Shown here one piece after another: positions 1 through 37,926 of a DNA stretch of 37,926 bases. Source of the DNA: Methanomassiliicoccales archaeon (GTDB lineage: Archaea > Thermoplasmatota > Thermoplasmata > Methanomassiliicoccales > UBA472); the NCBI GenBank assembly GCA_038740345.1, contig JAVYMA010000017.1, forward strand, positions 1 through 37,926, written 5' to 3'. Position 1 is the stretch's first letter, and the number at the start of each line of letters is the position of its first letter. The translations under genes and the position numbers were made by a program. Below the pieces are notes generated by a model. That model searched no databases and was not told the DNA's origin. It saw nothing but the letters and a program-made list of their open reading frames with translations.

Positions 1-41
1 GAAGAAATGTATTATATAATTTCCAGCAATTTGCAAATAGG

Positions 42-1079
42 ATGGGTATTCCGATGGACCGCAAAAGAATAGTATTGGTGGGATATGGGAATGTTGGCAA
101 AGCTCTTGTCGACATGTTGGCAGAAGTTGATCCAGAAGGAAAAAGATTTACTTTTTCAGCCGTTTGCTCCCGATCCATCGGAGTTGCCAACCTAAAGGAG
201 CTGGCTCCAGGAAAAGTTTCAAAAAAGTTGAAAGCTAACAAAGGGGATTCTCGAGCTTATAACCCAGAAGAAAGAGTAAGAGAAATAAAAAATTATTTAC
301 GCGAGGCAGATTACGACATCCTTGTTGAAGCCACTTCGGCGGATTATGCAACTGGTGAACCTGCATTTTCATACATAACTATTTCTTTAGATAGGGGAAT
401 AGATGTTGTAACCTGCAATAAAGGTCCAATAGCCCTACATTTCAGGCAATTGATGGAGACTGCATCACGTTCAAATGCTTCCTTAAAATTTGAGAGTACC
501 GTTATGGATGGAACACCCGTTTTTTCTTTATTTAGAAGCCTCCCTCCCGTTAAAATAAAGAAAATCAGAGGAGTATTCAATTCAACAACTGGTCTTATAA
601 TAGATACAATGAGGGAGGGTAAAAATTTTGAAGCGGGATTGAAGCGAGCAAAAGCCGTTGGAATGACGGAGACCGATCCAGTTAACGATTTGAGTGGAAT
701 GGATGCAGCCGCAAAGCTAGTAATTCTTTGTACTGCACTAGCAGGTTATGATTTGAAACTAAAAGATGTTACACGTGAAGAAATCACAGAAGAATCTCTA
801 AAGCGGATATTGGATAAGGTCAAAAAGGACAAATGCGTGAGAGTGCGTCAAGTTGCAATGGCGGATTTTGAAAATAAGGAATTCAAAGTTGCCTTAGAAA
901 TATTAAGACCAGAAGATATGCTATTTTCTTGTACTGGAGCTTCAAATGCAGCCATTTTTTCGATGGATCTTTTTGCTGAAATGGTAATAGCAGAGCGTGA
1001 TCCTACACTTAGAGAGACAGCTTTTGGTATATATTCTGATTTAGTTGATCTGTATTCCAGAGATACATGTTATTATTAA
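42..1079 (+). CDS. hom: Homoserine dehydrogenase
   Basis: Reduces L-aspartate semialdehyde to L-homoserine with NAD(P)H, the branch step to threonine and methionine, in the cytoplasm. The N-terminal Rossmann loop is GYGNVG (residues 14-19). The NKG cofactor-site motif follows near residue 125, and the family block ETDPVNDLSGMDAAAK near 210-225 carries the substrate-binding acidic residues and the conserved lysine. At 345 residues it is the short archaeal type: no ACT domain follows, so threonine feedback through ACT is not expected. The start is uncertain; ATG at 54 (MDRKR) is equally good and puts the Rossmann strand nearer the N-terminus. No clear ribosome site precedes either. It has no close partner downstream; 1.3 kb of AT-rich DNA follows. 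Confidence 0.93.
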   Translation: MGIPMDRKRIVLVGYGNVGKALVDMLAEVDPEGKRFTFSAVCSRSIGVANLKELAPGKVSKKLKANKGDSRAYNPEERVREIKNYLREADYDILVEATSADYATGEPAFSYITISLDRGIDVVTCNKGPIALHFRQLMETASRSNASLKFESTVMDGTPVFSLFRSLPPVKIKKIRGVFNSTTGLIIDTMREGKNFEAGLKRAKAVGMTETDPVNDLSGMDAAAKLVILCTALAGYDLKLKDVTREEITEESLKRILDKVKKDKCVRVRQVAMADFENKEFKVALEILRPEDMLFSCTGASNAAIFSMDLFAEMVIAERDPTLRETAFGIYSDLVDLYSRDTCYY

Positions 1080-2045
1080 TTACATTTAGGAGATATTTCG
1101 ATAAATATATATCAATTTATTTGATTTTATTAATAATTATTTTGTTGCCAAATGCATCTGCACATTCGCCTTTGTGTATAAATGATAATCGATTAATAGA
1201 GTCCGCAAAATTTATGCATGAACCCAGTCGGTCTTTTACATTATATGATAAATTAGAAAAAATATAATGCATCTTATTTTAAATTCTATATCTGCGAAGC
1301 AGAGCGAATTTTTATACAATTATTGGCAGCAAATTCTCCCCAAAGAAAGTGGATTCTTACCAAACCTCGGGCTTTTTTTACCTCAACGTTCTCACAACGG
1401 TTGCCGTCCCACACATATCGAAAGGCCACCTGGGATATTGTTGGATGGTAAGTTATGGAGATTTGTAATCAGAAGGTGAGATAGAAACGTTCACGCCAAG
1501 GGCGATTCTCAAATTTGCTGTTATTAACACCATTATTTCTTTAAAGGGGATATATTACGCGGTAGTTTTCTCAAATTATGGTGGAGAAGTTACGTTGTTT
1601 CCATACGATATTTAAAGTCTTTCACTTTAGAAGAATTTATATGTTACCATTCGATTTTTAACTTATATATCAATAGTCGGATCAAAGATTATGGAAGATA
1701 TAGATTTCTAATTTTTAACCAGCATATTCGGAATATTTGTGATTAGCCAAATTCATAACTCCACATTGAAAGCTAACTCGATTGCTAGATGGTTAGTTTT
1801 TTTACTCCTTCCCTTTTTTTCCGTTCTTCACTGAACGTATTTTTCTAAGTATTATTTGCTCTTACTAGAGTGTCCTTATCTGAATTCATCTTTTTAACTA
1901 TGGTGGTCATCATCATTTATTTTGTTTAAGAATTAATCTGCTTAAAACTAACTTTTAAAAAATATACAAAAATAACTTATAATAAACGCATGATTCTTTT
2001 TTATAGATTAATCGGACTAAGTTTGTGGAGGGGGGTGGTGGGAAT

Positions 2046-2054
2046 TTTTATAAA
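2046..2054 (+). promoter_or_regulatory. TATA-like element after a G-rich tract
   Basis: A TTTTTATAA box lies directly downstream of a run of Gs (2027-2042). If used, transcription would begin near 2075, about 290 bases ahead of the next gene, giving a long leader or a separate small RNA. This rests on sequence pattern only. Confidence 0.3.
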
Positions 2055-2320
2055 ACCATTCTTTGCACTTCTATCTTCGTTTCTTTCATCTAAATATCAA
2101 CAAATGCATAATTGAAGCGATTAATTAATCTCATTTTGAATTTTAAACAAATATAATATATATAATATATTATTAAAGTAAATAGACTTAACATCATTAT
2201 TTCAGATAATTGTCTAAAATTTAAAATTCGCTTATTTTCATCTTGGACATTCAAATAAGTTTTCTTATATTGTTTAGATAAATAAATAAATGAATTAATT
2301 CATTCCCCCGACCAATTTGA

Positions 2321-2341
2321 GCCTGATAGATGTTATCAGGC
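2321..2341 (+). promoter_or_regulatory. Perfect 8-bp hairpin/operator before glutamate-synthase-like gene
   Basis: GCCTGATA and TATCAGGC form a perfect inverted repeat around a 5-base loop, ending 25 bases before the ATG at 2367. It sits between a TATA-like stretch near 2264-2272 and the ribosome site. It could be a regulator-binding site or a leader-RNA hairpin. A 12-base palindrome, TGAATTAATTCA, lies 18 bases further upstream (2291-2302). Confidence 0.5.
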
Positions 2342-2366
2342 CAAGTAACAGGGAGCTGATTGATAA

Positions 2367-3983
2367 ATGCAAGTGATAGAGAATTCAAGGTCTACAACTG
2401 GTACAAGGACTAGAGTGCAGGACATAAACCCAACAAGTGGTATGTGTCCAATATGCATTGAAGAATGTCAGGTAATGTGTGAAATAGGTAAATCTGCATT
2501 TCGAGGCAGAGAAGTCCTATATCCTCAGCCCGAGTATTTTGGAACCTCGACGGCTTCGTCGAATAAAGACTATCTTTTAGACTGGTCTCATTTTCAAATT
2601 CTTGCTGAGCTGATTGGAGCGTACGGTATAGAAGCGAATCCGGATAAAGCATTTTTTGAAAATGCAGATGTATCCTCATATGTTGCGACGTCGAGTAAGA
2701 AACCAATTAGATTAGCTATCCCTATCGTTATTCCTGGTTTGGGTTCGACAGCAGTTGCTAAAAGAAATTGGGAAAGTTTAGCCAAAGGAGCTGCAATGGC
2801 AGGTGCTATCCAAGTTGTAGGTGAGAATGTTGCTGGAATGGACCCAGAAGCAAAATATACAAATGGAAAAGTTACTAAATCTCCTGATTTAGAATTTCGA
2901 ATCAAAGCTTATCGAGAACTTTGGGATGGAGAAAATGGCGATATTGCTGTTCAGACAAATGTCGAAGATCAAAGAGGCGGCGTAGATGTTTACGCTCTTA
3001 GTAAGTTAGAAGTTAATATTATAGAGAGAAAATGGGGACAAGGGGCAAAAGCTATAGGAGGAGAAGTCCGACTTAATACGTTGGAAAGGGCACTAGAATT
3101 AAAACGTCGTGGCTACTTAGTACTTCCAGACCCAGAAGATAAAAGTGTCCAAGAGGCATTCAAAGCGGGAGCCTTTAAATCGTTCGAGAGACACTCCCGC
3201 GTGGGATTCCCAAGCCGCAGAACTTTTGTAGAAGATGTAGAATGGCTCAGATCTAATGGCGCAAAATATGTTTTCTTAAAGACGGGAGCTTATAGGCCTG
3301 AGGTAGTTGCATTTACTTTAAAGTGCGCTTCAGAGGCTAAGCTTGATATGTTAACCTTTGATGGAGCAGGAGGCGGAACGGGGATGAGCCCTGTTCCAAT
3401 GATGAATGAGATGTCAACTCCTACGGTTCACTTGCAATCGCAGCTGCTTGATTGCGCCAGAATATTACGAAAGAAAAATAGATTCATACCAGATTTAGTA
3501 ATGGCTGGAGGATTTGTGAATGAGACTCAAATGTTCAAATCAATAGCAATGAGCAACATCGGAGATGGACCACTAGTCAAGGCCATAGGAATGGCAAGAT
3601 CGCCCATTTTAGCTGCTATGAGATCCCAATATTTCGCTCATCTTGCTACAAAAGGTAAATTGCCTAAAAGCTTTGCTGATGAATATGGTTCAAATCCTGA
3701 AAAATTTTTCATAATGACAAGCGAAATTCAGGAAAAATTCAGATCAAAACAAATCGGAAAAGATATTCCGTGGGGAGCAGTAGGAGTTTATACGTATTTT
3801 GATAGAATTTCCGTTGGGCTTAAACAACTCATGGCTGGAGCTCGGAAGTTTAAATTAAATAACTTAGCAAGGGATGACATCTGCTCTTTGAGCGAATATG
3901 GTTCAAAAGTTACTGGTATAGAAACTTTTGAATCTATGGCGAATCGTGTCATGCCTGGTATTTTAGAGTATTGGGACGATTAA
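2367..3983 (+). CDS. Glutamate synthase-related FMN-binding protein
   Basis: Resembles the central FMN-binding domain of the glutamate synthase large subunit, which makes glutamate from 2-oxoglutarate and ammonia. The N-terminus has a four-cysteine motif, C27-x2-C30-x3-C34-x3-C38, seen in archaeal members just before the sequence GREVLYPQP. The barrel includes GGGTGMSP (about residue 334), typical of this flavin domain. There is no glutaminase domain, and no NAD(P)H subunit is encoded nearby, so electron donor and nitrogen source are open questions. The start is supported by GGGAGCTGAT about 10 bases upstream. A hairpin and palindrome precede it and suggest regulation. Family assignment is strong; exact activity is inferred. 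Confidence 0.85.
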   Translation: MQVIENSRSTTGTRTRVQDINPTSGMCPICIEECQVMCEIGKSAFRGREVLYPQPEYFGTSTASSNKDYLLDWSHFQILAELIGAYGIEANPDKAFFENADVSSYVATSSKKPIRLAIPIVIPGLGSTAVAKRNWESLAKGAAMAGAIQVVGENVAGMDPEAKYTNGKVTKSPDLEFRIKAYRELWDGENGDIAVQTNVEDQRGGVDVYALSKLEVNIIERKWGQGAKAIGGEVRLNTLERALELKRRGYLVLPDPEDKSVQEAFKAGAFKSFERHSRVGFPSRRTFVEDVEWLRSNGAKYVFLKTGAYRPEVVAFTLKCASEAKLDMLTFDGAGGGTGMSPVPMMNEMSTPTVHLQSQLLDCARILRKKNRFIPDLVMAGGFVNETQMFKSIAMSNIGDGPLVKAIGMARSPILAAMRSQYFAHLATKGKLPKSFADEYGSNPEKFFIMTSEIQEKFRSKQIGKDIPWGAVGVYTYFDRISVGLKQLMAGARKFKLNNLARDDICSLSEYGSKVTGIETFESMANRVMPGILEYWDD

Positions 3984-4037
3984 GTCATTTAAACCTTTTT
4001 TCATTTTTTTAGAATTCGACTTTCGCAAATGACTTAA
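3980..4037. repeat. 11-bp perfect inverted repeat after the glutamate-synthase-like gene
   Basis: TTAAGTCATTT (3980-3990, overlapping the TAA stop) and AAATGACTTAA (4027-4037) are exact inverted copies 36 bases apart, enclosing two T-runs. It may act as a 3' processing or termination structure, or a binding site for the promoter of the candidate RNA that follows. Confidence 0.55.
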
Positions 4038-4060
4038 AGGCAGGAATCATTTAACCTTCC

Positions 4061-4185
4061 AACGTGCGCAGGCACGCAAGGGATTCAGATGGTCCTTTTG
4101 GGGCCAAAACAGGAGGAGAAACCCGAGAAAGGGAGAGCCGCCGACCTCTTGCAAAGCGCTCAAACCCTTTCCATTTCCCTTTTTT
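4061..4185 (+). ncRNA. Candidate structured non-coding RNA (unknown family)
   Basis: A GC-rich island of about 120 bases lies in AT-rich intergenic DNA. It folds as a series of local helices: CGTGC/GCACG (4063-4076), TGGTCC/GGGCCA (4090-4106), and GAAAGGG/CCCTTTC (4127-4133 with 4165-4171) enclosing AGAG/CTCT (4134-4149). It ends in six Ts (4180-4185). A TATA-like CTTAAAGG at about 4033-4040 is correctly spaced for a start near 4062. I see no match to tRNA, SRP RNA or a riboswitch I know. The overlapping 61-codon open frame looks non-coding. An mRNA leader for the next gene is an alternative, though the T-run argues against it. Confidence 0.45.
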
Positions 4186-4276
4186 ATTATTTCTTGAAAT
4201 TACTAATATTCGAATGTTAATTCTCATCGGTAGTATTTATTATGAATAACTATCTACCTAATGTTATTCGATCCCA

Positions 4277-6100
4277 ATGCAAGAAAAGCGCACTAATCAT
4301 TTAATCGGTGAAAAGAGTCTCTATCTAAAGCATCATGTTTATAATCCTGTTGATTGGCATCCATGGAGCGAACAATCGTTGGAAAAAGCTAAGAAATCAG
4401 ATCTACCTCTTTTCATATCAATTGGGTATTCAGCTTGCCATTGGTGCCATGTGATGGCCAGGGAGTCGTTTGAAGATGAAATGATCGCCTCTATTCTTAA
4501 TCGAGAATATTTACCTGTAAAAGTTGATAGAGAGGAAAGGCCAGATCTGGATGGAATATATATGGCAGCTTGCCAAATGATCTCAGGTGGTGGAGGTTGG
4601 CCCCTGACAATCGTCGCCACACCCGATGGCAAGCCTTTTTTTGCTGGAACTTATTTTAGCCGACAGGGTTCACCCACATCGCCAGGATTATTAGACATTC
4701 TTTCCTCTCTAGCGCTTCAGTGGAAATTAGATAAAAATAGATTAATAAAAATTGCTGAAGATATATCCCAATCGCTCAAAGAATTTGTTGCATATCGAGA
4801 ACCAGCTGACTTAAATTCAGATATTTTACACAAAGCATTATTGCAAGCAGAGATGAATTTCGACGAGGTATATGGAGGTTTTGAAATTGCACCAAAGTTT
4901 CCTGTTCCACATAGATTAATATTTTTATTATATTATTATAATAAGTTTAAAAATGAAAGTGCCAAAAATATGTCGTTTTTGACTTTGAGACGAATGGGAG
5001 AAGGGGGTATTTTTGACCATGTTGGATATGGTTTTCATCGATATTCTACAGATAGAAAATGGCATCTACCACATTTCGAGAAAATGCTTTATGACCAGGC
5101 ATTATTAGCCATGGCTTATTCGGAAGCCTATTCAATTCTCAAGGATAAAATTTTTAAGAAAATCGCCTTGAAAACGTTTAGTTATGTCGAAAGTAATTTG
5201 ACTTCTCCTGAAGGTTTATTCTATTCGGCAGAAGGATCTGAAAGTGAGGGGATCGAAGGAAAATTTTATACCTGGACTTGGGATGAAATTGTTGATGCGT
5301 TAGGTAATAATTCTGAAATATTTTTAGAAGCATTCGACATCAGAAAGGAAGGCAATTTCAGAGATGAAGCCACTAAAAGAAAAACTGGCTCTAATATTTT
5401 ACATTTAAATCGAACATTAGAAGAATTGAGCAATAAGTATTCACTTTCTGAAAATTCGATTGAAGAATATATAGATAATAAAATTGAAAAGCTCTTAAAA
5501 GCTCGTAGGAAAAAAGTTCCACCCGAAGTCGATGATAAAATATTAACTGATTGGAACGGCCTCATGATCGCTTCTCTCGCAAGATCTTCCATTTTATTAA
5601 AAGAAGAAAATCTTTTAGAAAGGGCAATTAGGGCCGCAAATATCTTATCATCGAAAATGAGTTGCAATGGAAGATTATATCATAGAGCAGTAAGCGATGT
5701 TATTGGAATAAACGGATTCCTTGATGACTATACCAATTTGATTTGGGGTTTTGTTGAAATTTACAAAGCCAACGAAGAAGATAAATATCTAGATTTGGCC
5801 CTTCGACTAACAGAAAATATGATAAAACACTTTTGGAATGAACATTCAGGAGGTTTCTTTTTCACATCTGATGATTCAGAATTTTTAATTGCCCGTAGAA
5901 TGGATGGTTATGATGGTGCTATTCCAAGTGGAAATTCAATTGCCGCCATTTCTCTAATTGAGCTATTCAAGTTAACTGGAAAGGAAGATTTTAGAATGTA
6001 TTCCAGTCGTACTATCAAAGCTTTTGCGGCTGACATAAATGCAGATCCATTATCGCATTCACAGATGCTTATTGCCAAAATGCTCTTGATGGATACTTGA
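4277..6100 (+). CDS. DUF255/YyaL-type thioredoxin-like protein
   Basis: A 607-residue member of the family of bacterial YyaL and animal SPATA20. The N-terminal thioredoxin-fold domain (about 1-160) carries the hallmark CHWC (C54, C57) and the conserved DREERPDLD, GGWPL and AGTYF motifs. The remainder (about 180-607) is an alpha/alpha barrel-like region related to N-acylglucosamine 2-epimerases, with conserved HFEKMLYDQA and DDKILTDWNGLM. The molecular role is not established; a redox or chaperone-like role is often guessed. It is cytoplasmic, with no signal peptide. It is shorter than the roughly 650-700 residues common in the family. It stands alone; TATA-like TTTATTAT about 40 bases upstream suggests a very short leader. 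The ATG at 4277 lacks a ribosome site. Confidence 0.9.
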   Translation: MQEKRTNHLIGEKSLYLKHHVYNPVDWHPWSEQSLEKAKKSDLPLFISIGYSACHWCHVMARESFEDEMIASILNREYLPVKVDREERPDLDGIYMAACQMISGGGGWPLTIVATPDGKPFFAGTYFSRQGSPTSPGLLDILSSLALQWKLDKNRLIKIAEDISQSLKEFVAYREPADLNSDILHKALLQAEMNFDEVYGGFEIAPKFPVPHRLIFLLYYYNKFKNESAKNMSFLTLRRMGEGGIFDHVGYGFHRYSTDRKWHLPHFEKMLYDQALLAMAYSEAYSILKDKIFKKIALKTFSYVESNLTSPEGLFYSAEGSESEGIEGKFYTWTWDEIVDALGNNSEIFLEAFDIRKEGNFRDEATKRKTGSNILHLNRTLEELSNKYSLSENSIEEYIDNKIEKLLKARRKKVPPEVDDKILTDWNGLMIASLARSSILLKEENLLERAIRAANILSSKMSCNGRLYHRAVSDVIGINGFLDDYTNLIWGFVEIYKANEEDKYLDLALRLTENMIKHFWNEHSGGFFFTSDDSEFLIARRMDGYDGAIPSGNSIAAISLIELFKLTGKEDFRMYSSRTIKAFAADINADPLSHSQMLIAKMLLMDT

Positions 6101-6191
6101 TTTCTTTAATAATTGATTGTTAATTATTATTCTGCACATATGAAGTATATAGATAAATATTATATAATAAAATTAATAATAATTATATTAT

Positions 6192-6779
6192 TCAGATTAA
6201 TGCAAAAGCAGCTGCTAATGCACCATTCTCTGCTTCGAAATATTCTTGCGCCGTGCCTATTATTATAACATCCCCCTCCGCCAATGAAAACACTTTTCGT
6301 AATAGCAATGAAGAGGATGGCTTATGGTCGTCCACACTATAATCAGGAGGAATTATAAGTTTACCACCGGAATAAATGATTGTCGTAGCTCCTTCGGCAC
6401 CTGCCTTTACAGCAGCATCTCGTTGCTCAATACCTAGACTTACGCGTGATGCTGCACCTTTTACATGAACTGCAACGTTTCTTTCAGCAATAGACATGTC
6501 GCTAGGTTCTAAACGCTCTACCTTTAAAGGAATTGATTTCATGAATTCTAGACCCTTATTGGAAATTTTTATTCCAGTTTGTTGCACATCAATAAAACCC
6601 CTATCGCGTAGATAATCAATGATGGTCCTCATGCTTCCCTCGCCAACTTTAACTGAGTCAGCCAGTTGCTTACGCCCTTTTCTTCTTCCATCCATGAGAA
6701 TTAGAAGTGTCCGGTATACATGGTAATCAGCGAACCTATGTACCGGACCATATTTGGGAAGGTCTACAAATTTCATCAT
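6192..6779 (-). CDS. Winged-helix regulator, DUF4443-like
   Basis: A 195-residue probable transcription regulator. Residues about 20-80 form a winged helix (RKQLADSVKVGEGSMRTIIDYLRDRGFIDVQQTG pattern, split here only by description), and the C-terminal part resembles the ligand-sensing region of archaeal DUF4443 proteins. It starts 2 bases after the stop of the S-adenosylmethionine synthetase gene and is almost certainly co-transcribed with it. Control of SAM or methionine genes is a reasonable inference but is not shown. The DUF4443 name comes from overall pattern and is less certain than the winged helix. Confidence 0.72.
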   Translation of the reverse strand: MMKFVDLPKYGPVHRFADYHVYRTLLILMDGRRKGRKQLADSVKVGEGSMRTIIDYLRDRGFIDVQQTGIKISNKGLEFMKSIPLKVERLEPSDMSIAERNVAVHVKGAASRVSLGIEQRDAAVKAGAEGATTIIYSGGKLIIPPDYSVDDHKPSSSLLLRKVFSLAEGDVIIIGTAQEYFEAENGALAAAFALI

Positions 6780-6781
6780 AC

Positions 6782-7978
6782 TTAGAATGTGCTTATCTCT
6801 CCATTAACTATTTTCTTCGTCACGACTTCGATATTGTCCAACCAGTTGTCTGCTATACTGCGCGCTTCTCTTTGCCATTTCTTGAAATTAGCTCCTGGTG
6901 CGGGCAATATTTGTACCGAACATGTCTGAGGATTGTTTATTGGCTTTCCGATCTGTGAAAGAATGCGTACTTCCACTTCCAGAATTTCATTTCCTGCAGC
7001 GTTGGCAATGTCTTCTGCGATAAACTTGCTTAAAATATTATACAGCTTTCCTACATGGGTAATTGGATTCTTTCCTGAGGACGCTTCCATGCTCATAGGA
7101 CGAAAAGGCGTGATAAGTCCATTGCAGCGATTACCTCTTCCTACAGAGCCATCGTCCCCGTTTTCCATGCTTAACCCTGTAACAGTGAGGTAAAAAACGC
7201 CTTTCTTATAATCATCAGCAGTATTAATCTCTACATTAACATTTAAGTCGGTTTGTTTGACGGCGAAATCATGTATTCGATTTTTCATTTCTTCTATCGT
7301 GCTTATGTAATGTGATTTATCTGGGATATAACGATCAACCATGGCACATGCTATTGTGAGGTTTATTGTATCTCCCATTCGTGCTGCCATGACTTTTACA
7401 TCCTCACCCGATTCTTTGATTCTGCGTTTCATAGCGCCATTGATATATTTCTCGGTCTCTAGAACCACCTTCTCCGTTTGCGTTAACGGAGCATAACCTA
7501 CCCCGAATGAAGTGTCGTTGGACAAATGTTTCCTACTGTCGTAAACTGAAGTTAAATCAATTGAGCCTTTTCCTATCATGCAATCAAGCATGACATCAGT
7601 ATCCATATCAAGATTAGGGAAATGTGATTTTAAATATTCATTGGCCGCTTTCACCGCAGTTGTCCTGTAAGGGAGTCTCTCTCCATTAACTTCGGTTGTC
7701 GCTCTCCCAACTAGTAAGATATAGACGGGCTCCAAAATATCTCCTCCTCCAAATTTAGGAGAAGATTGCCCTCCTACGATCTGTGTCTCATCTGTATTAT
7801 GATGAAGGACACGCCCATATCGCTCGATATACATCTTACAGAGGGCACGGGAAACACTCTCTGAAAGACCATCAGCAATACTATCAGGATGCCCAATGCC
7901 CTTACGCTCAACCAATTCTACTTGCTGTTTCTCGACAGGAGTATAATCGATTCTTTCTACAATGATATTCTTGGCCAT
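6782..7978 (-). CDS. mat: Archaeal S-adenosylmethionine synthetase
   Basis: Makes S-adenosylmethionine from methionine and ATP. It is the archaeal form, which is highly diverged from the bacterial and eukaryotic MetK. It begins MAKNIIVERIDYTP and shows the family blocks VERKGIGHPDSIADG, NTDETQIVGG and FGGGDILEP. I placed the start at 7978 rather than the longer frame to 8059 because GGTGA lies 7 bases upstream and the resulting 398 residues match the family's usual 400. The leader contains two GCCCT repeats, a weak CCAG/CTGG hairpin and one copy of a 12-bp repeat (8037-8048). The winged-helix gene follows after 2 bases, and an HTH-CBS regulator is transcribed divergently. Confidence 0.95.
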   Translation of the reverse strand: MAKNIIVERIDYTPVEKQQVELVERKGIGHPDSIADGLSESVSRALCKMYIERYGRVLHHNTDETQIVGGQSSPKFGGGDILEPVYILLVGRATTEVNGERLPYRTTAVKAANEYLKSHFPNLDMDTDVMLDCMIGKGSIDLTSVYDSRKHLSNDTSFGVGYAPLTQTEKVVLETEKYINGAMKRRIKESGEDVKVMAARMGDTINLTIACAMVDRYIPDKSHYISTIEEMKNRIHDFAVKQTDLNVNVEINTADDYKKGVFYLTVTGLSMENGDDGSVGRGNRCNGLITPFRPMSMEASSGKNPITHVGKLYNILSKFIAEDIANAAGNEILEVEVRILSQIGKPINNPQTCSVQILPAPGANFKKWQREARSIADNWLDNIEVVTKKIVNGEISTF

Positions 7979-8036
7979 TTGATTGTCACCTTTTTTTATT
8001 TTTAGCCAGACAGATTGAGGGCTGGTTAGGGCTCGA

Positions 8037-8098
8037 AAAGATTCCATAGATATATACATGATTGCATAAAATATTCATATAGGAATAAAGATTCCATA
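8037..8098. repeat. 12-bp direct repeat pair in divergent control region (possible operators)
   Basis: AAAGATTCCATA occurs at 8037-8048 and again at 8087-8098, exactly 50 bases apart, close to five turns of the DNA helix. The second copy ends 3 bases before the HTH-CBS start and overlaps a small inverted repeat, GGAAT-AAAG-ATTCC (8082-8095). The first lies in the probable leader of the SAM synthetase gene. Same-face spacing suits a dimeric regulator bound at both sites. Confidence 0.5.
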
Positions 8099-8101
8099 TC
8101 G

Positions 8102-8665
8102 ATGAAATTCCCCGAAATTAGGGAAATTAAAAGGATGCGGAAGGCATTGGATATCACGCAAATAGAGTTATCTCGATTGACTTCTGTGTCGCAGAGTACT
8201 ATAGCGAAACTGGAGAATGGGAGAATCAATGCCTCATATGAAATCGTTGTCAGGATTTTTGAAGCATTAGAGGAAGAGGCAAATAGACGCAGAGCGGGTA
8301 GAAAGGCAATTGACGTATCCTCAAAAAAAATCATATCGATTCAAGCCGAGGATAAGGTTAAGCATGCAACAGAATTAATGCGGTCATCGGGATATTCACA
8401 GCTACCAGTGTTCGATGGTGATAAACCAGTAGGGAGCATAAGTGAATATAATATTCTAGCCCTTTTACGTGATGGAAGTAGTCTAGAATCGATTTCCGAA
8501 CTACCCGTCAGAAGCGTTATGGCCGAGGGGTTTCCGATTGTAAACGAGGATACTCCATTAGAAACGATTACCTCCATCCTTTCCAGTTCCAATGCAGTCC
8601 TAGTTGGAAAAAAAGGGAAGATCACTGGAATTATAACTTCTTCAGACGTCCTTAAGCTTCTATGA
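8102..8665 (+). CDS. HTH-CBS transcription regulator
   Basis: A 187-residue archaeal regulator. Residues about 8-58 are a Cro/C1-type helix-turn-helix (TQIELSRLTSVSQSTIAKLENG), and residues about 70-187 form a pair of CBS domains, which in other proteins bind adenosyl ligands such as AMP, ATP or SAM. Its gene faces away from S-adenosylmethionine synthetase across 123 bases that hold a 12-bp direct repeat. Self-control and control of SAM synthesis, with an adenosyl ligand as signal, is an attractive but untested idea. No ribosome site is visible, and a TATA-like ATATTCATATA at 8071-8081 suggests a leaderless or nearly leaderless message. Confidence 0.88.
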   Translation: MKFPEIREIKRMRKALDITQIELSRLTSVSQSTIAKLENGRINASYEIVVRIFEALEEEANRRRAGRKAIDVSSKKIISIQAEDKVKHATELMRSSGYSQLPVFDGDKPVGSISEYNILALLRDGSSLESISELPVRSVMAEGFPIVNEDTPLETITSILSSSNAVLVGKKGKITGIITSSDVLKLL

Positions 8666-8845
8666 TTTAATTCAATGGTTAGAAAAATTCATTTGTGATC
8701 TCCCGTAGTAAATAAATACATTATTTTCAAAAGAGTAAATATTTGTAGCTTACTAGTTAAAATTTAATTAAATTAATTAAAAATACAAAATCCATAAATA
8801 GAAAATGAATTTAATTTTAAAACAATCGATTAGTTCGTATATCTC

Positions 8846-9781
8846 TTAATTAAAAACGCTTCTATTCCACTCCTCCTCAGGTGGGTTTATTTGAAGAGAT
8901 AACAAATCCTCAGCCGCGAAAACGATTGGAAATTCTTTCTTCGCTTCATTCACCAATGATTTTACATCATCATATCTATTGCTAAAATGATAGAGATATA
9001 ACATTTTCGCCTTTGCTTGGGCCGCAACTTTGCCAGCTTGCTGTGCGGTACTATGACCATATTCGTTTGCTTCATCTTCAAGGTCTGATGATAGGGTTGC
9101 TTCATGTATCATCAAGTCAGCATTTTTCGATGCTTCTATAAATTTGAGATTAGGTCTAGTATCCCCTGAAATAGAGATTTTTCTTCCTCTGCGCTTAGGA
9201 CCAATTACCATAGAAGGACTGATGGTCAAATCTCCGACACTTACCGTCTTGCCCTCTTGTAAAGCTCGAAAAGCTGGCCCCTCTGGTACGCCGAGATCTC
9301 TAGCTTTTTTTACATTAAATTTGCCAGGACGGGGTTCTTCTTCGAGAACGTATGAGAAGGCAGGAATTGTATGATCGGCTTGTATTGCCTTTACATCGTA
9401 ACCAGAAAAATGAATGCATTGATTATGAACTAATTCAAAAGCGGACACATCGAAACTGGGCTGGAAAAAACTCAAAGAAAGCGCTAAATCTAAAGCCTCT
9501 TTGATACCAGCCGGTCCGAAAATTCTTAGTTCCCTCTTACGTCCAAAAAAATTCATTGATTGAATAAGTCCTGGAAGACCAAGAAAATGATCCCCGTGAA
9601 AATGCGAAATGAATATATCCGTCACCCGCATGAAGGAGGCTGAAGAAAGCATAAATTGCCTCTGTGTCCCTTCACCACAATCAAAGAGTAGAATATCTGG
9701 ACCCATCTGGACTGCCACAGCAATAGGATTTCGTTGAGGAGTTGGTAAACTTCCTGCAGTTCCTAGGAAGATAATGCGCAC
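8846..9781 (-). CDS. rnz: Ribonuclease Z (tRNA 3' endonuclease)
   Basis: Zinc-dependent endonuclease that trims 3' trailers from precursor tRNAs. It is a metallo-beta-lactamase fold protein of 311 residues, the usual short-form length. The metal site HFHGDH spans residues 60-65, preceded by FDCGEGTQRQ, with SGDTRP and the EATL and GHST blocks downstream in the expected order. It lies 22 bases after an MFS carrier gene and is probably transcribed with it. The neighbour offers no clue to its role; the assignment rests on motifs. Confidence 0.95.
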   Translation of the reverse strand: MRIIFLGTAGSLPTPQRNPIAVAVQMGPDILLFDCGEGTQRQFMLSSASFMRVTDIFISHFHGDHFLGLPGLIQSMNFFGRKRELRIFGPAGIKEALDLALSLSFFQPSFDVSAFELVHNQCIHFSGYDVKAIQADHTIPAFSYVLEEEPRPGKFNVKKARDLGVPEGPAFRALQEGKTVSVGDLTISPSMVIGPKRRGRKISISGDTRPNLKFIEASKNADLMIHEATLSSDLEDEANEYGHSTAQQAGKVAAQAKAKMLYLYHFSNRYDDVKSLVNEAKKEFPIVFAAEDLLSLQINPPEEEWNRSVFN

Positions 9782-9803
9782 AATAGTCTCATATTAATTC
9801 AAT

Positions 9804-10895
9804 TTAATTAGTCTTGTCCACAAAGTGCCTAATCCATCTGTTGCCAAATAGGAAGATTGCAAGGCCTATTATAGCGACCGCTGTGGCAATATACATACAT
9901 CCTTTAAATCCAAAAAAGCCTGAAGCAAATCCTCCCAATAATGCCCCCATTATCGCCGAGATGCTCAATGCGGATTGGAGCAAACCAGCCGAAGTTCCCT
10001 TCTCCTCATTGCGTTCCATAATGTATTTTATTGAACCTACATACAGAGTAGACCATGCTAAAGCTATCATTATCTGGGATGGGATTATTTGCCAGTAAAC
10101 CTGTGCTAGAGTATAGGATGGAAATGTAACGATAGACATAATGAAACCAATCACAACCAAAGGTACCGCTTTGTATTTGTCAGTCATTTGCATAAAAAAA
10201 AATTGCCCTAGTGCATTAACGGCATAAATGGCTCCGATGAAGAGAGGACTCGCTCCTAAATCCGCCAAAAAAAGTGGATATATCACCCATATCATGTTCG
10301 CGCCGGTGTGGCGAAACATTATACTCAAATATACTGGGAAATTACGACGCAGGATATCTTTCGGAAAGAGTGGGACGTGGTGGATACTCTCTTTACCGAA
10401 TGGCAATTTGAGAGAGATTGCAAAAGCTATTAGCATCATGGCGGCACTGAATATGAAGATTTCAAGGTAGATTCCGATAATACCTGCGATTAATGTTCCT
10501 AGACCAAAACCCAAACTACCGTACGAAGAGAATTTTCCTATTTTCTTATCATTTTCATAAACATGTGCTAACAAAGCAGCTGGATAGATACCAGCGCACA
10601 TTCCGACTATTAAGCGTGAAACGGTCAAAGCAAATGTATTATAAGCGAAAATTTGAAGGAATAGAGCTATTGCGGCAAGTAATAAACCACTTTGTAAAAC
10701 TCTCTTACGACCATGTATGTCTGAAAAACGACCAAAAAAATACGATGAGACGAATATTGCGGCACTATAGCCTGCCACTAAAATTCCGATTTCCCAATTT
10801 GAAGCTCCAAATCCATCCCTTGCTAAATTAGGTATTAACAAAGATGCTGCTGAAAGGGAAGCACTAGAAAGCAGCTGGATGGTTGAAGGCTTCAT
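9804..10895 (-). CDS. Major facilitator superfamily transporter
   Basis: A 363-residue, roughly 12-helix inner-membrane carrier. The signature loop between helices 2 and 3 is present as GRFSDIHGRKR (about residues 55-65), and a central basic loop near 170-180 separates the two six-helix halves. The N-terminus is very short before helix 1, and the total is somewhat small for the family. The substrate cannot be told; drug or metabolite efflux (DHA1-like) is possible. It is upstream of and close to RNase Z. A second, unrelated MFS gene is at 29.4-30.6 kb. Confidence 0.85.
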   Translation of the reverse strand: MKPSTIQLLSSASLSAASLLIPNLARDGFGASNWEIGILVAGYSAAIFVSSYFFGRFSDIHGRKRVLQSGLLLAAIALFLQIFAYNTFALTVSRLIVGMCAGIYPAALLAHVYENDKKIGKFSSYGSLGFGLGTLIAGIIGIYLEIFIFSAAMMLIAFAISLKLPFGKESIHHVPLFPKDILRRNFPVYLSIMFRHTGANMIWVIYPLFLADLGASPLFIGAIYAVNALGQFFFMQMTDKYKAVPLVVIGFIMSIVTFPSYTLAQVYWQIIPSQIMIALAWSTLYVGSIKYIMERNEEKGTSAGLLQSALSISAIMGALLGGFASGFFGFKGCMYIATAVAIIGLAIFLFGNRWIRHFVDKTN

Positions 10896-10952
10896 TTCGG
10901 CGTCGATTCCGTTATCGATATTTAAAAATAGAGCATATGTAACGAAAATAGG

Positions 10953-11174
10953 TTAACGACCTAAAGAAGATAATATACGATTTTGCTTTGTTGCTTTTTT
11001 ATATTCTTTATAATGTTTCTTGCAGAGATGCGCTCGCCTTTCATTTTCTTCGATTGGAAGTTTGGCTTCCTTAGCCGCTGCTGCCGAGATTGATCTTTCC
11101 GCTTTGCCATCGCATCCTTTTATATTACATACATCTTGAGACTTTTCTTTACTTTTCCTCGCAGCCATAGACAT
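10953..11174 (-). CDS. Small putative zinc-binding protein
   Basis: A 73-residue basic protein with a likely metal site: C-x4-C at residues about 16-21 and C-x2-H (CKKH) near 51-54. A lysine-rich tail follows. This layout suits a small nucleic-acid- or ribosome-associated zinc finger, but I do not recognise a named family. AGGATGA lies just upstream of the ATG at 11174; an ATG two codons inside is an alternative. It lies 57 bases ahead of the MFS gene on the same strand. Confidence 0.65.
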   Translation of the reverse strand: MSMAARKSKEKSQDVCNIKGCDGKAERSISAAAAKEAKLPIEENERRAHLCKKHYKEYKKATKQNRILSSLGR

Positions 11175-11262
11175 TCATCCTGAAATCAAGATAAAAAATT
11201 TTGCATTTGAAAGGTTATTTATTTATAATATGAATTGTAAATTATAAAAGGGGTGAGTGGAA

Positions 11263-11679
11263 ATGACAAAGATTTCAAAGGTGTTGGTCGGAGTTGATGG
11301 TTCTGAGAATGCACTTAGGGCGGTGGAATTGGCGACACATATAGCTCGTGCTTTGGGTGCAAAATTAACATTATTAAACGTGATTGCACCATCTGAGGCA
11401 GCCTTATTCACCGGACGATCCTCTAGACCTCTGGAAGACAAAACTATGGGCGATGAAAGATTACAAAAAGCAGTAGAAACAGCAAGGCGCGCCGGTGTAG
11501 AGCATGAGACAATAGTAGAATTCGGCCATCCAGCCGATGTTATTGTCAAGATGGCGAAGGATTTCGATATGGTGGTAGTTGGTTCAAGAGGTTTAAGTGC
11601 AGTGGAGGGCTTTTTACTAGGAAGCGTGTCCAGTAAAGTATTACATCATTCCAAAGTGCCTGCCTTAGTCGTCCCCTGA
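11263..11679 (+). CDS. Universal stress protein, UspA family
   Basis: A single-domain universal stress protein of 138 residues. The first strand reads VLVGVDGSENALRAVE, and the nucleotide loop is present as VVGSRGLSAVEGFLLGSVSSKVLHHSKVPALVV in outline: G-x2-G-x9-G-(S/T), the ATP-binding type. Role: a cytoplasmic ATP-binding stress or signalling protein with an unknown partner. I chose ATG 11263 because GGGGTGA lies 6 bases upstream; the frame could open at GTG 11257 instead. TATA-like TTTATTTATAAT is near 11217-11229. Confidence 0.93.
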   Translation: MTKISKVLVGVDGSENALRAVELATHIARALGAKLTLLNVIAPSEAALFTGRSSRPLEDKTMGDERLQKAVETARRAGVEHETIVEFGHPADVIVKMAKDFDMVVVGSRGLSAVEGFLLGSVSSKVLHHSKVPALVVP

Positions 11680-11719
11680 AGCGAATAATGATAAACAATG
11701 TAGACGATAGAGGAGAGAA

Positions 11720-12367
11720 ATGGTAAAAGTAGCACCTTCTCTCCTATCGGCAGACTTCGGCTCGCTTGCTAGTGAGGTTAAAAAAGTTCAAAATGCTGGT
11801 GCAGATTGGATCCATATAGACGTTATGGATGGAGTTTTTGTTCCTAATATCACTATTGGTCCAACTGTGATAAAACACATTCGACCTCATGCAACGATAC
11901 CTTTCGATGTACATTTGATGATTGTAAAACCTGAAAATTTTATTGATCAATTCGCATCTGCAGGTGCAGACTTAATCACAGTGCACGTGGAAGCTACAAA
12001 AAATGTTGAGAAAGCGATTGATAGAATTCATTCATTAGGAAAAAGAGCGGGGCTTTCAATTAATCCTAATACATCATTAGAAGACGCTTTGCCATATCTA
12101 GACATGATTGACCTTATTTTGGTAATGACCGTCTATCCTGGTTTTGGAGGTCAAGCGTTTATAGAAGATTGTCTGCCCAAGATTTACAAGGTAAAAAAAG
12201 AAATACAAAATCGAGGACATAAAATTGAAATAGAGGTAGATGGAGGCATTAACTATTCAACCGGAAAAAGGGCTGTGGAAGCAGGTGCAACTGTTTTAGC
12301 AGCTGGAAGCGCTTTATTCAGCTCCAAGAATATGGCAGCTGAAATAGCGAGGTGGAAAGAACTATAA
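11720..12367 (+). CDS. rpe: Ribulose-phosphate 3-epimerase
   Basis: Interconverts ribulose 5-phosphate and xylulose 5-phosphate. It is a TIM barrel of 215 residues, the normal size. Diagnostic blocks are APSLLSADF, HIDVMDGVFVPN (metal and catalytic Asp), HLMI, VMTVYPGFGGQ and the second catalytic Asp in EVDGGIN. GGAGAGAA lies directly upstream of the ATG. The universal stress gene ends 40 bases earlier on the same strand and may share its transcript. In archaea this enzyme is less common than the RuMP route and may feed pentose supply with transketolase; none is seen here. Confidence 0.95.
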   Translation: MVKVAPSLLSADFGSLASEVKKVQNAGADWIHIDVMDGVFVPNITIGPTVIKHIRPHATIPFDVHLMIVKPENFIDQFASAGADLITVHVEATKNVEKAIDRIHSLGKRAGLSINPNTSLEDALPYLDMIDLILVMTVYPGFGGQAFIEDCLPKIYKVKKEIQNRGHKIEIEVDGGINYSTGKRAVEAGATVLAAGSALFSSKNMAAEIARWKEL

Positions 12368-12390
12368 TGACCTTAATTTAGAATTTAAAT

Positions 12391-12609
12391 ATGGAAAAGT
12401 TTCATAAACTGGGCTCCTCATTCGACGTCGAGTGCACTATGGAATTTAAAAGCGACAATATGATAATAATATTGGCAGTAGTTTTTCCGTTGCTGTTCTT
12501 GCTGGTTTCCCTGATTCTGGATGCGGGTATATGTATCATCCTACCACTTATTATTTGGGTAGGGGTGGCAGTTACTATGTTATATATACCAATGACTAAC
12601 GATGAATGA
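12391..12609 (+). CDS. Small putative two-helix membrane protein
   Basis: A 72-codon frame with two strongly hydrophobic segments (about residues 25-45 and 47-66) and a short polar tail. It starts 23 bases after rpe, with a TATA-like ATTTAAATAT just before the ATG; an inner ATG at 12439 would still keep both helices. I recognise no family. The hydrophobic pattern supports a real protein, but at this length in AT-rich DNA it could be chance. Its stop lies inside one arm of a 23-bp inverted repeat. Confidence 0.45.
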   Translation: MEKFHKLGSSFDVECTMEFKSDNMIIILAVVFPLLFLLVSLILDAGICIILPLIIWVGVAVTMLYIPMTNDE

Positions 12610-12737
12610 ATAAGCCATTTAAAGAGAGCGAGGAACTAAGCAATTTACACTTGATAATCATTTTTTCACTATAAACATATATGTTTTATCGAAATTAAAA
12701 ATAAATGAGCTAATTTTAAATGGCTTTATCATTCATC
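12601..12737. repeat. 23-bp inverted repeat pair (21/23 match), MITE-like or cruciform
   Basis: The arms are 12601-12623 and 12715-12737, with a 91-base spacer; the arms match at 21 of 23 positions, including a perfect core AAGCCATTTAAA. Near the centre is a second perfect palindrome, AAACATATATGTTT (12673-12686). No target-site duplication or transposase is visible. It could be a small mobile-element relic, or a termination or regulatory structure between the small membrane gene and FEN1. Confidence 0.6.
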
Positions 12738-12897
12738 ATAATGTCCCGTCAAACAATATAATCAGGTTCATTCTGTTCTCTTTTTCCTCTTACATTTTTT
12801 TAAAAAATATTATTTAAAATAATATATTAATAATTATTAAAAGCAATGAAAGGCCGATAGGTAAAGATTAATTCTTAAATGCTTTAATGATAAGATT

Positions 12898-13932
12898 ATG
12901 GGAGTTAACCTCTCTGATATAATTATGGGAAAGCAAATCGATCTAGAGGATCTTTCTGGCAGAAATCTAGCGATTGACGCTTATAATGCAATTTATCAGT
13001 TTTTAAGCGTAATACGTCAACCAGATGGTAAGCCTTTAATGGATCAAAAAGGTCGCATTACGTCGCATTTGGCTGGCCTCCTTTATCGTAATGCTCATTT
13101 AATCGAGAAAGGCATAAAGCCCGTATACGTTTTTGATGGTACTCCGCACCCTTTGAAATTTCGCACCATAGATGAGAGAAGCAAACGCCGAGCCAAAGCA
13201 AAAAAAGAATGGGAAGAAGCCCTTGAAAAAGGGGATTATGAAAAGGCATTCAGCAAAGCTACACAATCTTCACGCATTACAAATGAAATTGTGGAGAGTT
13301 CTCGCATCTTATTGTTCCATTTAGGAATACCTGTGGTTCAAGCTCCAGAAGAGGGGGAGGCCCAAGCTGCCTATATGGCGATAAGAGGGGATGTGTGGGC
13401 TGCCTGCTCCCAAGATTTTGATTCGTTATTGTTCGGTGCACCAAATCTAGTACGCAATCTCGCTATTGGAGGAAAGAAGCGGATTTCAGGAAGAGATCAG
13501 AATAAAGAGATCCCAATCGAAGTCGTCAATCTTAATGATGCGCTACAAAAATTGAATTTGACTCGTGAGCAATTGGTTGATCTTTGCATTTTAATGGGAA
13601 CGGACTTCAATGAAGGAGTGCTAGGAATAGGTCCTAAAAAAGGACTTAAGCTTATTCAAGAGCACAAAAATCTGGAAACGGTTTTAAAATTGTTACAGGT
13701 GGAAATAGAAAATTATAACGAGATTCGAGATATTTTTTTAAAATACGAGGTGATAACTGATTACAAATTAGAATGGCGTCCTCCGGATCGCGAAAAAGTA
13801 TTAAGTCTACTGCATGACGAGTATGACTTTTCTGAGGCAAGAGTTGAAAACGCGTTAAGAAGAATGAGTGGTAGCCAGTCAGTTAAATCCCCGACCTCTA
13901 TTCAATCACAGCGCTCTTTAGATATGTTTTAG
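12898..13932 (+). CDS. fen: Flap endonuclease 1
   Basis: Structure-specific nuclease that removes 5' flaps during Okazaki fragment maturation and base-excision repair. It has 344 residues, the archaeal norm. The metal-binding acids are all in place: D27, D80, E152, E154, D173, D175 and D236. The C-terminus ends in a PCNA-binding PIP box, QRSLDMF (338-344). The message is probably leaderless or short-leadered: no ribosome site is seen, and AT-rich promoter DNA precedes it. IleRS begins about 70 bases downstream on the same strand. Confidence 0.97.
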   Translation: MGVNLSDIIMGKQIDLEDLSGRNLAIDAYNAIYQFLSVIRQPDGKPLMDQKGRITSHLAGLLYRNAHLIEKGIKPVYVFDGTPHPLKFRTIDERSKRRAKAKKEWEEALEKGDYEKAFSKATQSSRITNEIVESSRILLFHLGIPVVQAPEEGEAQAAYMAIRGDVWAACSQDFDSLLFGAPNLVRNLAIGGKKRISGRDQNKEIPIEVVNLNDALQKLNLTREQLVDLCILMGTDFNEGVLGIGPKKGLKLIQEHKNLETVLKLLQVEIENYNEIRDIFLKYEVITDYKLEWRPPDREKVLSLLHDEYDFSEARVENALRRMSGSQSVKSPTSIQSQRSLDMF

Positions 13933-13997
13933 TTGAAATTGCAAAAAGTCAGCCAGGACCAGTTTGTTTTAAAAAGGAATTTGCATATAAGGCCACA

Positions 13998-16900
13998 GTG
14001 ACTGCGATGATAAAGCAGGTCCAAGCGAATTACAATCCTGTAGAGCTAGAGAGAAAGGTGCGAGAATACTGGCAAAAAACTGATGCCTATCGCAAAACTA
14101 AAGAGCTGCGCTCATCTTGTCCGAATTTCTACTTTGTTGACGGACCACCTTATACTACAGGGGCTATACATTTAGGTACTTCATGGAATAAAACGCTCAA
14201 GGACACTTACATTCGTTTTAAAAGGATGCAGAGATTCAATGTCCGAGACCAACCAGGCTATGATATGCATGGTCTGCCTATTGAGGTAAAAGTAGAGCAA
14301 AGTATTGGTGTTAAGACAAAGAAGGAGATCGAAGCTTATGGTATAGATCGTTTCGTCTCTACATGCAAATCATTCGCCTTAGAGTTCCAAAAACGCATGA
14401 CGGAACAGTTCAAGGAGCTGGGCGTATGGATGGATTGGGATAATCCATACTTGACCATAACCAGTTCTTATATCGAGGCTGCATGGTGGACCCTTAAGCG
14501 AGCGTATGATAAAGGTCTTCTCGCGCCATCAAATAGGGTTTTATCTTGGTGCCCACGCTGCGAAACGGCTTTAGCTGAGGCAGAAATCGAATATAGGGAT
14601 GAGAAAGATCCTTCCATTTATGTACGATTTCCTTTGAAAGAGGAAGAGGGGACATACCTTCTCATCTGGACTACAACTCCATGGACCCTTCCCGCAAACC
14701 TTGCAGTTGCAGCCCACCCAGATTTTCGTTACGCTAAAGTGAGATACATCGGAGCTAATGGCAGTGAAATTGTAATCGTTCTCGAATCTTTAGTAGAGCA
14801 GATTGGAACAATGGGGGGGTACGATGGTTATGAAATTTTAGATCTCATAGAAGGCGATGATCTAATTGGCGTGGAGTACATCCCCCCTTTTTATAATGAT
14901 GTGGAATATCAACGCCAAATTACTGGGAAATGGGTCCATAAGGTAATTCCATCGAATACAGTTGCAGCTGAGAATACAGGCTTGGTTCACATCGCACCGG
15001 GTCATGGTCCCGAGGATTTCGAGATGGGAAAGGAGTTCGGGCTAGAACCTTTTTGCCCAGTGGATGAAAGTGGGCGTTTTACTAAGGAACTCCCTCCGAG
15101 ATATGCTGGAATGAGTGTAAAGGAAGCGAATAAGCAAATTATTGAGGAATTGAAGAATCGAAATCTCATCTACTCAGTCGGGACTATTGTTCATCGTTAT
15201 GGTCATTGTTGGCGCTGTGATTCTGGTATAATCTATCGTAACACTACTCAATGGTTTCTTAAAATAACACAGATCAAAAAATTGATGTTGGAGGAAATCG
15301 ACAAGATACATTGGGTTCCAGATTGGGCTGGGTCTTCTCGGGAATATGATTGGACCATGAACGCCCGAGATTGGTGTATATCGCGACAGCGTTACTGGGG
15401 TATACCTCTTCCCGTATGGACTTGTAAATGTGGAGAATCAAAAGTTATCGGCTCAATTTCTGAATTGGAGAAGGGCGAAGGTTTCCGCAAAGAGATGGAG
15501 TTACACCGGCCTTGGATAGATGCAATAACTTTCAAATGTGAAAGTTGTGGCGGCCAAATGAAAAGAGTGCCAGACGTGCTTGATGTCTGGTTCGATTCGG
15601 GTGTGGCTACGTGGGCACAGCTTGGGTTCCCTCGCAGCAGGGTTGAGTTCGACCGCTGGTGGCCTTGCAAATGGATAACAGAGGCTCACGACCAGACTAG
15701 AGGATGGTTTTATTCCCAGCTTGCTGCTGGATGCATTGCTTTTGATCGTGCCCCTTATGAGACAGTGTTAATGCATGGTTGGGTATTGGACCCTAATGGT
15801 CAGCCGATGTCTAAATCTCGAGGAAACGTCATAGAGCCAGAAAAAGTGATTAAGGACTATGGAGCTGATGCGTTGCGCTTCTATTTAATGCGTACTAATG
15901 CACCTTGGGAAGATATCTCATTTCAATGGGATGGGGTAAAGAATGCACGAAAGACGCTGAATATCCTTTGGAATGTCGTAAATTTCGCTACTACTTATAT
16001 GAGTATAGATGCTTTTGATCCCAAAGCAATAAGTTTTGATTCCGTAAATCATGCCCTTCGACCCGAAGATCGATGGATGATATCCCGTACAGAAAAAATG
16101 AAGAATGAAGTCGGAAAATATCTCAACTCTCTCGAATTGCACAAAGCCTGTCGGGTAATTGAGGATTTCATATTAGAGGATCTATCACGTTGGTACATCA
16201 GATTAATCCGCGATCGAACTTGGTCTGAAAAGGGGGATGCGGATAAACTAGCGGCATACAAGGTCCTTTATGAATCTTTGATGGATTTAACTAAAATACT
16301 GGCTCCATTTTGCCCCCATATCAGTGAAGAAATATACCAACATTTAGATGGTTCATTGGAAACAGTGCACATGTTAGATTGGCCTATCGCCGACACCACT
16401 AAGTTGGATGAGAGACTAGAACAGGGCATGGTAAAGATTCAGGAGCTTGTTGAGATTATTAATAAAGAAAGACAGACTCGCGGTATTAAATTGCGTTGGC
16501 CCCTGAAGAGAATAATCATTCGCGCATCCAATAGTGAAAATTTAGAACTAATGAAGCAATTAGAGCCAATAATCCGATCACAAGCTAATGTTAAAAAGAT
16601 AGAATACGTCCCACCAGGGCAGGAATGGTCAGAAATCATACTTATCGCTGAACCTAATCCCAACGCTATTGGTAAGGTCTATAGGCAGTGGAGTTCAAAG
16701 ATAGCTGTACTGTTAAAATCGCGACCTGCCAAACAGATCCGCGATTGTATTGAGAAAGGTTCCTACTCGCTTGGTATAGAAGGTCAAATGATTAAAATCG
16801 AACCAAATATGGTGAGTTTCAAAAGTGTTCTGCCATCTAACGTGGTGAGTGCGACCTTCAGTGGTGGAGAATTATACATTGATTTTGAGATTACACAAGA

Positions 16901-18191
16901 CATTGAGGCAGAAGGTTTCGCTAGGGAGCTGATCAGGCGTATCCAGCAGACACGAAAAGATATCAAGTTAGACGTAGAGGAATACATTAAAGCTGAGGTC
17001 CATGCCCCTGCCAAGTTAGTTGAATATTTCAAAATTTGGAAAGGCCATATAATGAACGAAACGCGATGCCGCCAAATGGAATTTGTAGATTCGGTCAAGG
17101 GAGATATTGTTACATCCTGGGAAATTGAAGGAGAGAAAATCCAAGTAGGTATCACCTCTCTTCATTTCAAGCAGGCTATAGAAGATCTTATGCAAATAAC
17201 TGGCCTATCACAGGAAGGGGCTTTAGCACTTGTAGAATCAGGATACCGGACACGGAATGATCTGAAACAGTTAAATGAAGATCAGCTTAACAATATCACA
17301 ACCCTGCCTAAGTCCGATGTTAAGAAGATCGTTCATTATTTTGAAAGGAAAGAAGCTCCGACACCAACCTCAACTATTGCATCAACAGAAACCATGACGA
17401 AGGCCGACCTTATTCCATATCTTTTACGTATACCCCGAATGAATGAAGTCAAAGCAGAACTACTCTATGAAACAGGATATAATACAATAGAAAAATTAAA
17501 AAATGCAACCAAAGAAGACTTGCGTAAAGTCAAGGGATTGGGAGAGAAAACTATCGAAGAAATATTATTTTATGCAAAATCGGGAGGATTTGATAAGACT
17601 ATAAATTGCATTAATTGTGGTGCCCCTGTTCCTCCGAATAAAATTACATGTGGGTCTTGTGGTAAGAAAGTGAACGTACAGACACATGCTGAAGAAGTAT
17701 CTGTTGAACCTTCCGAAATTTCAACCGCCTCGGATATCGAATTGGAAAAATCTTTCACATATCTCATAAAGGAAGAGAAGGCAGAACGCTCTTACCAGCT
17801 TTTCGAAAAAGCTTTGAGTAAAGGAATGAAGGGCTTTTGTGTTACGAGGAATTATCCACTAAAAATTAAATCTAAATATAATTTAGGAGACACTCCTATT
17901 CTTTGGCTGAGTAATGTCGGTAAAGAATCTAGCATTCGTCCAAAAGACTTAGAAAAATTATCGGTTTCCTTAGAGCAATTCCTAGCTCAGTCTGAAGGAG
18001 GAATTATTCTTCTTGATGGCTTAGAATATCTAATAACCAATAACAACTTCCTGACCGTCCTGAGATTAGTTCAATCGTTACGCGATCAGGTCGCTATCAA
18101 TCGCTCCATTCTCATGTTAGTTCTGAACCCCTCCACCTTGGACGCTCACGAGCTGAACCTGCTTGAGAAAGAGGTAGATGCCACCCTTTGA
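13998..18191 (+). CDS. ileS: Isoleucyl-tRNA synthetase with C-terminal HhH, zinc-ribbon and DUF835 modules
   Basis: Charges tRNA-Ile. Residues 1 to about 1055 (counted from GTG 13998) are a complete class Ia synthetase: HIGH-type HLGT at 58-61, an editing domain with the TTTPWTLPANL block, WCISRQRYWG, and KMSKS-type PMSKS at 603-607, then the anticodon-binding region. After this come two helix-hairpin-helix-like repeats (about 1064-1117 and 1138-1194, the second with KGLGEKT), a four-cysteine ribbon (C1204, C1207, C1218, C1221) and a full DUF835 domain (about 1250-1397, with WLSNVG and LLDGLEYLI). Ordinary IleRS ends near residue 1050. The frame is open throughout with no sign of frameshift. 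ATG 14007 is an alternative start; a CATATAAGG box just upstream and FEN1 precede it. Confidence 0.95.
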   Translation: MTAMIKQVQANYNPVELERKVREYWQKTDAYRKTKELRSSCPNFYFVDGPPYTTGAIHLGTSWNKTLKDTYIRFKRMQRFNVRDQPGYDMHGLPIEVKVEQSIGVKTKKEIEAYGIDRFVSTCKSFALEFQKRMTEQFKELGVWMDWDNPYLTITSSYIEAAWWTLKRAYDKGLLAPSNRVLSWCPRCETALAEAEIEYRDEKDPSIYVRFPLKEEEGTYLLIWTTTPWTLPANLAVAAHPDFRYAKVRYIGANGSEIVIVLESLVEQIGTMGGYDGYEILDLIEGDDLIGVEYIPPFYNDVEYQRQITGKWVHKVIPSNTVAAENTGLVHIAPGHGPEDFEMGKEFGLEPFCPVDESGRFTKELPPRYAGMSVKEANKQIIEELKNRNLIYSVGTIVHRYGHCWRCDSGIIYRNTTQWFLKITQIKKLMLEEIDKIHWVPDWAGSSREYDWTMNARDWCISRQRYWGIPLPVWTCKCGESKVIGSISELEKGEGFRKEMELHRPWIDAITFKCESCGGQMKRVPDVLDVWFDSGVATWAQLGFPRSRVEFDRWWPCKWITEAHDQTRGWFYSQLAAGCIAFDRAPYETVLMHGWVLDPNGQPMSKSRGNVIEPEKVIKDYGADALRFYLMRTNAPWEDISFQWDGVKNARKTLNILWNVVNFATTYMSIDAFDPKAISFDSVNHALRPEDRWMISRTEKMKNEVGKYLNSLELHKACRVIEDFILEDLSRWYIRLIRDRTWSEKGDADKLAAYKVLYESLMDLTKILAPFCPHISEEIYQHLDGSLETVHMLDWPIADTTKLDERLEQGMVKIQELVEIINKERQTRGIKLRWPLKRIIIRASNSENLELMKQLEPIIRSQANVKKIEYVPPGQEWSEIILIAEPNPNAIGKVYRQWSSKIAVLLKSRPAKQIRDCIEKGSYSLGIEGQMIKIEPNMVSFKSVLPSNVVSATFSGGELYIDFEITQDIEAEGFARELIRRIQQTRKDIKLDVEEYIKAEVHAPAKLVEYFKIWKGHIMNETRCRQMEFVDSVKGDIVTSWEIEGEKIQVGITSLHFKQAIEDLMQITGLSQEGALALVESGYRTRNDLKQLNEDQLNNITTLPKSDVKKIVHYFERKEAPTPTSTIASTETMTKADLIPYLLRIPRMNEVKAELLYETGYNTIEKLKNATKEDLRKVKGLGEKTIEEILFYAKSGGFDKTINCINCGAPVPPNKITCGSCGKKVNVQTHAEEVSVEPSEISTASDIELEKSFTYLIKEEKAERSYQLFEKALSKGMKGFCVTRNYPLKIKSKYNLGDTPILWLSNVGKESSIRPKDLEKLSVSLEQFLAQSEGGIILLDGLEYLITNNNFLTVLRLVQSLRDQVAINRSILMLVLNPSTLDAHELNLLEKEVDATL

Positions 18192-18971
18192 TCACAGACC
18201 TAATGATCGCAGAACTCTCAAAAATCCAGGGACTGTTACATGTTCGTCAACACTCGAAGGGTCTATCCACTTGTACTCACTGTGCTCCCAATCAATCCTT
18301 ATTTTTTCCGTTGGACATGCCATTAAAAAGGCATGAACCGTCCATGCCATATCCCCTTGTCTAACTGTCAAGGGTGGAGCTTGGTGGAGAACAGTACAAT
18401 CCTTAACCGCCGTCTCCTCCTCCACTTCCTTTATTGCCCTCTCCAAGGGCTTCTCTCCTTTCTCGAGGTAACCACTAACTCCCGCCCACATATTCTGGCA
18501 AGATGATACCTTATCGCTTCTCTTAAGCGCGAGGATGCGGCCTTTATGCATCAGCACTGCCGTTACCACATCGCTTTGCCTCACAGCGGGTAATTCTATT
18601 ATTCCATTATCACCATCTACTTTTGCCACATCACCGCTCTTCAATAACGAAATATCGATTGAATCTACCATGGGAATGCCAGCCATCACGGCCCCCGTTG
18701 CCACAATGGTCTCAGCGCTTCGATTTATAATCGCTGCAGGAAGATTCCTTTCTCTCTTCAATTGTAAAATCGTATACGAGCCTACAGTACTACCTTTCCC
18801 TCGATTAAAGGCAAATACCCTGCCTCTAATATTTTGCCCTTCGAGCGTTGTTGCATTTGTTAAAATGCCTGTTTTTGGATTCACACCCCCTAAAAAGCTA
18901 AAATCGGATTCTAGAAGAAGTACTTCTCCTTCTGCCTTACCTCGAGAGATACTCCTTCCCCTGATAATCAT
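18192..18971 (-). CDS. Phosphomevalonate dehydratase small subunit fused to a Nudix domain
   Basis: Residues 1 to about 130 are the AcnX swivel (DUF126) subunit of mevalonate 5-phosphate dehydratase in the archaeal mevalonate pathway, including GKGSTVGSY with the conserved serine (S62). Residues about 133-259 are a Nudix hydrolase domain: the Nudix box spans G167-V189 and keeps catalytic E182, E185 and E186, with K181 and A188 replacing the usual Arg and Gly. The normal subunit is about 130 residues, so this is a fusion. The start at 18971 overlaps the large-subunit stop by 4 bases; the frame opens further to 19046 but that would intrude into the large subunit. The Nudix substrate is unknown. 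Confidence 0.9.
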   Translation of the reverse strand: MIIRGRSISRGKAEGEVLLLESDFSFLGGVNPKTGILTNATTLEGQNIRGRVFAFNRGKGSTVGSYTILQLKRERNLPAAIINRSAETIVATGAVMAGIPMVDSIDISLLKSGDVAKVDGDNGIIELPAVRQSDVVTAVLMHKGRILALKRSDKVSSCQNMWAGVSGYLEKGEKPLERAIKEVEEETAVKDCTVLHQAPPLTVRQGDMAWTVHAFLMACPTEKIRIDWEHSEYKWIDPSSVDEHVTVPGFLRVLRSLGL

Positions 18972-20140
18972 AAAATCAACCTCATCAATTCTTTTGTTGA
19001 AGCAAAAATTACTTTCTGAGAGCATAGTGACGGAAGGTAGACGCAAGCTTTAGTCGAATTAGTGGCAGTACATGCATATTTTTTCTCTATTGGCGTCACT
19101 ACCATGCATGTATCGCAAACGACTTTGCCGAATTTTTCCAAAATTGACACTTCCTTAAGACAACGAGCCTTGATTTCTCGAGAAGTGCAAAACCATACCT
19201 CAGGTTTGTCTCGAACAGGTCGTTTACCGTCCAAGAATGATGCTAAAGTTCTCAATTCCGCTTGAGAAAGATGAGGGCAGCCCAAGGCCACGAGGTCCGG
19301 CTCTTTTCCTGTGTTAATGGAATCGCAAGCTCGTTTTAAATCATCTTTTCCTAAACTAATGCGTTCAAGGCCATTAATCTCTTGTTTCTGATAATCTGGA
19401 GTGACGCCTTCTACGTAAAACATTGCAATGGACCCGGAGGCTGCCATGGCAGCGGCTATGGATTTCAGGCCATCGGGATCCGGTCTTATGCCTTTAAAAT
19501 ATGGAATTGCTGAGCCAAATGTCTTTCCTACGATGTACCCAAGTAAGGAAAGTTCAGATGAATCTTTCAACGATTCTGACTCTATCACGACTGTTGGCTT
19601 TCTATTCTCTTCTAAGTGCAGGCCATAAAGAGGAGTTTTTCCAACTATGGCAGCCGCTAGAGCTCCAGGGCCCCCTTCTCTATTGGTTCGAGCCCCCAAC
19701 ACAGCATTAACATATGAAATCGCTGATGACTCTGCCCAGGCTACCGTGTCGCCTTGCATTGGGGAGTTGCCAAGCAAATAAGGCGTGCAGCTGCAAATGG
19801 TACGAACACCCATTCTTTCATAGGCTTTGATTATTGTTTTCTGTTTTTGAGCGAAATCCTCATCCACCCCCATGTCTTTCCATCTTTCTAAATCCATTCC
19901 AGCAGGATTGAGCGTGGTAGGTACGGCTACCTTAGAATCGATTGACATTTCTTCTAAGAAGTCAACCCCCCCTTCACCGATAGTTTTGAAAGAAACTCCA
20001 GAAATATGAGCTGAGGATATTGGGACTAGGCGTTCAGCTTCATAAATACGCCCCAAAGCTACGAGAATCTCCATGGCCCTTTGGAACCCCAAGCCCTTTT
20101 CCCCTGCTAAGGCTCGCTCCTCTTCCTGGGTAAGGTGCAT
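18968..20140 (-). CDS. Phosphomevalonate dehydratase large subunit (aconitase X)
   Basis: Catalytic subunit that dehydrates mevalonate 5-phosphate to anhydromevalonate phosphate, feeding isoprenoid lipid synthesis by the archaeal route. It has 390 residues, the family norm. Visible iron-sulfur ligand candidates are in CSCTPY (C116, C118), CPH (near 290) and CDTC (near 351). Other AcnX blocks are the N-terminal LTQEEE, NPAGMD and GARTNREGGP. It overlaps the small-subunit start by ATGA and is clearly translationally coupled. The next pathway enzymes (UbiD-like decarboxylase, isopentenyl phosphate kinase) are not in the window. Confidence 0.93.
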   Translation of the reverse strand: MHLTQEEERALAGEKGLGFQRAMEILVALGRIYEAERLVPISSAHISGVSFKTIGEGGVDFLEEMSIDSKVAVPTTLNPAGMDLERWKDMGVDEDFAQKQKTIIKAYERMGVRTICSCTPYLLGNSPMQGDTVAWAESSAISYVNAVLGARTNREGGPGALAAAIVGKTPLYGLHLEENRKPTVVIESESLKDSSELSLLGYIVGKTFGSAIPYFKGIRPDPDGLKSIAAAMAASGSIAMFYVEGVTPDYQKQEINGLERISLGKDDLKRACDSINTGKEPDLVALGCPHLSQAELRTLASFLDGKRPVRDKPEVWFCTSREIKARCLKEVSILEKFGKVVCDTCMVVTPIEKKYACTATNSTKACVYLPSLCSQKVIFASTKELMRLIL

Positions 20141-20280
20141 GAGAGGTGATTGTTTAATGATTGTTTAAAAAGTTATGGGCCATTGCATAAATGCTAATGA
20201 TGGAACGTAGTCTTTTTATGAGCGAACAAACGCATCGAAAACAGTATTGATGATTTTAAGTGGGAGCGGGCCCGCCGAGA

Positions 20281-20299
20281 ATTTCGTCCCTTTTAGGAT
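20281..20299 (-). other. Second tRNA intron, T loop (position 59/60)
   Basis: 19 bases interrupt the T loop. Exon TTCG pairs with intron CGAA (4-bp central helix), flanked by bulges AA|A and AT|T, with a TCC/GGA inner helix. Cutting after the second base of each bulge joins exactly into TTCGAAT. This is the strict splicing-endonuclease motif, so removal is expected. Confidence 0.88.
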
Positions 20300-20320
20300 T
20301 TCGAACTCGGGTCCGAGGCT

Positions 20321-20341
20321 ATCCTCCCGCTAAATAGGCGA
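20321..20341 (-). other. Canonical tRNA intron at position 37/38
   Basis: 21 bases between G37 and A38. Exon CTCC pairs with intron GGAG, and CGC/GCG forms the inner helix. The 3' bulge is four bases (GATA) rather than three, a slightly relaxed motif. Confidence 0.85.
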
Positions 20342-20528
20342 CCGGAGGCCTCTGTGATGTCCAAGCTACACTACGGGCCCTTAACTGGGTCATGAGTGCT
20401 TCTAAGAATAAAGCTTGCTCTTTGCTTCAAGACTTGTTCAAATAAGATAAAAAGTTCTTAAAAACGCACAAGGTTTAGTTCTCATAAAGCATCCTATTAA
20501 TATATGGAGCGCTAATGCTCCTAAAATT

Positions 20529-22148
20529 GTGAGAAAAATTTTTCTGACTTATGATCCCAAGAAAAGAATAAAGTTATTTATATTTATTTTTATAGTTTTA
20601 TCAATTATAATAAATATATTCATGATATTTTATATAGCATCTTATACGACGGCCGAAATGCCAGCAAATATATTTGTATTTAGTAATGATACCGTTTATG
20701 TAGACCGTTCCTCAAAAGGATTTATTTATGTTTTGGATCGCGAAAATGTTACAAGATTGAGTGCTTCTGGGAGTTTTACCTATTCCATGCCATGTGCTCC
20801 AATATCATTGCAAGTTGGTAGAGAATCTAATAGTATGGCAGTTAGCTTTGCCAATGCCAGTGTAGCGCTGTATTTATCTGAGGAGGAATACCCTTTGTGG
20901 ATAAGACGTGTGAATGGGACTCCTCTAGTTATTGCGATCTCAGAAAAGGGAACGCAATTCGGATACACCCCAGATGTAGTCTATGTTATTACTTCATATG
21001 ATTCTGTAAAGGCGTTAGTCGGATTAAGCGCTCTCAAGCATGGGGAAGAAGTTTTATATTATGAATTTCAAGGCGTATTAAACCACGTATCATATCCTGA
21101 TAATACTCATTACTTAGCTTTGACCGTCAACAATTCCCATGTAGTTATTTTTAATAAAGGTGCCACATCCCCATTAGGATGGATCTCTGTATCGGGACAG
21201 GTTTTGGAAACCAATTTAGGAGCGGCAGGCAGACACTTGGCAATACTATACTTGCAAAATGGAGACCATAAGGTCTCCGTCTTCTCTTTACCAAGTTTGA
21301 TTCACAAGCAAACTGTATCAGTCGAAGGAAAAAATGTAAAAAATCTTCTACTCCATGGTGATAGTGGGATTATTTATATAAAATCTGATAATAAAATAAT
21401 GAGATGCGATGTGGAAAAGGAAAATTGTTTTAAAGCGATTCGTGAGATTCCTGAACTAGATAATTTCGTTATACCTAGTGTAACTGATGAAAATTTTGTA
21501 TCATCACCTGGAAAGATACAGACTTTTGTACCTGGCATGGTAGTGGCTAAATGGTCTTGCCTCATTGGTGGTGAGCCTGTACTTTTGATAACTGATGCAG
21601 GTGGTTGGCAAGTGATAGGATATGATTCGAATCGCCTTGTAATCATAGACAATACTCGAAACTATTCTGGTTCTGGGACATTCTGGATGGCGCTTGGCGT
21701 CCTCGTGATTTTTCAAATATCCACGGTCCTGTTAACGCATTACTGGAACAGATTAAAGAGCTTAGATGCCAAAAGAGTGATAGTCTTATTTTGCGGTGCG
21801 ATTGCTGGAGTGGCAGTAGGATCCCTTTTTGTTGATTTAAGATTCGTCGAATGGTTTAGCAATGAGCTCATTTATCTCATAATTTGTGGCTCAGTGGCGG
21901 CATTGACCTGCTTACTAAGTTGGGAAAGTCAAGCGGGTCTAGCGGGTATGGTCTTCAGTACTGTATTTGGCCTACCATTATCGGTATTGTTCTCATGGCT
22001 AGCGGCTTTTTTCATATGGACTCAAGGTTACGAGTTTCCTGGCTCTGATGAAGCTTTCACTACTGCAGCCTTGTCTTTGATGACCGGCTTGAGAATGGGA
22101 TTCACGGGAGGCATTATAGGGTGGATACTCTTTCGCCTTGTCAAATGA
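20529..22148 (+). CDS. Membrane protein with extracytoplasmic propeller-like domain
   Basis: A 539-residue protein of unknown function. One transmembrane helix (about 15-38) follows a basic N-terminus, then about 340 residues of repeated beta-strands (VYVDRSSKGFIYVL, VVIFNKG, HKVSVFSLPS and similar), resembling a seven-blade or PQQ/WD-type propeller outside the cell. Five or so helices (about 385-536) close the chain. The start is GTG at 20529 without a strong ribosome site. No catalytic motif is visible. The layout suggests a sensor or a surface-associated scaffold. It stands between the tRNA-Arg gene and the convergent ribosomal operon. Confidence 0.75.
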   Translation: MRKIFLTYDPKKRIKLFIFIFIVLSIIINIFMIFYIASYTTAEMPANIFVFSNDTVYVDRSSKGFIYVLDRENVTRLSASGSFTYSMPCAPISLQVGRESNSMAVSFANASVALYLSEEEYPLWIRRVNGTPLVIAISEKGTQFGYTPDVVYVITSYDSVKALVGLSALKHGEEVLYYEFQGVLNHVSYPDNTHYLALTVNNSHVVIFNKGATSPLGWISVSGQVLETNLGAAGRHLAILYLQNGDHKVSVFSLPSLIHKQTVSVEGKNVKNLLLHGDSGIIYIKSDNKIMRCDVEKENCFKAIREIPELDNFVIPSVTDENFVSSPGKIQTFVPGMVVAKWSCLIGGEPVLLITDAGGWQVIGYDSNRLVIIDNTRNYSGSGTFWMALGVLVIFQISTVLLTHYWNRLKSLDAKRVIVLFCGAIAGVAVGSLFVDLRFVEWFSNELIYLIICGSVAALTCLLSWESQAGLAGMVFSTVFGLPLSVLFSWLAAFFIWTQGYEFPGSDEAFTTAALSLMTGLRMGFTGGIIGWILFRLVK

Positions 22149-22187
22149 ATAAATTCTTTTGTTACTTCTACCCATGTATTAGCGCAT

Positions 22188-22394
22188 TCACTTTTTTTTG
22201 AACTCTGTATACCCACACTTACCGCAGGAATTCCTATTCTGATGCTCCGCAAGGAATACACCAGGTCCACATTTAGGACAATGCCTCTTTTTCCTTTCAA
22301 GTCTTCCTTCTTTGCTAAGAATATAGAAATCTTTCTTGCTAATCCGCAAATTCTTGGCACTCTTTGAACCAGCTTTATCTTTTTTATCAGCCAT
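22188..22394 (-). CDS. rps27ae: 30S ribosomal protein S27ae
   Basis: Small-subunit protein with a C4 zinc ribbon: C-x2-C (CPKCGPG, near 39-42) and C-x2-C (CGKCGYT, near 57-60). It has 68 residues, the archaeal length without a ubiquitin extension. It is the last gene of the rpo7-spt4-DPCK-S24e-S27ae operon, 11 bases after S24e, a conserved archaeal order. Confidence 0.97.
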
Positions 22395-22405
22395 TAAAGT
22401 TCACC

Positions 22406-22744
22406 TCATTTTGGTTTAGGAGCAGATTTAGTCTTCGCAGCTTCCTTTACTTTTGTCTTTTTCTCCATCAGACCGTGACGCACTAACATCGCTCGGCTCT
22501 CAGTTTTCTTCACAGTCTCAAGGCTGGAATATACCTTAGCATATCCAACGCTCATGCCTTTCCCATATTCGGTTTCCATATTATCAATAATAACCGTTTC
22601 CTTGTTTTTTCCAAGAGCTGATGCTATTGCTGCGCGCACGGTATCACGATTCGGTGTAGGTTCTCCAAAATGCTCTGCGATAAATCGCACTTCTATTCTT
22701 TCCAGCAAAGGATTTTCTTTCTTGCTCTCAACTTGAACTTTCAA
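22406..22744 (-). CDS. rps24e: 30S ribosomal protein S24e
   Basis: Small-subunit protein, 112 residues. The family core is plain: NPLLERIEVRF, GEPTPNRDTVRAAIA and YGKGMSVGYAKVY. A lysine- and alanine-rich tail extends beyond the core and may be disordered and rRNA-binding. Its start overlaps the dephospho-CoA kinase stop by 4 bases, so translation is coupled. Confidence 0.97.
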   Translation of the reverse strand: MKVQVESKKENPLLERIEVRFIAEHFGEPTPNRDTVRAAIASALGKNKETVIIDNMETEYGKGMSVGYAKVYSSLETVKKTESRAMLVRHGLMEKKTKVKEAAKTKSAPKPK

Positions 22745-23298
22745 TTACATTCCTCCATGGCGTATATTAATCTCCTTGCTTTTTCTCTGACGGAATTTTC
22801 AATCTCCACATGCACTAATCCCTTTCCAGGAAGACCATACAGCAAACACGTGCCATTTGGTGCTATGGCTGCAACGACTAGAGAAGATAAGTCCTCCTCT
22901 CCATTCACTTTTATTTTGACCTTTTCCGCTGAACCGATCGCATTTAATATTGCCGTCACTAAATCTGGCGTTATTCTTCCTGGAGGGTTGTTAGCGATTA
23001 AATATCGACCGGGCAAAATATTAATCCTATCAGCTAATCTAAAATCATCGCGTCGCTCATTTCTAAAATCAAAAATCATAATATGAGGTTGCAATCCGTT
23101 ATCTAGCATAGTTAGGGAGACTACATCTCCCACAGTAATTCCAAGAGGGCTATCTTGCATCAGCTGAACTGCTTCTTTCTCATCCACGAAATTACCAAAC
23201 GGCATGCGTAAGTCCAATCTCATTTCCTCCGGCAATTTCCATCCATTTATCGGCACTCGCAGCTTACCGAACACGGAGCGCGAATTTGCCATTGACAT
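22741..23298 (-). CDS. GTP-dependent dephospho-CoA kinase
   Basis: Final step of archaeal coenzyme A synthesis: phosphorylates dephospho-CoA using GTP instead of ATP. This is the DUF359 family, about 185 residues. Recognisable blocks are LPEEMR, PFG near the N-terminus, VGDVVS, FD-R-ER and NPPGRIT. It lies inside the Rpo7/ribosomal operon as in many archaea. The start overlaps spt4 by 35 bases; an ATG two codons inside (23292) is possible. The start before LPEEMR is required by the family pattern. Confidence 0.93.
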   Translation of the reverse strand: MSMANSRSVFGKLRVPINGWKLPEEMRLDLRMPFGNFVDEKEAVQLMQDSPLGITVGDVVSLTMLDNGLQPHIMIFDFRNERRDDFRLADRINILPGRYLIANNPPGRITPDLVTAILNAIGSAEKVKIKVNGEEDLSSLVVAAIAPNGTCLLYGLPGKGLVHVEIENSVREKARRLIYAMEECN

Positions 23299-23449
23299 TG
23301 ATACCCATCCTTTTAGCTATTTCAGATTTCGTATGATCAAGAATAATCACATAGCCCTGCCAATCCTTAGATGTCTGATTGCCACATAGAGGGCAATTGT
23401 CTTCTTCCGTAATGAATGAGCAATGCTTGCAAGCCTTTTGTACCTTCAT
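23264..23449 (-). CDS. spt4: Transcription elongation factor Spt4 (RpoE'')
   Basis: Zinc-binding elongation factor that partners Spt5 and clamps RNA polymerase. The 61 residues hold the C4 site C-x2-C (C7, C10) and C-x2-C (CPLC) plus the SKDWQGYVIILD block that contacts Spt5. The start overlaps the Rpo7 stop by 4 bases. Confidence 0.97.
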   Translation of the reverse strand: MKVQKACKHCSFITEEDNCPLCGNQTSKDWQGYVIILDHTKSEIAKRMGINVNGKFALRVR

Positions 23450-24024
23450 GTGGCTGCACCCTTCTCTTTTTCTCCTTTCTTTTTACGATCCTCTTCCATC
23501 CATTCGAATTTGCCCAAGCCTGGTTGCCTCATTGTCAAACCTATTTTGCTTTCTCTGGGATTACGCTCATTTATGCTTAGCGCCACTATTCTAGCTCTTA
23601 CTCTGTCGCCGACTTTTAGATCTCTTTTCGTATCCTTTCCTAATAAGCGCTGATTTACATCATCGACATCAATGCGATCGTCCATTATCTGTGAAATATG
23701 GAGCAATCCGTCCAGAGGTCCAAAACGAACGAAAGCTCCAAATTTTAGTACTTCGACCACCGTTCCTTCTACAACTTCCTGTAGTGCTGGCCTGAAAATT
23801 AGGGATTCAAATCGTACCTTTTGGTAAACAGCCCCATCTCCATGAACGATGCGCCCCGGCCCCTCAGGCTTTATATTTCTAACTAGAACTATAAGTGAGT
23901 CGCTACCTTCGACCTTGCCTTCGAAGGATTCTTTTGCCAACTCGACCACAGTGGAGTCTAAATCCTCGCCTAGGCGGTCTGGAGGTATGCGCACTACCTT
24001 TTCTCGCTGGGCCATCAAATACAT
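23446..24024 (-). CDS. rpo7: RNA polymerase subunit Rpo7 (RpoE')
   Basis: Stalk subunit of the archaeal RNA polymerase, partner of Rpo4. Residues about 1-80 form the N-terminal tip domain (REKVVRIPPDRLG), and residues about 82-180 an S1/OB RNA-binding domain (GTVVEVLKFGAFVRFGPLDGLLHISQI). A charged lysine tail ends the 192 residues. GAGGGTGA lies just upstream of the ATG, and a TATA-like CTTAAATAAGG is at about 24060-24070. This is the first gene of the operon. Confidence 0.97.
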   Translation of the reverse strand: MYLMAQREKVVRIPPDRLGEDLDSTVVELAKESFEGKVEGSDSLIVLVRNIKPEGPGRIVHGDGAVYQKVRFESLIFRPALQEVVEGTVVEVLKFGAFVRFGPLDGLLHISQIMDDRIDVDDVNQRLLGKDTKRDLKVGDRVRARIVALSINERNPRESKIGLTMRQPGLGKFEWMEEDRKKKGEKEKGAAT

Positions 24025-24059
24025 AAGTCACCCTCTAATGACTCTGGCATACTTGAACC

Positions 24060-24085
24060 CTTATTTAAGCTTGACTCAAATGAGT
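24060..24085 (-). promoter_or_regulatory. Promoter of the rpo7-S27ae operon
   Basis: Read on the minus strand, CTTAAATAAGG forms a TATA element about 38 bases ahead of the Rpo7 start. Immediately upstream, ACTCAAATGAGT (24074-24085) is a perfect 5-bp inverted repeat around two bases, sitting where BRE or an operator would be. Confidence 0.55.
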
Positions 24086-24150
24086 AAAAGCAAATGGGAT
24101 TGCTGGATGTGAAAAAGAAAAATGGAGTAAATGGTTTCGATGTTTTGCTC

Positions 24151-26295
24151 CTAAGGCGCAATGACGAATAGAGCTGCGAAAACTAGTGTAATGGTCGATA
24201 ACAGTTTGACCAATACATGCAAAGATGGCCCTGCCGTGTCCTTGAAAGGATCGCCAACTGTATCTCCCACTACTGCTGCAGCATGTTGTGGAGTCTTCTT
24301 CTGGCCCTTTGCCTCTATGTATTTCTTTCCATTGTCCCAGGCACCTCCTCCGTTATTCATTAGAAGGGCCATGAGGACACCGGAAATGGTCCCGACCATC
24401 AATAGAGCGCCCACTGATTGATAGGATACTTGCCATTGATCTGCATAAGCATAGCGCATCAGCAGCCCAAGGGCTACAGGTACAACGACAGGAAGAATTC
24501 CTGGAAGAACCATCGCCTTTAATGCTCCCTTGGTCGAGATGTCCACGCAACGGGCATAATCTGGCTTATCATCACCCTTGAGAATATTGGGGTTCTCTTT
24601 GAACTGGCGCCGTACCTCGCTAATCATTTCATAAGCTGCCTTTCCAACGGCTCGAATTGCCAGCGACGCAAAGAGGAAAACCAGCATCGCACCTATAAGC
24701 GCTCCCACGAATACTGGAGGATTGGCTATGTCTACAGTAAAGACCTGTTCTGGGGGAAGACCCACTATTTCTGCGACTTTGTCGAAATAGGCACCGAATA
24801 ACAGATAAGCTGCTAATGCTGCAGAGCCCATAGCATAGCCTTTGGTCAATGCCTTGGTTGTGTTGCCTACGGAGTCTAGCTTATCTGTCCTGTTCCTTAT
24901 CTCCTCAGGCTGCTGGGACATTTCCACAATTCCTCCCGCATTATCGGTGATTGGACCAAAGGTGTCTTCTGCGAGAATGAATGCGCATGTAGCGAGCATT
25001 CCCATGGTAGCCACTGCCGTTCCATAGAGACCGTAAGTAAATGCCATACTCTCATCAGGTGCTGCTTGCTGGCCCAAGAAGAAGGAGGCAAGCAGGGCAA
25101 GAGATATGGCGACGATGGGCATTGCCGTAGTCTCTAAACCGATAGAGAAACCAGTGATGATGTTTGTCGCAGGTCCAGTTTCAGAAGCCTTTGCGATCTC
25201 TTTCACGGGTCTATACTCGCCCGATGTGTAGTACTGAGTTATATACACAATAATGATGCTTAACGCAATCCCAATAATTCCACAGGCTAAGAAATACTCC
25301 CAGTTATCTCCAAGTAACTCATAAGCAGCGTAGCCGAAGAGGATTATAGCAATGACTGCCGTGACATAATACCCCCGATTCAGCGCCTTCATCGGACTTT
25401 CATCCTCGTTGCGTAGCCCGACTAACATAATTCCGATCAAACCAGCAAGAAGACCGAAGGCACGTGCCACTAAGGGGAAGAAAACAAAGCCTATCTGACC
25501 TGTCAATGCATATACCGAAAATCCAAGAATCATTGCTCCAATATTTTCAGCGGCAGTGGATTCAAATAAATCTGCACCACGTCCAGCACAGTCTCCCACA
25601 TTGTCTCCTACCAGATCTGCGATTACCGCAGGATTCTTCGGACTGTCTTCGGGAATTCCCGCTTCAACCTTGCCTACAAGATCTGCTCCAACATCGGCAG
25701 CTTTGGTGTAAATTCCTCCTCCAAGCTGAGCAAACAGTGCAGCAAATGAGGCACCAAAAGCATAGCCGACCGCGGCGAAGAGAGCTTGCTGCCACTGATA
25801 TTCTATTCCTGGAATCGGTCCTGTCGCATCCGGATAAATAAGATAAGCGAAAGCGAAGAAGACGCCAGCAACACCCAATAGGCTTAGCGTAACCACAGCT
25901 ATTCCAGAAACAGCGCCGCCACGAAATGATATTTTCAGAGCTTCATTAAGGCTCCTTCTTGCAGCGCTTGCTGTCCGTATATTTGCATTCACAGAAACAT
26001 ACATCCCGATGTATCCTGAAAGGGCAGAGCATGCGGCCCCGACCAAGAACGCAAGGCCGGTTTGCCAATTGATCCCCACAGTTATTATGGCACCAAGGAT
26101 GACGCTTATTATGGCAATCGTGGTATATTGGCGGCGCAGATAGGCCATCGCTCCTTCGCGAATGGCATCCCCAATTTCCTTCATTTCAGGTGTCCCGGTG
26201 TCCTTTTTAAAAATGGATCGGGTGAGGAGCCCTGCGAAGAGCAGGCCTATGATGCCCGCCACCGGTATTAGATAGACCAGTGGATCCAATTCCAT
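24151..26295 (-). CDS. hppA: Membrane-bound pyrophosphatase, K+-independent type
   Basis: Pumps cations (expected H+) across the membrane using pyrophosphate hydrolysis. It has 714 residues and about 16 transmembrane helices. Pyrophosphate-binding motifs are intact: DVGADLVGKVE, DNVGDCAGRGADLFES, and near the C-terminus DTVGDPFKDTAGPS. The GNTTKALTKG motif has Lys where K+-dependent enzymes have Ala, which marks the K+-independent class, normally H+-pumping. GAGAGGGG lies about 9 bases upstream of the ATG. It stands alone in its own transcript, with a clear TATA box. Confidence 0.96.
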   Translation of the reverse strand: MELDPLVYLIPVAGIIGLLFAGLLTRSIFKKDTGTPEMKEIGDAIREGAMAYLRRQYTTIAIISVILGAIITVGINWQTGLAFLVGAACSALSGYIGMYVSVNANIRTASAARRSLNEALKISFRGGAVSGIAVVTLSLLGVAGVFFAFAYLIYPDATGPIPGIEYQWQQALFAAVGYAFGASFAALFAQLGGGIYTKAADVGADLVGKVEAGIPEDSPKNPAVIADLVGDNVGDCAGRGADLFESTAAENIGAMILGFSVYALTGQIGFVFFPLVARAFGLLAGLIGIMLVGLRNEDESPMKALNRGYYVTAVIAIILFGYAAYELLGDNWEYFLACGIIGIALSIIIVYITQYYTSGEYRPVKEIAKASETGPATNIITGFSIGLETTAMPIVAISLALLASFFLGQQAAPDESMAFTYGLYGTAVATMGMLATCAFILAEDTFGPITDNAGGIVEMSQQPEEIRNRTDKLDSVGNTTKALTKGYAMGSAALAAYLLFGAYFDKVAEIVGLPPEQVFTVDIANPPVFVGALIGAMLVFLFASLAIRAVGKAAYEMISEVRRQFKENPNILKGDDKPDYARCVDISTKGALKAMVLPGILPVVVPVALGLLMRYAYADQWQVSYQSVGALLMVGTISGVLMALLMNNGGGAWDNGKKYIEAKGQKKTPQHAAAVVGDTVGDPFKDTAGPSLHVLVKLLSTITLVFAALFVIAP

Positions 26296-26342
26296 AAATC
26301 AAACCCCTCTCTCGGCGGTTTTTACGGGGGAATACCGATTCT

Positions 26343-26349
26343 TATATAA
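26343..26349 (-). promoter_or_regulatory. TATA box of the pyrophosphatase gene
   Basis: On the minus strand CTTTATATAAG places transcription start near 26318-26320, giving a leader of about 25 bases with a purine-rich ribosome site. Confidence 0.65.
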
Positions 26350-26470
26350 AGCGTTTGTTGAGGACGAAATCCAACAGTTATTATCTGGATGATTTCTTTT
26401 GATCAATTTTTCCATATCGATAAAATAGATTTTCAATTTAGAATTTCAACCCCTAATCAAATAATGTAGC

Positions 26471-26502
26471 ATTACCGAGAATTATTTCGCATTCTCAGTA
26501 AT
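26471..26502. repeat. 12-bp inverted repeat with one mismatch between KaiC-like and pyrophosphatase genes
   Basis: ATTACCGAGAAT (26471-26482) and ATTCTCAGTAAT (26491-26502) pair at 11 of 12 positions around an 8-base loop. It lies just past the 3' end of the KaiC-like gene. T-rich DNA follows only in the plus direction, so it is not a simple terminator for that gene; it may protect the 3' end or bind a protein. Confidence 0.5.
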
Positions 26503-26523
26503 TTTTATATTTTTAATATTTTT

Positions 26524-27237
26524 TTAAAACCTAGCTTTAAGTACGACGATCCCTTCATTGCGGGTGATATCGATAGACTGACGCCCAGTTAGATGGTTGG
26601 TGCCGCGCATCTTAAGTACTTCTAGGTATTTGCGTCTCGCCCCACCTTCCTCACTTAACTGGAGAAGTATTATGCCATCGACAGCATACGAGACTTCAGG
26701 AGGATAAAGCTCTCCTGGATGCACTTCCCCTGTGACTAAAGTCGTCGCATTCCAATTCTTGAGGCGGTTGAAGAGATCGAAGAGAAAGAGTCGATAATCT
26801 CCTTTGAGCATGCCTCCTACCACTGTAATAGGATCGATCACAATACGCTGGGGAACTACTTCTGCGATCTTCTCCTCCATAATGCCAAGTAATTGATTGG
26901 CATCGACCTCTCTCATCAAATTTCCTAGGTCCATATATACTATAGAATCGCCAAAATAATCTTTATTTATAAAATCGAATTGTGAAGCATAACGGAGCAT
27001 CCATTGCGTAGGCTCGCTCAAAGTTGTAAAATACAGCCCTTGTTCCCCTCTTTTTGCACCTTCACATAAATATTTCAACGAAAATGTTGTCTTTCCTGTG
27101 CCAGCTGTCCCAGAAACAAGGACCACCGAAGGGAAGGGTAACCCGCCTTCTATCATATCATCTAAACCTGGTATCCCTGTTTGTATCCTAACCAGATCTG
27201 ACTTTTTCATTCTATCACTAAAACCCTTCTCTATCAT
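26524..27237 (-). CDS. KaiC-like RecA-superfamily ATPase
   Basis: A 237-residue single-domain ATPase of the KaiC/RadA-like group. The N-terminus is the group hallmark (TGIPGLDDMIEGGLP), with Walker A GTAGTGKTT at 43-51 and Walker B RIVIDPIT near 131-138. Archaeal members often act in signalling or motility control; no target is visible here. Its ATG overlaps the stop of the upstream 224-residue gene by 4 bases. That gene looks like an inactive relative, so the two may form a heteromeric pair. Confidence 0.9.
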   Translation of the reverse strand: MIEKGFSDRMKKSDLVRIQTGIPGLDDMIEGGLPFPSVVLVSGTAGTGKTTFSLKYLCEGAKRGEQGLYFTTLSEPTQWMLRYASQFDFINKDYFGDSIVYMDLGNLMREVDANQLLGIMEEKIAEVVPQRIVIDPITVVGGMLKGDYRLFLFDLFNRLKNWNATTLVTGEVHPGELYPPEVSYAVDGIILLQLSEEGGARRKYLEVLKMRGTNHLTGRQSIDITRNEGIVVLKARF

Positions 27238-27908
27238 TGTCTTTCACCTGTTCCTTTGACTTGATTAGTAGCTTTGTCATTTGAATCCATATTTCCTAAT
27301 GATAGCATGGCCGTCTTAAGACGCAATTCACCAATGCATAATTGTTTAGCTGTCTCGTATAGAAGACCGCATTTTTCACTGTCTATAACCAGCGGAACGG
27401 TAATATCTCCAGACTCTTCCATCACTCCTACGAATTTCCTAAGAAAAGCTTCGACTGATGTATAAGAATTATATGTCAATAGAGCAGACAAATTATCTAT
27501 AATGGCAAACCCGCACTCGGATAGCTTTAATGAACATCCATTTCCAACTTTTCCCCATTCAGCTAATGCAGAAGGAAGTCTGTCTATATGGAATGGTCCA
27601 TCTAAAAAATCCACATTTGCAGATGCAATTTTAAAATCAGCAGAGAAACGGCTTATGGCATCAATGAACATTAGACGCTCGGTACGAATCTGGTGCATTG
27701 AAAGCAGGTGCACCATGTATTGATGCGGTCGGTCAACTGAAACAAATATACCAGAAAGACCTTTCTCCTGAGAAAGAGCCCTCAGAAGCATCAGGTTTAC
27801 TCTTACAAATTGAGTGGAAGGGACGTCCAATAGCACTGCGCCCTTCCGGCCATACTTATTTAAGGCATCAAGGATGATGCGCATCTGCCTGACGTCTTTT
27901 TCATTCAT
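27234..27908 (-). CDS. Probable inactive KaiC/RecA-like partner protein
   Basis: A 224-residue protein with RecA-like alternation: a strand and loop GRKGAVLLDVPSTQFVRVN where a P-loop would sit, but with no GxxxxGKT. A later strand CGFAIIDNLSALLTY (near 130-145) resembles a Walker B region with IDN. This pattern suggests a degenerate KaiC-like ATPase, similar to DUF7504-type archaeal proteins. That name is a guess. It is tightly coupled (ATGA overlap) to an intact KaiC-like ATPase and may serve as its regulatory subunit. A TATA-like TTTATAAAT lies about 35 bases upstream (27942-27950). Confidence 0.68.
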   Translation of the reverse strand: MNEKDVRQMRIILDALNKYGRKGAVLLDVPSTQFVRVNLMLLRALSQEKGLSGIFVSVDRPHQYMVHLLSMHQIRTERLMFIDAISRFSADFKIASANVDFLDGPFHIDRLPSALAEWGKVGNGCSLKLSECGFAIIDNLSALLTYNSYTSVEAFLRKFVGVMEESGDITVPLVIDSEKCGLLYETAKQLCIGELRLKTAMLSLGNMDSNDKATNQVKGTGERQ

Positions 27909-28093
27909 TCAGATTCACAAAAAGCATGTCTGAACTCGATTTATAAACATTATTTACCGATTCCATCCTGCGATAATAACACAATCATACATTTTCGGAT
28001 TTTGGATTAAATGATATTTTATGATCAAGCTTTTCCATTAATGCCCTCCTGACAAAATTGATTTATACCGTACGCAGTTCACCTGACGTTGCG

Positions 28094-28849
28094 ATGTTCA
28101 GTGATGGAGATTTGCTGGGACTCGCTGGCGTTTATGTTTATGTGGCTATCATAGTTCTAATGGCCTCTAAGCTCAAATTCATTCGTAATGCGAAGGTGCA
28201 TCGGAAATTTGTTCACATCATGGTTGGTAACATTGTATTCATATGGTGGGTATTTGATTCAAATTATGTGATGGCTTTTTTAGCTGCCGCGCCTTTCATC
28301 CCTCTTCTCCTTTTAGCATCTCCTTATTCAAATATATCCAAATTAAAAGATTCTTTTCTCGGTCGTACGTCTGGTGAAAGCCATGATCTTGGATTAGTAT
28401 ATTACGCTATTTCATGGACTATCCTTGCTTTCTTTCTTTTCGATTTGAGGCTCATAGCCTCGATCGCCATCGTATCTATGGCCTATGGGGATGGCATGGG
28501 AGGTCTTGTGGGAAGAAAAATAGGCAAAAAGAGACTTCTTGGAAGCAAAACAATCGAAGGTACGACTGCTGTTTTTATTGCAACATTGGTTTCTATGTTG
28601 ATTGTTATATATTTTTACCAGTTCTTGAATGATCAGGGTATCTTTGTAAGCAACGTCTCAAATCTAAATTTTGAGGCAGCATTGTTAAGCTCAATAACGG
28701 TTGCGCTTTTTGTATCTGTCGTAGAACTTTTAACACCTGGAGCTATCGATAATCTCGTAATTCCCTTAGGAACATCAATATTACTATTTCTTATTTGGGA
28801 ACCTTACATAACAGAAGGACTGATTCTATCATTCACGATTGCCGTATAA
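28094..28849 (+). CDS. Polyprenol/phytol kinase-like (SEC59/VTE5 type) membrane kinase
   Basis: An integral-membrane kinase of the CTP-dependent dolichol/phytol/diacylglycerol kinase group, with about 7-8 helices. The diagnostic block is YGDGMGGLVGRKIGKKR followed by GSKTIEGT, the nucleotide-binding loop of this family, preceded by the conserved RKFVH. The likely substrate is an isoprenoid alcohol or archaeal lipid precursor, at the membrane. The frame opens at TTG 28058, but I prefer ATG 28094: TTTATA at 28062-28067 lies about 27 bases before it, fitting a leaderless message. A thymidylate-kinase-like gene follows after 16 bases. Confidence 0.85.
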   Translation: MFSDGDLLGLAGVYVYVAIIVLMASKLKFIRNAKVHRKFVHIMVGNIVFIWWVFDSNYVMAFLAAAPFIPLLLLASPYSNISKLKDSFLGRTSGESHDLGLVYYAISWTILAFFLFDLRLIASIAIVSMAYGDGMGGLVGRKIGKKRLLGSKTIEGTTAVFIATLVSMLIVIYFYQFLNDQGIFVSNVSNLNFEAALLSSITVALFVSVVELLTPGAIDNLVIPLGTSILLFLIWEPYITEGLILSFTIAV

Positions 28850-28865
28850 TTAGGCTAGGTGAGAG

Positions 28866-29450
28866 ATGCGCTGGATAGTTGTTGATGGCATCGATGGCTC
28901 GGGCAAATCTACTGTAGCACTATGGATAAAGAATCATTATTCTTCAAGAGGAGAGAGGGTATTAATTAGAATTCATCCTTCAAATTCGTGGTTAGGTCGT
29001 AAATCTAGGAAAGCACTTGAAGGTAATGGGAAAGTCATGGGACTTATTGCCACGACTTTTTTTATTCTCGACGTTCTTAGGTCTTTGAAATGCCTGAAGA
29101 AGGATAGAAAAAAATACGATACTATTATCTTCGTGCGCTACTTAATGGCAACTGCTTATTTACCAAAAAAACTAGCTCCGAAAGGCTACGATTTTTTTTC
29201 CAAGCTTCTTCCAATTCCACCTAGGCTATTACTTGTTGATGTAGACCCCGAAACGGCGAATCAACGCATTCATGAGAGGGGAGAATCTAAAGAGATGTTT
29301 GAGGATGTGGCAAGTCTCAACAAAGTGCGAGAGAAGATATTGTTTTTAGCTTTGCGAGGTCAATGGCGCATTATCGACAATACGCGATCAGAGGAGTGTG
29401 TGAAAAATACACTTACCCTCACATTGGAAGAATGGGACTCCGTCTTTTAA
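28866..29450 (+). CDS. Thymidylate-kinase-like P-loop kinase
   Basis: A 194-residue P-loop kinase. Walker A is DGIDGSGKST (residues 7-16), and a lid-like segment has RIHERGESKEMFE. The usual thymidylate kinase DR(Y/F) motif appears as VRYLMATAYL, with Val replacing Asp, so the substrate may not be dTMP. GGTGAGAG precedes the ATG. It is co-directional and 16 bases downstream of the polyprenol-kinase-like gene. Its last 32 bases overlap the opposite-strand MFS gene tail to tail. Confidence 0.78.
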   Translation: MRWIVVDGIDGSGKSTVALWIKNHYSSRGERVLIRIHPSNSWLGRKSRKALEGNGKVMGLIATTFFILDVLRSLKCLKKDRKKYDTIIFVRYLMATAYLPKKLAPKGYDFFSKLLPIPPRLLLVDVDPETANQRIHERGESKEMFEDVASLNKVREKILFLALRGQWRIIDNTRSEECVKNTLTLTLEEWDSVF

Positions 29451-30591
29451 TGCGCTCAGCAAGCCAAAGCATAACTATGGCCATAAGTGCTAATGATGCA
29501 GAAGTCAAGTTTACTGCATCGAACCCTAGATTGACATAAATCGGTGTGAAAAAAATAGGGGCAAAAGCATATCCTAGGAATCGCGCGCTATTAAAAATTG
29601 AAGAAGAAGTACCCTTTAGATTATTTAGAATGGAAACGGCAATGCTTAAAAGTGAAGCCCAGACAATAGCTGTACCTGAACCTAATATTATCAAAGACAA
29701 TATATAGTCAATCATGGAACCGGCAAATGACATTATTAAGAAAGCACTGAACATTATCAAATAGCCCAATATAGCCGTGTAGACCGCTCCCCATTTGTCA
29801 ACCATCTTTCCGCCGACTGGAGCGGAGAAAATCCCGGCTAAGCCTGCTGATGATAATATCAAACCGATATTCTCCTCAGAAAGTAATAGAGGAGGAGCGC
29901 TAACAGTGGCCGAGAGAAATGATTGCGTGCCTATATAGCAAAGAAAGGTGGTGAAGCCTGTGGCCGCTAAAATTAACAAACTAGGTTCATGTAGACCTAT
30001 ACCCAATGTGTTCAAGAAAGCCCGGAAATGTGGCTGAGTCCTTTTTCTATATATATCTTCACATGTAATAATGACCCATACCCAAATACCCAAAGCTAGG
30101 ACAGCGATGATAAAAAAAGTCAAACGCCAATTAATTATCGACATATATCCTGCTAAAAAAGGTCCTAAAGCAATTCCAGCCGTAGTAGCTGCACCTAAGA
30201 ACCCCATGGCCCTGCCTCTTTCCTGATAAGGTACTATATCACCTAGCATAGCCATAAGTACTGGCTGCACAAACGCAAATCCTAAACCAGTTATAGTCCT
30301 TGCAGCATAAAAATACCACAAACTAGTGGATGAACCTGTTAGGATGCTGCCAAGTGCATAAATCATAAACCCAAAGCTAAGGACACGCTTTCTCCCTATA
30401 ATATCTGACAAGGTGCCACTAAATAGCATAAATGTTGCAAAAGGAAGCATGAAAAAGGTGATTGATGCGAGTATTTCAGATGCAGAAGCTTTGAATAATA
30501 TCATTAAGGAAGGCACGAGCGATAGTACAGCGTTTCCTGACAATGGGCCGATGAATGACCCTAGGTAGATGGCGATGCGCCTATGGTCTAC
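29419..30591 (-). CDS. Major facilitator superfamily transporter, DHA1-like
   Basis: A 12-helix carrier of about 390 residues. Signature motif A after helix 2 is GTLSDIIGRKR, and the helix 5 region has an antiporter-type motif (LGAATTAGIALGPFLAG). This points to drug/proton antiport, though the substrate is unknown. The frame extends to ATG 30681, adding 30 residues with an extra hydrophobic stretch; ATG 30591 gives the normal MFS N-terminus and is preferred, without strong proof. Its 3' end overlaps the thymidylate-kinase-like gene by 32 bases, and its promoter region is divergent with deoxyhypusine synthase. Confidence 0.85.
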   Translation of the reverse strand, partial: VDHRRIAIYLGSFIGPLSGNAVLSLVPSLMILFKASASEILASITFFMLPFATFMLFSGTLSDIIGRKRVLSFGFMIYALGSILTGSSTSLWYFYAARTITGLGFAFVQPVLMAMLGDIVPYQERGRAMGFLGAATTAGIALGPFLAGYMSIINWRLTFFIIAVLALGIWVWVIITCEDIYRKRTQPHFRAFLNTLGIGLHEPSLLILAATGFTTFLCYIGTQSFLSATVSAPPLLLSEENIGLILSSAGLAGIFSAPVGGKMVDKWGAVYTAILGYLIMFSAFLIMSFAGSMIDYILSLIILGSGTAIVWASLLSIAVSILNNLKGTSSSIFNSARFLGYAFAPIFFTPIYVNLGFDAVNLTSASLALMAIVMLWLAERIKRRSPILPM

Positions 30592-30678
30592 CATAGATGG
30601 TGGATAGACCGCTAGAATTAAAAAGGATAACATAAAATTTGTCTGTGTCCTATAATCCAAGGTTTTCTCCATCGGTAG

Positions 30679-30686
30679 CATTTATA
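30679..30686 (+). promoter_or_regulatory. TATA box for the deoxyhypusine synthase operon
   Basis: ATTTATAG about 40 bases ahead of the ATG at 30725 would give a leader of some 14-16 bases. It lies inside the extended reading frame of the divergent MFS gene, one more reason to prefer the shorter MFS start. Confidence 0.5.
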
Positions 30687-30724
30687 GTTGGTCAATCATT
30701 CGGATAACGACGGGTAGATTTAAG

Positions 30725-31666
30725 ATGGTAAAGAAAAGGCCAGTGAGGGACATCGCATTAAGAGAGAAAATGAGCATAGATGAATTGGTTCTGCAAATGA
30801 AGGAGTCAGGAGGTTTCACCGGTCGCAAACTGGCTGAGGCAGTGGATATAATAGAGCGTATGATGCGGCGAGATTGTGTGAAATTCCTATCATTTCCTGC
30901 TTGTATTATGGCCACTGGAACTAGAGGAGTTCTAGTTGAAATGGCTAAGCGCAGAATGGTGGATGCTATTATCACTACATGCGGAACATTGGATCATGAT
31001 ATCGCACGGGTATGGAAAAAATACTATCATGGTGATTTCAACATGAATGATGCGCTTCTTCATCAAAGAGGCGTCAACAGATTGGGTAACGTTCTGGTGC
31101 CTAATGAATCATATGGGATTATTTTAGAGAAGAAGCTTGGCCTGTTCTTCCAAGATATTTTGAAAGGAAAAGACTCGATATCTACAAGAGAACTGATCGA
31201 TGAAGTAGGCAAGCGATTGGAAAACAAAGGTTCTTTGTTATATTGGTGCCATCGCAACCAAATTCCGATATATGTGCCGGGAATCACAGATGGAAGTTTT
31301 GGAAGTCAGCTTTGGATGTATTGGCAAACGCATCGAAAATTGCGCATTGATTTATTTTCCGATGAACAGGAACTATCTGATCTTACTTTCAACGCTAAGC
31401 AGACTGGAGCGATAATAATAGGTGGAGGAATCTCCAAACACCATACAATTTGGTGGAATCAATTTCGAGGTGGCCTAGATTATGCTGTATATCTTACGAC
31501 AGCAGTAGAATATGATGGCTCCCTTTCTGGAGCGCAGGTTAGAGAAGCAGTCTCATGGGGAAAAGTTAAGGAAGACGCTGATCAAGTTACAGTTGAAGGC
31601 GATGCCACCATTACTCTTCCGATAATTATTGCTAGTATTTTAGAAAGATTGGGGGAGAGCCGTTGA
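30725..31666 (+). CDS. dys: Deoxyhypusine synthase
   Basis: Transfers an aminobutyl group from spermidine to a lysine of translation factor aIF5A, the first step of hypusine formation. It has 313 residues. The catalytic lysine is K238 in GGGISKHH; the NAD/spermidine-site blocks GTRGVL, CGTLDHD, VPGITDGSFG and EYDGSLSGA are intact. It supports translation elongation in archaea and eukaryotes only. The stop overlaps the next gene's TTG start by 4 bases (TTGA). Confidence 0.96.
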   Translation: MVKKRPVRDIALREKMSIDELVLQMKESGGFTGRKLAEAVDIIERMMRRDCVKFLSFPACIMATGTRGVLVEMAKRRMVDAIITTCGTLDHDIARVWKKYYHGDFNMNDALLHQRGVNRLGNVLVPNESYGIILEKKLGLFFQDILKGKDSISTRELIDEVGKRLENKGSLLYWCHRNQIPIYVPGITDGSFGSQLWMYWQTHRKLRIDLFSDEQELSDLTFNAKQTGAIIIGGGISKHHTIWWNQFRGGLDYAVYLTTAVEYDGSLSGAQVREAVSWGKVKEDADQVTVEGDATITLPIIIASILERLGESR

Positions 31667-32649
31667 AAAAGATTGTGGTTATCAAAGGTGATGGTATTGG
31701 GAAAGAAGTTATTCCCGCAGCAGTAAAAGTAATTAGCCAAGTCACAAATGATTTAGAATGGATTCCGGCCCATATGGGTTCTGAGTGCAATTCAATATAT
31801 GGATGGTATCTGCCACCTCACACCATGGAACTGATCCGTCAATCAGATGCGGTGTTGTTTGGAGCCATCACCACTCCCATAGCTGACCCTAATTACCGTT
31901 CTCCTTTACTATACTTAAGAAAAGAGCTTGACTTATACGCAAATGTGCGGCCAGCGAAAAAGATTCTGCCTCATATTGGTATAGGGGATATAGATTTAGT
32001 TATTGTGCGTGAGAACACAGAAGATATGTATACAGGGATTGAGCGTGAGGAAGGGGATGCTGTTATATTAGAAAGGAAGATCAGCGAGAGGGCTTGTAGA
32101 CGCATCGTGCGCTACGCCATCAATCTTTGCAAGAGAAGAGGGTTGACAAGGATACACTGTGTACACAAAGCGAATGTCATTAGAAAATCAGATGGTTTGT
32201 TTAGACGAATATTCTTTGAGGAAGTAGAAAATAGTGGCCTAGAAGCAAAAGAGATGCTTGTCGATGCTGCTGCAGCAGCTATGATTACTAAGCCTAAAGA
32301 ATTCCAATGTATCGTAACATTAAACCTTTATGGTGATATACTTTCCGATGAAGCTGCTGCTTTGGTGGGAGGATTAGGTTTCACTCCATGTGGGAATATT
32401 GGAGAAAGATATGCTATCTTCGAACCTTGTCATGGAAGCGCACCTGATATTGCAGGAAAAGGGGTGGCGAATCCTACTGCCACGATTTTATCAGGAACAA
32501 TGATGCTCCGGCATCTAGGATTATGCACAGAGGCAAACCAGATAGAAGTGGCCTTAAAGCGCACTTACGAGGACGGTATAGCAACTCCTGATGCAGGCGG
32601 TTGCCATTCAACAAATGCTTTCACCGATGAGGTAATAAAAAGATTATAG
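31663..32649 (+). CDS. Isopropylmalate/isocitrate-type beta-decarboxylating dehydrogenase
   Basis: NAD-linked 2-hydroxyacid oxidative decarboxylase of the IDH/IPMDH family, 328 residues. Blocks: GDGIGKEV, YLRKELDLYANVRP, REN-TED-MYTG, HKANV, and EPCHGSAPDIAGKG near 265-278. The Asp-Ile pair there suits NAD over NADP. The substrate could be 3-isopropylmalate, homoisocitrate or methylmalate; the sequence alone does not decide, and no leuCD or aks genes are near. The start is TTG 31663, supported by GGGGGAGAG upstream and TTGA overlap with deoxyhypusine synthase. Coupling of these two genes is odd, since they share no pathway. Confidence 0.9.
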   Translation: MKKIVVIKGDGIGKEVIPAAVKVISQVTNDLEWIPAHMGSECNSIYGWYLPPHTMELIRQSDAVLFGAITTPIADPNYRSPLLYLRKELDLYANVRPAKKILPHIGIGDIDLVIVRENTEDMYTGIEREEGDAVILERKISERACRRIVRYAINLCKRRGLTRIHCVHKANVIRKSDGLFRRIFFEEVENSGLEAKEMLVDAAAAAMITKPKEFQCIVTLNLYGDILSDEAAALVGGLGFTPCGNIGERYAIFEPCHGSAPDIAGKGVANPTATILSGTMMLRHLGLCTEANQIEVALKRTYEDGIATPDAGGCHSTNAFTDEVIKRL

Positions 32650-32671
32650 GAAACGGATGCCAAGCACTAAT

Positions 32672-32944
32672 CTAGTTATTTTTATTCTTCATTTTCTGAT
32701 ATTCTTTTTCGGCTAACTTATCGACATATTGAGGCCCAAAATAAACACTAGCTATATGTGCCACCAGTCCTATCCCCCATCCACCCATCAAGAATATGAA
32801 CCAGGGAAATCCTCCTCCGCTCCACCACCAAATTACAATCATGAACGAATTAACGAACACGTAAGCAGCGAGATGCACCCACAGCCCTGCCTTCTCTTCA
32901 GCAATTTTCTGCGCACGACGACGTAATTCATCCTCCGTTACCAT
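32672..32944 (-). CDS. 2TM-domain membrane protein
   Basis: A 90-residue protein with a charged N-terminus, two transmembrane helices (about 22-42 and 46-68, the first with VHLAAYVFVNSFMIVIWW, the second with WFIFLMGGWGIGLVAH) and a basic tail. This matches the small 2TM family often linked to two-component or membrane-sensor proteins; function unknown. It converges on the dehydrogenase gene. Its upstream DNA is extremely AT-rich. Confidence 0.82.
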   Translation of the reverse strand: MVTEDELRRRAQKIAEEKAGLWVHLAAYVFVNSFMIVIWWWSGGGFPWFIFLMGGWGIGLVAHIASVYFGPQYVDKLAEKEYQKMKNKNN

Positions 32945-33151
32945 ATTAAAAAATATTATAATATTGTCAAATAAACATTTTGCTTGTTAAAATATAACTT
33001 TTATATAAAACAATATATATTATTATTTTGTTAATTTTTTTATTAAATTTAGTATAATTTCATCAAGATATGACTGAAAAATTATATGATAACAAGGAAA
33101 CTAAGACCGTGTTAGAAAAATCTTATTAGTTAAAAGTTCAAAATACATATT

Positions 33152-33178
33152 AACACACTTAGGAGTGAATAGTGTGTT
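33152..33178 (+). promoter_or_regulatory. 8-bp inverted repeat at the promoter of the secreted-protein gene
   Basis: AACACACT (33152-33159) and AGTGTGTT (33171-33178) are perfect inverted copies 11 bases apart, followed by Ts. A TATA-like ATACATATTAA (33143-33153) puts the transcription start inside or next to the repeat, so it could be an operator, or a leader hairpin before the strong GGGGGGAAAG ribosome site. Confidence 0.5.
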
Positions 33179-33201
33179 TTTAAAAAAAGGGGGGAAAGAC
33201 A

Positions 33202-34863
33202 ATGAAAAAAGGTATATTGGCTTTGTTTGTAGCGGCGCTATTCTTTTTTGCCGTGCCTGTGATGGCAAAACCAGTTGTTGCACCATCTTCATGCATGGAT
33301 AGTTCGCCATTGATGGCAGCAAAAAATATGCAGGTAGGATATGTAAATGTAACGCGCGAGGTTAATGAGGTTGTTGTTACTTTTGAAATAAATGTTAAGG
33401 ATTGGTACATCCTTGAAACTCATGTGGGAGTTTCTACAAAGGATCCTGGTACTAAACCTTATAATGGAGATCCAGGAATTCCCCAAACGAAAACAGGAAA
33501 TCCAATACCTGGACTGTTTCCCTATGGGAATGAATATGATATACTCGATTACAAGCAAAAAGATGAAATTAGGATTAATATAATTGATATAAAACCAGGC
33601 AGTGTTAAAACAGGTGACTGCTTCTATATAGCCGCTCATGCCAAATTAGTACATTTGAAAACAATGTCCTTGTCAACGATTATCGTAAGCAATGAAAATA
33701 TCAGTTGCTGGTCCGGAGCTATGCAAAACAATATCGAAGATGGCTATATTGTTCCACCCAATGAGGGATGGACTAATTCTGTCCTAGCATGGGTTCATCC
33801 ATCATGGAACAACAACCTTGGACCGGCGAATGCTAAAGCTTCACTTTTCGCTGATCCAGCAGCTAATTGGATTTGGAGCGAAAACCCAGTCTCAAATGCC
33901 CGTTCTTACACAGGGGACATTGTATTCTTTAAGCAAAAAATCGACTTGCCTCCCACAGCCTTTAATATAAATGCTAAAATATTTATCACCACGGACAACG
34001 CCTACTACTTCTATGTAAATGATGATTGGAAAGGCGAGCCGTTGGGGAAGGATGGTTTTGTTTCATCTGATCCAACCAATTTCTATTATGTGGCGGATGG
34101 CAGCGATAAAAGCGGAGGCTACAATAGTGTACCCTATGAAACTATAGGAGGCCTTTACCCCTTAGAAAATAAAATTAGCACGGACATAGGGGTTTGGTCT
34201 TCGATTGAGGAGTATGATTTAAGTTCGCGTTTAAGTGGAGGATTCAACCAGGTGCAAATTGTGGCGATAAATGAGCATGCCCCTCCGAGTGGTTATGATA
34301 ATAATCCTGGAGGTTTAATATATAAAATAAATGTCTCCTGCGATTATCATGTCGCAGACATGTATGAGAGCGCCTGGGCGGCAGGATACGATTTCAAGGG
34401 CGCCAATTGGGCTACATATTTCTGCTATTGCCTGCCTTGCTACTGGGAAAAGATCGATGAGTTGACCATTCCAGCGACGGGAGTTAAGATCACAACTAGT
34501 GTTACTTTGGAAGCAGGAAAGAAATACAAGATTGAAGCTAGCGGATTATGCAATTATCGATATCCAGGCTCGCCTCAGGGCTATCTAGCAGATGCAGAAT
34601 ATTGGAATAGAAACGATGCGCTAGGAGTTGGCTGGATAAAGATGGACAGTTTGCCTGCACCATATAATGGGACTTTTTGGTCCTTAGTTTTGTGGGACGG
34701 TGCAAAGGCAGTTGATATCGATTGGGGCGCATACAAAGATGACCATGTGTATTCTATCATAAAAGAACCAAGCACATCGGAAAAGCTAACCTTCTATTTC
34801 AAGGATGACTATTATGGAGATAATTCTGGGTATCTAACTGTAAAAATATTTGAATGTAAATAA
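33202..34863 (+). CDS. Secreted protein with PA-IL-like C-terminal domain
   Basis: A 553-residue exported protein of unknown role. A Sec signal peptide (basic start, hydrophobic core to about residue 20, cleavage after VMA) begins it. A middle beta-rich region (about 225-400) has aromatic and Gly/Asp-rich strands like those of carbohydrate-binding sandwich folds. The last 110 residues (about 445-553) look like the PA-IL galactophilic lectin fold, ending in DDYYGDNSGYLTVKI with the calcium-site pattern D-x2-(Y)-G-D-N-S-G. The cysteine clusters CYCLPC near 413-418 are notable. The ribosome site GGGGGGAAAG is unusually strong, suggesting high expression. Surface glycan binding is a reasonable inference. 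Confidence 0.78.
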   Translation: MKKGILALFVAALFFFAVPVMAKPVVAPSSCMDSSPLMAAKNMQVGYVNVTREVNEVVVTFEINVKDWYILETHVGVSTKDPGTKPYNGDPGIPQTKTGNPIPGLFPYGNEYDILDYKQKDEIRINIIDIKPGSVKTGDCFYIAAHAKLVHLKTMSLSTIIVSNENISCWSGAMQNNIEDGYIVPPNEGWTNSVLAWVHPSWNNNLGPANAKASLFADPAANWIWSENPVSNARSYTGDIVFFKQKIDLPPTAFNINAKIFITTDNAYYFYVNDDWKGEPLGKDGFVSSDPTNFYYVADGSDKSGGYNSVPYETIGGLYPLENKISTDIGVWSSIEEYDLSSRLSGGFNQVQIVAINEHAPPSGYDNNPGGLIYKINVSCDYHVADMYESAWAAGYDFKGANWATYFCYCLPCYWEKIDELTIPATGVKITTSVTLEAGKKYKIEASGLCNYRYPGSPQGYLADAEYWNRNDALGVGWIKMDSLPAPYNGTFWSLVLWDGAKAVDIDWGAYKDDHVYSIIKEPSTSEKLTFYFKDDYYGDNSGYLTVKIFECK

Positions 34864-35049
34864 AGAAAAAACCTTTAATTTATTTTTTACATTTTTACAA
34901 TTTTATATAATAAGCATTTTTAAAGCACAATAACTCACTTTAATCATAGCCACAAAATTTCAAATTGATTTCATTATCAATAGTTATGGCATATGATATA
35001 AAAATTTCAATTAATTTTTAAGCAATAATATCTTTTTAAAAACTCTAAG

Positions 35050-35133
35050 TGCAGGGGGTGCGATTTGAACGCACGGACCACTAAGGACTAGACCCTCAAT
35101 CTAGCGCCTTTGGCCAGGCTTGGCTACCCCTGC
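35050..35133 (-). tRNA. tRNA-Leu(GAG)
   Basis: A class II tRNA with no intron. Acceptor GCAGGGG (35133-35127) pairs CCCCTGC (35057-35051), discriminator A. The anticodon arm is CTAGA/TCTAG with loop TTGAGGG, anticodon GAG. A long variable arm follows, then T arm GTGCG/CGCAC with loop TTCAAAT. Upstream, CCCTCC-AAAT-GGAGGG (35139-35154) is a perfect hairpin directly ahead of the 5' end, and TATA-like TTAATAAAA is about 30 bases upstream. No CCA is encoded. Confidence 0.96.
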
Positions 35134-35138
35134 ATGTG

Positions 35139-35154
35139 CCCTCCAAATGGAGGG
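35139..35154 (-). promoter_or_regulatory. 6-bp hairpin directly upstream of tRNA-Leu
   Basis: CCCTCC and GGAGGG pair around four bases, 5 bases from the mature tRNA 5' end. With the TATA element at about 35160-35168 the transcription start would lie inside or just before it, so it may be a leader structure or simply GC-rich promoter DNA. Confidence 0.4.
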
Positions 35155-35225
35155 GGCTTTTATTAACCTTTCCATGATTCAATGCTATAAGAAAACTTGC
35201 CAGTAATAATCATTCGAGATGGGCA

Positions 35226-35235
35226 TTATATAAAT
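35226..35235 (+). promoter_or_regulatory. TATA box of the RNase P RNA gene
   Basis: TTATATAAAT lies 28 bases (centre) ahead of the first base of helix P1, the ideal archaeal spacing. Confidence 0.75.
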
Positions 35236-35258
35236 AATTAGAATGTATGAAGAATAAT

Positions 35259-35562
35259 GCCAGGAGAGGGAGGGCGGCTGACGGTAGGACCTTGAATAAG
35301 GTCCAGCTGAGGAAGGTCCCCCCTCTATGAGAAAAGTGGACCACGCAAGTGGTTCGGCGAGAGCCGAGGCAAGGGCACAGAAACGGCACAGCCCTGATCG
35401 AGGATGATCCGCCAGGCGGTGACGTTGGTCAGGGAATTGATGAAACGGCGACACCCCACTAGAGCAAGCCCAAACAGCCAGAATGACCTCTCAGGACTGG
35501 CGGGTAGGGTGCTTAGTTGAATGCCGCCTGAAACAGAAGGGGGCCTACTACCCTCACCTGGC
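35259..35562 (+). ncRNA. rnpB: RNase P RNA
   Basis: Catalytic RNA of RNase P, which matures tRNA 5' ends. Terminal helix P1 is closed by GCCAGG-A-GAGGG (35259-35270) with CCCTC-A-CCTGGC (35551-35562), a perfect match that fixes both ends. Conserved core elements appear in order: GAGGAAGGTCCCC near 35308, GCCGAGGCAAGGGCACAGAAACGGC region near 35362 (CR II/III area), GAAACGGCGAC near 35442, and ACAGAAGGGGGCCTAC near 35533. At 304 bases it fits type A archaeal RNase P. A TATA box sits 28 bases upstream and six Ts follow. Confidence 0.95.
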
Positions 35563-35568
35563 TTTTTT
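35563..35568 (+). terminator. Oligo-T terminator of RNase P RNA
   Basis: Six Ts immediately follow the last pair of helix P1, the usual archaeal termination signal. The run also abuts the stop codon of the convergent membrane-protein gene. Confidence 0.7.
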
Positions 35569-36478
35569 AAAGATGGCTCATTATACTTACTATTGGTATT
35601 GCTAATAGAATCATAATCGAGAATAGATATGATTTTAAACGAAAGCTTCGATTAAAAATTGTAGTAAATGATAACAATAGAAAGGATAAAGAAATTATAA
35701 TTGCCAATTGAATTCCAATCATGATAATTTCAATCATTTTAAAAGCATAATCTCCAAGTCTCGCATCATCTGCTTTTCCAATTAATAAGAATGCTTCAAA
35801 TGCCAACACCACTAAAATTAACAAAATTATTTTTTCCCAAATAACCTTTGATGGTCTTTTTACAGTGATAAATAAAATAACTATCAACAAACTTCCCATA
35901 GTTACCAATTGAGCACCAATTACAATTATAGCAATGGTTGGTAAGTAAAAATTCGAGTTAGAAAAAGGGGCCGATAAACGCATCAGCGCGATTCCTTCGG
36001 CTACAATCAATGAAAAAGGAATTAAAACGGAAACATCGAAATCATTAAATTTTGTATTGAGTAACTTTAGCGCTAATGCAATTAGACCAGTTGCAACTCC
36101 TAAGAAGATAAACCATACACCCACAAGACCTAGCCAAAAACCCCTTACACTTCCTAAACCTTCAATAAACATAGGCGATGAATAATTGAGCATTAAATAA
36201 CCGAGGATGAAAAGTCCAAATGAATTTAAGACGAGAGAAATAAATGAAGTGGATGCTGACCGATCTTTACTAAATCGAAAACCAGCGATTGTAATAGAAA
36301 GACCTAACACAATGACTGCCATTCCTAAAAGAGCTATCCAATGCCACTCAAATGTGCCAAGTTTTTCAACTACAACTTTTCTTGAAAACAATGAAATCAA
36401 AATCCCGCTAACAGCCGTAGCCACTCCAATAATGAATAATTGTTTCCATCCATGATTTGTCTCTTCAATCATAACCAT
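35567..36478 (-). CDS. Multi-helix membrane protein of unknown function
   Basis: A 303-residue protein with about 8 transmembrane helices separated by short polar loops. I recognise no family. The N-terminus (MVMIEETNHGWKQ) is cytoplasm-like, followed by IIGVATAVSGILISLFS. There are no charged residues in patterns that would suggest a transporter gate or catalytic site. Its coding DNA is more AT-rich than its neighbours. Its 3' end touches the RNase P RNA terminator. It sits alone between RNase P and a 355-base AT-rich gap. Confidence 0.75.
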   Translation of the reverse strand: MVMIEETNHGWKQLFIIGVATAVSGILISLFSRKVVVEKLGTFEWHWIALLGMAVIVLGLSITIAGFRFSKDRSASTSFISLVLNSFGLFILGYLMLNYSSPMFIEGLGSVRGFWLGLVGVWFIFLGVATGLIALALKLLNTKFNDFDVSVLIPFSLIVAEGIALMRLSAPFSNSNFYLPTIAIIVIGAQLVTMGSLLIVILFITVKRPSKVIWEKIILLILVVLAFEAFLLIGKADDARLGDYAFKMIEIIMIGIQLAIIISLSFLLLSFTTIFNRSFRLKSYLFSIMILLAIPIVSIMSHL

Positions 36479-36833
36479 CTATGACATCGCATCATGAATA
36501 TTTATTTATGATTGTATAATTTAAATAAAAGATATAATATCAAACGCCCAATTAGAATATTAAAATTTTCTTATATCATAATTTGGTTAAATTTTATAAT
36601 CTAAAATTATAATTATTGTATAATCTACAATTAATTAATATAATCAAAAGGTTAATAATTTTGTTTGAAAAAGGATTGAACACGATAGCAATAAATATAG
36701 TTGATAACTTTTAAAATTAAAATATTTTTCATTGTACTTATTTATTTTTGAGAATTAAGCTTTTTTTCCGCAAAAAAAGCGTGAAATTTGTAATAACCTA
36801 TATGCACTATAACTTTTCGGGCACTAGAGATAT
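36479..36833. other. 355-base AT-rich intergenic region
   Basis: Shared upstream region of the divergent membrane-protein and DUF835 genes. Most is low-complexity A/T. The one strong structure is a perfect 9-bp hairpin at 36759-36780. TATA-like CTATATGC (about 36799-36806) would place transcription start close to the DUF835 ATG, a leaderless message. I see no gene here. Confidence 0.6.
36759..36780 (+). promoter_or_regulatory. Perfect 9-bp hairpin upstream of DUF835 gene
   Basis: GCTTTTTTT and AAAAAAAGC pair around CCGC. It lies about 20 bases before the TATA-like element of the DUF835 gene, so it is likely a DNA-level element (operator, intrinsic bend) or a terminator for upstream leakage rather than part of the leader. 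Confidence 0.45.
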
Positions 36834-37328
36834 ATGAGAATTGAAGAAGGTAAGTTATATTTGTTTAAAGAGAGAGTCCCTTTGCGCACACATCAGATAA
36901 TGAGAAAAGAACTTTATAAAGGAAGGGAAACACTTTACATCTCCAAAAATTCACCAAGCCAAGTTGGAATGCAATTCGATTTTGACTCCTGTAAATTAAT
37001 GACACTGTGGCTAAGTCCAAGACCAGAAAGAAATTGCGTTCCACCAATGAACATCAAAATCCTTGAAAAAAAAGTCTTCGAATTCATTGATTCGAGTCCC
37101 AAAGGTATAGTTGCATTAAACGGAGTGGAAATATTAGAAATGTGGAATGGATTTAGGGCGGTTCTAGATTTTTTAAAAAAGTCAAAAGGTCACATAGTTT
37201 GTAATGATAATAATATATTTATCTCTCTGGATCCCAAGAACATTAGTCAAAGGAATTTGGTAGAAGTAGAAAAACTCTCTGATATTGTAATAGGTAGTAA
37301 TAACGAGGAAGCCTCAATATCCTTTTAA
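36834..37328 (+). CDS. Stand-alone DUF835 domain protein
   Basis: A 164-residue protein whose whole length matches the DUF835 pattern seen at the C-terminus of IleRS in this same window: an early strand with a positively charged helix, TLYISKNSP, LMTLWLSPRPERN, then GIVALNGVEILEMWNGF in place of the usual LLDGLEYLI, then a late strand with SLDPKNISQRNLVEVEK. The central LDGLE motif is altered (ALNGVE), so it may be a diverged paralogue. Function is unknown in all members; they are frequent in Thermoplasmatota and often attached to sensor domains. An eIF2B-family gene follows after 23 bases and is probably co-transcribed. Confidence 0.85.
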   Translation: MRIEEGKLYLFKERVPLRTHQIMRKELYKGRETLYISKNSPSQVGMQFDFDSCKLMTLWLSPRPERNCVPPMNIKILEKKVFEFIDSSPKGIVALNGVEILEMWNGFRAVLDFLKKSKGHIVCNDNNIFISLDPKNISQRNLVEVEKLSDIVIGSNNEEASISF

Positions 37329-37351
37329 AATGAATCAATTATAAATTATCT

Positions 37352-37926
37352 ATGAATTTACGACAGGCTTTGAATAAAGCTATTCAGAATGAAACTTCTG
37401 GAGCTTCTCAGTTTATAGAAGAAGTGGCAAATGATTTAATATCAGTATTAGAAGACCGCAATTTTATTAAAGATGTTAATGAAATAAGAAGGTTTGCCTT
37501 AGAATTATTTCGTGCTAGGAGTTCTATGGCGCCAGTTTTCCATCTTTGCAATCTACTCCTTCTATCCATAGAGGACGATATCTTAAATGTCGATTTATTA
37601 AAAAATAAGATAGTAGAATTTAGAAAAATGGAGAGGGAGCAAAGAATTCAAGCGGCATCTATTTGCGCAGCTAAACTTAACGGTTCAAAATTCATTACTA
37701 TCTCTCGATCAGGGTCAGTCATTGATGCTTTAAAAGAATTGAAATTGAAAAGGGGTATTGAAGTTGTAGTAATGGAGTCACAGCCTGGAGGAGAGGGTTT
37801 GAAAACGGCGAAAGATTTGTTTCGTCTGGGAATCAAAGTCATACTCATAAGCGATACCATGGTTTTTAATGAGGCGCAAAAATGTGATGCTGGATTAGTA
37901 GGAGCAGATTCTTTGATTCCGAATGG
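37352..37926 (+). CDS. eIF2B-alpha / ribose-1,5-bisphosphate isomerase family protein (partial)
   Basis: The frame runs off the window end after 191 codons. The N-terminal helical domain (about 1-100, with an RARSSMAP-type segment) leads to the Rossmann-like domain, with SRSGSVIDAL, VVMESQPGGEGLKTAKDL, VILISDTMVF and the diagnostic GLVGADSLIPNG. That set is typical of eIF2B-like proteins. Archaeal members include ribose-1,5-bisphosphate isomerase of the AMP salvage route and related sugar-phosphate isomerases; the missing C-terminal third would help decide. ATG 37352 follows the DUF835 gene by 23 bases. Confidence 0.88.
   Translation, partial: MNLRQALNKAIQNETSGASQFIEEVANDLISVLEDRNFIKDVNEIRRFALELFRARSSMAPVFHLCNLLLLSIEDDILNVDLLKNKIVEFRKMEREQRIQAASICAAKLNGSKFITISRSGSVIDALKELKLKRGIEVVVMESQPGGEGLKTAKDLFRLGIKVILISDTMVFNEAQKCDAGLVGADSLIPN

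Follow-up and report, generated by a model that had tools for sequence, protein, structure and literature searches.

The window analysed here, i.e. the whole 37,926-nucleotide stretch of contig JAVYMA010000017.1 (assembly GCA_038740345.1), comes from an archaeon whose order, judged by its named close relatives, is the Methanomassiliicoccales. Its forward strand carries an ileS gene (13998-18191) whose frame of 1397 codons opens at a GTG at position 13998 and runs without interruption to position 18191 in the ORF map. The encoded isoleucyl-tRNA synthetase (IleRS) comprises a class I catalytic domain with its CP1 editing domain (tRNA-synt_1, 14061-15899, Pfam E-value 2.8e-129), an anticodon-binding domain (Anticodon_1, 16068-16514, E-value 3.8e-35) and a DUF5915 domain (16569-17156, E-value 7.1e-23), the latter being matched by Foldseek to the tRNA-binding region that type 2 IleRS structures have at their C-terminus. 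Four motifs read as intact, namely the HIGH-type GPPYTTGAIHLGT, WTTTPWT of the CP1 editing domain, WCISRQR and the KMSKS-type MSKS (15807-15818), and the whole protein scores 986 bits with TIGR00392, for a curated cut-off of 621. The window protein thus has the catalytic, editing and anticodon regions as well as DUF5915 complete, as in archaeal-type IleRS. Since the motifs are intact and since this protein is the only IleRS retrieved from the genome (99% complete) when queried with both IleRS types, it would be the sole isoleucine-charging enzyme of the organism.

The IleRS part, including DUF5915, ends at about position 17157, and the same frame continues with an additional tail of about 340 residues. 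This tail starts with two helix-hairpin-helix (HhH) domains (HHH_5, E-value 6.1e-17 over two stretches), of which the first (HhH1, 17181-17333) is the weaker, with 24.1 bits for a cut-off of 27 and thus below the Pfam cut-off in the genome search, while the second (HhH2, 17418-17579) exceeds it with 49 bits; both are modelled as helical domains. They are followed by a CINC...CGSC ribbon (CxxC...CxxC, 17607-17672), which matches Pfam at 16.5-17 bits for cut-offs of 25-27, with four visible cysteines that are common to several relatives and absent in several others. Finally, a DUF835 domain (17775-18173) is recognized with 117.7 bits (E-value 4.2e-34), compared to a gathering cut-off of 33.1. 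The initial annotation, made from the letters alone, had described this frame as a complete IleRS continued over about 340 residues by two HhH-like repeats, a four-cysteine ribbon and DUF835, with no sign of a frameshift. Pfam, TIGR00392, the motifs and the uninterrupted ORF bear out this description, and the same-genus genome G002 has the fusion in the same frame, without a stop, at 71% identity.

AlphaFold2 modelling of DUF5915 together with the tail gave a mean pLDDT of 84.9 and a pTM of 0.40, the relative placement of the domains being uncertain. Foldseek aligned the first part of this model with type 2 IleRS structures, at their C-terminal region, and its tail part with RadA/Rad51 and FlaH/KaiC-like proteins. 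When modelled alone, DUF835 reached a pLDDT of 94.9 and a pTM of 0.90, and its top solved match was FlaH (4yds; E-value 1.5e-5, TM-score by query 0.71); a RecA-superfamily ATPase came next, and then many KaiC structures. The Walker A signature GK[ST] is missing from all 29 rows of aligned IleRS DUF835 domains, and a hydrophobic-DG[LI]EYL stretch is kept at the expected place of Walker B in 27 of them. The structural modelling suggested by the initial annotation hence yields helical HhH domains and a DUF835 of the window that is confidently predicted to adopt a KaiC/FlaH (RecA-like) fold devoid of a P-loop. Because of this missing P-loop, the domain would probably serve partner docking rather than ATP hydrolysis. 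The tail thus ends in a domain resembling an inactive clock protein, and the missing Walker A motif also agrees with the literature, where the DUF835 of archaeal signalling proteins is classed as inactivated KaiC, or iKaiC (PMC5847659): the window DUF835 shares fold and family score with iKaiC and with the FlaH/KaiC ATPases, and its P-loop is absent as in iKaiC.

Known hosts of DUF835 are REC, PAS, V4R and membrane proteins, whereas the host is here an aminoacyl-tRNA synthetase. Elsewhere in the window genome, DUF835 is carried by a REC-DUF835 protein, a V4R-DUF835 protein, two membrane-like proteins and a DnaA-like ATPase, which fits the initial remark that this domain usually sits on sensory or membrane proteins. 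A role of DUF835 in signal transduction can be suggested only by association with these REC, V4R and membrane proteins. The DnaA-like protein (L007, G000:C2:1-1830) combines a DnaA-type ATPase domain (PF00308, E-value 2e-59) and a zinc-ribbon-like stretch with DUF835; DnaA domains of the bacterial type are unusual for an archaeon. Besides, the window contig encodes a second, nearly stand-alone DUF835 protein of about 166 residues (36897-37259).

In 19 of the 22 genomes of the window's family, one match covers both the C-terminus of the IleRS and the tail; the remaining three are contig ends or incomplete, fragmentary assemblies. When one genome per species was scanned for the tail across 84,980 prokaryotic species, 63 loci were obtained; core and DUF835 share one frame in 55 of the loci fetched, most of the other eight are contig ends or broken frames, and all named records belong to Thermoplasmata, Methanomassiliicoccales or unplaced Euryarchaeota. 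Genome searches likewise showed that many families of Thermoplasmata possess the fusion, and the tailed IleRS is an architecture of this class as a whole. The C-terminal extension which the initial annotation proposed to look for in IleRS homologues thus recurs across many families, and the separate adjacent genes that it had considered as a sign of an assembly error are not what relatives show, the fusion being in one frame across the family. A phylum-wide search for the tail found nothing outside the class, which is weak evidence of absence given that some members known from the class likewise escaped its threshold and pre-filter. In the light of this distribution, there is a negligible probability that misassembly or a frameshift created the fusion in this metagenome-assembled genome: a few relatives do have broken frames (G028, G030, L111, L122), but the fusion is intact in dozens of independent assemblies, including the single-contig genomes G010, G201 and G208, and the G002 frame together with the 19 family genomes rules the artefact out. 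Tailed IleRS frames broken by stops or shifts, be they real or due to sequencing errors, were seen in some metagenome assemblies (L122, L255, L084 and L111). Pyrrolysine read-through was rejected as the cause of such broken relatives, the stop of L107 being a TGA beside masked bases and that of L111 a TAA, not a TAG.

Within this architecture, DUF835 occupies the extreme C-terminus in nearly all tailed IleRS, except in G151 (L203), where about 250 residues with a C2H2 match lie beyond it. The central part of the tail varies: HhH domains went undetected in families f10 and f13 and in genus g26, and other tails have one or two HhH, with ribbons present or not. In family f16, the tailed IleRS-like proteins of L153 and L307 have several HhH-ribbon units in frames of 2429-2450 residues or more, with at least four units and at least 2450 residues for L153. 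In addition, the tail is missing in most of family f6, in the f5 members G031, G034 and G037 and in f25, where these tail-less members of the otherwise tailed type ('B-type' hereafter) are cut after or within DUF5915. Such losses indicate that the tail is dispensable in some lineages.

Many Thermoplasmata genomes carry a second, tail-less IleRS of about 1040 residues ('A-type'). This A-type is of the IleRS2 type, and an IleRS2-type protein is therefore the partner gene in Thermoplasmata with two IleRSs. IleRS2, which is eukaryote-like and mupirocin-resistant (8c9d, PMC10485003), is also the closest solved structure to the window protein, including its C-terminal tRNA-binding region. The A-type proteins are 37-49% identical to the IleRS2 of Priestia (P. 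megaterium), the intact ones from two-gene genomes being mostly at 42-49%, compared to about 33-38% for the active B-type proteins, and the eukaryote-like YPFE signature occurs in 37 of 50 A-type and in 2 of 70 B-type proteins. With about 37% identity, no YPFE and a tail, the window IleRS is not of the IleRS2 subtype. In an unrooted tree built without outgroup, the B-type forms one clade apart from the A-type; this tree supports the separation only, the clade of all dead B-type proteins being weakly supported and possibly affected by long branches.

Both genes could be read in 37 genomes, which are related and hence not independent, and in 37/37 the KMSKS motif is intact in exactly one of the two IleRSs, none having both or neither intact. 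It is intact in A and lost in the tailed B in 24 genomes, and intact in B and lost in A in the other 13, which all belong to family f8, the only exception to the loss of KMSKS in the tailed IleRS of two-IleRS genomes. By family, B is dead in f9, f11, f16, f18, f21, f29, f30 and f32 and A is dead in f8, whereas single-gene families have only B (f1-f5) or only A (f22 and f14); catalytic death is what we infer here from the loss of motifs. The tail-less IleRS2-type proteins of f8 (e.g. L252, L294 and L303) have lost KMSKS and have an altered WTTTPWT, and remain under purifying selection, with a dN/dS of about 0.10-0.17. One could explain this pattern by a heteromeric IleRS in which the two proteins form a complex, with catalysis in one partner and a structural role in the other; each could then lose catalysis, but neither would be lost quickly. 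The perfect reciprocity in both directions, including the selected though dead f8 proteins, is in agreement with such a complex, but the single-gene families demonstrate that neither gene is obligatory, and the dead proteins of f18 have no recognizable catalytic domain, which makes this explanation quite improbable.

The extent of decay differs between the dead tailed proteins. In f9, f11 and f32, HIGH and the editing motif are gone too, parts of HIGH remain in f29 and in some f16 members, and the f18 and f30 proteins, of about 930-1017 residues, have no recognizable catalytic domain at all. In the f18 protein that was tested, Anticodon_1, DUF5915, the zinc ribbon and DUF835 pass the Pfam cut-offs and HHH_5 falls just below, while profile comparison of its N-terminal 430 residues with the catalytic domain gives a probability of 1.5%. 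Next to the f18 genes lie aconitase X genes whose orientation is that seen in the window, where a swivel domain fused to NUDIX (18192-19046) and the catalytic (large) subunit (18968-20140) are encoded on the reverse strand, and this common gene-order marker supports the orthology of the f18 dead proteins with the window IleRS. The f9 dead proteins have lost DUF835 (G149, G172) or nearly so, and keep DUF5915 (79%) and three HhH domains; no DUF835 match was obtained in the f30 dead proteins. Given these two families, DUF835 cannot be the only selected part of the dead proteins. As to gene neighbourhoods, a ketopantoate reductase gene (panE), read in the same direction, follows the dead tailed IleRS at 6/6 f11 loci examined (L203, L207, L215, L217, L246 and L247), and a gene resembling AsnRS/AspRS lies next to that of the dead tailed protein in f18, in f30 and in a single f11 genome (L311, L239, L313 and L203). 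The neighbourhood analysis, which included the window, found no signalling partner.

Among the active B-type proteins of the window's order, the mean identity is 75% both in the catalytic N-terminal part and in DUF835, and in f8 it amounts to 81% and 91%, respectively. Between the window and G002, dN is lowest in DUF835 (0.045, compared to 0.092 in the catalytic part). DUF835 is also the best-kept segment of the dead B-type proteins in f11 (60% vs 44%), f16/f26 (77% vs 54%) and f29 (98% vs 88%), the exceptions being f9, where it is lost or nearly so, and f18, where it is more diverged. Of the positions that are invariant in active B-type proteins, the dead f11 proteins keep the largest share in DUF835 (78%), followed by DUF5915 (62%) and the anticodon domain (53%), and the smallest in the catalytic domain (38%) and CP1 (35%). 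More generally, most dead tailed proteins keep the anticodon domain, DUF5915 and DUF835 better than the catalytic part. Since synonymous sites are saturated in most pairs, dN/dS was taken from the measurable pairs only, in which it is 0.01-0.18 outside the HhH-linker region and 0.01-0.09 in DUF835. The HhH sequence is poorly conserved and offers, for this reason, no argument for a specific RNA contact. These data bear on the idea of a passenger fusion, in which DUF835 would have been captured by a chance read-through and would have no function on the IleRS. The several tail losses without obvious consequence would be in line with it; nevertheless, a domain that is conserved like an active site across the class, that displays such low dN/dS values and that persists on dead synthetases is very improbably a passenger.

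In view of its class-wide conservation, of a DUF835 conserved to about the same degree as the catalytic core and of its persistence on motif-less relatives, a functional tail is well supported at the sequence level. Moreover, as the tail and the tRNA-contacting domains outlive catalysis, its job seems independent of tRNA charging. The initial annotation had proposed that the tail could provide a regulatory, localising or tRNA-capture function: the functional part of this proposal holds, whereas the evidence singles out none of the three roles. The reading that we tentatively favour, with a chance put somewhat below one half, is that the B-type tail is a module for docking or sensing which is bound to tRNA-Ile and feeds into KaiC-type signalling, thereby fulfilling a second role without aminoacylation. 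It builds on what is observed, namely the architecture, the predicted fold, the conservation and the reciprocal loss of the catalytic motif, and it adds steps that we infer, namely that the tail binds tRNA, that it docks partners and that a signal is passed on. More precisely, the HhH domains and Cys ribbons of the tail would probably bind RNA; the anticodon domain, DUF5915 and the HhH (with the ribbon) would hold tRNA-Ile, and the P-loop-less DUF835 would dock this complex to the KaiC/DUF835 network through which these archaea signal. The same chain would also charge the tRNA in the window lineage, while in lineages in which IleRS2 took over charging, the B-type would have lost catalysis and been kept for its second role.

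The main rival sees in the tail a tRNA-capture appendage, in which HhH and ribbon raise the affinity for tRNA-Ile, DUF835 only oligomerises and no signalling takes place; the tail would act in cis in the window, whereas a dead tailed protein would serve IleRS2 in trans by chaperoning its tRNA. Binding of nucleic acids is common among HhH domains and ribbons, the dead proteins retain the anticodon and DUF5915 parts, HhH-ribbon units expand to four or more in L153, and the f9 dead proteins keep HhH while losing DUF835, all of which would be expected from such an appendage. Against this, the best-conserved part of the tail is in most lineages DUF835 and not HhH, HhH is lost in f13 and f10 while DUF835 stays, and the DUF835 family is otherwise found on sensor and response-regulator proteins, both in the window genome and according to PMC5847659. 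Altogether, tRNA capture appears somewhat unlikely. Within the docking or sensing reading, a bolder version would be an amino-acid-starvation sensor, in which the tailed IleRS and its dead descendants bind tRNA-Ile and relay its charging state, via the inactive KaiC-like domain, to archaeal KaiC signalling, in a Gcn2-like manner that evolved independently; this version is to be regarded as rather unlikely. The f9 and f8 exceptions fit the tRNA-capture and two-protein explanations better than the sensor reading, and the retention in f8 of a dead synthetase without tail counts, like the tail losses in some lineages, against the docking or sensing reading.

Domain additions to synthetases are known, and so are regulators that derive from synthetases. 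In eukaryotes, Gcn2 is a pseudo-HisRS fused to a kinase, whose dead HisRS domain senses uncharged tRNA, and the logic of the dead but kept B-type proteins can be likened to it. Unlike in Gcn2, the synthetase domain of the window protein is intact by motif, being dead by motif in 24 paired relatives, and no protein kinase is fused to it, the output-like domain being DUF835. Another dead synthetase scaffold kept for regulation is HisZ, a HisRS paralogue regulating HisG (PMC9437257). The dead tailed B-type proteins can be compared with both, although the tail is here an inactive KaiC-like domain and not a kinase or an enzyme subunit. SbzA, an IleRS homologue that transfers Ile in secondary metabolism (PMC9437257), is, like them, derived from an IleRS and has a role outside translation, but differs in reaction and context, and no pattern of reciprocal loss is known for it. 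For IleRS, IleRS2 and SbzA are the only cases named in a review on duplicated synthetases (PMC9437257). The solved IleRSs that were matched have no HhH, ribbon or DUF835, whereas the window protein carries all three, and no mention of these domains on an IleRS was found in the papers retrieved. Likewise, the open-access literature searched holds no description of an IleRS-DUF835 fusion, a passing mention in a survey of KaiC-like ATPases or in domain databases being possible. What was not found described in this literature is thus a class-conserved fusion of a synthetase with a KaiC-type domain, and dead IleRS descendants that keep the tail. A recent IleRS phylogeny discarded sequences without a catalytic motif (PMC10485003), which is one way in which such dead proteins stay unseen.

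These data imply that genes annotated as 'isoleucine--tRNA ligase' in the class Thermoplasmata can be catalytically dead. The 37/37 reciprocity constitutes a natural experiment that separates charging from the function of the tail, and it opens the role of archaeal DUF835 to direct tests. Finally, if the starvation-sensor version were true, the sensor would, in the lineage of the window, still be the working enzyme.
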